NCBI GenBank assembly: GCA_028874195.1
Contig: JAPPLM010000058.1
Span: forward strand, 1-46,683
Source: Chloroflexota bacterium
GTDB taxonomy: Bacteria > Chloroflexota > UBA11872 > VXOZ01
DNA: 46,683 nucleotides
Direction: 5' to 3'
The translations under genes were made by a program, and so were the position numbers. Every line of letters starts with the position of its first letter. The first letter of the stretch is position 1. Below, one piece after another: positions 1-46,683 of the stretch. The notes beneath the pieces were generated by a model. It searched no databases. It was not told the DNA's origin and saw nothing but the letters and a program-made list of their open reading frames with translations.

Positions 1-84
1 TACGCCAATTCAAGCCCTGCAAAATCTGTCAACGAATTAGTCAACACTTACAGGGAATGACTGTGTGACATGCCCCCTCTCTGC

Positions 85-111
85 GTAGCGCGGGGGCTTG
101 TCCCCCGCTCC
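85..111. repeat. R2 palindromic repeat copy
   Basis: The core reads GCGGGGGCTTGTCCCCCGC, a 7-bp GC arm pair around a short loop, preceded by GTAGC. The same unit recurs at 3019-3045 and, in inverse orientation, at 10092-10119, 17120-17145 and 24058-24082, always between genes. Confidence 0.85.
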
Positions 112-180
112 GACTTCGGGACTAAGAACGCGGCAAGAAAACTCGCCTCCAGCCATTCGATACAACCGTTCCTCGGAGAA

Positions 181-210
181 GATGGATTCCCGCTTTCGCG
201 GGAATGACGG
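181..210 (+). repeat. R1 palindromic repeat copy (HSRESGNP type)
   Basis: The copy has the form GATGGATTCCCGC-TTTC-GCGGGAATGACGG. The arms CCCGC/GCGGG form a hairpin. The reverse strand translates as the familiar HSRESGNP peptide, which is a repeat signature and not a gene. Confidence 0.85.
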
Positions 211-500
211 ACGACGCGCCCCTCGCGTTGCCCCCTCAACTTCGCTCATTTGCCCGCCTTTTTCAACATACAAATGACAGAGGTCGGCGTTTTGTTCTGT
301 GAGTGGCAGTCGGCGTGCAATGGCTCAAGGACTGTAGCCCAATCAACGCTAGACTGTTTACCTGTCATTCGCCCCGGTCTCAGGCAGCGTCTGCATTCAT
401 CTGTCTTGCCCGGGTCGCGTCCGGCGCTACTCCGCTAGCGGACGGCAACCGCATCCCGTACCATAGGAGCGATTGCGTGTACGTCTAAGCGGAGAGTGCC

Positions 501-1286
501 GTGACTACGGACACAACGGACGCGCTTCTAGAGGTCGCAAACGTCGCCAAGTCGTTTGGCGGGCTACAGGCGGTGCAAAACTGTTCGCTGCAGGTGCGCC
601 GGGGCACGATAACGGGTCTGATTGGACCGAACGGCGCCGGCAAGACGACGCTGTTCAATTGCATCTCCGGCTTCTACGCGCCGGACGCCGGCAGCATCGT
701 CTTCCAAGGCCAGCGCATCGACGGCTTGCCGCCGCATCGGGTCTTTCACCACGGCCTCTGCCGCACGTTCCAGGTGCCCAAAGAACTCAAGCTCATGACA
801 GTGCTGGAAAACCTGATGCTCGTACCGTCGGGCCAGACTGGCGAGCGGTTGGGGGCGGCGTGGTTGATGCCCTGGCGCGTGCGGCAGCAAGAGCGGGAGG
901 CGTACGACAAGGCGCTGGACGTGCTGGAGTTCGTCAATCTGGCGCATCTACGCGCTGAATATGCGGAAAACCTCTCCACCGGGCAGAAGAAGCTGCTGGA
1001 GCTGGCACGGGCCATGATGACCGATCCGCAACTCATCATGCTCGACGAGCCGGGCGCGGGCGTGAACCCCACTCTGCTGCGCAGCCTGATGCAGCAAATC
1101 GAGCGCTTGGTTTCCGAACGAGGCATATCTGTCCTCCTCATCGAGCACAATATGGCGGTGGTCATGGGCCTCTGCGATCCCGTCATCGTCATGAGCAACG
1201 GCGAGAAACTGGCGGAGGGCACGCCGGCTGAGATTCAGCGGAACGAACAGGTGCTCGCGGCCTACCTGGGAGGTCAGAACCGGTGA
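501..1286 (+). CDS. livG: branched-chain amino acid-type ABC transporter ATPase LivG
   Basis: This 261-residue cytoplasmic ATPase belongs to the LivG family and would energise the LivHM permease encoded just downstream. It has Walker A (GPNGAGKTT, about residues 42-50), the signature motif as LSTGQKKLLELARAM (about 158-172) and Walker B (LIMLDEPGAGVNP). The C-terminal insert around IEHNM/VMGLCDPVIVM is typical of LivG. The start is GTG, with GGAG six bases upstream. The gene overlaps livF by four bases, so the two ATPases are probably translationally coupled. The substrate cannot be told from the ATPase: members of this family move leucine/isoleucine/valine, but also amides, urea and aromatic acids. 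Confidence 0.93.
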   Translation: MTTDTTDALLEVANVAKSFGGLQAVQNCSLQVRRGTITGLIGPNGAGKTTLFNCISGFYAPDAGSIVFQGQRIDGLPPHRVFHHGLCRTFQVPKELKLMTVLENLMLVPSGQTGERLGAAWLMPWRVRQQEREAYDKALDVLEFVNLAHLRAEYAENLSTGQKKLLELARAMMTDPQLIMLDEPGAGVNPTLLRSLMQQIERLVSERGISVLLIEHNMAVVMGLCDPVIVMSNGEKLAEGTPAEIQRNEQVLAAYLGGQNR

Positions 1287-1993
1287 ATCTGCTCGAGGCC
1301 TCCGGGATAATCTCCGGCTACGGCGAAATAGAGATCCTGCATGGCGTCTCTCTCTCCGTCGGCGCCGGGGAGGTGGTGGCCATTATCGGTCCTAACGGCT
1401 GCGGCAAGTCTACGCTCATGAAGACCATTTTCGGACTGCTGGAACCCAGCCAGGGTACGGTGACGTTCAACGATACCGACATTACCGGTATGCCGCCCCA
1501 TGACATCGTCTGCCTGGGTCTGAGCTACGTGCCGCAGGCGGACAACACCTTCCTCAGCCTCACGGTGGAGGAGAACCTGGCCATGGGCGCCTTCTTGCGC
1601 ACCGACAATTACGCGAAACAAGCAGAGATGGTCTACGGCCTCTTTCCCGATCTCAAGACACGCCGCCATACTAAAGTCTCCGCGCTGAGCGGCGGCCAGC
1701 GGCAGATGGTGGCGATGGCGCGCGCGCTCATGTTGGACCCGCAACTCCTGCTGCTCGACGAACCGACGGCGGGTCTCGCTCCCGTATTCGTGGAGACGGT
1801 CTTTGGACAAATCGAACACATTAACGGGCAGGGCATTGCGGTGCTCATGGTCGAGCAGAACGCGCGCATGGCGCTGGAACATGCCCAACGCGGCTATGTG
1901 CTGGCGAGCGGCGAGAACCGCTTCACCGACGAGAGCAAGGCGCTGCTGGCCAACGAGGAAGTGGCCCGGCTCTATCTGGGAGGGGCAGCGTGA
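1283..1993 (+). CDS. livF: branched-chain amino acid-type ABC transporter ATPase LivF
   Basis: This 236-residue protein is the second ATPase of the Liv-type importer. Walker A (GPNGCGKST), a canonical LSGGQRQMVAMARALM signature and Walker B (LLLLDEPTAGLAP) are all intact, followed by the LivF-type VEQNARMAL switch region. The GTG start lies within the last codons of livG (GTGA overlap), and the stop overlaps the start of livH by four bases, so livG, livF and livH read as one operon. LivF is normally shorter than LivG, and its length of about 235 residues fits. The function is well supported; the transported compound is not. Confidence 0.93.
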   Translation: MNLLEASGIISGYGEIEILHGVSLSVGAGEVVAIIGPNGCGKSTLMKTIFGLLEPSQGTVTFNDTDITGMPPHDIVCLGLSYVPQADNTFLSLTVEENLAMGAFLRTDNYAKQAEMVYGLFPDLKTRRHTKVSALSGGQRQMVAMARALMLDPQLLLLDEPTAGLAPVFVETVFGQIEHINGQGIAVLMVEQNARMALEHAQRGYVLASGENRFTDESKALLANEEVARLYLGGAA

Positions 1994-2907
1994 TTGCCCT
2001 GGTCGTCGACGGCATCATCCTCGGCAGCATCCTCTCGCTGGGAGCAGTGAGTCTCACCTTGGTCTACGGCATCGTCCGCTTTGCAAACTTCGCCCATGGC
2101 GACCTGATGGCCGTTGGGGCGTACGTGGCTTTCTTTCTCGTGAACACGGCCTTTGTCGCCCTTGGTCTCCCGGACGCCACGTTTGGGCCGCTTTCATTCG
2201 GATTGCCCATGGCGCTTGCGCTGCCAGTGGCGATGCTTGTCACGGCCGGCGTGGCCGTGGTCGTCGACCGGCTCGTGTTTCGTCCCATGCGGCAGCGCGG
2301 CTACGCGCCGGTGATGTTCGTTATCGGTTCGCTCGCCGTTGCCTTTGCCATACGCGCCCTGCTCTTCATCATCTGGGGACCGGAATTCCACTTCTTTACG
2401 CAAGCCTTGCGGCCGGCATTGCAACTGCCGTTCGAGGTCCGCGTGAAGCCCGACCAGATCTTCATCCTGCTGGCCTGTCTCACCATGGTGGCGGGGCTCT
2501 ATCTCTTCTTGCAGCGTTCGAAGATTGGCAAGGCGCTGCGCGCCACGGCGGACAACCCGGACCTGGCGCGCGTTAGCGGGATAAATACCGAGCACATGCT
2601 GGTATGGACGTGGGCCCTTGGCGCGGCGATGGCGGCGACGGCCGGCATTTTGCTCGGCATCGACGCGCAATTGCGGCCGGAGATGGGCTGGAACTTGCTG
2701 CTGCCGCTCTTTGCCGCGGCCATTCTCGGCGGCATCGGCAACCCGTACGGCGCGTTGGTGGGCGGCATGATAATAGGCATTGTGCAGCAGGTCTCGACGG
2801 CGTTCCTGCTGCCAACCTATAAGCCTGCTGTCGCCTTTGTCATCTTGATCTTGGTGCTGCTGATCCGGCCGCGAGGCATTCTGGGCAGCGAACAGCGGGG
2901 GTTCTAG
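1990..2907 (+). CDS. livH: branched-chain amino acid-type ABC transporter permease LivH
   Basis: This 305-residue integral membrane protein has about eight hydrophobic helices and the LivH-type N-terminus (VDGIILGSILSLGAVSLTLV, then VRFANFAHGD). The conserved cytoplasmic loop around LRATADNPDLARVSGI and the C-terminal IRPRGILG motif are also present. It would pair with LivM to form the translocation path. It starts with GTG inside the end of livF. The next gene, livM, is separated by about 325 bases filled with R1 and R2 repeats, which is unusual for an otherwise overlapping operon and suggests repeat insertion after the operon formed. Confidence 0.92.
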   Translation: MIALVVDGIILGSILSLGAVSLTLVYGIVRFANFAHGDLMAVGAYVAFFLVNTAFVALGLPDATFGPLSFGLPMALALPVAMLVTAGVAVVVDRLVFRPMRQRGYAPVMFVIGSLAVAFAIRALLFIIWGPEFHFFTQALRPALQLPFEVRVKPDQIFILLACLTMVAGLYLFLQRSKIGKALRATADNPDLARVSGINTEHMLVWTWALGAAMAATAGILLGIDAQLRPEMGWNLLLPLFAAAILGGIGNPYGALVGGMIIGIVQQVSTAFLLPTYKPAVAFVILILVLLIRPRGILGSEQRGF

Positions 2908-3018
2908 GCGTAGTTGGCGGGTAGCGCAGGGTTGCAAACTGCGTGCGCAAGTATGGAAACTGGGTCACGTCCTACAGGCTTTAGAAAGTCGCTATGAACG
3001 CGGCAAAGAGTGCAGGGC

Positions 3019-3198
3019 GTAGCGCGGGGGCTTGTCCCCCGCTCCTTGGTACGGCGTGTGCAGCGAAGACAAGATGGGTTCCGCGCCCCGGCACGGGGCG
3101 AGTTTTCACGGGAATGACGGAGTTGAGTGGGGCACACGAGCGCGGAGAAGATGGATTCCGCGACCCCGTGCGGGGGCGAGCTTTCGCGGGAATGACGG
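3019..3198. repeat. cluster of one R2 and two R1 repeats between livH and livM
   Basis: An R2 copy is at 3019-3045. Two R1-type copies follow at about 3071-3120 and 3147-3198, each with the GATGG(A/G)TTCCGCG start and GGGAATGACGG end. They carry an extra CGCCCC/GGGGCG arm. The livM reading frame happens to stay open upstream through these repeats, which can mislead start prediction. Confidence 0.8.
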
Positions 3199-3233
3199 AT
3201 AGGGCGCCATGCGCGAGGAGTGAAGTCAGTACC

Positions 3234-4223
3234 ATGACGATCGAGGCAATACTGAGTTCCGGCATACTGAACTATCTCGTCGGTTTTCTCATCGTCGCCA
3301 GCATCTACGCGCTGTTCACGCTCGGTCTCAACGTGCACTTTGGCGAGACCGGTCTGATCAACTTCGGCGTCGCCGGGTTCTTCGCCATCGGCGCGTACAC
3401 GGCGGCGTTGGTCACCAAGCCGCTGCCCACCGGCGAACTCGCCCGCTACACCCAGCAGGCGTTCGGTCTCGACCAGCCGTTTCTCGTGGGTGTGATTGCC
3501 GCGGCCGTCGTCTGCGGCATCGTCGCCGTGCTCATCGGGATTCCTACGTTGCGGTTACGCGAGGACTATCTCGCCATTGCCACTATCGGTATCGCCGAGA
3601 GCATTCGGCTCGTCTTCAACAACGAACAGTGGCTCGCCAACGGTTCCAAAGGGCTGGTCGGCATCCCGCGCCCGCTCTACGACGTGGTGCCGACCGCGTA
3701 CTACAACTACGTCTACCTTGGCATCGTCGTGCTCGTGCTTGCCATCGTCGCGGTATTGCTGGAGCGGATGATCCGCTCGCCGTGGGGGCGCGTGTTGCGG
3801 GCGATACGGGAAGACGAGGTGGTGGCTGCCGCTTACGGGAAGAACGTGTTCGGCTTCAAGCTGCAAGCGTTGGTGCTCGGCGCGATGGTGATGGGCATTG
3901 GCGGCGCGCTCTACGCCCACAACGCCGGCACCATCAGCCCCGGCGTGTTCGAGCCGGTCTTCGGCACCTTCATCATCTGGGTCATGCTGATCTTGGGCGG
4001 CAGCGGTAACACGAAAGGCGTGATTCTCGGCGCATTCGTCTTCTGGGCGATCTGGGCGGGGACGCAGTTTGCGACGGACGCTTTGGTGCCGCCGGCCTTG
4101 AGCGCCCGCGCGCCGTACTTCCGCTTTCTTCTGATAGAGACGCTGCTCGTGCTCATGCTGCTCTTCCGTCCCAAGGGCATCCTCGGCGAAGAGCGTTTCG
4201 TCTCTACGTTGCGCCCACGGTGA
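3234..4223 (+). CDS. livM: branched-chain amino acid-type ABC transporter permease LivM
   Basis: This 329-residue membrane protein is the LivM partner of the importer. It shows LivM landmarks: NVHFGETGLINFGVAGFFAIG near the N-terminus, the PTLRLREDYLAI segment, the loop GRVLRAIREDEVVAAAYGKN and the C-terminal FRPKGILGEERF. The frame stays open about 80 codons further upstream, but that stretch translates R1/R2 repeat DNA. The ATG at 3234, preceded by GAGGAG at 3215-3220, gives a protein of family length and was chosen. The gene ends the livGFHM group. A pair of palindromes 70 bases past the stop may terminate transcription. Confidence 0.92.
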   Translation: MTIEAILSSGILNYLVGFLIVASIYALFTLGLNVHFGETGLINFGVAGFFAIGAYTAALVTKPLPTGELARYTQQAFGLDQPFLVGVIAAAVVCGIVAVLIGIPTLRLREDYLAIATIGIAESIRLVFNNEQWLANGSKGLVGIPRPLYDVVPTAYYNYVYLGIVVLVLAIVAVLLERMIRSPWGRVLRAIREDEVVAAAYGKNVFGFKLQALVLGAMVMGIGGALYAHNAGTISPGVFEPVFGTFIIWVMLILGGSGNTKGVILGAFVFWAIWAGTQFATDALVPPALSARAPYFRFLLIETLLVLMLLFRPKGILGEERFVSTLRPR

Positions 4224-4294
4224 CCTGAGCTATCCTGTTCTTCCAATCGCTTTGCAATGGGAGTGCTGCTATCAATCCGTTCATACCGCAACAA

Positions 4295-4325
4295 GGGCTT
4301 TGCAAAGCCCAGGCTTCGCGAAGCC
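4295..4325. terminator. two adjacent perfect palindromes between convergent genes
   Basis: GGGCTTTGCAAAGCCC (4295-4310) and GGCTTCGCGAAGCC (4312-4325) are back-to-back perfect palindromes between livM (+) and the PASTA gene (-). They could form hairpins on either strand and act as a bidirectional stop. No T-run follows, so intrinsic termination is uncertain. Confidence 0.4.
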
Positions 4326-4448
4326 CACTCAGCACGAACGAATTGGTAGCAACGCTAAGGCAGCAACGGACGGATAACGCAAACGGGCGCCGGCGGATGG
4401 GTAGCGACTGGGGCTGTCACCTACTGCCAGTCCGTAGGAGAAGGCGCG

Positions 4449-5384
4449 CTACGGCGGCGTACAACCGGAAGCGCCGGAACCGCCGCGAATGTTGAGGGTT
4501 ACTTCGGAATTCTGCGGAATTGGAAGACCGGGCTCCGGGTTTTGGCTGGCGACGGTGCCACACGTTCCACGGTCGGTGGTGAGTTCGATACCCACGACGC
4601 CCCGCAGCCCGATGGCTGCAAGCTCCTCCTGCGCGATAAGGAGTTGCTTGTCGCGCACATCCGGCACGGTGGAACGATCGACACCCGCGCTGACGGTGAG
4701 GCGCACAGTGCCCCCCGGCTCTACTTGCGTGCCGGCGGTCGGCTCTTGAGCAATCACCCTACCCGCGGGGATCGTGGCGCTTCCTTGCTCTACCATTTCA
4801 ACGTTAACGCCGAGTGGTTGCAGCTTTTCGCGGGCATTGTCCGCCGTAGTCCCCACCACGTCGGGCATTGTGGGGTTTTCGGGCCCCTTGCTTATTCTGA
4901 CGGTGACCGTGAAGCCCTCATCCACCTCCGTATTCGCCGGCGGCGACTGGCTCACGACCAGACCGGGGGCAACATCCTCAGCGAAAACCTCTTCGATTTC
5001 GGCGGCAAGCCGATATTGCTCAAGCAAGGCAACCGCCCGCTCTTCTGATAGTTGGGTGAGGTCCGGCAAGGCAATGCGCGGCGTAGGCGAAGGCTGCGCG
5101 CCTTGACCGCTCGACGCGGTAGGCACGCTTGGCGGCGTGGTAGCCGCGGGGCGGGTCGGCAGCCTTGGCTCGCTCGTGGCGGACGGGGAGAGGATGGGAA
5201 CATCCTCAACGAGCGCCCCGAGGTCCGGCACGAGGCGGAAGCCAAGCCACAGCGCGACTATCGCGGCGAGAAAGATCAGCGGAATACCCCAGCGGGAAGA
5301 TGGTTCCGGTGACCGCCTGTTCGGCCTGCTCGTTCTGCCGGAGCTACCCGCTCCAAATAAGCCCGACAATCCTCGCTTAGCCAT
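4449..5384 (-). CDS. PASTA-domain membrane protein without kinase domain
   Basis: This 311-residue protein has a basic, Ser/Arg-rich cytoplasmic N-terminus (1-32), one membrane helix (about 33-53), a Pro/Thr/Ser-rich linker (about 65-105) and three PASTA domains in tandem (about 107-170, 172-235 and 238-300). Each PASTA unit shows the pattern of P-x-hydrophobic start, A-x-x-x-L helix, V-x-x-Q-x-P turn and V-x-L-x-x-S/G end. PASTA domains bind peptidoglycan or muropeptides outside the cell in Ser/Thr kinases and penicillin-binding proteins. Here there is no kinase or transpeptidase domain, so the protein may be an accessory wall sensor. It starts at ATG with GAGG close upstream. It lies downstream of smc on the same strand but is separated by an R3 repeat. 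Confidence 0.85.
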   Translation of the reverse strand: MAKRGLSGLFGAGSSGRTSRPNRRSPEPSSRWGIPLIFLAAIVALWLGFRLVPDLGALVEDVPILSPSATSEPRLPTRPAATTPPSVPTASSGQGAQPSPTPRIALPDLTQLSEERAVALLEQYRLAAEIEEVFAEDVAPGLVVSQSPPANTEVDEGFTVTVRISKGPENPTMPDVVGTTADNAREKLQPLGVNVEMVEQGSATIPAGRVIAQEPTAGTQVEPGGTVRLTVSAGVDRSTVPDVRDKQLLIAQEELAAIGLRGVVGIELTTDRGTCGTVASQNPEPGLPIPQNSEVTLNIRGGSGASGCTPP

Positions 5385-5486
5385 CGCGCCTCGCCACTAC
5401 TGATATCCTTCTTTGCATCCGCTCAAGCGGAGAACGCTGACTTTGCTAAGCGTGAACGCCAGCGCCTCTCCATGCGTCTTTCGACC

Positions 5487-5556
5487 CTTCGACAAAGCCC
5501 GTACCGAGCTTGTCGAAGTGCTCAGGACAGGCAGGCTCAAGACGAACGGAAACCCT
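5487..5556. repeat. R3 repeat copy
   Basis: The copy holds CCCTTCGACAAAGCCCGTAC, then GAGCTTGTCGAAG, then CTCAGGACAGGCAGGCTCA and finally GACGAACGG. The first and second parts are inverted arms (CTTCGACAA / TTGTCGAAG). It lies between smc and the PASTA gene. Confidence 0.75.
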
Positions 5557-5593
5557 GAGCGCGTGCAGAATATTGCACGAAAAGCGGCATCGC

Positions 5594-8500
5594 TCATCCC
5601 GTGGGCGCGAGCAACTCCTCGCGCAGTTCCTCCAAGTGGAGCGAGAGCACCTGCGACACACCCTCTTCCGCCATGCTAACACCAAAGAGCGCATCCGCCA
5701 TCTCCATAGTGCCACGATTGTGCGTAATGACCAAGAACTGGGTGTCGCGGCCGTATTCGCGGAGCAGCTTGCAGAAGCGGCCGATGTTCGTTTCGTCCAA
5801 CATGGCGTCCGCCTCGTCGAGGAGACAGAGCGGTGTGGCGCGCGCGCTGAGCAGCGCGAACAAGAGCGCCAGCGCCACCAGCGCCCGTTCGCCGCCCGAG
5901 AGGAGCGAGAGCGCCTGCCGCCGCTTGCCCGGCAGCCGCACGGTGATTTCGATGCCGGTCTGGTCCGGGTTATCGGGATCAGTCAGGCTCAAGTCGGCGT
6001 CACCGCCGTCGAAGAGCACTTTCACCATGGCGCGGAAGTCCGCCGCTACTTGCTGGAAGGTTGCGTTGAAGTCCTGCCGTATGGTGCGGCGGAGCTGCCG
6101 CTTCACCTCGTCGAGGTCTTGCCCGGCAGCTTCCAGATCGGCAATTTGCTCGCGGAGGAACGTGGCGCGTTCCTCGAGTTCGGCGAATTCCTCCACCGCC
6201 AGCGGGTTCACGGGGCCAATGCGGCGCAGGCGATTGCGCAGCAACGTCACGCGGCTCTGCAATTCCTCCAACGGCTCGTCCGCGGCCTTGGGTACCGGTT
6301 CCGCTTCCGGTTCGTCGCTCAGCCAGCGGAGAATCGTATCCTCGCGCCGCTGCTGCACGCTTGCCAGCACTTGCTCGGCGCGACCGTAGTCCACGGTGCG
6401 GGCAGTCCGCTGGTTCTCCAGGTCGGCGATGGCCCGGACAAGCGCGCCGTGTTGCGCCCGCAATTCCTCCAGGGCGGTACGTTGCTGCTTTCTCTCGGCT
6501 TCGGCTGCTTCCGCGTGCGCGGCGGTCTGCGTGGCAGCCTGCGCCGTTGCCGCGAGTTCCGTCTGCAGAGCGCCGAGAGCCTCTGCGCGTTCGCGGCACG
6601 TGGCGGCGAGGGTGCTCTGCTCGCGTAAGAGGCTCTGTTGCTCGGTACGCAATTGGGCGATAGCCCGGGTCAGATGCTCCTTCCGCTGCTGCTGGACGGC
6701 AAGCTGCGTCTGCAAGGAGCTTACCTCGGCCCGCTGGGTCTCTACTTCCTGTTGCAGGGTATCGCGGGTGCGTTCGCGCTCGCCGATTTCCCGCGTCAGA
6801 CGCTCTTTGGCGGCGACAGCCAGCGGGGCTTCACGCTCGCGGGCCGCGATGGCGTCGTCGAGTTCCTCACGCTGCGTCCGCGCCTCCTCCTCAACCTGCT
6901 CCCACCACGCAATCTGCCGCGCCGATTCGTCGTATTCATTGGTCTGCTTCTGCAAAGCGGCAGCGGCCGTTCGCGCCTCGTCGGCGCTCTGGGCATAGGC
7001 CGCGGCTGTTGCCTGCGCCTCTTCCCGCAGGCGGTCTCTTTGGCCGCGCAGAGCGGACTCCTTTTGCTCAAGCTCCTCAGACCGGCGGCGCACGTCGGCC
7101 AGTTCAACCGTGAGCTTCTTCAACTGTTCTTGCTGCTGCCCGCGCTGCACGGACGCCTGCGCAAAACGGAAGACACCGTTGCCGTAAACGACGCCGTCAA
7201 CGCTCACGATAAGCGGCCAAGCGCTCCGGTCGGCAATGGACGAAATGGCGCCAACGTCCTTCACCACGAGAATTGCCGCAAGCAATGGCTCAAGTGCAAC
7301 GCTCTCAGGACCCAGTGCAATGAGATCTGCCGCACATCCAATGACGCCGGGATGTTTGGGAACGGTGCGTTCTTCCGCTTTCAGGAGATCGCTTGCCAAT
7401 ACGATGGCGTTTACGGCGGCCACACTGACCAAGTGCTCCACGAGTTTCTCGGCATCCCGGGCGTTCTCAGCCAGAAACGCCTCGCTCGGCAAGGCAGCCG
7501 CCACCGCCGTAGCAATGTCTGCGGGGAGGTCTGTCTCACCGAGAGTTGGCAAGAGCTTGACGCCAACGCGCGCCGCCACCGCGGCGGGCTTTGCGTCTTC
7601 GTCTGCCGCGGCTCCCGCCAGAATTGCGCGCAAAGCCTCAGTCCGGCCTTCCAAATCAGCGCGCCGGCGCAGCGGCCGCTGCCGCTCTTTTTCAAGCTGC
7701 TGGAATTCCCGCTCTACGTTCGCCAAGGCAGATGCGGCTTGCTCTTTCGCGGTCTGCCGGATGCTCTCCTCAGCTTGGAGGGTATCCGCTTTTTCCCGCA
7801 ACGCCGCCAAGGCAGCGGCGCGGTCGTGTTGCTGCTTGCGCACGTGCTGTAGTTGCTCCGCGGCTTCGGCCGCGCGCGTCAAGAGCGCTTCACGTTGTCG
7901 CTTGGTGTCATTGATGGCGGCAGTGAGGCTGTTGAGGCGCGTGGTTACGGTTACCCCTTCCTGCCGCAATTGTTGCAGGGCTGCCTCCGCTTTTTGGCGC
8001 GCCTCCTCTTTGTCGGTAATGCCGTTCCTTACCGTCTGCCACTCCGCCTGGAGCGTGGTGAGGGTCTCGGTTGACTCGGAGAGAGATGTTTCCTGCTTGG
8101 GCAGACGCGTTCTCACGGCGTCATGCCGCTCCGCGAGTTCCGCTTCCCGTGTTTCGGCTTCTTCCACACTGCGGGACAGGTGCGTCTGCCGTTCCTGCTG
8201 TACCGCCTGCCGCTGCGCGAGTTCGTTCAGACGGTTGCGCAGACCGCCCACCCGCGCCTCGAGGCGATGCAGGCCTTGCTCCTGCTCCTGTACGGCTTGC
8301 TCCAGGCGCTCGCGCTCCTGGGACCGGCTCGCGATTTGCGTTTCCAGCGTGCTGAGGGTCGCTTGGACTTGCTCCAGCTCCTGGCTTGCCGCCTGCTCCT
8401 CCGCGACAAGCTGTGCAAGCTGCGCCGCATACCAGGCATGCAACTCCCGGGCGAGTTCCTGCCGCAGGTCTTCCGCTCGTTGCGCCTCTTTGGCCTGCCT

Positions 8501-9112
8501 TTCGAGGACGGTGAGTCGCGGCTCCAGTTCCAGAAGGATGTCGCGCACCCGGCTCATGTTTTCTCGCACCCGTTGGAGCTTATTCTCCGCCTCGTGCTCT
8601 TGCATGTAGAGCGAACGCACGCCGGCGGCTTCCTCGAGCAATACCCGCCGGTCCTCCGGCCGCTGCGCCAGCACTTGATCCACCAGCCCTTGCCCGATCA
8701 TCATGCCTTGGCCGATACCGGCATCCGCGAGCAGTTGCTGGATGTCGCGCAGGCGCACGCGATTGCCGTTGAGGAGATACTCATTCTCGCCAGAACGATA
8801 CGCTCGCCGCGCGATGTTGATTTCGGCGAGTTCCAGCGGGAAGGCGCCGTCTTCATTGTCGAACGTCAGCGCTACCTCGGTCATGCTGCCCCGCGCGCGC
8901 CGGGGTGTGCCCGCGAAGACGACGTCTTCACTCTTGCGGCCCCGCAGGGCCAGCATGCTCTGTTCGCCGAGCGCCCAGCGGATGGCGTCGGCTAAGTTGC
9001 TCTTGCCGCTGCCGTTGGGGCCGACAATCGCGGCAATGCCCTGCGGGAAGGCCAGCTTGGTCCGGGTGGGAAACGTCTTGAAGCCTTGTATTTCAAGTTG
9101 CGTGAGATACAT
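5594..9112 (-). CDS. smc: chromosome segregation ATPase SMC
   Basis: This 1172-residue protein is a full-length SMC, the ATPase that with ScpA/ScpB organises and helps segregate the chromosome. The N-terminal head carries Walker A (GPNGSGKS, about 31-38) and the QQLLADAGIGQGMM region. Two long Gln/Glu/Ala-rich coiled coils flank a globular hinge (about residues 500-660). The C-terminal head has the signature LLSGGERALVALALLFALL and Walker B (CLLDEADAMLDETN). The ATG at 9112 gives the family-typical MYLTQLEIQGFKTF start and was preferred. A GTG at 9121, forming a GTGA overlap with the rnc stop, is the alternative. It follows rnc directly, the common rnc-smc order. Strong frames on the opposite strand are a composition artefact. 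Confidence 0.95.
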   Translation of the reverse strand: MYLTQLEIQGFKTFPTRTKLAFPQGIAAIVGPNGSGKSNLADAIRWALGEQSMLALRGRKSEDVVFAGTPRRARGSMTEVALTFDNEDGAFPLELAEINIARRAYRSGENEYLLNGNRVRLRDIQQLLADAGIGQGMMIGQGLVDQVLAQRPEDRRVLLEEAAGVRSLYMQEHEAENKLQRVRENMSRVRDILLELEPRLTVLERQAKEAQRAEDLRQELARELHAWYAAQLAQLVAEEQAASQELEQVQATLSTLETQIASRSQERERLEQAVQEQEQGLHRLEARVGGLRNRLNELAQRQAVQQERQTHLSRSVEEAETREAELAERHDAVRTRLPKQETSLSESTETLTTLQAEWQTVRNGITDKEEARQKAEAALQQLRQEGVTVTTRLNSLTAAINDTKRQREALLTRAAEAAEQLQHVRKQQHDRAAALAALREKADTLQAEESIRQTAKEQAASALANVEREFQQLEKERQRPLRRRADLEGRTEALRAILAGAAADEDAKPAAVAARVGVKLLPTLGETDLPADIATAVAAALPSEAFLAENARDAEKLVEHLVSVAAVNAIVLASDLLKAEERTVPKHPGVIGCAADLIALGPESVALEPLLAAILVVKDVGAISSIADRSAWPLIVSVDGVVYGNGVFRFAQASVQRGQQQEQLKKLTVELADVRRRSEELEQKESALRGQRDRLREEAQATAAAYAQSADEARTAAAALQKQTNEYDESARQIAWWEQVEEEARTQREELDDAIAAREREAPLAVAAKERLTREIGERERTRDTLQQEVETQRAEVSSLQTQLAVQQQRKEHLTRAIAQLRTEQQSLLREQSTLAATCRERAEALGALQTELAATAQAATQTAAHAEAAEAERKQQRTALEELRAQHGALVRAIADLENQRTARTVDYGRAEQVLASVQQRREDTILRWLSDEPEAEPVPKAADEPLEELQSRVTLLRNRLRRIGPVNPLAVEEFAELEERATFLREQIADLEAAGQDLDEVKRQLRRTIRQDFNATFQQVAADFRAMVKVLFDGGDADLSLTDPDNPDQTGIEITVRLPGKRRQALSLLSGGERALVALALLFALLSARATPLCLLDEADAMLDETNIGRFCKLLREYGRDTQFLVITHNRGTMEMADALFGVSMAEEGVSQVLSLHLEELREELLAPTG

Positions 9113-9117
9113 ACCGG

Positions 9118-9873
9118 TCACTTAGGTGAGATAGAAAATGCGGGCAGCGGGTCTTCCATTTCGATCTGCTCCAACGCCCGCGCCGCAGCCACTTGCTCGG
9201 CCTTTTGGGTGCTGGGGCCTTCGCCGGTGGCAAGCAATGTCTTCTCTTGATAAACGCCGACAATGAAGAGCCGCGCGTGGTCGGCGCCGCTGGCTTCAAG
9301 TACGCGATACGTCGGCGTGATGTTGCACTGCGCTTGCAGGTACTCCTGTAGCTCCGACTTGGCGTTGCGGTCGCCGGCCGTGCTCAGGATGTGCGCAACC
9401 GCTCTTTCAATCTGCGGCGTCAGGTAGGACCTCACGTGATTGAACGACGTCTCCAGGAAGAGCGCGCCGATCACCGCTTCAAAGCAACTCGCCAAGTTCG
9501 AGTCGCGCTCCCGGCCCTTCGTGGCTTCTTCCCCTTTGCCGAGACGGAGGAGCGCTCCCAGGCCCGCTGCCTGGGCAAACAGGCAGAGTTGCTCCTTGCG
9601 CACGAGCGCGGCTCGCAACCGCGACAACTCGCCTTCGGTCTTCTCAGGGTATCGCCTGTATAAGAAGTCCGCGGCAATTGCGTCAAGCACGGCGTCCCCG
9701 AGAAACTCAAGCCGTTCGTTGCTGTCGAGATTCGCAAGGCCGTGCTCGTGGGCATACGACCGGTGCGTGAGCGCTTGAACCAGCAGCGGCGAATTCGATT
9801 CGGGAAAACCAAGAGTCTGCCGGAGCTTTTCAAGGTCATGCTCAGCGCGGTTAGCCGACACGGCGCGATCCAA
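9118..9873 (-). CDS. rnc: ribonuclease III
   Basis: This 251-residue endoribonuclease would cut double-stranded RNA in rRNA and mRNA processing. The RNase III signature is at residues 53-64 (ERLEFLGDAVLD), and a double-stranded RNA-binding domain follows from about 172 (SELQEYLQ, then TQKAEQVAAARALEQI). In the second catalytic segment the usual L-A-D-x-x-E reads L-A-S-C-F-E, so Ser129 replaces the metal-binding Asp (Asp114 of E. coli) while Glu132 is kept. The start is TTG at 9873; no in-frame ATG occurs near the N-terminus. The stop overlaps the smc start region, so the two are likely co-transcribed. Family assignment is firm, but full catalytic activity is open. Confidence 0.92.
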   Translation of the reverse strand: MDRAVSANRAEHDLEKLRQTLGFPESNSPLLVQALTHRSYAHEHGLANLDSNERLEFLGDAVLDAIAADFLYRRYPEKTEGELSRLRAALVRKEQLCLFAQAAGLGALLRLGKGEEATKGRERDSNLASCFEAVIGALFLETSFNHVRSYLTPQIERAVAHILSTAGDRNAKSELQEYLQAQCNITPTYRVLEASGADHARLFIVGVYQEKTLLATGEGPSTQKAEQVAAARALEQIEMEDPLPAFSISPK

Positions 9874-9951
9874 TCATGTCTATTCGACCACTATTCCTCG
9901 TGCGATAACTCCAGGCAGGCCATGAAAGTCGCCTCATCCCGGTAGCGCAGG

Positions 9952-10119
9952 CCCTTCGACAGGCTCAGGACGCGTTTGCAACCCCGTATCGAGTACGGGG
10001 CAGGCTCTGCGCACACGCGTGTAACGGGGCGTCTCTTGGGCTGCGCTTTCTGGGATGCAATACTCTTGGGTCTCGCACCTCTCCTACGAACGGAGGCGGG
10101 GGACAAGCCCCCGCGCTAC
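9952..10119. repeat. R3 and R2 repeat copies between SDR gene and rnc
   Basis: An R3 copy (CCCTTCGACAGGCTCAGGAC, followed by a CCCCGTATCGAGTACGGGG inverted arm) lies at about 9952-10002. An R2 copy in inverse orientation is at 10092-10119. The roughly 300-base gap holds no gene. Confidence 0.75.
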
Positions 10120-10172
10120 TAGAGATGTCGTGTGGAGGATGCCAAACGCCAAGATCCCTGGTTCCCGTTTCG

Positions 10173-10943
10173 TCAAATCAGCGAGCGGGACTGGCAGCCG
10201 TCAACGGGAATACACGTGCCGTTCACCCAACTCGCGCGGGACGAGGCAAGAAACGCGACCACGTCCGCGACTTCTTCCACTTTTCCGAACCGGCCACCGG
10301 GTATCTCACGGGCGATAAAGTCCGCCATGCCGTCCGGGTCGTCATGCACGCGCCGGTCCCAACTCCCGCCGGGGAAGCGTATCGATCCCGGCGCGACACT
10401 ATTCACGCGGATGTTTTGGGGAGCTAATTCGCGGGCAAGACTGGAAGCAAGGCCGATGGCAGCGGCTTTCGTACTCACGTATACGGGAGAGCCGCCCGTT
10501 TCGCGGCCCCAGATGGAGGAGATGAAGACAACGGACCCGCCGCCTGCCGCCGCAAGATGCGGCACGGCGGCGCGTGTCATGCGGACGCCTGAGAGCAGGT
10601 TCGCGGCGATGACCTCTTCCCACTCCTCATCGCTCTGCTCCGGGAACGGCGTGCGGTTGTTGCCGCCGACGTTGTTAATCAGGACATTGAGTTGACCGTA
10701 GGCCGCGACTGCCGCGCCGACAATGTGCGCCGCCGCAGCCGGTTCCGTGACGTCCCCTACGACGGTGCGGACCTCCGCGCCGCTCTCTCGCAGCGTTTCC
10801 GCCGTTTCTGCGAGAGTCTCCTCGGTGCGGGCACAGATGACGAGCTTGCAACCTTCGCGGGCAAGCGCGCTGGCAATGCCTTTGCCTATGCCGCGACTTG
10901 CGCCGGTAACCAGGGCGACGTGGCCGGCAAGTGCGAGATCCAT
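10173..10943 (-). CDS. short-chain dehydrogenase/reductase, FabG-like
   Basis: This 256-residue NAD(P)H-dependent oxidoreductase has a classical SDR fold. The cofactor loop TGASRGIG is at 13-20, NNVGG at 90-94 (usual NNAG), and the catalytic Ser142/143-Tyr155-Lys159 set is complete (ISS, YVSTK). The motif around RVNSVAPGSIRFPGG follows the catalytic helix. It lies 16 bases downstream of acpP and in the same block as fabF and accB, so a 3-oxoacyl-ACP reductase (FabG) role is possible. However, the insert after PGSIRFPGGSW and the C-terminal VDGCQ resemble general catabolic SDRs, so no fabG symbol is given. The start is ATG at 10943 without a clear ribosome-binding site, consistent with coupling to acpP. 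Confidence 0.85.
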   Translation of the reverse strand: MDLALAGHVALVTGASRGIGKGIASALAREGCKLVICARTEETLAETAETLRESGAEVRTVVGDVTEPAAAAHIVGAAVAAYGQLNVLINNVGGNNRTPFPEQSDEEWEEVIAANLLSGVRMTRAAVPHLAAAGGGSVVFISSIWGRETGGSPVYVSTKAAAIGLASSLARELAPQNIRVNSVAPGSIRFPGGSWDRRVHDDPDGMADFIAREIPGGRFGKVEEVADVVAFLASSRASWVNGTCIPVDGCQSRSLI

Positions 10944-10959
10944 CTACTGCGTACCGGGG

Positions 10960-11199
10960 TTAGCCGGACGTCTGCTGATCGATGTAGGCCACCGCATCCT
11001 TGATACTGCGGATCTCCTGGGCCTCTTCATCCGAGATCTGGATGCCGTACTCGTCCTCCAGCGCCATGATAAGCTCGACGAGGTCGAGGGAATCCGCCTC
11101 CAGGTCTTCCTGGAAGCGTGTCTCCTCCGAAATCTCGCCGGCTTCCGCGCCAAGCTTGTCCGCTACTACCGCCTTTACCTGCTCCAGCGTATCGCTCAT
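10960..11199 (-). CDS. acpP: acyl carrier protein
   Basis: This 79-residue acidic protein carries growing acyl chains on a 4'-phosphopantetheine arm. The attachment serine is Ser37 in the DSLDLVELIMALEDEYGI helix, a canonical ACP motif. Length and acidity are normal. The ATG at 11199 is preceded by a good ribosome-binding site (AGAGGAG). It is followed at 16 bases by an SDR reductase and, past a repeat-filled gap, by rnc and smc, the acpP-rnc-smc neighbourhood common in Gram-positive bacteria and relatives. The upstream 425 bases may hold a structured leader. Confidence 0.96.
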   Translation of the reverse strand: MSDTLEQVKAVVADKLGAEAGEISEETRFQEDLEADSLDLVELIMALEDEYGIQISDEEAQEIRSIKDAVAYIDQQTSG

Positions 11200-11624
11200 T
11201 ACTCGCTCCTCTACGCTTTGCGAAAAGATACTACAAAAGAAAGACTACGAAGGTGCATCACTGCCAAGAAAGGGCTAACTACGGAGGGGGGCTGCTCTTC
11301 AAGACCTCGTCTCTAAGACACGGAGGAAAATCAGACGCGGATCCAATAGTCGGTCATGTGGTGCGAACGAGAGTGACTCTGCACTACGGGGAAACCAAGT
11401 GCACATCTAGCAGGTTTGCTTCCCCTCACTCCGAGACGGCACATGGGGCACCGCCTAACGGATCGAAAAGAAGCGCCCTGTGTTTTCTTGCCTCTAGTAA
11501 GTATATAACCTTTGGCATGCATTAAGAAAGTGTGAAGGGGCACAATTGGACCACTTGGCGGCATTTCTACCGATTGGCAGGCCCCGGCCGGCATTCACGT
11601 AATCAATGATCGTTTACCCAAACG
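11200..11624. other. gene-free region with a possible structured acpP leader
   Basis: No gene is seen. Around 11371-11431 there are nested complementary arms: GAGTG (11371-11375) with CACTC (11427-11431), and GGGGAAACC (11388-11396) with GGTTT(gct)TCCCC (11413-11425). A TATACT box on the minus strand lies at 11500-11505. If it is a promoter, the arms would fall in a leader of nearly 300 bases ahead of acpP. No known riboswitch was recognised. Confidence 0.3.
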
Positions 11625-12323
11625 CTAACCCCCAGCAGCGTCGTCAGTATCGGCGTCCGGCCGAATCTTGTTAACAAGCGCCCATGCGGCGGGCAGAGTC
11701 AGAGTGGCAGCGTATAGCTTCATTAGGTCGCCAACGATGAAGGGGTAGAGTCCCCACTCCAGTGTCTTCGCCCAATCTCCGCCGGCAGCGTCTATGTTGA
11801 GCCAGATCAGTCCAGGCACGTACAGAATGGCGTTGGCGGCCAGCATCGAGAGCAGTCCGAGATACTTTCGGTCCCACGACTTTTCCGCGAACCACCCCAC
11901 TACCCAAGCAGCAAAGATGAAGCCAACGACATACCCTCCGCTCGCAAGCGCCCATGGGAAGCCTGAGTTTCCCAGCCACGGGAAGAGAACGTGCGCTCCC
12001 CACGTGCCATCCATACCGAGTGCGCTTTGACTTGGCGCGAACACCGGAATGGCTATCATACCCATGACCATGTATATGAGCAGTGAGCCGGCCCCTCGCC
12101 ATGCCCCGAGTGCACCTCCCGCGACCAGCACAGCGAAGGTCTGGCCCGTAATGGGGACAGGCGTCCAGGGCAGCCTTATCGCAAACTGGGCGAACAACGT
12201 AACGAACCACGCGAACCCAAACATAAGCGCAAAGTCCACGACGGCCCTGTTGACTTGCGTCTGTACCCAATTACTGGGGACAATGACATCTGCGAGAACG
12301 GTTGGGCGAGATGCAATAGCCAT
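11625..12323 (-). CDS. bioY: BioY family biotin transporter substrate-binding subunit
   Basis: This 232-residue membrane protein belongs to the BioY family, the S-component of energy-coupling-factor biotin importers. The diagnostic stretch is present: PWTPVPITGQTFAVLVAG, then LGAWRGAGSLLIYMVMG and later FPWALASGGYVVGF. Five to six hydrophobic helices can be counted, and the 33-residue N-terminus before the first helix is slightly long. The ATG at 12323 has AAGGAGA nearby, and a good promoter candidate is at 12363-12391. It lies downstream of accB, whose product must be biotinylated, which supports biotin as substrate. No ecfA/ecfT genes are adjacent, so it would use a shared ECF module or act alone. 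Confidence 0.93.
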   Translation of the reverse strand: MAIASRPTVLADVIVPSNWVQTQVNRAVVDFALMFGFAWFVTLFAQFAIRLPWTPVPITGQTFAVLVAGGALGAWRGAGSLLIYMVMGMIAIPVFAPSQSALGMDGTWGAHVLFPWLGNSGFPWALASGGYVVGFIFAAWVVGWFAEKSWDRKYLGLLSMLAANAILYVPGLIWLNIDAAGGDWAKTLEWGLYPFIVGDLMKLYAATLTLPAAWALVNKIRPDADTDDAAGG

Positions 12324-12362
12324 AGAAATATCTCCTTACAGCGTCTGTGCGAGTTCGTCGGA

Positions 12363-12391
12363 ATTGTATTTACGTTATTAAGAACCATCAA
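12363..12391 (-). promoter_or_regulatory. sigma-70-like promoter for bioY
   Basis: On the minus strand a -35 box TTGATG (12386-12391) and a -10 box TACAAT (12363-12368) are separated by exactly 17 bases. The predicted start site is about 30 bases before the bioY ATG. No clear BirA-type operator was found. Confidence 0.6.
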
Positions 12392-12403
12392 GTGCCCGCG
12401 CAA

Positions 12404-12571
12404 ACCCAAATCCACCGCCTAAACGGAACTTAGGGTCTATTCCGTAGCTAGTCTGCCTTGAAGGCGGGGTCTTTGCTTTCACCTGCCTGCCGGCGAAAGG
12501 ACGAAGATTCGAAAATGACCAGTTCAGCTACGAAACTCAACCGCATCACCAATTAGGCGGTGGATTTGGGT
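12404..12571. repeat. 168-bp element with perfect 19-bp terminal inverted repeats
   Basis: ACCCAAATCCACCGCCTAA at 12404-12422 is the exact reverse complement of TTAGGCGGTGGATTTGGGT at 12553-12571. The 130 bases between contain smaller complementary arms (ACGGAA/TTCCGT at 12423-12445, GTAGCT/AGCTAC at 12444/12526). The whole could be a MITE-like mobile element or a long RNA hairpin in the accB-bioY gap. No target-site duplication was apparent and it encodes no protein. Confidence 0.75.
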
Positions 12572-12674
12572 CTCGTGCCGTCATCCACCGCTCTCCTTTG
12601 CTGCAAGTTACCTCGATTTAAGAACGAGTTGTTACCTAAGCGCTTTCCACCACGTCGCTCGGTCCTTGGTTTCT

Positions 12675-13157
12675 CTACGGCTGACTGCCGCTCGGTTTTT
12701 CTCCCTCCACGTCCAGTGCGATGAGGTCTTGGCCGCTCTGCACCATGTCTCCGGATTCTACCAGCAATGCCGTCACGCGACCGGATTGATCGGCGTGCAC
12801 CTCGTTGAAGACCTTCATGGCCTCGATGAGCGCTACCACCTGACCGGCCTCGATATGGTCTCCCACCTGCACAAAGGGGTCGGCTTCTGGACTTGAGCGG
12901 TCGTAGTAGATGCCGTTCAGGGGCGCCTGAATCGCGGTGCGGCTTACCGGTTCCTCGGCGGACGAGGGCGCTTCTGCCACGGGCGCTTGGGGCACGATGC
13001 CCGGTCGGCGGCGTAGAAACACTGCCGTATCACCAAAGCGAATCTCAACCTCACTGACCGCCGTGTCCTGCAAGGCGTCCATCAGGTCGTTCACGCCCTT
13101 TACCCAGGCATCGCCTTTAGCGCTCTGCGTTTTGTTGGAATTCTGCTTCTCTGCCAC
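12675..13157 (-). CDS. accB: acetyl-CoA carboxylase biotin carboxyl carrier protein
   Basis: This 160-residue protein carries the biotin that shuttles carboxyl groups in acetyl-CoA carboxylase, the first step of fatty acid synthesis. The N-terminal 50 residues match the AccB dimerisation/interaction region (VSEVEIRFGDTAVFLRRR). A Pro/Ala linker follows, and the C-terminal biotinyl domain has the EAMKVFNEV motif with biotin-accepting Lys115. Its start is 9 bases after the fabF stop, so the two form an operon. accC is not in the window. The bioY importer downstream makes functional sense. Confidence 0.95.
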   Translation of the reverse strand: MAEKQNSNKTQSAKGDAWVKGVNDLMDALQDTAVSEVEIRFGDTAVFLRRRPGIVPQAPVAEAPSSAEEPVSRTAIQAPLNGIYYDRSSPEADPFVQVGDHIEAGQVVALIEAMKVFNEVHADQSGRVTALLVESGDMVQSGQDLIALDVEGEKPSGSQP

Positions 13158-13166
13158 GTAACAGTC

Positions 13167-14411
13167 CTACGTCTCGTATCGGGTAAAGACCAGACTCGCG
13201 TTGTGTCCGCCAAAGCCGAAGCTGTTGTTCATGGCCGCGTGAACAGCCGTGCTGCGTGCAGTATTGGGCACGTAGTCCAAGTCGCAGTCGGGATCGGGCA
13301 CCGCGTAGTTGATGGTCGGCGGGATGATGTTTTCTCCAATTGCTTTCAAGCAGAAGACGGATTCCACGCCGCCGGCGCCGCCGAGCAGGTGTCCGGTCAT
13401 GGACTTCGTGGAACTCACCGCCAACGCACCGGCGTGCGCGCCAAACACCGCCTTGATGGCTTGGGTCTCTGCCCGGTCGTTCAGTGGCGTCGAGGTGCCG
13501 TGGGCGTTGATATATTGCACGTCCTGCGGCTGAAGCTGCGCTTGCTCCAGTGCGCTTTGCATAGCGCGGGCGGCGCCTTCGCCGTCTTCCGGTGGCGCGG
13601 TGATGTGACTGGCGTCCGCCGTGGCGCCGTAGCCCGCCACCTCGCCGTAGATGCGCGCACCGCGGTCCAGGGCATGTTCCAGGCTCTCCAGCACGAGGAC
13701 ACCCGCGCCTTCGCCCACCACGAAGCCGTCGCGCTGCTTCTCAAAGGGCCGCGAGGCTGCCGCCGGCGCGTCGTTGCGCGTGGAGAGCGCCCGCATGGCG
13801 GCAAAGCCGGCAATCGTCATCGGGGTCACCGCGGCCTCGCTGCTGCCGCAAATCATCACGTCGGCGTCGCCGCGCCGGATGGCTGCCGCGCCCTCGCCGA
13901 CGGCATGCGCACCGGTGGCGCAGGCGGAGACTACCGCCAGGTTCGGACCCCGCAAGCCAAAGCGAATGGAGATCGCCCCCGCCGCCGTATCCGTGAGCAG
14001 CATGGGGATAAGAAACGGGCTCAACCGGCTGGGGCCGCGCGCGGCCATCACCGCGAACTGGGACTCCAGCGACTCGATGCCGCCAATGCCGGAACCTACG
14101 AAGACACCGATCCGGTCTGTATTGTGCCCGTTAATGTCGAGACCCGAGTCGTCCATGGCCTGTTGGCCCGCCGCTACCGCGTACTGCGTGAAGCGGTCCA
14201 TGCGCCGCACCTCGCGCGCATCCACGTACTGCCGGGGATCGAAGTTCTTCACCTCACCGGCAATTTGTGCCGCAAAGCCATCCGTGTCGAAACGGCTTAT
14301 GCGCGTAATGCCGGGCGTGCCGGCACACACCGCGCGCCACGAGTCTGCAACGCAGTTCCCCACAGGGGTTACCGCGCCCATGCCGGTGACGACTATGCGT
14401 GAACGCGACAT
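13167..14411 (-). CDS. fabF: 3-oxoacyl-ACP synthase II
   Basis: This 414-residue condensing enzyme elongates acyl-ACP with malonyl-ACP. The KAS catalytic triad is complete: Cys164 in SACATGAHAVGEG, His304 in NAHGTSTPLND, and His341 in STKSMTGHLLGGAGG, with Lys336. The length fits FabF. The ATG at 14411 is preceded by AGAGGGG. It is first in the fabF-accB pair and lies on the same strand as acpP. A long open frame on the opposite strand is a shadow caused by base composition. Confidence 0.95.
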   Translation of the reverse strand: MSRSRIVVTGMGAVTPVGNCVADSWRAVCAGTPGITRISRFDTDGFAAQIAGEVKNFDPRQYVDAREVRRMDRFTQYAVAAGQQAMDDSGLDINGHNTDRIGVFVGSGIGGIESLESQFAVMAARGPSRLSPFLIPMLLTDTAAGAISIRFGLRGPNLAVVSACATGAHAVGEGAAAIRRGDADVMICGSSEAAVTPMTIAGFAAMRALSTRNDAPAAASRPFEKQRDGFVVGEGAGVLVLESLEHALDRGARIYGEVAGYGATADASHITAPPEDGEGAARAMQSALEQAQLQPQDVQYINAHGTSTPLNDRAETQAIKAVFGAHAGALAVSSTKSMTGHLLGGAGGVESVFCLKAIGENIIPPTINYAVPDPDCDLDYVPNTARSTAVHAAMNNSFGFGGHNASLVFTRYET

Positions 14412-14516
14412 GTACGAACCCCTCTTTTTAAAAACGTCAAAACTAATGTAGGATCCGGGTAGGAAAAGCCTTTGAGAGCCGGCTCATTGTCACTCCGACG
14501 ACGAGGCAAACCAGCC

Positions 14517-14723
14517 CGTCATTCCCGCGAAAGCTCGCCCCCGCACGGGGGCGCGGAATCCATCCGCTCCGCGCTAGTGCACACTGTCTGGGCTTTGAAA
14601 AGCAAGGCACAGCCCATCCCGCTAGTGAGACTACACTACAGAGTTTTCGAATTCAACGCTGCGCGCCTTGTTCACCCTTCGACAGGCTCAGAGCCTGCCC
14701 CGTACTTGATACGGGGGCGAACG
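14517..14723. repeat. R1 and R3 repeat copies upstream of fabF
   Basis: An R1 copy with the long GCCCCCGCACGGGGGC arm is at 14517-14564. An R3 copy (CCCTTCGACAGGCTCAGAGC, then CCCCGTACTTGATACGGGG) is at 14674-14723. The 396-base gap (14412-14807) holds no gene. Confidence 0.75.
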
Positions 14724-14807
14724 GAACACATTGCCTTCAGACAAAACGAACGGATCGGGCAGAGGTTCCACATTGCACACTTGTGACGCAGGGATCGCAA
14801 ATTCAGC

Positions 14808-15926
14808 TCACGCGCCCAGGAAGCGGCTCGCCAGCCACGGCGCCAGATCCAATTCTGTCTTGCCTTCCATGATCCACTTGGCGTTGTACTCGCCGAGAGC
14901 CACGGAAAACTTGAAGCCCCGACCGCTCCAGCCGCAATCGAGGAATAGGTTCTTGTAGCCCTCTATATAGCCCAGGAGGGGCTTCAGATCGGGCGTATCG
15001 TCATAGCAGGTCTGGTACGCCCCCTGGAAGCGGCCGCGCTTCATCTTGGGCAGCCGCCGCTGGATCACTTCCGTCGTCCAGTCCACCATCCACTGCGGCG
15101 GCACGGCGTTGGTGGGGTCCGGTTCGATCTTCACCAGCGGATCGCGGCGGTCGCACAGGACGCGGAAGTGCTTGTTGTGCCACGGAATGATGGCGAGCTC
15201 TACGCTGAACACCGGCGGCCGGTCGTAAAAGTCAGGCGGCTGGCGGTAGAACGACACGCCTACTTGCGAAGGCTGTATTGGCAAACGCAATCCAGCGGAG
15301 CGCGCTACTTTGTGGCTCCACGGCCCGCAGGCGAGCACCACTTTGCCCGGCACAATGGCGCCGCCGGGGGTCTCCAACCGTTCGATGCGGCCATTCTTGG
15401 CATGAATATGCGTCACCGGCGTGAATTCCCGGATTTCCGCGCCGTGCGCCCGCGCGCCGGCCACGAAGGACTGCATGGTGCGGTAGGCGTCCACGTTGCC
15501 CGTCTCGCCGTAGAGCAGCGCCGCGCCCGCGCCCTCCAAGTTGGCTTCCGGGTAATAGTCTTTGGCCTCGTCGAGCGTGATGGCGCGCGCCGCCGAGCCA
15601 TTCTTCCTCGCCCGCGCGGCAGCGCTTTCGGCTAAATCCATAGTATTGAAGAGATTCAAGATGCCATATTTGAAAAAGCCGCAGTCGCCGCCGATGACAT
15701 CGGAAAAATTGTCGTAGATGTCGCGGGCGCGCACCGCCAATTTGGCAATGGTGTCCGTCATTTCCGCTTGCTGGCCGCACATGGCGCCGGACATGGAACT
15801 CGTGCCCGAGCCGATGGTCTTGCGCTCACAGAGCACCACTTTGCCGGCGCCGGCCTTGGCGAGATGATAGGTGATCGTGGTGCCGACAATGCCACCGCCA
15901 ATAACGACGACATCTGCGGTTTCCAT
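14808..15926 (-). CDS. FAD-dependent amine/D-amino-acid oxidoreductase (DAO family)
   Basis: This 372-residue flavoprotein belongs to the DAO superfamily, which includes sarcosine and glycine oxidases and glycerol-3-phosphate dehydrogenase-like enzymes. The dinucleotide-binding motif VVVIGGGIVGTTITYHLAK opens the protein, with CERK as the end-of-strand acidic pair, and GSGTSSMSGAM follows. A VLACGPWSHKVA segment and C-terminal DCGWSGRGFKFS complete the FAD fold. The frame is open further upstream, but the ATG at 15926 has AAGGAA upstream and begins right at the FAD motif, so it was chosen. It precedes two deacetylase-like genes on the same strand. The substrate is unknown; a secondary or N-methyl amine is an inference from family. 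Confidence 0.85.
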   Translation of the reverse strand: METADVVVIGGGIVGTTITYHLAKAGAGKVVLCERKTIGSGTSSMSGAMCGQQAEMTDTIAKLAVRARDIYDNFSDVIGGDCGFFKYGILNLFNTMDLAESAAARARKNGSAARAITLDEAKDYYPEANLEGAGAALLYGETGNVDAYRTMQSFVAGARAHGAEIREFTPVTHIHAKNGRIERLETPGGAIVPGKVVLACGPWSHKVARSAGLRLPIQPSQVGVSFYRQPPDFYDRPPVFSVELAIIPWHNKHFRVLCDRRDPLVKIEPDPTNAVPPQWMVDWTTEVIQRRLPKMKRGRFQGAYQTCYDDTPDLKPLLGYIEGYKNLFLDCGWSGRGFKFSVALGEYNAKWIMEGKTELDLAPWLASRFLGA

Positions 15927-16115
15927 GGTACTGCGCTTTCCTTTCTCACTCCGTGGGTTAACGCCTGCTCCGTATGATGCGACGTATTGCAACTATTCTA
16001 GACGCAATGAAGCCGAGCCGCACGCTTACGGCCTTTGGAGCGTTCGTAGAGGCGACATGTCACCGTCCACATGATGCCTTTTGTGGTGAATGTGCCGGGG
16101 TTGCGGAATTGGTTC

Positions 16116-17024
16116 TCAGTTATTCAGGAGATCAGCGATTTCGCGGTTAGTCGTGGCCCAGCAGCCGCCGGGCTTGTCCAGCGCGTGGCGCAGCACGGCA
16201 TCGACCATGTCGCAGTGCGGGTCCCGCGCGGCGATGTCCGACGGATGGCAGCACAGGCTGAAAATCTGCCGGTTGGCGTGCGCGTGGTCCACGCCGGCCT
16301 TGATGAGATCGATGAACTCCCAGCGGTCGAGGTCCATGTGCCGGAAGGCCCAGATGGAGGTGATCCCCATGAGGGGAATTTCCAGCAGGCCGTTGGGATA
16401 GCGGTAGGGCTGCAGCTTATTCAAGCTGGTGCCAAACGCCGCTTCGAGCGCCTCGGTGGGGTGATGCCGCACCGTGTGGTCTACGGGATAGTGGTAATTC
16501 GCCGAGGCAAAGCGAAAGCCCTCGTCCTTGAGCACATCTTGTACGTCCGGCACGTCGTCGAGCCCGCCGTCAAAGCCACCAGGCGTGCGGAATCCCTGGG
16601 GCCGTTCTCCCAGTTTCTCCTCGATTGCGTCGTTTGTCTGCCGGATCTCCTGCCGAATGACTTCCAACGGCGTGAGGCCAACGGCCCGCCAGGGAGCGTT
16701 GGCATAGACTTCCTGTAAGCCGTCAATTGTCTTGGCCTTCACGTTCACGTGGGTATAGGTGTGGTTGTCGATGGCATGGCCGTCGTCGACGAGCTGCTTG
16801 AGGTAGTCGATATCCGGGTCTTCCAGCGCGCTGCCCACGAGAAAGAACTGCAGCTTGGCGCCATACGACTTGGCGATCTCGCTCATTCTTTGCAAATACA
16901 GCTTGGTGCCCTCGTCGATCTCACCCTTGCGATGGTTCCACTTGGAGGTCCAGTAGGGAAAGTTTGGGGTCATCTCGATATCGAACGTGAGACTAAGAGC
17001 GAAATCAGCGCCATTGGGAAACAT
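16116..17024 (-). CDS. polysaccharide deacetylase family protein (copy 1)
   Basis: This 302-residue protein is a NodB/PuuE-like carbohydrate-esterase-4 homologue. Visible landmarks are TFDIEM (Asp15, Glu17) near the N-terminus, the metal-binding H-x3-H in DNHTYTHV, RTPGGF after the middle, and CCHPSD near the C-terminus. The ATG at 17024 has AAGGA nine bases upstream and aligns with the start of its neighbour at 17204-18112, to which it is about 60% identical by eye. An upstream in-frame extension has no support. No signal peptide is present, so the enzyme is probably cytosolic. Cytosolic members act on small amides (for example allantoin-like compounds) as well as sugars, so the substrate is open. 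Confidence 0.85.
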   Translation of the reverse strand: MFPNGADFALSLTFDIEMTPNFPYWTSKWNHRKGEIDEGTKLYLQRMSEIAKSYGAKLQFFLVGSALEDPDIDYLKQLVDDGHAIDNHTYTHVNVKAKTIDGLQEVYANAPWRAVGLTPLEVIRQEIRQTNDAIEEKLGERPQGFRTPGGFDGGLDDVPDVQDVLKDEGFRFASANYHYPVDHTVRHHPTEALEAAFGTSLNKLQPYRYPNGLLEIPLMGITSIWAFRHMDLDRWEFIDLIKAGVDHAHANRQIFSLCCHPSDIAARDPHCDMVDAVLRHALDKPGGCWATTNREIADLLNN

Positions 17025-17119
17025 CTGCGTGTCCTTTTGTCTTTCCTTGCTCAATTGGATGGAACTTCCAATATTTCCGCGTCGCTGCCCACTGCGAAAT
17101 GTGAAATTTTCCCGCCAAA

Positions 17120-17145
17120 GAGCGGGGGACAAGCCCCCGCGCTAC
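17120..17145. repeat. R2 repeat copy between deacetylase paralogues
   Basis: The inverse-orientation R2 core GCGGGGGACAAGCCCCCGC lies in the 180-base gap between the two paralogous genes, upstream of copy 1. Confidence 0.8.
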
Positions 17146-17203
17146 GGCTATTTAATGACACTTGAGCTTGTCCTGCGAGCGCGCGTTATTCGAGGCCAAG
17201 TGC

Positions 17204-18112
17204 TTAGTTGAGCGTATGCGCCACCATCTCCTGGTTCGTCGTCACCCAGCAGCCGCCGGGTTTTTCCAAAGCGTACCGCAGCACGATATTGAGCATGTCG
17301 CAGTGGGGATCGCGGACCGCGAGCACCGGCGGATGGAAGCACAGGCTCAGCACCTGCCGGTTGGCGTGGGCGTGGTCGATACCGCGCTTGAGCACGTTGA
17401 TGAACTCCCAGCGGTCGAGGTCCAGTACGCGAAACGCCCAGATGTCCGTAATGCCGGCCAAGGGCAATTCCGGCAGCCCGTTGGGATAGCGGGAGGGCTG
17501 GAGCGCATCGATGCTCGCTTCCATCGCTGCGTTGAGCACGTCCGCCGAGGGCCGTTTCTTTTTGGGGTCCACCGGGAAATAGTACCGCGCCGAGGCGTAC
17601 TGCATGCCCGCGTCGCTGAGGGCTTCCTGTACGGCGGGCACGTCGTCCAAGCCGTTGTTGAAGCCGCCGGGCGTGCGAAAGCCGGTGGGCGCGGTGCCGA
17701 GTTTTTCGGTGATCGCCGTCGAGGTTTGCCGCACCTCGCGCTCAATACACTCCAGTGCGTTGAGGCCGGCGGCTCGCCACGGCGCATTGGCGTACACCGG
17801 TTGGAGTTGCGGAATGTCTTGGGCCTTTACGGAGACGTGGTTGTACGTGTGGTTGTCTACGGCATGGCCCTCGGCCGTCATGCGCTTCAGGTAGTCGATG
17901 TCCGGGTCTTCCAGCGCGCGGCCCACGAGAAAGAACTGAAACTTGACCCCGAACGTATCCGCCACGTCCAGCATCTTGCCCATATAGAGCTTGCTGTCCT
18001 CGTCGATGGCCCCCTTGCGATGGTCCCACACCGATGTCCAGTACGGGAAGTTGGTGCACATCTCGATATCAAACGTGAGGCTCAGGCCGAAATCCGCTCC
18101 ATTTGGGTACAT
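17204..18112 (-). CDS. polysaccharide deacetylase family protein (copy 2)
   Basis: This 302-residue protein is a tandem paralogue of the product of 16116-17024. It keeps the same residues: TFDIEM, DNHTYNHV with the H-x3-H metal site, RTPGGF and CFHP near the end. Both share the unusual stretch DIWAFR...LDLDRWEFI and HAHANRQ. The ATG at 18112 has a strong ribosome-binding site (CAGGAGAG). Identical length and start support an origin by tandem duplication. The differences cluster around residues 185-205 (PKKKRPSADVL versus HTVRHHPTEAL), a likely substrate-facing loop, so the two may have diverged in substrate. Confidence 0.85.
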   Translation of the reverse strand: MYPNGADFGLSLTFDIEMCTNFPYWTSVWDHRKGAIDEDSKLYMGKMLDVADTFGVKFQFFLVGRALEDPDIDYLKRMTAEGHAVDNHTYNHVSVKAQDIPQLQPVYANAPWRAAGLNALECIEREVRQTSTAITEKLGTAPTGFRTPGGFNNGLDDVPAVQEALSDAGMQYASARYYFPVDPKKKRPSADVLNAAMEASIDALQPSRYPNGLPELPLAGITDIWAFRVLDLDRWEFINVLKRGIDHAHANRQVLSLCFHPPVLAVRDPHCDMLNIVLRYALEKPGGCWVTTNQEMVAHTLN

Positions 18113-18276
18113 GCCTGCTCTCCTGAATTACGGGGAATGCGCTGAATATTCGCTTAAGTATTGCCCCTATGGTAAAAGCCTGCTGCGGAACTGGGGCGGA
18201 GAACTTTGTTATGTCCCCGCGGCGCACATCTGGCGTACACTAATCCGCTGGGAAACTTGCCCGCCGCATGTGTTTG

Positions 18277-18537
18277 CTACGGGCACAGTTTGAGTATCGC
18301 AGCCATCGAACCCCATACGACAAGCAGCATTAAGCCAAAGCGAATGGTCATACGTCGCTCGAACTCACGCAAGCTGGCTTCGAATGCCTGTACAAATGTT
18401 CTCACGGAAGCCGACAATTCTTGTGCCATAGCTTCTGGGCATTCTGGATCTCGCCTGCCGACAAAACCAGAATCACCACTTAAATCTCGTTGCGGTGCAC
18501 GCCGTTTGTCGCCAATTCCTTCTTGGGTTGTCCCCAC
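18277..18537 (-). CDS. small coiled-coil protein with C-terminal membrane helix
   Basis: This open frame of up to 86 residues ends in an amphipathic segment (AFEASLREFERRM) and one membrane helix (TIRFGLMLLVVWGSMAAIL). This tail closely resembles that of the 150-residue protein at 30815-31267, where the corresponding part reads LEQRMMIRLGAMLIAAVALI. It therefore looks like a short or truncated member of the same coiled-coil/membrane-anchor family. The start is uncertain: GTG at 18537 gives 86 residues, and ATG at 18429 gives 50 and contains all the similar part. Neither has a clear ribosome-binding site. The function is unknown. Confidence 0.5.
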   Translation of the reverse strand: MGTTQEGIGDKRRAPQRDLSGDSGFVGRRDPECPEAMAQELSASVRTFVQAFEASLREFERRMTIRFGLMLLVVWGSMAAILKLCP

Positions 18538-18699
18538 TACTGTGCGCCTTCTTTCTTGGCTAGTCTCAACCCGCGACTGCTGTCGGTCAAATACAACTAC
18601 AAGGCGAGTAGACTACGACGAGACCAGATACTTTTACGTTTCATCCATTCAATAAGGGGCGCTAAAGTCCTCAAGGCACATGGCTTGAGCGAATAGGAA

Positions 18700-18960
18700 T
18701 TACCGTGATTCCAGAATGAACTTGATCGCGGTACGCTCGCCGTTTTCCACTGTTACTTCGATGAACGCGGGGATGCAGACAAGGTCGATCCCACTCGGCG
18801 CCAGATAGCCGCGCGCAATGACGATTGACTTGATAGCCTGATTCACGGCTCCGGCCCCGATTGCTTGGACCTCGGCTCGACCGGATTCCCGCACTACGCC
18901 GGCGATTGCGCCGGCCACTGCCGTCGGTTTGGATTGTGACGCTACTTTCAGGATTTCCAT
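18700..18960 (-). CDS. spoVS: SpoVS family protein
   Basis: This 86-residue protein matches the stage V sporulation protein S family over its whole length. The hallmark stretches are EILKVASQSKPTAVAGAIAG, the segment with VQAIGAGAVNQAIKS, and the end with GIDLVCIPAFIEV and ERTAIKF. SpoVS is a small Alba-fold nucleic-acid-binding-type protein that also occurs in non-sporulating bacteria. The ATG at 18960 has GGAGGGGGAG just upstream. It lies downstream of rny on the same strand, an arrangement known from Bacillus (rny-ymdB-spoVS) and from Deinococcus-Thermus. ymdB is missing here; a 460-base gap with an R3 repeat lies in its place. Confidence 0.92.
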   Translation of the reverse strand: MEILKVASQSKPTAVAGAIAGVVRESGRAEVQAIGAGAVNQAIKSIVIARGYLAPSGIDLVCIPAFIEVTVENGERTAIKFILESR

Positions 18961-19038
18961 TTGCTCCCCCTCCGGAGACCTTTGCGTGACCCCGCCAAAC
19001 AGATGGAAATGGGACGGATTGGCACTGATTTCCCTTCA

Positions 19039-19274
19039 CCCCGGCCCTCTCCCCAGGGAGACGGGGCCTTCTCGTCCGGCCTAGTCGGATTATGCAAAGA
19101 TTTCCTCCGGCTCCGGTGTTGCGTGCAACGCTAGTCGCTCAGGTGGGCCAGAGCAATAATCTGTATTATGCCTACAACTCATCTCATAAATACATTGCTC
19201 TGTGCAGATTTGCCCTTCGACAGGCTCAGGACGAACGGAAAGGGCATTAACCGTTCGTGCTGAGCTTGTCGAAG
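19039..19274. repeat. R4 fragment and complete R3 inverted repeat
   Basis: An R4-like stretch (CCGGCCCTCTCCCCAGGGAG) is near 19039-19072. A complete R3 element follows: CTTCGACAGGCTCAGGACG.. at 19215-19238 and ..CGTGCTGAGCTTGTCGAAG at 19251-19274 are 24-base arms that match at 22 positions in inverse orientation. The gap 18961-19422 holds no gene. Confidence 0.75.
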
Positions 19275-19422
19275 CACGTATCGGCACGTCGAGCCGATTT
19301 ACGAGATAGCTTCTAGTCTATTCTCATTCTCCCACTGCGCAGTTTCCAGGTCTCGGCGCACACCATGCGCTGGGCTTCATCTTCGCTCATTCGCGGCAAT
19401 ACTCGCCCAGACCTCCCCACAA

Positions 19423-20952
19423 TTACTTCGCATAGCCTACTACGCGTGTCTCGCGAATCAACGTGACCTTCACCTGGCCTGGGTAGTCAAGCGTCTCTTC
19501 GATCTGCTTGCAGATGTCACGCGACAATCGCACCGCGCCTAACTCATCGATCTCATCGGGGCGCACCATGATGCGCACTTCCCGCCCGGCCTGGGTCGCA
19601 TACGACTTTTCGACGCCGGAGAAGGAATTGGCCACGGATTCCAGTGCTCGCAGACGCTGCATGTACCGCTCAATCGAGTCCCGCCGCGCCCCCGGCCGCG
19701 AGGCTGAGATGGCGTCCGCCGCCGATACGATGAAGGCTTCTACCGTGCGCGGTTCTTCATCGTTATGATGGGCGGCAATGGCATGGACGATCTTGGGCGA
19801 TTGATTGTACCGGCGGGCCATTTCCGCTCCCACCAACGCGTGGGGGCCTTCCATGTCGGCGTCCACCGCTTTGCCGATGTCGTGCAGCAGGCCCGCGCGC
19901 CGGGCGACGTTCACGTCGGCGCCGACTTCCGCGGCCATACTCGCTGCCAATTGCGCCACCTCAACGCTGTGCGCCAGCACGTTCTGGCCGTAGCTGGAGC
20001 GGTAGCGGAGCCGACCGATGAGGCGTACCAACTCGGCGGGTAGGCCGCGCACCTGCGCCAAGTCCGCCGCTTGTTCACCTTCCTCCCAAATCGTATCCTC
20101 GATTTCCTTATCGGCCTTGCCCACCATCTCCTCGATGCGGGCGGGGTGGATGCGCCCGTCCTGGATGAGGCGGGTCAACGCTAAACGCGCCACTTCCCGC
20201 CGCACGGGATCATGCGCCGAGAGCACCACCGCCTCGGGCGTATCGTCAATGATGAGGTCCACACCGGTGAGAAGCTCCAAGGCGCGGATATTGCGCCCTT
20301 CGCGGCCGATGATGCGGCCCTTCATCTCCTCATTGGGCAACGTGACGACCGAGACCGTTGTTTCGACGGTGTGGTCGGCGGCCAGCCGTTGGATCGCCGT
20401 GGCGATCACCCGGCGCGCGCTCCGCTCCGATTCCTCCCGCGCCGACGCTTCAAGCTGCTTGATCATGCGGGTGCACTCTTCGCGCACCTCGTCCTCGATG
20501 CTCTTCGTGAGCACCTCCTTGGCTTCGTCGGCCGTCATTTGGGCGATACGTTCGAGTTCGTTGATCTGCTTGTGGCGCAGTTCATTGACGGCGTCTCGTT
20601 CGCGCTCTACCCGCTTCTCGGAATCCCCAATCTTCTTCTCGCGGCGTTCGGCCTGCGTGGTGCGCTGATCTAGCGTCTCCTCGCGCTGCTGCAGGCGGCG
20701 CTCGGTGCGTGTGAGTTCGCCGCGCCAGCGTCCAATCTCATCTTCCGCTCTGGTCTTGAGCTTGAGCGCTTCATCCTTTGCTTCTACTACGAGTCGTTTG
20801 CGTGTTGTCTCTGCATCCTCCAAGAGCCTCTGCGCTTCAGCCGCAGCCGCCTGCGTGTTCCGATGTTGGATCAACCGTTGAGCCCAATAACCGACGACAA
20901 AAGCTCCAGGGATTAGGACAAGCAGAGGCACGACAAGCATCCATAGCTCCAT
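19423..20952 (-). CDS. rny: ribonuclease Y
   Basis: This 509-residue membrane-anchored endoribonuclease initiates mRNA decay in bacteria lacking RNase E. The domain order is standard: an N-terminal membrane helix (about 5-25), a long Arg/Glu-rich coiled coil (about 30-190), a KH RNA-binding domain (about 200-270, with GRIIGREGRNIRALE) and an HD phosphohydrolase domain (about 325-420, with His in NVLAHSVEVA and the HD pair in LLHDIGKAVD). The length fits the family. The ATG at 20952 has AGGAAGG upstream. spoVS lies downstream. All catalytic residues visible in the HD domain are intact. Confidence 0.96.
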   Translation of the reverse strand: MELWMLVVPLLVLIPGAFVVGYWAQRLIQHRNTQAAAAEAQRLLEDAETTRKRLVVEAKDEALKLKTRAEDEIGRWRGELTRTERRLQQREETLDQRTTQAERREKKIGDSEKRVERERDAVNELRHKQINELERIAQMTADEAKEVLTKSIEDEVREECTRMIKQLEASAREESERSARRVIATAIQRLAADHTVETTVSVVTLPNEEMKGRIIGREGRNIRALELLTGVDLIIDDTPEAVVLSAHDPVRREVARLALTRLIQDGRIHPARIEEMVGKADKEIEDTIWEEGEQAADLAQVRGLPAELVRLIGRLRYRSSYGQNVLAHSVEVAQLAASMAAEVGADVNVARRAGLLHDIGKAVDADMEGPHALVGAEMARRYNQSPKIVHAIAAHHNDEEPRTVEAFIVSAADAISASRPGARRDSIERYMQRLRALESVANSFSGVEKSYATQAGREVRIMVRPDEIDELGAVRLSRDICKQIEETLDYPGQVKVTLIRETRVVGYAK

Positions 20953-21365
20953 GCCCTTTGCCTTCCTCTCCGCGATACCATGTAAGAAAGTGAAACATTT
21001 ATAACGCCATTTCTGGCAATCAAGCCTTCATATAGGACGTGCATGTGCCGCTAGCGCACGTACACTATTCCACCCTAACGGTACTAAGTTGCCGTTCCGC
21101 TGTCAACGCGCCGACGGAACTTTGCTTGGAAGGCAGCCGGCGATTGGCGGGACTCGCCAAAGCGCGCGGCGACGAGATCCGCGCGAACGGGTAGTTTGCT
21201 TTGCCGTGACGGGCAGGTAGGAGTCACGCCACTCCGGTTCCCTCTCCCGGCGGAGACCTATGCAAAATCCTCGTTGAGGGGGGGGGGGAGTCTCCTCTCG
21301 CACCGGGAAAGGGATATTGCACCTGCGCTCAGGGTATGCCGCGAACACACGCCTGCCGCTACGCG
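20953..21365. other. gene-free region with poly-G run
   Basis: No gene is seen. An R4-like stretch around 21241-21300 contains an uninterrupted run of eleven G (21278-21288), the longest homopolymer I noticed in the window. It probably lies in repeat DNA and could be length-variable or a sequencing uncertainty. No convincing rny promoter was identified. Confidence 0.4.
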
Positions 21366-22673
21366 CTAGCCGTCCCCGCTGCTGCTTGCCGGTGTCTCGC
21401 GTCGGGTAGAAGGAACCAGCACCCGCCATGCCAGGATTGCCGCGAGGAGGATGGCCGGCACGAACGTCCATTGGAAGGCGCGCAGCCCCGTTTCCAGTCC
21501 GAAGTTGTCGGCCACGGCGCCGAGGGGCGTGCCTACCAGCAGTCCGAGCGTGTAAATCGACGCTTGCACCAAGGAGAGGCAGGAGGCGCGCTGTGCCGAA
21601 ACGAGACGGCGGTTGAGGCTCTCCTGCATCAGCGGATGGAGCAAGCCGATCATCACGTAGATGCCGAGCATCCCCAGAATGACGATGGGCCTCAACGGCG
21701 CGTTGACGAGCACCACCAGGGAAACCATGCCGAGTATGCCAAGCGACAGCAGCGCGGCGCGTTCGCTCCCCCACAGCCAGGCGCGTATTCGGCCCGAGCC
21801 GAGCATGAAGGCCGACATCACCGCATAGAACAGCGCATAGATGAACCCAAGATCAGCGGCGGAGAAGCCGAGCGACGTGAGGTAGGGTCCGCCAAAAGGA
21901 CGCTCCGACAGGAAGTAGGTGCGCATCAACACCACGTACACCACCACCAGCCCCACCAATTCCGGGTTGTGCGTGATGGTCCGAATTGTTGCCCTGAGGT
22001 GCCGGAAGTATTGGCGCGCCGTTTCCCGGAAGGCCGTTGGCTGTGAGGATGCGGGCCGGTCGCGCCCGATGTCGGGTTCCACGAACCAGAGCGCGATGGT
22101 TGCCGCGGTTATGAGGGAGGCGGCGCTCGCCCAGAACGGTCCCGTAAGCCCGGTTTGCCCCGCGATGGCGCCGGTGATGAGCGTGCCGCCGACCATGCTG
22201 ATGTTCTCGATGGCCAGGGCGCGCCCCAGGAGGGATTGCACCCGCCCTTCCAAGCCCGCGCCTTTGATGGAGTCGTAGAAGAGCGCCATGTCCGCGCCGG
22301 AGGCAAAGGCCGCTCCCACGCCCACCAGGATGAAGCCAAGCACGAACACGAAGTAATCAACGGCGAATATGAGGATGACAACGCCCACACAACCGATGAG
22401 GGCCCCCACAAAGATGCTCCACTTGCGGCTGAAACGGTCAGCAAAGAGGCCGGTGGGCAACTCCGAGGTGACACTGGAGAGGTTGAGGGTCGCCATGAGT
22501 ATCATGAAGCCGGTGAGGGATATGCCGCGGTCCAGGAAGTAGATGGCGAAGATGGGCAGCAGCGTGCCCCAACGCACGCCCCAGGCCACTTTCAACAGAT
22601 AGAATTTCCACACGTTGCGCTTGAGGCTGCGCGTGTATTCGGAATCTGCACTGCCAACTGCTGCATCGAGCAT
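21366..22673 (-). CDS. MFS transporter
   Basis: This protein of about 435 residues is a major facilitator superfamily permease with 12 predicted helices. The MFS loop 2-3 motif appears as ELPTGLFADRFSRKW (usual G-x-x-x-D-R-x-G-R-R/K), and charged loops follow the sixth helix (about 200-225). The first 20 residues are soluble. It resembles efflux-type MFS proteins in the DHA class, but no substrate-specific motif is recognisable. The ATG at 22673 was taken; a TTG three codons earlier is possible. No regulator or operon partner is adjacent, and it lies between the rny and cta groups on the same strand. Confidence 0.8.
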   Translation of the reverse strand: MLDAAVGSADSEYTRSLKRNVWKFYLLKVAWGVRWGTLLPIFAIYFLDRGISLTGFMILMATLNLSSVTSELPTGLFADRFSRKWSIFVGALIGCVGVVILIFAVDYFVFVLGFILVGVGAAFASGADMALFYDSIKGAGLEGRVQSLLGRALAIENISMVGGTLITGAIAGQTGLTGPFWASAASLITAATIALWFVEPDIGRDRPASSQPTAFRETARQYFRHLRATIRTITHNPELVGLVVVYVVLMRTYFLSERPFGGPYLTSLGFSAADLGFIYALFYAVMSAFMLGSGRIRAWLWGSERAALLSLGILGMVSLVVLVNAPLRPIVILGMLGIYVMIGLLHPLMQESLNRRLVSAQRASCLSLVQASIYTLGLLVGTPLGAVADNFGLETGLRAFQWTFVPAILLAAILAWRVLVPSTRRETPASSSGDG

Positions 22674-22765
22674 GCGAATCAAGAACCTAGTCCGGCATCT
22701 CTGCGCCGGTCAATTCCCAAGAAGAAACACAAACAGGGCCGATACGCCTCGTAGCGCGCTTACGC

Positions 22766-22786
22766 GCGGAGTTGAGGGTACTCCGC
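22766..22786. terminator. hairpin downstream of ctaG
   Basis: GCGGAGT (22766-22772) and ACTCCGC (22780-22786) form a 7-bp stem with a 7-base loop, next to another GC hairpin (GCGCG-CTTA-CGCGC). It lies just after the ctaG stop. No T-run follows on the minus strand, so its role as terminator is uncertain. Confidence 0.3.
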
Positions 22787-22815
22787 TTATCTTAGTCGCC
22801 TAGGCGCGCGGCGGT

Positions 22816-23688
22816 CTAGAGCGGGTCGTGCGCGTTGCTCTGTGGCGCGGGAACCGCATTCGCAGATCGGCGCGCCGGAGCCGGTGGTGGGGCGGCGGCG
22901 TCCTGCTGCGCCCAGCGGAAGAAGACGACCGCGAGCGGCAGCAGCATGTAGAGGCCACCGCCCATCCACATGATCAGGCCGCCAATGCGTTGGTCGTCCA
23001 GGGCGGCGAACGCCGAGCCCTCCCGGGGCAGGAGATAGGCCGTGTAGAGGACCTGGCCGGAAACCGTGATTAAGACACCCACGAGCTTAAGCCCTGCCGT
23101 GGCGAAAAAGATGTAGAGCAGGCGGCGTGGCGCGGAGAGGCGCGCGCGAAACGGCCAGGAGTCGACCACGTTCCACCAGAAGAAGACGCTCGGCCAGAAG
23201 AACAAGGTGTGTTCGAGCAGGTGCACAAAGTCGTCGTTCACTGCCGAGGAATACAGTTGCGGCACGTGCCAAAGCCACAGTGTCGCCAGAAACAGGCCGA
23301 GCGCCACGTGGGAGTGGAGCAGGGTTTGCGTGACGCGCCGCATCACGCGGTTGCGCGCCACGGTTACAAAGACCGGTCGTTGCAGGAAGGGCGGCAGGCC
23401 CCGCAGCACCATCACGACCGGCGCGCCGACCAGCAGCAGAGGCGGGGCGATCAGCATCAGCAGCAGATGCTGGATCATGTGCATGGTGAAATACTGCGCC
23501 GAGAGCGTATCCACCGGGCCGATAAGGGATACGAGTATCAGGGCGATACCCGAGCCGAAGGAGAGCCTGCGCCACGGTGAAGGAGTGGAACGGCCAAGTC
23601 GTTGCGCTCGCGTTACGCCGATGGCGTAGAAGAGGCTTACCAGACCGCAACTTAACCCAACCGCGAGAGATGTTAGGGCGCCGACCAT
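22816..23688 (-). CDS. ctaG: cytochrome c oxidase assembly protein, CtaG (caa3) family
   Basis: This 290-residue protein has about seven membrane helices and belongs to the caa3_CtaG family, which supports assembly of caa3-type oxidases in Bacillus and relatives. Characteristic segments are QYFTMHMIQHLLLMLIAPPLL, the segment LWLWHVP, EHTLFFWPSVFFWWNVV and a Tyr/Leu-rich last helix. The two His in HMIQH and the His in LWHVP are conserved features of the family. The ATG at 23688 overlaps the stop of the subunit IV gene by one base (TAATG), so it is translationally coupled as the last gene of the oxidase operon. This family is unrelated to the copper chaperone Cox11, which sometimes has the same name. 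Confidence 0.88.
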   Translation of the reverse strand: MVGALTSLAVGLSCGLVSLFYAIGVTRAQRLGRSTPSPWRRLSFGSGIALILVSLIGPVDTLSAQYFTMHMIQHLLLMLIAPPLLLVGAPVVMVLRGLPPFLQRPVFVTVARNRVMRRVTQTLLHSHVALGLFLATLWLWHVPQLYSSAVNDDFVHLLEHTLFFWPSVFFWWNVVDSWPFRARLSAPRRLLYIFFATAGLKLVGVLITVSGQVLYTAYLLPREGSAFAALDDQRIGGLIMWMGGGLYMLLPLAVVFFRWAQQDAAAPPPAPARRSANAVPAPQSNAHDPL

Positions 23689-23993
23689 TAGCCTGAGCGG
23701 ATGCCGAAGAGCACCATGAGCGCGATCAGCAAGAGAATCTCAATGGTTAGTCCAAAGAAGAAGAATCCCGAGAACAGCTTGCTGTCGTAGCGCAGGTGCA
23801 TGTAGTAGGCGACAACGAGGGCGAATTTCATGCCGGCTAACACCAGCAGCAGCGGGATCAGCAGCGCAAACGGGATATCGACGTAGTAGGTGGCGACTTC
23901 CAGGATGGTGAGAATGGTAAGGATGATGGCGATGCGGACATAGTGCCCGGTAGTGGCGTGGGCCTCATCGGTGTGGGCAGCCTCTGTGCTCAT
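23688..23993 (-). CDS. ctaF: cytochrome c oxidase subunit IV (prokaryotic type)
   Basis: This 101-residue protein has a His/Thr-rich soluble N-terminus and three membrane helices, the pattern of prokaryotic cytochrome oxidase subunit IV (CtaF/CyoD-like). The motif LEVATYYV at the end of helix one and KFALVVAYYMHLRYD at the end of helix two are diagnostic. It stabilises the catalytic core rather than binding cofactors. The ATG at 23993 has a strong AAGGAGG site. It lies between ctaE and ctaG in a ctaC-D-E-F-G gene order. Confidence 0.9.
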   Translation of the reverse strand: MSTEAAHTDEAHATTGHYVRIAIILTILTILEVATYYVDIPFALLIPLLLVLAGMKFALVVAYYMHLRYDSKLFSGFFFFGLTIEILLLIALMVLFGIRSG

Positions 23994-24057
23994 GCTCTCC
24001 TCCTTACAGTTCGGTTATGACGCCGCAAGCGAAATGGAAGCTACTCAACGCTTCCCC

Positions 24058-24082
24058 GGCGGGGGACAAGCCCCCGCGCTAC
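24058..24082. repeat. R2 repeat copy between ctaE and ctaF
   Basis: The inverse-orientation R2 core GCGGGGGACAAGCCCCCGC lies within the oxidase operon, in the 125-base gap between subunits III and IV. A hairpin here could affect transcript stability of the distal genes. Confidence 0.8.
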
Positions 24083-24118
24083 AATAATACGCTTCACAAG
24101 CGCGCGCCGCATTCAGGA

Positions 24119-24751
24119 CTATGACGGAATCAGATAGATCAAGGTAAAGATGATGATCCAGACTATGTCGACAAAGTGCCAGTACAAGCCGCCCAGCTCC
24201 ACGTCGAGGGGCTTCACCTTACCAAAGTAGCTGAGCACGAGCAGGGAGACCAGCCAAACAACGCCCACGCCGACGTGCGTGCCGTGAAAGCCGGTGAGCA
24301 CATAGAACGTCGTGCCAAAGAGATTGGTCGTGAGGCCCAAACCATGGTGCACGAACTCATAGAATTCGTACACCTGAAAGCCGAGAAAACCGGTGCCGAG
24401 CACCGCGGTCATCAGCAGCCAAAAGCGGCCCTTTTTCAACTCGCTGCGCCGGCGTTCTTCGTCCGTACCGGCGCCCGCCGCCCTTTCAAAGCCGGCCAGT
24501 GACAGCACCATCGCCAAGCTGCTCATGAGCAGTACGAACGTGCTTACCGACGTGAGCGGAATGTTGAGAATCTCACCGGGATAGGGGCCAACGACACTCT
24601 TGCCTCGGTATACGAGGTAGGTGGTGATCAGGGAACCAAAGAAGATGCACTCAGAGCCAAGAAAGGCCCACATGAGGATCTTGCGGTGGTTCAGTCCCGT
24701 GGACGTTGGATGCTCTTCATGCGCCTCGTGGGCGAGTGCTGCATCGCTCAT
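24119..24751 (-). CDS. ctaE: cytochrome c oxidase subunit III
   Basis: This 210-residue membrane protein is subunit III of a heme-copper oxidase. It has five helices, as expected for the bacterial short form, starting with KILMWAFLGSECIFFGSLIT. The conserved LTGFHGTHVGVG motif and the C-terminal GLYWHFVDIVWIIIFTLIYL are present. The ATG at 24751 has GAGGAG upstream. It is followed by subunit IV and preceded by ctaD, from which it is separated by a 233-base repeat-bearing gap. Confidence 0.95.
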   Translation of the reverse strand: MSDAALAHEAHEEHPTSTGLNHRKILMWAFLGSECIFFGSLITTYLVYRGKSVVGPYPGEILNIPLTSVSTFVLLMSSLAMVLSLAGFERAAGAGTDEERRRSELKKGRFWLLMTAVLGTGFLGFQVYEFYEFVHHGLGLTTNLFGTTFYVLTGFHGTHVGVGVVWLVSLLVLSYFGKVKPLDVELGGLYWHFVDIVWIIIFTLIYLIPS

Positions 24752-24814
24752 TCAGAGATTCTCCTCAAGCTAGCCCTCGATCAGCTTAACCGTGTTCTGA
24801 CTTTTCATCTTTGC

Positions 24815-24975
24815 CCTCACCCCCGTATCATCCGATTCTGCGTATCGGCGTACGGGGCAGGCTCTAGCCCTCTCTCACAGGGAGAGGGGATAAGACTGGA
24901 GCTTTCTATTCCGCATGACCAAATGGTGTGTCTGTTCTGTAATAACCAAATGATGTAATCCGTGATGGCCAAATG
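24815..24975. repeat. R4-like repeat and three CCAAATG copies between ctaD and ctaE
   Basis: An R4-related segment (CCTCACCCC, a CGTA-flanked arm and CCCTCTCTCACAGGGAGAGGG) occupies about 24815-24889. Three copies of CCAAATG follow at 24919-24925, 24946-24952 and 24969-24975. The last sits just beyond the ctaD stop. Confidence 0.5.
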
Positions 24976-24984
24976 GCTTAGGCG

Positions 24985-26856
24985 CTAGTGTTCATTCGGC
25001 GGATCGGAAGCGGGTTCAAGCGACCACGCGTAGATCGCTACAATCGTCCACGCTACGCCGAATATCGCGACGAGTATATGGATCAAGAGCCCGGCGGCGG
25101 CAATGGTTAATCCGGCACTAACCAGCAGCGGCCAGTATGAAGGATTCGGCATGTGAACATCGTGCTCTTCGTCTTCTTCTGCGTGCTCAGCCACGGAGGT
25201 GTCGACTTTGCTCAGTTCCGCCGCGCTGCCGTGGCCTTCGCCGTACTTGTCGTACCACACCTGATCGCGGTGGGTGACCTGAGGGATTTCATCGAAGTTG
25301 TGCTCAGGCGGTGGGCTGGGAATTGCCCACTCGAGTGTACGCGCGTCCCACGGGTCGTTGCCGGCGGGCTCGCCCTTCTTATAGCTGACGACTAAGTTAT
25401 GGAGAAATACCAACACGGATAGGCCAATGCCGAACGCGCTAATGCTTATGAACATGTTCCAACCTTCCCACCCCATGTCGGCGGCGTACGTGCTGACGCG
25501 CCGCGGCATGCCGTCCAAACCCACGAAGTGCATGGGGAAGAAGGTCAAGTTCATGGACATGAACATGAGCCAAAAGTGCACCTTGCCAATCTTTTCGCTC
25601 ATCATGCGTCCGGTAATCTTGGGGTACCAATAGTAGACGCCGCCCATCAGGGCCAGAATGAGGCCGCCGAAGAGCACGTAATGGAAGTGTCCTACTACGA
25701 AGTAGCTATCCTGGAAGTGCAGGTCCAGCGGCACGGCCGCGAGCATTGGGCCGGTCAGACCGCCAATAAGGAATGTCGTCAAGAATCCAAGCGCAAAGAG
25801 CATCGGCGTCGTCAGCCGTATCCGCCCGCCAAAACACGTAGCCACCCAGTTGAACATCTTGATGCCGGTGGGAATGGCGATAAGCATCGTAGACCCGGCG
25901 AACGCGGCGTCGGCAATGGTGCCCATGCCGGTGGTGAACATGTGGTGCGCCCACACGCTGAAGCCCAGGAAACCGATGGCCACCGCGGCAAAGACCATGG
26001 CGCTGTAGCCAAAGATCGGCTTGCGCGAGAACGTGGGCAGGATCTCGGAAGCTATACCGAACCCCGGCAGAACGAGGATATATACCTCCGGATGTCCGAA
26101 GACCCAGAAGAGGTGCTGCCAGAGCATCGGGTCGCCGCCTTCGGCCACCTCATAGAAGTTCGTGCCAAACAGGCGGTCGAACTCCAGGAAGATGAGCGCA
26201 GCCGTGATGGCGGGAAAGGCAAATATGATAAGGAATGACGTAACGAACGTCATCCACACGAACACCGGCATGCGCATGAGGGTCATACCCGGCGCCCGCA
26301 AATTGATAATCGTAATGATGAAGTTCAGGGCCGCGGCAACTGACGCGACACCCAGCACCAACAGGCCCAAGCCCCAGAAGTCGATGCTCAGCCCAGGCGA
26401 GTACTCTTTGGAGGTCAAGTTGGCGTAGCCGAACCAGCCGCCGTCGGGCGCCTGCCCGAACAAGAAGCTGCTGTGCATCAGCAGGCTGCCGCCGAGAAAC
26501 GTCCAGTAGCTGAAGGCGTTGAGACGCGGAAACGCCACGTCTCGCGCGCCAATCATAAGCGGGATGAGAAAGTTGAAGAACGCCGCCGCCATGGGCATAG
26601 CGACCATGAAGACCATGGCCGTGCCGTGCATGGTGAACAATTGGTTGTACAGATCGGGGTCGAGGATCTCACCGTCCGGCGTCGCGAGTTGCAGCCGGAT
26701 GAGCAGCGCCTCAATGCCGGCGACCAAGAAATAGATGAGCGACGTGACAAAATAGAGCACACCGATGCGCTTATGGTCGATGGTAGTAATCCAACTCCAG
26801 ATCGCCGCGCCGGTGGAAACTCGTTCCTGCGTGCGTACGTCTGTTACTGTTGCCAT
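24985..26856 (-). CDS. ctaD: cytochrome c oxidase subunit I
   Basis: This 623-residue protein is the catalytic subunit that reduces O2 to water and pumps protons. All cofactor ligands are visible: His77 and His391 for the low-spin heme, His254 with the cross-linked Tyr258 in VFGHPEVYI plus His303-His304 for CuB, and His389 for the high-spin heme. Glu256 in GHPEV marks an A1-type oxidase. After the twelve core helices a charged, His/Glu-rich linker (about 510-568) leads to two more helices (about 573-610, starting PNPSYWPLL), a C-terminal extension resembling a fused subunit IV-like module. The ATG at 26856 has GAGGAG upstream. It follows ctaC at about 115 bases. Confidence 0.96.
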   Translation of the reverse strand: MATVTDVRTQERVSTGAAIWSWITTIDHKRIGVLYFVTSLIYFLVAGIEALLIRLQLATPDGEILDPDLYNQLFTMHGTAMVFMVAMPMAAAFFNFLIPLMIGARDVAFPRLNAFSYWTFLGGSLLMHSSFLFGQAPDGGWFGYANLTSKEYSPGLSIDFWGLGLLVLGVASVAAALNFIITIINLRAPGMTLMRMPVFVWMTFVTSFLIIFAFPAITAALIFLEFDRLFGTNFYEVAEGGDPMLWQHLFWVFGHPEVYILVLPGFGIASEILPTFSRKPIFGYSAMVFAAVAIGFLGFSVWAHHMFTTGMGTIADAAFAGSTMLIAIPTGIKMFNWVATCFGGRIRLTTPMLFALGFLTTFLIGGLTGPMLAAVPLDLHFQDSYFVVGHFHYVLFGGLILALMGGVYYWYPKITGRMMSEKIGKVHFWLMFMSMNLTFFPMHFVGLDGMPRRVSTYAADMGWEGWNMFISISAFGIGLSVLVFLHNLVVSYKKGEPAGNDPWDARTLEWAIPSPPPEHNFDEIPQVTHRDQVWYDKYGEGHGSAAELSKVDTSVAEHAEEDEEHDVHMPNPSYWPLLVSAGLTIAAAGLLIHILVAIFGVAWTIVAIYAWSLEPASDPPNEH

Positions 26857-26970
26857 GCCGACACTCCTCGCTGCACAGACGTGGCAGCACCCGCTTCACC
26901 CAAACGTCTACGCGGTACCGTCCATCCCAATAGTACAATGTTTGTGAGCATTTTCACAATCTCTTCGCAG

Positions 26971-28011
26971 CTACCTTAGCGCCCTGATGTACGCCGTGAG
27001 CAAGCGGATATCCTCACTACTCAATTCAACCGGGAGGATCATCTTATTCCCCGGCTTTAGCCCTTGCGGGTCGCTGAGCCAGGCGGCAACGTCCGTAGTG
27101 GTGTTTTCCAGTATGCCGCCGGCAATGTAGGCGCGGCTGGCAACGTGGGTCAGGTCCGGGCCAATCGTGCCTATGGAGTCCGTGCCCCGGATCGTATGGC
27201 ACGTGACACAGGCACGACTGACAAAGAGCGACGCGCCCTCAGCGGCGTCACCCGTCATCTCCGCGGCGGGCTCTCGCTGTTTATCCAACCACTTGTTAAA
27301 TGCCGCCTCGGATTCCACAACCACGTGGAAGCGCATCTGTGCGTGGGCCGTGCCGCAATACTCGGCGCATTGAGCGGCATAGAGCCCCTCCTCGGACGGC
27401 GTAAACCAGATAGTGTTCGTGGAACCCGGCATCAAGTCACGCTTCCCCATGAGTCGCGGCACCCAGAATGAGTGGATAACGTCGTTTGACTCTAGCTCAA
27501 AATAGACGGGGCGGTCGATAGGGATGTGAATCTCGTTGGCAGTGACTACGTCGAGATCGGGATAGTGTATTTCCCACCACCATTGATGGCCGACAACGCG
27601 CACGCGGAGGGCATCTTCCGGAGGATCGGCCTCGATTATTGCCATGGCTTGGTACGTCAGGATAAGCATGATGACGACGACAATCGACGGCGCGAGCGTC
27701 CAGGCTATCTCCAAGCGGGTGTTCCCGTGAACCTGCGGCGGGATGCTATCGTCGTCGTCGCTCACGCGGAAGCGGTACACCGAATACATCAGTAGGCCCT
27801 GGACCAGCACGAAGATGACGATGGCCAGCCAGGTCAGCGGGGCAAAGAGGTCGTTAATGACTTGGTTGTTGTCAGACCGGGGGAAGAGGGCGGTCTGCGG
27901 CGTGTCTACCGCACCGCAGCCTGCGAGAAGGATAACGGTGATGGCCCCAACTATCGTGAGGAATACTAGCCGCATTGACTGCCAGGACAAGGCGTGTTTC
28001 GGCGCTCGCAT
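26971..28011 (-). CDS. ctaC: cytochrome c oxidase subunit II with fused cytochrome c domain (caa3 type)
   Basis: This 346-residue lipoprotein receives electrons and passes them to subunit I. A signal peptide with lipobox LLAGC (Cys32) is followed by two membrane helices and a cupredoxin domain with CuA ligands His180, Cys215, Glu217, Cys219, His223 and Met226. A fused class I cytochrome c domain follows, with heme site CVTCH (268-272) and axial Met324 in GNKMILP. This fusion defines caa3 oxidases. The frame continues upstream, but the ATG at 28011 has a perfect AAAGGAGG nine bases before it, which decides the start. It opens the ctaC-D-E-F-G operon. Confidence 0.96.
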   Translation of the reverse strand: MRAPKHALSWQSMRLVFLTIVGAITVILLAGCGAVDTPQTALFPRSDNNQVINDLFAPLTWLAIVIFVLVQGLLMYSVYRFRVSDDDDSIPPQVHGNTRLEIAWTLAPSIVVVIMLILTYQAMAIIEADPPEDALRVRVVGHQWWWEIHYPDLDVVTANEIHIPIDRPVYFELESNDVIHSFWVPRLMGKRDLMPGSTNTIWFTPSEEGLYAAQCAEYCGTAHAQMRFHVVVESEAAFNKWLDKQREPAAEMTGDAAEGASLFVSRACVTCHTIRGTDSIGTIGPDLTHVASRAYIAGGILENTTTDVAAWLSDPQGLKPGNKMILPVELSSEDIRLLTAYIRALR

Positions 28012-28020
28012 CCTACGCCG

Positions 28021-28028
28021 CCTCCTTT
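28021..28028 (-). promoter_or_regulatory. ribosome-binding site deciding the ctaC start
   Basis: The minus strand reads AAAGGAGG here, full complementarity to the 16S rRNA tail, with nine bases to the ATG at 28011. This excludes the longer upstream reading of ctaC. Confidence 0.8.
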
Positions 28029-28301
28029 GGACAAGCCGTGCTTTGCATTGCGCCGGTCTCCGAACCGGAGGTCGCATCTACGCCGACTCTGGCAAGAACT
28101 CGGAAGCGTGAGCACAGAATTCCAATCCCGCGCTGGCATGCCTCAGCCATTTCTTTCGTTCACTCCTAATAGAGACACTGTAATCTGCAAGAGGTCTCCG
28201 TCTGCGATTCATGCTGATTGCGACGGTTGCCCGCCACGCAACTAGCCTTATTTCCCTTATTCAATCTGCGTGTGAAAAGAGACACAAAGTCTACCCACAC
28301 T

Positions 28302-28330
28302 ATTCTAGCCACTCGGTTGCCGCGCTACAA
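28302..28330 (-). promoter_or_regulatory. possible promoter of the cta operon
   Basis: On the minus strand TTGTAG (28325-28330) and TAGAAT (28302-28307) are spaced by 17 bases. The -10 box is good and the -35 box weak. It would leave a leader of about 285 bases before ctaC. The rest of the 375-base gap (28012-28386) shows nothing recognisable. Confidence 0.3.
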
Positions 28331-28386
28331 GTCGAGGCGGCGCGGCTTTTTGGAAAATCTCCACCACAATAATCCGGCAACTGGAA

Positions 28387-29085
28387 TCACCCGCCAGGCG
28401 ATCCTTCATCACTGGGATCTTGCATCGGCGTAGACCCTGCCCGCAAGACCCGCGTCCAAAGCAAGACCCACAAAATGCCTATGGTATATGCCCCCAAAAC
28501 GTCGCTGGGCCAGTGCACGCCCAAGTACACGCGGGAGATGCCCACCAGCACGATCATCATGAGCGCGGCAGTGACTCCCAGCCAGCGCAGCCACGGCCAG
28601 GGTACGTGCTGCCAGATCAGATAGGCGAGAAAGCCGTAGAAGATAGTAAAAGATTGGGCGTGCCCGCTGGGGAACGCGAAGGTGTCTACGCCCAGCTCTG
28701 CTATTCTTTCCGCAGCCATCTCTGGGCGGGGGCGTTCTATGAGCGCCTTGAGCAACTGGTTGAAGAGATGGCCGGTAAGCGCCGCGACGCCCAGAGTGAC
28801 CGCCTGCCAGCGCAAGCCGAGAATCGCGACGACAATGACAGCCACAATGGTGGTGGGCGCTGCAATGCGGAACCAGCCTATCGCGCTAACGCCATGTAAC
28901 ACCGGATCCAGGAGCGGAAATTGCCAGGCCTTTACAACTTCAGCTACTCCTACATCGAGTGGGAACGGTTCCCCCTGTAGCGCGCCCACACTCAAGACTA
29001 GGGCAATTGCGCAGAGCGCGAGTTCCGGGCTCCAGGAACGCATGCTAACGAAGCGTCGTAGCCACGCTTGCGCGGAGTCAACCAT
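28387..29085 (-). CDS. PAP2 family phosphatase
   Basis: This 232-residue membrane protein has six helices and the full phosphatidic acid phosphatase type 2 signature: K-x6-RP as KALIERPRP, PSGH in FAFPSGHAQSF, and SR-x5-H-x3-D as SRVYLGVHWPSDVLG. Members dephosphorylate lipid phosphates such as undecaprenyl pyrophosphate, phosphatidylglycerophosphate or phosphatidate on the outer face of the membrane. The ATG at 29085, with GGGAG upstream and an 8-base overlap with the preceding gene, was chosen over an upstream extension. The overlap indicates co-transcription with the membrane protein at 29078-29755. UppP-type function is plausible but not provable from sequence. Confidence 0.88.
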   Translation of the reverse strand: MVDSAQAWLRRFVSMRSWSPELALCAIALVLSVGALQGEPFPLDVGVAEVVKAWQFPLLDPVLHGVSAIGWFRIAAPTTIVAVIVVAILGLRWQAVTLGVAALTGHLFNQLLKALIERPRPEMAAERIAELGVDTFAFPSGHAQSFTIFYGFLAYLIWQHVPWPWLRWLGVTAALMMIVLVGISRVYLGVHWPSDVLGAYTIGILWVLLWTRVLRAGSTPMQDPSDEGSPGG

Positions 29086-29755
29086 TGTCCGTCTCCCGTG
29101 TCGGGACGTGTTGCGCCCGTTTGGCGGCCTCGGCTTCCAATGCGGCGGCTTTTTCATCCTGGCCGGTCTTTAGGTAGTAGGCGATCTTCTTCTGGTCGAT
29201 GAAGTTCTGGTTGTACTTGATCCAGTCACGATGGTATGTCTCATTGACCATACGATCCATGATTGCCTGCCAGTCGGCGTCGTTCAGCCAAGCCGTGCAC
29301 GGGACGAGGAGCGCCGCCCACGCAGTTGTCAGGAGGAGACCGGCGAGAAGAGTGGGAACGACTGCCTGTAGCAGAGTCGCAATGCTAAGCATGGCACGAA
29401 GATTTGCCGCCAAGCCGGTGTCAGCACCACCGGTGACAGTCTCCGTGACCAGCAAGCCGAGCGGCAGGCAGAGCGCCAGGAATACCGCCGCCCCGGCGAC
29501 GAGCCCAAAGTCATTGCGGCGGCTGACGCGCTGATTGGCAAGTGCCGCCGCAGCGCCTGCCAAACTCAAGTACAGCACGGCGCCGCACGCGATCCAGAGC
29601 AGTGGCGCCGTCACCCACGACACCCAGCGACTGAGGAGGAGAACACCCAGCCAGAGTACGGCCGGTAGGACGACGCCCGCAAACAAGCCGCTCAGGGCGA
29701 CGCGCCACGCCGCCGAATACTCAAGCTGAATGCGGTGCCGAAGATAGTCGTACAC
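29078..29755 (-). CDS. membrane protein of unknown function
   Basis: This 225-residue protein was not recognised. It shows about five hydrophobic helices in the first 150 residues (around 18-43, 47-72, 82-105, 120-150), then a soluble C-terminal tail. The tail is rich in Trp, Tyr and Asn (DWQAIMDRMVNETYHRDW, then KYNQNFIDQKKIAYYL) and ends in an Ala/Glu helix. The GTG start at 29755 begins MYDYLRHRIQLEY. It overlaps the downstream PAP2 phosphatase by 8 bases, so the two are probably made together and may act on the same membrane process. No catalytic motif is visible. Confidence 0.7.
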   Translation of the reverse strand: MYDYLRHRIQLEYSAAWRVALSGLFAGVVLPAVLWLGVLLLSRWVSWVTAPLLWIACGAVLYLSLAGAAAALANQRVSRRNDFGLVAGAAVFLALCLPLGLLVTETVTGGADTGLAANLRAMLSIATLLQAVVPTLLAGLLLTTAWAALLVPCTAWLNDADWQAIMDRMVNETYHRDWIKYNQNFIDQKKIAYYLKTGQDEKAAALEAEAAKRAQHVPTRETDNG

Positions 29756-29891
29756 TCAGGATTGCTTCCGCGCTCTTTCCTTAAACAAGAGGCTGCCGCA
29801 CAGGGTCCCTTATGCGAGGAGGCTTGTCGAAGCGCACACGCCTTAGATGGGTTGAGCAGACCACGTGAACTTCGTCAAAGTCGCGCTATGC

Positions 29892-30680
29892 CTAGGCCTT
29901 GCTCAACAGGTTGCGCAGCGTATCGCCCTGGTCCCGGAGCCAGTCGTACATGATGTTGATGTCGGTGCCCATACAGAAGTGAGTCACGCCCATGTCGAGG
30001 AAGCGCTGGGCCTGATCGACAGAATTAATTTCGGCGCGGGGCGCAACCCCTTTCGCCAGGCACGTCTCGAACACCTTCTTCTCGGCGGCTTTGACGTCCG
30101 GGTGCTGAAACTCACCGGCCCGGCCGATGTTCATGGCGTAGTCGGCGGGACCCCACTGCACCATGTCGACGCCCTTGACCTCCAGGAACTCGTCCAGTTG
30201 GTCTACTGCCGATTTCCTTTCGATCATCAGCGCCACCACGATGTCGTCCAGCGCCTGCGGGTAATCCGGTCCGGCGCCGTACGACATGTACCACGCCCGC
30301 CGCATGGCCACGCCGTGCAGGCCGCGGGCTTCCGGGGTATCGGCACGCACGGCGCGCACGCACTCCTCGGCGTCCGCGATAGTGCGGCTATCGGCAAAGA
30401 GCACGCTTTGAAACCCCGCGCCGATGGCGCGCTGGGCCAGAAAGGTGCGGGGCGCCTGGTCGACCTTGATCATGGTCGAGAGGTTGTGCAATTCCGCCGC
30501 CCGGCAAAAGTTCTCCAAGTCGTGCAAGTTGAAGGGCGCGTATTCCGCGACGAACTCCACGTAATCATAGATTCCGGTCAAGCCGATGATCTCGATCATC
30601 CCGGGCCACGTGGTATGGACGTGGGTCGCCAGGGTCGGCTCTCCGGCGTTGAGTTTCTCGCGAATTCTATTCGGTTGCAT
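29892..30680 (-). CDS. HpcH/HpaI aldolase/citrate lyase family protein
   Basis: This 262-residue protein is a class II metal-dependent aldolase of the HpcH/HpaI family, which cleaves or forms 2-keto-3-deoxy sugar or dicarboxylic acids, releasing pyruvate. Landmarks are YDYVEFVAEYAP, the ALMIERKSAVDQLDEFLEV segment with the metal-binding Glu, and MVQWGPADYAMNIG with the metal-binding Asp. The ATG at 30680 has GGAGG six bases upstream and gives the family-typical start (NRIREKLNAGEPTLATHVH). It stands alone between repeat-free gaps, so its pathway is unclear. Confidence 0.85.
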   Translation of the reverse strand: MQPNRIREKLNAGEPTLATHVHTTWPGMIEIIGLTGIYDYVEFVAEYAPFNLHDLENFCRAAELHNLSTMIKVDQAPRTFLAQRAIGAGFQSVLFADSRTIADAEECVRAVRADTPEARGLHGVAMRRAWYMSYGAGPDYPQALDDIVVALMIERKSAVDQLDEFLEVKGVDMVQWGPADYAMNIGRAGEFQHPDVKAAEKKVFETCLAKGVAPRAEINSVDQAQRFLDMGVTHFCMGTDINIMYDWLRDQGDTLRNLLSKA

Positions 30681-30814
30681 GGGCATCCTCCGGGGTGAAA
30701 ATGCGCGCAGGCAACACAAAAAATGTCCCGCGCTCGTGTCAGTATACTGCACGCACGCGGGACTGCCAACGCTTTTCTAGATCAAGGGTCTATAGTCGAA
30801 GCACGATGCGCAGC

Positions 30815-31267
30815 TTAGGCGTTTAGGAAGAGCGCCAGGAGGACTCCTTGAATTGTCACAATCAGGGCGACCGCGGCAATCAGCATTGCGCCCAGACGGA
30901 TCATCATGCGTTGTTCCAATGATACGAAGCGCGCATCCACCGAATCGAACCGCGCATCCACACGCAATTCCAATTCGCGCAGATCGGCTTTGGTAGCTTG
31001 CTCCGATGCTTGCAGATCGGATCTGAGGGATTGTTCCAACGTTTGCAGATCGGATCTGAGGGATTGTTCCAACGCTTGCAGATCGGCCTTGGTCGCTTGT
31101 TCCAGTGCTTGCAGGTCGGCTTTGGTGGCCATATCTGCTATATCGGCTTTCGTAGCCAGAGAGTTACCGGATTCGCTCAGCGTCTCGATCAGGGTTTGCG
31201 CTTGGGTCTCCGTGAAGCCTCCGGCCGCGAGCGCGGTGTAGGCTTTGTGGGTGTCAAAGATTGCCAT
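30815..31267 (-). CDS. coiled-coil membrane-anchored protein with 11-residue repeats (DUF1640-like)
   Basis: This 150-residue protein has a short globular N-terminus (1-35, AYTALAAGGFTETQAQTLIE), a repeat region and a C-terminal membrane helix (about 126-148). The repeats have an 11-residue period: units such as ATKADLQALEQ, SLRSDLQTLEQ, SLRSDLQASEQ and ATKADLRELEL (about 45-98). In the DNA they are near-identical 33-base units between about 30970 and 31135. An 11-residue period predicts a slightly right-handed coiled coil. The layout resembles the DUF1640/CCDC90 family. The ATG at 31267 has AAGGAG upstream. A short relative with the same C-terminal end lies at 18277-18537. The function is unknown. 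Confidence 0.8.
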   Translation of the reverse strand: MAIFDTHKAYTALAAGGFTETQAQTLIETLSESGNSLATKADIADMATKADLQALEQATKADLQALEQSLRSDLQTLEQSLRSDLQASEQATKADLRELELRVDARFDSVDARFVSLEQRMMIRLGAMLIAAVALIVTIQGVLLALFLNA

Positions 31268-31345
31268 CGGTCATTGCTCCTTGCCGTCTATCTCCCCAGC
31301 GCGTGATGCGTTTTGCGCAAGCTCCAGCAAGCCACGGCACTACCT

Positions 31346-32518
31346 CTAATGCACGGTGAGCATGCGCTCGAGGGAAACGACCGCCCAGTGGGCCACGTCG
31401 GGATCGACGCTCACCTGGTTCGTCACCTTGTCTTCCAGGAGGTCTTCCATTACCCAGGCGACGTACGCCGGATGGATGCGGTACATGGTGGAGCAGGGGC
31501 AAACGATGGGGTCGAGGCAGAAGATCTTCTTATCGAGGTTCTCCGCGGCCATGCGGTTGACCATGTTGATCTCGGTGCCTACCGACCAAATAGTGCCAGC
31601 AGGCGCCTCAGTGATGGTCTTTAGGATAAATTCGGTGGAACCGTTGTAGTCGGCGGCCTGCACCACCTCCATGGGGCACTCCGGATGCACGATGACATTC
31701 ACGTCGGGATGCTGCCGGCGGGCGAATTCCACCTGCGTGACCGTGAAGCGCGTGTGCACCGAGCACCAGCCCTTCCAGAGAATGACCTTGGCGTTGCGCA
31801 CGTCGGCTGCCGCATTGCCGCCGAGCACCGGCTCTGCCGGGTCCCAGACGACCATCTCATCGAGCGGAATGCCGAATTTCAGACCCGTATTTCGTCCCAA
31901 ATGCTGGTCCGGGAAAAAGAGGATCTTCTCTCCCCGCTCCATCGCCCACTCGTATACGGCAGCGGCATTGGAAGAGGTGCACACGATGCCGCCGTGGGCA
32001 CCGCAAAAGGCTTTGAGGGCCGCGGTGGAGTTCATGTACGTGATCGGTACGATTGACTCGCCAACCGCGTCGGTGAGTTGCTCCCAGCACTCCACGATAT
32101 CGTCTATGTCGGCCATATCGGCCATGGAGCAGCCGGCCGTGGGATTGGGCAGGATAACCGACTGATGTTCGTCTGTCAGAATGTCGGCGCTTTCCGCCAT
32201 GAAGTGCACGCCGCAGAAGATGATGTACTCGGAGTCGCGCCGGGTAGCGGCAAAGGTGGCGAGTTTATAGGAATCGCCGCGCAGGTCGGCGTACTTGATG
32301 ACCTCGTCGCGTTGGTAGTGGTGCCCGAGCACGAGTACGCGCTCGCCGAGTTTCCGGCGTACGGCAGCGATGCGCTCGTCCAATTCCTCCGCCGGCAACT
32401 GCAGATAGTGCTTTGGAATTGGCTCGTTCTCGCGGCCGGCGTTGCGCCGGCTGCGCAGCAGAGTGCGATGTATGCGCCGGTATTCACGCGGCGATAGCGC
32501 GTCAGCCGTGGCTGCCAT
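31346..32518 (-). CDS. nadA: quinolinate synthase
   Basis: This 390-residue [4Fe-4S] enzyme condenses iminoaspartate with dihydroxyacetone phosphate to quinolinate in de novo NAD synthesis. Family landmarks are VLGHHYQRDEVIKYADLRGDS, the NPTAGCSMADM loop, ITYMNSTAALKAFCGAHGG, LFFPDQHLGRNTG and VHPECP. Likely cluster cysteines are Cys102, Cys252 (WKGWCSVH) and Cys342 (PCSTMYRIHP), the long bacterial form. The ATG at 32518 with GAGGG upstream was preferred over an upstream extension. nadB and nadC are not adjacent. Confidence 0.94.
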   Translation of the reverse strand: MAATADALSPREYRRIHRTLLRSRRNAGRENEPIPKHYLQLPAEELDERIAAVRRKLGERVLVLGHHYQRDEVIKYADLRGDSYKLATFAATRRDSEYIIFCGVHFMAESADILTDEHQSVILPNPTAGCSMADMADIDDIVECWEQLTDAVGESIVPITYMNSTAALKAFCGAHGGIVCTSSNAAAVYEWAMERGEKILFFPDQHLGRNTGLKFGIPLDEMVVWDPAEPVLGGNAAADVRNAKVILWKGWCSVHTRFTVTQVEFARRQHPDVNVIVHPECPMEVVQAADYNGSTEFILKTITEAPAGTIWSVGTEINMVNRMAAENLDKKIFCLDPIVCPCSTMYRIHPAYVAWVMEDLLEDKVTNQVSVDPDVAHWAVVSLERMLTVH

Positions 32519-33037
32519 GCGTGTCTTGCCCTCTTTCCCCTCCGCAGGAGCGCGGCTCTTAATCCCAATCGACAGCGCTCGCAGCGGCTTTGCTTGCATT
32601 ATACACTACCGCAGCCGCTGTCTGACCAAAAAAAGACCGATTCATAGAGGGCGATTCGCTGATTGGATAGGTAGATACATCCGGTTGCGGCCCGACACAA
32701 GAACAGGAACACAGCGAGGGAGGGCGAAGGAACTATCGCCTGCGGGTCGGCGTGGGCCGCATTGCACTAGTAGCTGTTTCCGCATCGTTACATGCTTGCT
32801 GGAGTAGAATTTTGACCAAACGGTTTAGCCGGCGAGCACGGAATTCTCGCGTGAGGCACTTAAAGGGAAGCAAACAGCAATAGCTGCCTCTGACCACAAT
32901 CTCGCGTAGACGTTGCGGTGGCAGGAGGGATCCAACGCGATCCAAACCGGCTTAGAAATGAGGCGTAGTGTCCACGGCGCCTAAGAGTGCAGATCGCGCC
33001 TGGCTGTGAAACGTGAAAGGAGAGAGGCGGCACCAAC
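32519..33037. other. gene-free region between nadA and marR-type gene
   Basis: No supported gene is seen. A stretch on the plus strand around 32729-32765 translates as NYRLRVGVGRIAL, faintly like the RelE/ParE toxin core, but the frame is short and has no start or catalytic context. No promoter stood out. Confidence 0.35.
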
Positions 33038-33514
33038 CTAGCCGCTGGATTGCCCCGATTCCCGCGAGCCGTGAATTTCCTTGTCCGCAGAGCAGGCCAC
33101 TTCCAGCCCCCGCACCAAGACTTCCAACCGTTCCACATCCAAGAAGTCCACCATCAATTGCAGTCGCTCGCGTCGAACGTGCCAAAACCGCCCCATGCCT
33201 TGCTTGCCCTCGTCAGTCAAGCGACATATCACGACGCGCCGATCACTAGGATCCCAAGCGCGGTCCACCAATCCCTTTTCTACCAGGCGATCCACTACGG
33301 TCGTCGTGGCGGAAAGGGCTCGACCCAGGCAGCCCGCAATGCTGCCCATGCGTAAAGGACCCGCCCTCTCCAGTAAGACCATCGTCCGGATTTGAGGAAC
33401 CGTCATGTCCAGATTTCCCCATTCGTCAAGACCGTAGCTGTGCAACTGGCGATTCAGGTAGCCCACCGCTTCCATGAATCTTTCGGTTAGCTCTTCCTTA
33501 TAGACGTCTTTCAC
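33038..33514 (-). CDS. MarR family transcriptional regulator
   Basis: This 158-residue winged-helix repressor has the MarR fold. An N-terminal dimerisation helix precedes the DNA-binding wing: TVPQIRTMVLLERAGPLRMG, the recognition helix ALSATTTVVDRLVEKGLV and the wing DPSDRRVVICRLTDEG. The ligand is unknown. The start is uncertain: GTG at 33514 with a G-rich AGGGGGGG site upstream was chosen because it fits family length; ATG at 33559 would add 15 residues. An 11-base direct repeat lies upstream. MarR proteins usually control a neighbouring divergent or downstream gene, but here both sides are long gaps. Confidence 0.85.
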   Translation of the reverse strand: MKDVYKEELTERFMEAVGYLNRQLHSYGLDEWGNLDMTVPQIRTMVLLERAGPLRMGSIAGCLGRALSATTTVVDRLVEKGLVDRAWDPSDRRVVICRLTDEGKQGMGRFWHVRRERLQLMVDFLDVERLEVLVRGLEVACSADKEIHGSRESGQSSG

Positions 33515-33530
33515 TGAATAACCCCCCCTA

Positions 33531-33558
33531 TTCTTTGAACACCCTCGTTCTTTGAACA
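33531..33558. promoter_or_regulatory. direct repeat upstream of the MarR-type gene
   Basis: TTCTTTGAACA occurs at 33531-33541 and again at 33548-33558, 17 bases apart. If translation starts at 33514, the repeats lie in the leader and could be an autoregulatory operator. If it starts at 33559, they are coding. Confidence 0.3.
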
Positions 33559-33936
33559 TCACCGTCCTCGTACGCTTGCATAGTACCAGAAAGCGCACTT
33601 TTGTAGGGTACTGCAAGAGAAGATAAGTGTTGCTTGTCCCTACCACATCGTTGCTTCAGAGTATGAAGCCCAGGATGGTGTGACATGCGACAAATGTGTG
33701 CGGTTTCAAGCGCGCACCGATGTGCGGCGCGATGGCCGATTCACGAATGCATTCTGCGACCTAAGGGAGCGACAAGACCTTCTTCTTCAGACGAAATGTT
33801 CGGCTCGCCAGAATGAGTGAAGGTTCGGACGGGAGGTGGTGAACTTACGTAAGGCCTCGGAGTCGAGCCTCACCTATGAGGCAATGTAGCAGTCGCTCGC
33901 ACACTCCGACTCTCATTAACTAGGCTCTGTCGTCTG

Positions 33937-34863
33937 CTAGCGACTCGGCAACCCAGTTGCATTTGCCGCAGCTACAGTCCAATCCTCTACCTTAGTCATA
34001 ACACACTGTCTGACTTGATTGCTATAGTCTACGATTCTGCACCTATCAAATAGCAGGCCAGCATCAGAGGCAAGATTGTAAAAGTCTCCCTGGGGCAGTG
34101 CCTCAGCTATGAAAAACATCCGTAAAGGCACCAAAGCGGGCCTTGAATGCATCCACTTGGCACAGAAAGAGTCCGGTCGCAAATTGGGAGCATCATCACT
34201 ATAGTGCGTTCCGGTCTTGCATTGACCAAATGCTATGACCTTACCTGGAAATCCATCCGAAAAGTGTTTCCACGCTACGACATCCAGCTTTCCGTCTCTT
34301 TCATGCCCCTGTTTATCACCCTTGGGCTCGTACCCATTGCCTTCCTTTATGTTTGCACAGAGGCAATCAACTTTTTCCTCAAATCTGGAGCTTCCATCGG
34401 AAGTGCCAAACACCATGCTCTCAGAACGGTCGCCAAAGTAATCCCTACTTGCTTCTGCTGAAAGCTCTTCGAACAATAACGTCCCATCAATACCAGCGTG
34501 AATTCGGTCACTCTTCATATTCAGTCGCGTAGCCAGAAGCAGATACTTGTAAATGGCCTGCTTACCGTTGCTTTTGCAAGGAGGAGGGTAGAGCGTAACG
34601 CCATTCTCACCCAGGCAAAACGGGTAACCTTCTCCGCATGCCTCGATACGCCTTTGAATTTCTGAGTATGCCCTCTGAGCGTACCTGGGGATTTCTTCCT
34701 CTTCTTCGACCCCACCAGAGTGTTCATAGTCGGCAACTCTGCCAAGCGATCTTTCCAATGCCACTGCTGACGTGAATCCTGTCTGCCAGCAGCTCAATTC
34801 CACAAAGTCGGCAAGTTCGTGCTCATCCGCTAGTGGGGACGGTACCCCTGGCCACTTGAACAT
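33937..34863 (-). CDS. PD-(D/E)xK-like nuclease, third gene of methyltransferase/ParB cassette
   Basis: This 308-residue protein has no close named match that I recognise. Its second half looks like a restriction-endonuclease fold: acidic FEELSAEA (131-138), GKLDVVAWK with Asp194, and the strand VIAFGQCKTG with a Q-x-K pair (Gln214, Lys216), as in QxK variants of the PD-(D/E)xK core. The first 130 residues are acidic with Cys-containing stretches and may recognise DNA. The ATG at 34863 shares a base with the stop of the ParB-like gene (TGATG) and has AGGGA upstream, so it is translationally coupled. G+C is lower than in neighbouring housekeeping genes. Role as the restriction part of a defence system is inferred. 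Confidence 0.65.
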   Translation of the reverse strand: MFKWPGVPSPLADEHELADFVELSCWQTGFTSAVALERSLGRVADYEHSGGVEEEEEIPRYAQRAYSEIQRRIEACGEGYPFCLGENGVTLYPPPCKSNGKQAIYKYLLLATRLNMKSDRIHAGIDGTLLFEELSAEASRDYFGDRSESMVFGTSDGSSRFEEKVDCLCANIKEGNGYEPKGDKQGHERDGKLDVVAWKHFSDGFPGKVIAFGQCKTGTHYSDDAPNLRPDSFCAKWMHSRPALVPLRMFFIAEALPQGDFYNLASDAGLLFDRCRIVDYSNQVRQCVMTKVEDWTVAAANATGLPSR

Positions 34864-35966
34864 CAACCGTCCCTTGCAGTCTTCGGCTTTCGGCGAGGAC
34901 TATGCTTCCTGTACATATCGTCGTAGAGATCTACAGCCAACTCCGCAACATCGTTAGCAACAGTCAATAGTTGGTCAGAACCGTCGTAACCCGTTGACAC
35001 CAGGCTTCTAGCCTTCTCTAAATCTCTCTTTGCTTCGTATAGGGCCTCTTCAAAGACATTGGATGAAGGTCTGCTGATCTCAAAAGCGATTGTTAGCTCT
35101 TTGCCGGCGCGTAGGGCGGCAACGGCTTCACCGTCCTTTAGCACTTCATTCAGGTGCCTGAGGTCAGGATTCTGCGATCGAATGACGGGGCGCCTATCGT
35201 CCCTCTTGCTACCGTACAACCAGATGCAAAGTTCCCTTAATTCCTCTTTCCTGTCGGCAGGGACCGGTTCAGCGTTTTCTTCGGTTTCCGGTAGCAAGCC
35301 GATGAAGGATGAAATTCCATCGTAGTCGATTCCGGTATAGAGATGGGAAAACGAAAAGTGTCTATTGTACCGATCCTCGCGGTTGAAGAGTCCCATACTC
35401 TCCGCCTGTTCAATCACCATCAGGCCTCTAAACAACCTCTGGACGGTCTTGTGGGTATCACCAATCTGCCTAGCAATGTCCTCTAAAGGCACTCCAAAGT
35501 CTCTGTGCACATCAGCGATGTATTGAGACTTAGCATAACTGCTCCACTTGGCTGGGCCGTTTACATGCTTGAAACCAAGATATTGCCAAGCGTCTTCCCG
35601 GGTACTGATCAGGACAGGAAGTTCGAGGAGTGCGGCACTGTCTTTAGGAGTGATGACTGGAACATCATCACCAAAGTCTCCTGCAAAAGTGGGATCCAAC
35701 AGCACCTTAACCGCTGCAAGACGCCTATTTCCCTCAATAACGACATTTCTTCCATCTTCTTTAGCGACAATGATGGGTTCGTGAGAAAAGAAACCACTGG
35801 CTGCTATGGACAGTACGAGCTCTCGCACATCCATAGCTTCCCACAGCACTCTTATCACATCCACGTCAGTAGAGTTCGCACCCAGTTCATACTCGGAGAG
35901 CCTGGGATTCTTGAGGTCGAAGTCTAGTTCCGACACTTTCATCGTAGGATGCACTTGGGTACTCAT
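34863..35966 (-). CDS. ParB-like nuclease-domain protein, second gene of cassette
   Basis: This 367-residue protein begins with a ParB/Srx-like domain: the NPR box (20-22), ELVLSIAASGFFSHEPIIV, and a box II variant EGNRRLAA (78-85) in place of GERRxRA. A helix-turn-helix follows (about 160-182, VPLEDIARQIGDTHKTVQRL), as in ParB/KorB proteins. The second half, charged and helical, was not recognised. The position between an adenine methyltransferase and a nuclease-like gene, with 3-base and 1-base junctions, argues for a function in DNA modification or defence rather than chromosome partitioning; no ParA gene is near. The ATG at 35966 begins MSTQVHPTMKVSELDF. Confidence 0.8.
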   Translation of the reverse strand: MSTQVHPTMKVSELDFDLKNPRLSEYELGANSTDVDVIRVLWEAMDVRELVLSIAASGFFSHEPIIVAKEDGRNVVIEGNRRLAAVKVLLDPTFAGDFGDDVPVITPKDSAALLELPVLISTREDAWQYLGFKHVNGPAKWSSYAKSQYIADVHRDFGVPLEDIARQIGDTHKTVQRLFRGLMVIEQAESMGLFNREDRYNRHFSFSHLYTGIDYDGISSFIGLLPETEENAEPVPADRKEELRELCIWLYGSKRDDRRPVIRSQNPDLRHLNEVLKDGEAVAALRAGKELTIAFEISRPSSNVFEEALYEAKRDLEKARSLVSTGYDGSDQLLTVANDVAELAVDLYDDMYRKHSPRRKPKTARDG

Positions 35967-35969
35967 TGT

Positions 35970-36869
35970 TCATTTCCTTGCCGGTGCTTCCTCAGACTCT
36001 CGCTCTTCTGCATCGAACGAAGTAGTGGGAGAAGCAAGTAGGACGTGGGAAGGTGAGACTAAGAGTTCTTGAACCTCTCTGCGTCCCTGCAGACTGTATT
36101 CCAAGGGTATGACGGAAATCTCCGATGCTGTGTATAAGTCCCTAATGAATTCTGTATCGTCATAGGACATTATCCACTTGAAGCTTCTTTGTCTCTGGAT
36201 GTAATGTGCCAACTCTACATGATCCCGATCATTGTAATAGGTCATATACAGTCGGTTACCATTCGAGTAATACGGAGGATCCAAATATGCGAATGCGGTG
36301 CTTTCGTCCTGTGTGCTTGACAAAATCTCCTTCAAGAATTCGAGGGCGTCCATGTTGGTAACATGAATTTGCTCTCTTCGTGACCCAATTGCAAGAATGC
36401 GCTCTGACAGTCTTTCTCTATAGAAGCGGGCATCAATTTTCCACTCTCCTGCTTGCTGATAACCACCAATAGGGGCAGCACCAGAAATTATGCCTGATCG
36501 GTTGCAGCGGTTGAGATAGAAAGTCGCAAAGCCAAGCTGAAAAGGTTCGCCCGCATCGGCAATCTGATATATTTCTAGCTGTTTTTTCCACTCATCAATG
36601 CTCAATGGGATGGACATGATTTCTTTGGCAAATCGATCAGGTTCGTTTAGAACTGCGTACCAAAATGAAATGATATGAGGGTCTAGGTCGTTCAGAAAAA
36701 GCTTTGAAACTACCCCTTCCCGGAGAAGCCGCAGTGCTGCCCCTGCTCCGCCCGCGAACGGCTCATAGTAGGAACAGCCAGACAAGCAATTGGCCTCAAT
36801 GATGCTTGCTAAGAGAGGAGCGAGTGTCGCTTTTCCTCCTGGATACCTAAGCGGACTATCAAATCTCAA
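35970..36869 (-). CDS. D12-class (Dam-like) DNA adenine methyltransferase, first gene of cassette
   Basis: This 299-residue enzyme would methylate the N6 of adenine using S-adenosylmethionine. It carries the D12-class marks: SPLRYPGGK at the N-terminus, motif I as EPFAGGAGAAL (36-46), NDLDPHIISFW, and the catalytic DPPY (197-200) in AYLDPPYYSNG. The target sequence is not readable from motifs; the LYMTYYNDRDH segment after DPPY differs from E. coli Dam. The start is TTG at 36869 with AGGAG ten bases upstream; a TTG at 36887 is an alternative without a site. It opens a three-gene unit with the ParB-like and nuclease-like genes. G+C is low relative to the window, suggesting transfer. Confidence 0.88.
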   Translation of the reverse strand: MRFDSPLRYPGGKATLAPLLASIIEANCLSGCSYYEPFAGGAGAALRLLREGVVSKLFLNDLDPHIISFWYAVLNEPDRFAKEIMSIPLSIDEWKKQLEIYQIADAGEPFQLGFATFYLNRCNRSGIISGAAPIGGYQQAGEWKIDARFYRERLSERILAIGSRREQIHVTNMDALEFLKEILSSTQDESTAFAYLDPPYYSNGNRLYMTYYNDRDHVELAHYIQRQRSFKWIMSYDDTEFIRDLYTASEISVIPLEYSLQGRREVQELLVSPSHVLLASPTTSFDAEERESEEAPARK

Positions 36870-36887
36870 TCCTGACTGGCTCCTCAA

Positions 36888-37199
36888 GTTTCTAAAACAC
36901 TACCTACCGTCCAGCCACTACGTCCATTTTTGCCTATGGCTGCGGTGAAAGCAACCAAGCAGTTCAGTTGTAATCATGATGCACCTCCCTACTTTCCTGA
37001 TGCGATTGCCAATGAGAAGTAAGACCTTGTTAGATTTCATCTATTCGGTGGTTGGCTGAGCACTAAGGGAGATTTCAATGAACTACACAAGGAGTGTTAC
37101 GATAGAATCCTTAGAGTTGGAAATACACGGGTTCCGCTCACAGGATAGTCTGTATTGTACCCGCATGATCCTTGCACATGATCAAAACCACGCCAGGCA
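36888..37199. other. divergent spacer between methyltransferase cassette and alkD-like gene
   Basis: No gene is seen. The region is relatively A+T-rich. The direct repeat CATGATC occurs at 37164-37170 and 37177-37183, just before the alkD-like start, placing two GATC sites 13 bases apart. No clear promoter was identified. Confidence 0.35.
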
Positions 37200-37910
37200 A
37201 TGAGTAGCCCACTGGTACCAACTATCCGACAGGCGCTCGCTGACAATGCCAACCCGGAGAAGGCTGGCGGCATGCGGGCGTATATGAAGTCGGCGATGCC
37301 CTATCGCGGCGTGCAAACGCCCATCCGCCGCAAACTCGTCCGCGCCGCGCTGCGCGCGCACCCTCTGAAAAGCCGGAAAGACTGGCTCGCTGCCGTGCTT
37401 GAACTCTGGCGCGACGCCGCCTACCGCGAGGAGCGCTATGCCGCCCAAGACGTGACCGGCGCGCCGCAGTTTCGGGCATACCGTGATCTCGACATCCTGC
37501 CGCTTTACGAGGAGATGGTCGTGAGCGGCGCGTGGTGGGACCTGGTGGACGACGTGGCCACGCACAAGCTCCGGGAGCTCGTGGATTGCTGCCCGGAAGA
37601 GATGGCCGTTCACATGCGCGCGTGGAGCACGGACCCTGACCTCTGGAAGCGCCGCTCGTCCATCATCTGCCAGGTGAAGCGCAAGGAGGCAACCGACCTC
37701 GCTCTGCTCTGCGACTGCATCGAACCCAACCTCGCCGACCCCGATTTCTTCATCCGCAAGGCCATCGGCTGGGCGCTGCGCGACCTGGCGTGGACAGATT
37801 TGGATACGGTCGAGGACTACGTCGCCCGCAACGCCGACCGCCTCAGTACCCTCTCCAAGCGCGAAGCCCTCAAGAACGCTGAAACCATCCGCGCCGGACG
37901 GCCGCGCTGA
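37200..37910 (+). CDS. DNA alkylation repair protein, AlkD-like glycosylase
   Basis: This 236-residue all-helical protein belongs to the AlkD family of HEAT-repeat DNA glycosylases, which remove bulky or cationic alkylated purines such as 7-methylguanine. Visible marks are MPYRGVQTPIRRKLVR, the WWDLVDDVATHKL helix with Trp-Asp, LWKRRSSIICQ with Arg, and FFIRKAIGWALRDLAW followed by LSKREALKN. The length fits. The ATG at 37200 lacks a strong ribosome-binding site. It is divergent from the adenine methyltransferase cassette. G+C is high, as in the core genome, so it probably is not part of the imported cassette. Confidence 0.9.
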   Translation: MSSPLVPTIRQALADNANPEKAGGMRAYMKSAMPYRGVQTPIRRKLVRAALRAHPLKSRKDWLAAVLELWRDAAYREERYAAQDVTGAPQFRAYRDLDILPLYEEMVVSGAWWDLVDDVATHKLRELVDCCPEEMAVHMRAWSTDPDLWKRRSSIICQVKRKEATDLALLCDCIEPNLADPDFFIRKAIGWALRDLAWTDLDTVEDYVARNADRLSTLSKREALKNAETIRAGRPR

Positions 37911-38052
37911 CGTGCCTGCGCGCTTCTCAATGGAATGCCGAACAGCACGTCCGCTCTCTCTAAAGTGTTGCTATAAGGGCAAGACTCCAAGGCAGTCTCA
38001 TTCTTGTCTCTTTTGCGGCTCTCTCTCGTAATGCAAAGTTTTCCTGATTCGA

Positions 38053-38104
38053 GTTGATAAACCTAATCAACTTAGTTGACTTAATTGACTCGTGAAGTTA
38101 ATAT
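38053..38104 (+). promoter_or_regulatory. promoter with overlapping palindromes upstream of rhodanese gene
   Basis: A -35 box TTGACT (38076-38081) and -10 box TAATAT (38099-38104) are spaced by 17 bases. Overlapping or abutting the -35 box are two palindromes: GTTGAT-N7-ATCAAC (38053-38071) and TCAACT-T-AGTTGA (38067-38079). The arrangement looks like an operator for a dimeric repressor of MarR or similar type. Confidence 0.55.
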
Positions 38105-38169
38105 AGTCGTGATTACATTACGTCTATGCAGCTAATCATGGACACAGTCGGTACAGGAGGTACGTACCA

Positions 38170-39129
38170 ATGCGAAACGGACTATCACGCCGGAAACTCT
38201 TACAGATTACCGGCCTCACCGCCGGGGGCGCGCTCCTGGCCAGCGCCTGCGGCCAGGTTGCCACCCAGGAGACGGCCGCGCCGGAAGGGCCGCTGGCCTA
38301 CGCCAACCCGCAACTCTTGGTGGAGACGGACTGGCTGGCGGAGAACCTCGGCAACGCGAACCTGCGCATCATCGACGTGCGCTCACCCGAGGACTACGCC
38401 GCCGGTCACGTGAAGAATGCCATCAATCTCCATTCACGGACGTTCATCGATCCTGACAACGAGGTGGGCGGCATAGTGCTCCCGCCGGACAAATTCGCTG
38501 AACTGGTAGGCGCGGCCGGCGTCGGCAACGACCAGGAAGTCGTCGTCTACGGTGTGGGGAACATCCTCTGGGCCACCCGCGTCTTCTGGGCGTTGGAACT
38601 CTACGGGCACAAGAACGTGAAAGTGCTCAACGGCGGTTTTGCCAAGTGGGCCGATGAAGGCCGCGAGACCACCACCGACGTGCCGTCGTTCCCCGTCGCC
38701 ACCTTTACGGTGGAGTTCGATCCGTTCCTGCTCGGCACATTCGAAGAGGTGCAGGCGGCAAGTGAAGACAGCAGCGGCGATACCGTAATCCTGGATAACC
38801 GCTCTCCCGGCGAGTATGCCGGGCGGGACGTGCGCGCCGATCGCGGCGGACACATTCCCAGCGCCATCAACCAGGACTGGGTCGTGTACCTCAAAGGCAC
38901 CGACGCGCGTACGTTCAAGTCGGCGGAGCAGCTTACGGAACTCTTCAATGCCGCCGGCATCACGAAAGACACGACCGTCTATGCCCACTGCCAGACGGCG
39001 GTTCGTTCTTCCGTGGCCTATTTTGTGGCGCGGCTGCTGGGCTACAACAACGTGCAGAACTACGACGGCGCGTGGGCGGAATGGGGCAACCGCGAGGATA
39101 CCAAGATCAACACCGGCTCCAATCCGTAA
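38170..39129 (+). CDS. exported two-domain sulfurtransferase (rhodanese)
   Basis: This 319-residue protein has an N-terminal Tat-like signal (SRRKLLQITGL) with a possible lipobox (LASAC, Cys27), so it is probably exported as a lipoprotein. Two rhodanese domains follow. The first (about 50-165) has IIDVRSPEDYAAGHV but no active-site Cys (the loop reads VVYGVGNILWATR). The second (about 185-310) has the active Cys274 in AHCQTAVRSS, unlike the C-R-x-G-x of classical enzymes. Two-domain members transfer sulfane sulfur from thiosulfate or 3-mercaptopyruvate to thiophilic acceptors. The ATG at 38170 has AGGAGG nine bases upstream. Its own promoter with palindromes suggests regulated expression. Confidence 0.9.
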   Translation: MRNGLSRRKLLQITGLTAGGALLASACGQVATQETAAPEGPLAYANPQLLVETDWLAENLGNANLRIIDVRSPEDYAAGHVKNAINLHSRTFIDPDNEVGGIVLPPDKFAELVGAAGVGNDQEVVVYGVGNILWATRVFWALELYGHKNVKVLNGGFAKWADEGRETTTDVPSFPVATFTVEFDPFLLGTFEEVQAASEDSSGDTVILDNRSPGEYAGRDVRADRGGHIPSAINQDWVVYLKGTDARTFKSAEQLTELFNAAGITKDTTVYAHCQTAVRSSVAYFVARLLGYNNVQNYDGAWAEWGNREDTKINTGSNP

Positions 39130-39168
39130 GCGCTGCTATCTTAATTAAGAAACCGGTCTTTTGTGAGA

Positions 39169-39197
39169 AGGGGATGCACACGTCGTGTGCATCCCCT
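39169..39197. terminator. strong hairpin terminator between convergent genes
   Basis: AGGGGATGCACACG (39169-39182) and CGTGTGCATCCCCT (39184-39197) form a 14-bp perfect stem 40 bases past the rhodanese stop. The facing gene at 39369-39740 is convergent, so it may serve both. Only a weak T-rich tail follows. Confidence 0.6.
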
Positions 39198-39274
39198 CTC
39201 CATTTGTCGGAGCGCGCGGCAGGTGCCGTATGACCCACGGAACGTGTGCTCACTGCGCCAAGGGCGAAAAAGCT

Positions 39275-39298
39275 CCCTCTCCCGCGCGCGGGAGAGGG
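39275..39298. repeat. R4 perfect 24-bp palindrome
   Basis: CCCTCTCCCGCG followed by CGCGGGAGAGGG is a perfect 24-base palindrome, followed by CTGGGGTGAGGG. Related degenerate copies lie near 19039, 21241 and 24815. Confidence 0.75.
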
Positions 39299-39368
39299 CT
39301 GGGGTGAGGGTATCTTAATCCAAGACGCGCTTCGCGGCGGCGGCGGACTCTCTACGGCGCACACGCCC

Positions 39369-39740
39369 TCACACGTGCTGATCCACCAGGATGGGGTTGC
39401 CGTCCGGGTCTACCGCCACGAAGCTCTCCGGCCCGGTGGTATCCTCGTCGGCCTCGTTCATGAGTGCCACACCCTGCGCCTTGAGCTGCCGCTGCAACTC
39501 GCGCACGTCGGAAAAACTCTCCAGCGGCTGCGCCTGCCAATCCCACCCGGGATTGAACGTGAGAATGTTCTGCTCGAACATCCCCTGAAAGAGCCCAATA
39601 GTGGTCGTGCCGTTTCTGAGAATAAGCCAGTTCTCCGCCGCATCGCCGCCCACCACCTCGAACCCAAACTTCGCGTAAAACTCCCGCGAAGCCTCGATGT
39701 CCTTCACCGCCAAACTAACCGAAAACGCCCCAAGTTCCAT
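39369..39740 (-). CDS. VOC family protein
   Basis: This 123-residue protein is a vicinal oxygen chelate (glyoxalase/bleomycin-resistance) fold member with two beta-alpha-beta-beta-beta modules. Family marks are [23 protein letters not shown], then [16 protein letters not shown] and the C-terminal [14 protein letters not shown]. Candidate metal ligands are unclear, and the usual N-terminal His/Glu is replaced by Ser in FSVSL. It may therefore be a binding or resistance protein rather than a lyase. The ATG at 39740 has CAGGAG upstream. No operon partner is adjacent. Confidence 0.85.
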
Positions 39741-39892
39741 GAAATGCTCCTGTTGTAGAGTGCATTGGATTTTCTAAGCCATTAACCACAATAAACCCGC
39801 CAAGCACGGTAGGTAAAGAAGGCGGCACGCGAAAAACAGCAGCGGGAGGCGGCACATGTTCCATAGCGACGGGAACCAGCAAGCTTCACGGT

Positions 39893-40074
39893 CCGTCATT
39901 CCCGCGCAGGCGGGAATCCATCCTTTGCTTCTGCCACGCGCACCCTGGACTCCGGCTTTCGCCGGAGTGACGGAATTGAGTGCCTCTCATCCCTCCCGGC
40001 AAGACCGGCAAGCAGAACTGAGTCCTTACCTAAGGGCTGACAGTTCGTCATTCCCGTAAAAACGGGAATCCATC
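39893..40074. repeat. array of three R1 copies beside the antitoxin gene
   Basis: R1-type palindromes lie at 39893-39922 (CCGTCATTCCCGCGCAGGCG..), 39946-39974 (CTGGACTCCGGCTTTCGCCG..) and 40046-40074 (CGTCATTCCCGTAAAAACGG..). Arms differ in sequence but keep pairing, showing compensatory variation. The array occupies the place where a toxin gene would follow the antitoxin. The gap 39741-40119 has no other gene. Confidence 0.75.
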
Positions 40075-40119
40075 TTCTCTTAGACCGCATGTACCAGCAG
40101 GTATACGGCTATCCAACCA

Positions 40120-40344
40120 CTACCGCTCATTCATCTTATCCCGCGTGAACCTGCGTCCACCGGTATCAATCGTCTCGCGCAACTCCTGAATTACCGCCAT
40201 CGCCGCCTCAGCCTGCCGCCCCCGCCCCACGTACTCTGCCAGCCACCGCCGAAAGAGCGCCTCCAGAGTCGTCCCCTCCGCCGCAGCCCGCCGTCGCGCT
40301 GCCTCTATCAAACTCTCATCAGCGCTCAGGGTTATGTTCTTCAT
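40120..40344 (-). CDS. ribbon-helix-helix antitoxin, VapB-like, apparently orphan
   Basis: This 74-residue protein starts with an RHH DNA-binding module (KNITLSADESLIEAARRRAAAEGTTLEALFRRWLAEY, shown here in parts: strand KNITLSAD, helices IEAARRRAAAEG and TLEALFRRWLAEY). The basic C-terminal tail (GGRRFTRDKMNER) is typical of the toxin-binding end of VapB antitoxins. A PIN-domain toxin gene would be expected immediately downstream, overlapping the end; only a 16-codon frame (40080-40130) is left there, followed by R1 repeats. The ATG is at 40344. It could still repress its own promoter or counter a related toxin. Confidence 0.75.
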   Translation of the reverse strand: MKNITLSADESLIEAARRRAAAEGTTLEALFRRWLAEYVGRGRQAEAAMAVIQELRETIDTGGRRFTRDKMNER

Positions 40345-40472
40345 ACCAATACCTTGGTTAACATGAATGTAGTGCGCAGTATACCTAATGTGAAAGCAAG
40401 CTCGCGGCTATGCGATACTCGGATACGCGCAGCATAGCCTGGGATTGGGGTGATTGCGCAGTAAGCGTTGGG

Positions 40473-40501
40473 TTTATTAGCGTGCGATGCATTAGTATAA
40501 T
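40473..40501 (+). promoter_or_regulatory. promoter candidate for the small-gene pair
   Basis: A perfect -10 box TATAAT (40496-40501) has a weak -35 (TTTATT, 40473-40478) at 17 bases. It lies 60 bases before the ATG at 40561. Confidence 0.45.
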
Positions 40502-40560
40502 GGACAGTGTAAAGTAGGAATGGCTCGCTACGAGACGGGACGAGCGATCAGAGGTGCCCT

Positions 40561-40809
40561 ATGAAAACGCAAGAGCAACCTACCGAGGAAATCGGCGTTG
40601 GAAACGAAATCAGCGCGCAAGACGAATCCGCTTTGTTGCGGCATTTTGTCTTCGTCGCTATTTTCCGCAACTTCTTGAAGTCGTCGCACCGGTACCTCAC
40701 CCAATCCTACGCTGACTTTGGCAAGGGATGGGAGGAAGATTTCTATGCCTGGCCGGGCAGCGCCTGGAAGCGAAACGGATCGGCCATTGGCGGAATCTTC
40801 CGCAGATGA
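40561..40809 (+). CDS. small protein of unknown function
   Basis: This 82-residue protein was not recognised. It has an acidic N-terminus (EQPTEEIGVGNEI), a hydrophobic-aromatic middle (LLRHFVFVAIFRNFLKSS) and a Trp/Tyr-rich end (YADFGKGWEEDFYAWPGSAW). The ATG at 40561 has GAGG upstream and follows a promoter candidate with a perfect -10 box. Its 3' end overlaps the next gene by 65 bases in another frame, so the two are probably translationally coupled. A frameshifted single gene is the alternative. The SIR2 gene follows 500 bases further on the same strand. Confidence 0.55.
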   Translation: MKTQEQPTEEIGVGNEISAQDESALLRHFVFVAIFRNFLKSSHRYLTQSYADFGKGWEEDFYAWPGSAWKRNGSAIGGIFRR

Positions 40810-41164
40810 AGCCTCCGACCCAAGTCAGCAATCTACCGAAAGCCTGCCCCCAGAAGCCTCGCGCACATTAAATCAGGCGCTCTTGGGATCGGATATCATC
40901 GGACCGCTGGCTCTGCTCAACAAGCTCAACGCCGAACACCTGACACAGATCTTGGCGAGCCGCGACGAGGAAGCAAAGCTCGTAGCCAAAGACCGGGAGT
41001 TGCAGCGGAAGCACTTCATTGCGGTGCTCTTGATAGCTATCGTTTCCCTGGGATTGCTGCTCTTTCTCCTCTCTCTGCTCGACATGAGGGACCACGTGGG
41101 ACCCATTCTCGCCGCTATCGCCGCCGCTTTCGGCGGTTGGGGCATAGCGAAGTCTAGAAGCTGA
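40745..41164 (+). CDS. small coiled-coil protein with two C-terminal membrane helices
   Basis: This 139-residue protein has a Pro/Ser/Glu-rich N-terminus, an amphipathic helix (AEHLTQILASRDEEAKLVAKD) and two C-terminal helices (about 90-110 and 116-132, the second ending AAFGGWGIAKSRS). The layout resembles DUF2335-type membrane proteins, but I cannot confirm the family. The ATG at 40745 has GGGAGG nine bases upstream, inside the preceding gene. An upstream in-frame ATG at 40718 is less likely. It lies 158 bases before the SIR2-domain gene on the same strand, which raises the possibility of a membrane partner for that effector. Confidence 0.6.
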   Translation: MPGRAAPGSETDRPLAESSADEASDPSQQSTESLPPEASRTLNQALLGSDIIGPLALLNKLNAEHLTQILASRDEEAKLVAKDRELQRKHFIAVLLIAIVSLGLLLFLLSLLDMRDHVGPILAAIAAAFGGWGIAKSRS

Positions 41165-41322
41165 CTTCAACTGCAGTTTTCGTCCCCGCTGTAGCGGCCC
41201 TTAGCCCTGCCAGGAATAAGCCTGTGCGATCAGTTGTTTCTGTGCGAAAATTCTCAAACCCCTCTATTGGGGGCCACAGTGTGTTGAAGAGACCGGCATA
41301 GAGGAGGGATAAAGCAAGAGTC

Positions 41323-42447
41323 TTGAACCTCCCGCACCATAGGTTGTTTGTGCTCGGCGCAGGATTTTCGAAGCCTGCCGGCTTTCCCCTTGCAATGGAA
41401 CTCTTAGAAGATGTCAGAGAGTCTATCCGATGGATCTATAGGGAAGGAAACAAATTTGAACAAGAGATTCAAGAGTGGATAGATTTATACCCAGGCACAT
41501 GTATCGACTTAGAACGCGTACTTGCGTATAGCCATAGGAAACACTACCTGCAACTATCAGGTTCTGATGAATACTTTGATCATGACAGCGTGTCCATAGT
41601 CATTGCGTTGAGGGAAGTCCAGCAAAAACTCATTGATTCAACTCCAAGCGCTGCCCCAGCCCTATATAGGCAATTTGCCAGACGACTGTGCCCGCATGAC
41701 GTAGTGCTTACCTTCAATTACGACACGCTCTTAGAGCAAGCTCTTGACGAAATTGGTAAGCAGTACACACTAACCCCTGAATACTGGCTGGAAGGCGGTG
41801 ATTCCCACGAGAGTCGAAAGTATGTTGACCTATTGAAACTCCACGGGTCAATTGACTGGTATGACCGCTATTACCTTGATAGTGCTATGCGGTCATACGC
41901 CGAGAAAGGTCTTGATGTTCCCAACCGGGACCCTATCTTCGGACCAAATCCGACAGTTCCAACCGAACCTCTCTCACGGGGCCAAACTGGTGAGCTCGGC
42001 CGTCATCTCCTTTCGCGAGTATTCCGTGTACCCAATCATGCAGCGTATTTCCCTATAGAAGGCGGTCTCGGTTCGCGCGTAGTACCCTTCATTCTCCCTC
42101 CGGCGTACGACAAATTACTTGGATACAATGCTATCGTTGACCTATGGCGCGGCCTCCATCGGACATTGGATGCCTTTTCCTCAATAGTTATGATTGGCTA
42201 CTCTATGCCTGCCCATGACAGTTACGCATACGAGGCTCTAGGCAGGGTCTTCGTTGACTATCAGAGGGGTGGAGACAAGACTTACTGGCAACAGAGGCGA
42301 GTTCCTATTCAGATAGTCACGGCAGACTGTTCAGATCAGTCCGCAATCAAGAGGATCCCGTTCCTTGATGGAGACAAGACGCGGGTGTGGCATAGGGGCT
42401 TCTCAATTGAGTCTTTGGATTGGATTGACTGGGGAGATGGAAAGTAA
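41323..42447 (+). CDS. SIR2-like domain protein, probable defence NADase
   Basis: This 374-residue protein has the SIR2_2-type NAD-binding domain: GAGFS (12-16) after a hydrophobic strand, TFNYDTLLEQAL with Asn132 and Asp134, LKLHGSIDW with His174, and VMIGYSMPAHD (289-299). Such bacterial SIR2-like proteins (as in Thoeris, DSR and related systems) are NAD-consuming effectors in antiphage defence rather than deacetylases; zinc-binding cysteines are absent. The start is TTG at 41323, because the GAGFS strand begins at once and no ATG precedes it; an AGGAGGG lies 14 bases upstream. G+C is clearly lower than in core genes. It converges with the type IIG-like gene and follows two small genes. Confidence 0.85.
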   Translation: MNLPHHRLFVLGAGFSKPAGFPLAMELLEDVRESIRWIYREGNKFEQEIQEWIDLYPGTCIDLERVLAYSHRKHYLQLSGSDEYFDHDSVSIVIALREVQQKLIDSTPSAAPALYRQFARRLCPHDVVLTFNYDTLLEQALDEIGKQYTLTPEYWLEGGDSHESRKYVDLLKLHGSIDWYDRYYLDSAMRSYAEKGLDVPNRDPIFGPNPTVPTEPLSRGQTGELGRHLLSRVFRVPNHAAYFPIEGGLGSRVVPFILPPAYDKLLGYNAIVDLWRGLHRTLDAFSSIVMIGYSMPAHDSYAYEALGRVFVDYQRGGDKTYWQQRRVPIQIVTADCSDQSAIKRIPFLDGDKTRVWHRGFSIESLDWIDWGDGK

Positions 42448-42525
42448 TCAAAATTGAACTTGATGAGATGTGCAGCGAGTTAGGGGCAGTGGCTCTCTGC
42501 GTCAGTAAATGGGGAGACCGGCTGG

Positions 42526-45500
42526 TTACAACCGTCGGTTGGAGATGACGGGTTCGGAGGCGAGGAGGTGGCGGAGGGTGCTGAGGTCGGGGAGGTTGAG
42601 GATTTGGGAAATACCGTCGTCGAGGGCGCGGCGGGCGGGGCAGTGGGCCATATTGGGGAGACGCTCGAATTCGGCAGTGGACAGGCGGTCGAAGAGGCAG
42701 GAGAGTTCTTGAAGCTGGGAGGCGGAGAGGCAGCGCGGGTCTAGGACGGGCAAGTCTTGCAGGTCGGCCTTCTTCATGGCGACCCAACCTCCCTCGGTGC
42801 TAGTGCGTTGTGCCAGGACGGTCAATAGTCCTAGTGAGGAATTTAGCCACACCACTAGTGCTCTTTCGATTGCGATTTCCTCAATTTGGACAGGCCACCA
42901 CACGTTGGACAGCACGTTCTTTTCAGATCGCATTGCGACTATCCTAGCGGTGTCGAGCCGCAGCCGCTCGGAGATAAGAAGCCGACCAGATTGTTGCCAG
43001 AGGTGTTCACCATACCCTGGCCGCTGTCCGCCTCTTGGCTTTACTAGTGGCGAAAGATAGGCATCAGGCGAACACGCCAGGGTCTTTCTTTGCTCCGTGT
43101 CGTGTCCTTCAACCATAGGATACGCAGTGATCGAACTTGTCCTGTCGAATCCGTCAACGAGTCTGCGTCTGTCGGGGCCGATTTCACCGAGTTCTCCTAA
43201 CCGGCACAGCGGAATGCTGCCGGATGACTCCGCGCCGGGGACCCAGACTTCCCCATGGTCCAATAAGCGAAAGGCGCTGCGGGTCACGTCGGCGCGGGCG
43301 AATTGGACGCCGAACCACTGCTTGCCGGACAGATCAGATTCAGAAATCGAGACCACTTCGCCCACGTGTTGGTCGTCGACTTCCAAGAGCGCGGCGCCGG
43401 ATGCCTCCAATTTCGACGGCTCGGTGACGCTCACGGCTTGCGCTATCCGGTGCGCGACTGTCGGGCCGTCCGGGTTTTGCCAGAGGTTGACGAAGGTGGT
43501 GCGGGGCTGGGCGGCATCCTGTTGCTCAGAAGGCTGGAGTTCCGCTTCTGGTTTCTCGCTTGCGCGGGACTCGTCACTCCGGCGGAGGCCGGAGTCCAGG
43601 GCGTGGGGCGAAGAGGAAGATGAAGATGGATTCCCGCTTTCGCGGGAATGACGGAGCGGGGCGCGGGAATGACGGTCAGAAGAGCAGCTTCCCGTTTGGG
43701 GAGGCGGTTGCGCAGCGTCTTGGCGCGAGTCGCCCGCAGTCTCTGGATTCCGGCTTGCGCCGGAATGACGGATGGAAGGGGGATGACGGTTTGGAGCGCG
43801 GGAGCGGCGCGTGGCGATGAGGAGCGCTTCCGAGAGGTCGGTGCTGTCGGAGAAGTTCCAACGTTGGGGGTCGTGGGAGGTAATGACCACGTCGAGGGTG
43901 AAGTCGCGCTCGATGAGGGCGCGGGTCTGCGCCCAGGAGGGGCCGGTGCAAACGGTGAGCGGCAAGACCAACGCCAAGCGTCCTTCGTTGGGCAGCATCT
44001 TGTCTGAAACGGCGGCCACAAACGCGGCGCCAAGTCCGGCGGTCGCCGACGCCTGCCGCTGCTTGAGGCGGCGCGAAAGCTCGTCTTGCAGTCTGCGCCG
44101 TTCTGACCCAGGCTTGCTGCCGAACAGCAGATTGCCGCCTACGGAGCGCGTAAACGGCGGGTTCATGATCGCCAGGTCAAGTCTCGGCAGCTTTGCCGTC
44201 TGGCGCTCCGCCGTTTCGCCGGGCCCGCCGCCGCTCACCGGCCCCACGTCTTGGCGCGCCCCCGATTCGTCCGGCGACAGGGCGTGTTGCACCAACGCTT
44301 CGTCCGTTCCCAGGTAGTCCAGCGACCCCAGATTGACGCGCTCGCCTTCCACGCCCAGGGGCATGACGTGGAGATTCATGCGGTCGAACTCGATGTGCGG
44401 ATTGAGCATTGCCAGGCTGGTGGCGGCAAAGTGGATGGCGGAAAGCTGCACGTCGTAGCCGTGCAAGGCTTGTTCCACCATGGCCTTGTGGAGCGCGGCG
44501 GCGCGGTTGCCGCCGGCGGCCTTGTGGCGTCGTTCCGCTTCCGCGGCCACCGCCATGAGCAGGGTGCCGGTGCCGCAGGCCAGGTCGGCCACGCTCAGGG
44601 AGGCGGGAAACTCGTGGTCGCGCCAGTCAACGCCCGCCGGCCACTCGTGGAAGACCAGCCGCGTCAGCAGCGTGGCCGCCGGCACCGACGTATAGTACGC
44701 GCCGGTGAACTTGGCGTCGGATAGGAGCGTGTGGAAGAGCCGGCCGGAGAGGTCGTGGCCCTCCACGTTGCGCGTTTCGCCAACCGCCTTGACCAGAGGC
44801 GCGATGACGGGCGCCTGAACCTCATCAGGACCATCCAGCAACACGTCCAGGATGTCGGCGGCCAGTTTGAAGACCGGCACGTAGTCGATGTTCTCGCAGA
44901 TGAAGCGCCAGGCGTTCCGCAAGCTGGGAATGCCCTGGCGCGAGGCTTCACGCACCGTCTCTACGTCATCGTTGACGACGGCGAGGCGGTCTTGGAACGC
45001 GAGCGCGTTGAAGAGCGCCAGACAGCCGATGCGCAGGGCGGCGGCGCGGTCCTTCTCCTGGTCGGTTTCCGCGATGAGGTGGGCGACGCGGCCAGCGATG
45101 CGCCGGTGTCGGTCTAGCCGGTATGCCGCTTGATCCAGCGCGTATGCGATGCTGCCCGCGGCGGCCTGCACCTGGTCGACGCCTTGCAGTTCCAGCGGCA
45201 GCGCGCGCAAATGGTCGGCGAGGTCGGCAACCGACCCTCTGCTCAGCCGCGGCAGGGCCGGCGGCGTATCCGGGTCCAGGTCGAACAGCGTCGGCATGCG
45301 CGCCTGCCACCACTGAAGGTCCCTGGCTGCCGCCAGCGCGGCCGCGGCATCCTGAGCGTGACGCAGCCGGCTGGGATAGAGCACGCCCAGCGCGGCAATC
45401 GCCTCGGGAAACGCGCTCCGGCGTTGCCGCAGTTGGGCATCCAGTTCCCGTTGCCCCCCTTGCCACTTGCATTCGAGGAGGATCAGGCCGCTGCGCAGGG

Positions 45501-45639
45501 TAACGCGCGCGTCCGGCGCGCCCGGCCGGCTGCGGCGCTCCGGTCTGGCCGGCACGCCGCGCGCGGTGAGCATCTGCGCGAGCACGACGTTCAGGACTTC
45601 TTCACGATTGACTTCGGATTCTTTGACTCGTGCTGTCAT
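42526..45639 (-). CDS. type IIG-like restriction-methylase fusion with repeat-derived insert
   Basis: This 1037-residue protein combines nuclease, methylase and target-recognition parts. At the N-terminus a PD-(D/E)xK site is visible (Asp43 in APDARV and E-x-K at 56-58 in LLECKW). The methylase has GAYYTSVPAATLL, motif I as ADLACGTGTL (351-360) and the amino-methylase motif IV NPPF (493-496), so it would methylate adenine. The C-terminal half (about 720-1037, with VNLWQNPDG, SSLGLLTVLAQR and KKADLQDLPV) resembles specificity domains. Residues about 614-713 translate R1 repeats (HSGASRNP, HSRESGNP, LDSGLRRSDE) and are an in-frame insert between methylase and specificity region. The ATG is at 45639. 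It could also be grouped with Pgl/DISARM-like methylases. Confidence 0.85.
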   Translation of the reverse strand: MTARVKESEVNREEVLNVVLAQMLTARGVPARPERRSRPGAPDARVTLRSGLILLECKWQGGQRELDAQLRQRRSAFPEAIAALGVLYPSRLRHAQDAAAALAAARDLQWWQARMPTLFDLDPDTPPALPRLSRGSVADLADHLRALPLELQGVDQVQAAAGSIAYALDQAAYRLDRHRRIAGRVAHLIAETDQEKDRAAALRIGCLALFNALAFQDRLAVVNDDVETVREASRQGIPSLRNAWRFICENIDYVPVFKLAADILDVLLDGPDEVQAPVIAPLVKAVGETRNVEGHDLSGRLFHTLLSDAKFTGAYYTSVPAATLLTRLVFHEWPAGVDWRDHEFPASLSVADLACGTGTLLMAVAAEAERRHKAAGGNRAAALHKAMVEQALHGYDVQLSAIHFAATSLAMLNPHIEFDRMNLHVMPLGVEGERVNLGSLDYLGTDEALVQHALSPDESGARQDVGPVSGGGPGETAERQTAKLPRLDLAIMNPPFTRSVGGNLLFGSKPGSERRRLQDELSRRLKQRQASATAGLGAAFVAAVSDKMLPNEGRLALVLPLTVCTGPSWAQTRALIERDFTLDVVITSHDPQRWNFSDSTDLSEALLIATRRSRAPNRHPPSIRHSGASRNPETAGDSRQDAAQPPPQTGSCSSDRHSRAPLRHSRESGNPSSSSSSPHALDSGLRRSDESRASEKPEAELQPSEQQDAAQPRTTFVNLWQNPDGPTVAHRIAQAVSVTEPSKLEASGAALLEVDDQHVGEVVSISESDLSGKQWFGVQFARADVTRSAFRLLDHGEVWVPGAESSGSIPLCRLGELGEIGPDRRRLVDGFDRTSSITAYPMVEGHDTEQRKTLACSPDAYLSPLVKPRGGQRPGYGEHLWQQSGRLLISERLRLDTARIVAMRSEKNVLSNVWWPVQIEEIAIERALVVWLNSSLGLLTVLAQRTSTEGGWVAMKKADLQDLPVLDPRCLSASQLQELSCLFDRLSTAEFERLPNMAHCPARRALDDGISQILNLPDLSTLRHLLASEPVISNRRL
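43501..43800. repeat. R1 repeat cluster inside the type IIG-like gene
   Basis: R1 copies lie at 43572-43600, 43625-43654 and 43741-43770, plus a fragment at 43663-43675. All arms pair. The block is about 300 bases, a multiple of three, and leaves the reading frame open. Confidence 0.85.
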
Positions 45640-45744
45640 CGTCGCTGTTGCCTGGCTGTGCGTTCCTAATTGCGTGAGAACATGGTACTTGGATAGTTCA
45701 ATCCAGTCGAACGGTTACGTTCGAGTGTTCGATACGGAAAAAAG

Positions 45745-45764
45745 ATGGATTCCCGCTTACGCGC
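45745..45764. repeat. truncated R1 copy at the end of the amidohydrolase gene
   Basis: GATGGATTCCCGCTTACGCG matches the first half of R1 and stops where the amidohydrolase stop codon (45757-45759) lies. The repeat arm thus supplies or borders the last bases of the gene. Confidence 0.6.
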
Positions 45765-46590
45765 CAAACAGGCGCTTGGCGTTGCCGTGGAAGAGCGCTT
45801 GCTTCACGTCAGCGGCTACCTCGGCGTACTCGATGCTGAGCTTGGCGGATTCGGCGTAGTTGATGGGCAGGTTCGAGCCAAACAGCAGGTGGTCCGCGCC
45901 CATGAGCGCGCAGAGGTCGTCCACATCGCCGATGGGTCCCTGTACGCGGGAGTTCTCGAAATACAGGTTGTCCCGGTGGTAGGCAGTCGACCACAGGCTG
46001 TTTACTTCAGAGAACACGGCCCCGCAAATCAAGAAACGCACGCCCGGAAAGCCGTTGACCGCCTCCGCCGCGTCGATCATCGTCACCGCGGGCACCTTCA
46101 TGAGCCAGTGGGCGAAGCGCGGGTCTTCTACGCCGATGGAGATGAGCACTACGAGGTCATGCTCCTCGGCCTTGCCCAGCAGCGCCTGCGCCTGGTCGTC
46201 GAGGAAGTGGTACTGCTGGTAGTTGGGATAGCCCCGGGCCTCGACCATGCGCGGCACGTTGCCCTTCAGGCGGCTGTACTGATGGTAGTTTGGGTGCAGG
46301 CGCAGGTTGCGCATGCCGAAGTCGTTGAGGCAGATTTCCAGGTCGTGCTTCCAGCCGGGAAAGCCCGGATTGATGGTGTAGGCGGGAATGAAGCGGTCGG
46401 GATGCTGCTGCACAATGGCGTGGAGCTCCTCATTCCCCACCAGCAGGTCCTTGTAGAAGATGTTCTCCAGCCGCGAGACGACCGCCTTCTCGATGCCGAG
46501 CGCGTCCATTTTGCGCAGACGGTCTTCCGGCTGGGCATACGGCAAACGGCGAAACGGCCACTCGCCGAGAAAGGCGTTTGCGTCAATCAT
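45757..46590 (-). CDS. amidohydrolase-2 family protein with altered metal site
   Basis: This 277-residue protein matches amidohydrolase-related TIM-barrel proteins (family of ACMSD and dihydroxybenzoate decarboxylases). The usual N-terminal H-x-H metal motif is replaced by DANAFLG (Asn5, Phe7), and the late metal Asp is replaced in FGSNLP (usual GSDYP). RLHPNYHQY keeps a His in the middle. HGNAKRLFG near the end is the family's normal close. The ATG at 46590 starts MIDANAFLGEWPFR. Either the enzyme uses another metal arrangement or it is a non-hydrolytic relative. No partner gene is adjacent within the window. Confidence 0.82.
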   Translation of the reverse strand: MIDANAFLGEWPFRRLPYAQPEDRLRKMDALGIEKAVVSRLENIFYKDLLVGNEELHAIVQQHPDRFIPAYTINPGFPGWKHDLEICLNDFGMRNLRLHPNYHQYSRLKGNVPRMVEARGYPNYQQYHFLDDQAQALLGKAEEHDLVVLISIGVEDPRFAHWLMKVPAVTMIDAAEAVNGFPGVRFLICGAVFSEVNSLWSTAYHRDNLYFENSRVQGPIGDVDDLCALMGADHLLFGSNLPINYAESAKLSIEYAEVAADVKQALFHGNAKRLFGA

Positions 46591-46627
46591 TGGGGGATAA
46601 ACCTATCAGTTTGAATTGGCGAATTCT

Positions 46628-46660
46628 CCGTCATTCCGGCGAAAGCCGGAAGGTGGATTC
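46628..46660. repeat. R1 copy at the window end
   Basis: CCGTCATTCCGGCGAAAGCC continues to GGAAGGTGGATTC; the CCGGC/GCCGG arms form the hairpin. It lies upstream of the amidohydrolase gene. No gene is seen in the last 90 bases. Confidence 0.75.
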
Positions 46661-46683
46661 ACATTTCAAGTGCAACACCTGGT

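Follow-up and report, generated by a model that had tools for sequence, protein, structure and literature searches.

A candidate mobile restriction-modification cassette built around a ParB/KorB-like protein and a predicted PD-(D/E)XK nuclease

Nearest described systems

PD-lambda-5 is the nearest described relative of the cassette reported here. The anti-phage activity of PD-lambda-5 is experimental, and it has been described as a compacted RM+Abi system (PMC9519451), whereas the present cassette is known from sequence and models. The two share a D12 methyltransferase of the PADLOC PD-Lambda-5_B family, with 40% identity between the enzyme in the window (the whole 46,683-nucleotide stretch of DNA analysed) and one from a PD-lambda-5 locus, and a ParB-like protein that is homologous over approximately the first 200 residues (HHalign 99.7%). 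Beyond this the two diverge. PD-lambda-5_A is a single chain, mostly about 420-600 aa in PADLOC, with a long C-terminus of its own, and its two genes come without a separate winged-helix PD-(D/E)XK gene, whereas here that third gene is adjacent in nearly all relatives. That the PD-lambda-5_A C-terminus is a hidden fused nuclease is ruled out by an HHalign probability of 0.3% to the present nuclease. At two loci (L100:272-4430 and L109:422-4586), the present ParB-nuclease pair stands in the same array as a PD-lambda-5-like ParB and a single D12 methyltransferase, as if one methyltransferase served two effectors. The shared methyltransferase and ParB N-terminus, the unrelated C-terminus and nuclease, and these mixed arrays suggest that PD-lambda-5 and the present cassette may use one methyltransferase-ParB chassis with differing effectors.

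Like Type II restriction-modification (RM) systems, including the heteromeric Type IIT, the cassette links a restriction-enzyme-fold nuclease gene, with a predicted PD-(D/E)XK fold and conserved D/D/Q/K residues, to a methyltransferase gene of varying class. Unlike them, it has an obligate ParB-fold partner with a predicted nucleotide site, and ParB goes unmentioned in a 2014 review of the Type II enzymes (PMC4081073). The concept of a ParB-superfamily NTPase that controls a nuclease is shared with GmrSD (PMC12839542) and with SspE, which sets the precedent for such a protein licensing a nuclease (PMC13251355). SspE, however, joins a DUF262 domain bearing DGQQR to HNH, whereas in the cassette one gene encodes a ParB/KorB-type fold bearing EGNRR and another the PD-(D/E)XK nuclease; no DUF262 or HNH (DUF1524) Pfam domain is found in the ParB-like protein or the nuclease at E 1. 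MspJI and AspBHI, whose PD-(D/E)XK domain ranks with the top fold matches of the nuclease, are stand-alone modification-dependent enzymes, but the cassette nuclease has a preceding winged helix, a ParB partner, and a methyltransferase.

The PADLOC candidate PDC-M38A, compared by its PADLOC model alone and with no publication found in the papers searched, has an N-terminal half in the same ParB family, and the model is matched by window 34863-35966 and by L163:4929-6086. PDC-M38A differs in being a single long protein (715 aa) to which the cassette nuclease has no match. In phages, ParB-like proteins are used in the vicinity of methyltransferases and terminases (PMC6536676); phage papers describe ParB fused to a methyltransferase or close to replication genes, but not this gene set. 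No described system of ParB, nuclease, and methyltransferase was found in Pfam, PADLOC, or the open-access literature searched, which most subscription journals fall outside. Within those sources the cassette is undescribed, as the original prediction had surmised of its composition.

Cassette layout and genomic setting

The cassette lies within a segment that is missing from the same site in relatives of the genus:

33634..37180, no strand assigned: extent of the segment that genus relatives lack at this position, lying between a MarR regulator and a DNA alkylation repair gene
35970..36887, minus strand: D12-class (Dam-like) adenine-N6 DNA methyltransferase, 305 aa from TTG
34863..35966, minus strand: ParB/KorB/Noc-like protein, 367 aa
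33937..34863, minus strand: predicted nuclease subunit, 308 aa from ATG or 309 aa from a TTG at 34866

None of the three frames is interrupted, and each retains its key motifs. The methyltransferase gene comes first, followed after a 3-base gap by the ParB-like gene, which runs into the nuclease gene through a TGATG overlap (34865-34861). G+C is 0.47-0.50 per kb in the cassette versus about 0.55-0.67 across most of the window. The original prediction had given this minus-strand layout, with its gap and overlap, and the lower G+C, and both hold on window coordinates. Its call of a D12 adenine methyltransferase is likewise upheld by Pfam (MethyltransfD12, 2.4e-19); the protein also matches PADLOC PD-Lambda-5_B (PDLC04018, 7.3e-102) and retains intact FAGGAG and DPPY motifs. 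A second TTG, 18 bases inside the methyltransferase gene and behind AGGAG, may be the true start.

The cassette is an accessory insertion, missing at this site from two congeneric genomes (G077 and G301). There the sequence on its left aligns up to 33633 and that on its right resumes at 37181 or 37224, at 82-84% identity and with about 0.4-0.5 kb between the two. Both genomes lack any nuclease relative, and a search of G077 recovered no relative of ParB. Distribution across the phylum is patchy, with the nuclease carried by 7 of 400 sampled genomes. The grouping of the three genes is more than chance: their relatives occur together in G069 and at many other loci.

No ParA ATPase gene sits directly beside the ParB-like gene, whose neighbors in the window are the D12 methyltransferase, the nuclease, the MarR regulator, and the DNA alkylation repair gene. 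Two genes 4-9 kb from the cassette are possibly a second defence patch: one encodes a 374-aa SIR2_2-domain protein (41323-42447, plus strand; Pfam 4e-9, with weak PADLOC SIR2 matches), the other a 1037-aa protein with N6-type DNA methyltransferase motifs (42526-45639, minus strand). Elsewhere in the window, a small protein (30815-31267, minus strand) repeats a 'TKADLQALEQ'-like coiled-coil segment and has a C-terminus that is hydrophobic.

Predicted folds and active sites

The ParB-like protein is divided into a ParB-CTPase fold (residues ~4-138), a helix-turn-helix (HTH; ~140-190), a middle region, and a helical C-terminus (~300-357). Its AF2 model (pLDDT 94.2) matches KorB (Z 11.3 over residues 4-284), Noc (9.8), and ParB (9.5), in agreement with the original assignment to a ParB/Srx-like protein with an HTH, whereas the C-terminal helices gave no match to the ParB dimerisation domain. 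Sequence families capture the protein unevenly: Pfam gives no match even at E 1, the N-terminal half matches the PADLOC PD-Lambda-5_A models, and phrog_3694, of unknown function, matches nearly the whole protein. An EGNRR motif (E78-R82), invariant in 100 relatives, sits at the place of the P-motif arginine, a residue needed for NTP binding in ParB-fold proteins (PMC12704722). The fold and the conserved motif together predict a nucleotide site at EGNRR. When 28 ParB-fold proteins were assayed, 11 bound an NTP, some of them ATP or GTP and not CTP (PMC12704722). A third activity, such as sensing or loading, would fit the ParB-like member.

The nuclease model, built in AF2 from 116 sequences, is of comparable confidence (pLDDT 93.3, pTM 0.92). 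Residues ~12-115 form a winged helix that matches F-112, BrxR, and CapW. The domain at ~128-290 resembles PD-(D/E)XK enzymes, led by AF1548 (Z 8.0), PaqCI (7.7), MspJI (7.5), and BsmI and BsaWI (both 6.8), with further matches to Can2, Card1, FokI, AspBHI (6.1), HindIII, and AgeI; the values for MspJI and AspBHI are tied with those of other restriction nucleases. These Z values are modest singly, yet nearly all matches of the modelled domain are nucleases that share one fold. A viral structure library returned weak matches only, several to proteins named restriction endonuclease. By sequence, the nuclease and its profile had no relevant match among solved structures, the nuclease belongs to no Pfam or PADLOC family (Pfam none even at E 1), and it matches just two PHROGs, both of unknown function.

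Placement of the candidate active-site residues in the model follows the usual order of the PD-(D/E)XK core. Counted from the TTG, E133 lies in helix 128-144, D195 just ahead of strand 196-200, and Q215 and K217 where strand 210-217 ends; these correspond to E132, D194, Q214, and K216 from the ATG. Among the 116 relatives, D195 is invariant, as is a second Asp ahead of it (D191) that was absent from the original prediction; Q215 is kept in 111, and E133 in 87, with Gln in 19. The proposed E...D...QxK core thus stands insofar as the fold is modelled as PD-(D/E)XK and its residues are conserved, but the QxK lysine is not family-wide, since 67 of 116 relatives instead have a lysine ten residues after the Gln. 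Lysine occurs at 217 (QCK, the window type) in 48 relatives, at 225 (W-x-x-K) in 69, at both in two, and at neither in one, so that exactly one of the two positions is kept in 113 of 116. Two changes on the ParB tree suffice to account for these states, and a naive P value for the pattern is therefore not to be counted as independent evidence. Lysine shifts are known among PD-(D/E)XK enzymes, and the sequences of this family appear to show a clean case of the same kind.

A fixed pair and an exchangeable methyltransferase

Searched with a ParB profile, genomes yield more than 500 relatives and viral contigs 133; the viral relatives were missed by single-protein scans and found with alignment queries. 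Neighbourhoods were counted in the best 160 loci plus the window, setting aside loci cut by a contig end. The genome search covers the best 80 loci and one short conserved motif, and its frequencies describe relatives of this ParB, not genomes overall. The nuclease is directly downstream of ParB in 152 of 157 loci. When the search starts from the nuclease instead, 39 of 40 loci have ParB next to it, the exception beginning at the end of a sequence. ParB and nuclease are thus an almost obligate adjacent pair, with no gene fusion in the loci examined. Together with the enrichment of methyltransferases nearby, this pairing supports the original expectation that the three genes co-occur; rare co-occurrence is not what the searches returned.

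Relatives span at least a dozen phyla. Each of the P2-like phages Wphi, 12474III, and D14A carries the pair together with a C5 methyltransferase in convergent orientation. Wphi, whose copy is orf98-orf96-mth (L025), is a prophage of the laboratory strain E. coli W, and a D12-type cassette occurs in Pseudomonas yangonensis MY50 (L052). Among 5,426 complete E. coli genomes, 36 encode the pair, annotated as 'ParB N-terminal domain-containing protein' and 'hypothetical protein'. In one E. coli genome examined it adjoins the portal gene, and the area beside P2 portal genes is a defence hotspot (PMC9519451). Other gene sets also accompany the pair. At L036:2117-11030 it is preceded by C5-methyltransferase-like, HATPase, Z1, and DUF4420 (PD-(D/E)XK) genes, L032 likewise has a Z1 gene, and L027 has a C5-like gene and two ParB-nuclease pairs; at these loci the pair may have been built into another multi-gene system.

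Within four genes of ParB, in the same best 160 loci plus the window, the methyltransferase is of the D12 class in 82 loci, N6_N4 (by motif) in 22, and C5-cytosine in 44, all phage; examples of each class are confirmed by Pfam. Of the 473 ORFs at a distance of up to three genes, 146 encode methyltransferases, as against 6 of 459 farther off in the same loci. On the ParB tree, a quick tree with some weak branches, methyltransferase class changes at least seven times and position or strand at least 14 times. The methyltransferase is thus an interchangeable part around a fixed core of ParB and nuclease, as restriction-modification predicts. A few loci have the pair with no methyltransferase within four genes, including L072, where both proteins are full-length, and no shared operator-like palindrome was found upstream of D12-first cassettes.

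The cassette is best explained as a mobile RM system (probability roughly 0.74) whose restriction apparatus would consist of two proteins, a ParB/KorB-like NTPase being predicted to license or deliver the nuclease. The D12 methyltransferase would mark adenines at a host motif. The ParB-like protein would bind DNA via its HTH and a nucleotide via the EGNRR site, as its fold and conserved motif suggest, and would license or deliver its obligate partner, the winged-helix PD-(D/E)XK nuclease. The nuclease would then cut DNA without the mark, with methylation protecting the host. This reading draws on gene integrity, the predicted folds of nuclease and ParB, conserved active-site residues, near-obligate pairing in both search directions, methyltransferase exchange, and an accessory distribution that includes patchy presence, empty sites, and P2-like prophage copies beside the portal gene at a defence hotspot. 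Counted against it are the modest PD-(D/E)XK matches (best Z 8.0) with no sequence match among solved structures, pair loci lacking a nearby methyltransferase such as L072, the other gene sets such as L036, and the missing shared palindrome.

A specific form of this explanation is possible, if tentative: the ParB-like protein would load at an unmethylated parS-like site, close into a clamp with nucleotide bound, and slide, so that the nuclease it carries cuts away from the site. The KorB, Noc, and ParB fold match extends over the nucleotide-binding and HTH parts, and the invariant EGNRR lies where NTP binding requires the P-motif arginine, but only 11 of the 28 assayed ParB-fold proteins bound an NTP, in some cases ATP or GTP in place of CTP (PMC12704722), the C-terminal helices lack a dimerisation-domain match, and no loading site was found. 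An abortive defence like that of PD-lambda-5, in which the nuclease kills the cell once ParB detects either phage DNA or a methyltransferase under attack, is unlikely. It would account for the common D12 family and ParB N-terminus, for the arrays of L100 and L109 that hold both kinds, and for the RM+Abi description of PD-lambda-5; the nuclease, however, is unrelated to the PD-lambda-5_A C-terminus, and its core resembles DNA-cutting enzymes.

The appearance of the modification-dependent MspJI and AspBHI among the best nuclease matches raises the prospect of a type IV-like enzyme, in which ParB and nuclease cut foreign DNA that carries modifications and the methyltransferase serves another purpose. 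The winged helices of DpnI and HhiV4I sense m6A (PMC11037411). Tight linkage to three methyltransferase classes nevertheless fits self-protection, and cutting the mark of its own partner would presumably be lethal, making this reading rather improbable. A partition or replication module of ParB with an accessory nuclease is the most far-fetched alternative. The ParB fold and the phage ParB-like proteins near methyltransferases and terminases (PMC6536676) would suit it, but the neighbors in the window are regulatory, repair, and metabolic genes, the distribution is patchy, and neither the nuclease nor the switching methyltransferase would have a reason to be there.

If the RM reading is true, restriction-modification would gain a widespread family that goes unrecognized by Pfam, PADLOC, and RefSeq annotation, and PD-lambda-5 would be tied to a shared chassis. 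Orphan ParB-CTPase-fold proteins, a growing group (PMC12704722), would gain a job as the nucleotide-dependent licensing subunit of a nuclease. A more far-reaching and doubtful idea is that a CTP-switched sliding clamp of the ParB/KorB type, not an ATP-driven translocase, reads methylation at its loading site and delivers the nuclease; this would be a new mode of restriction and, with PD-lambda-5, might define a family of exchangeable effectors on one ParB-methyltransferase chassis.
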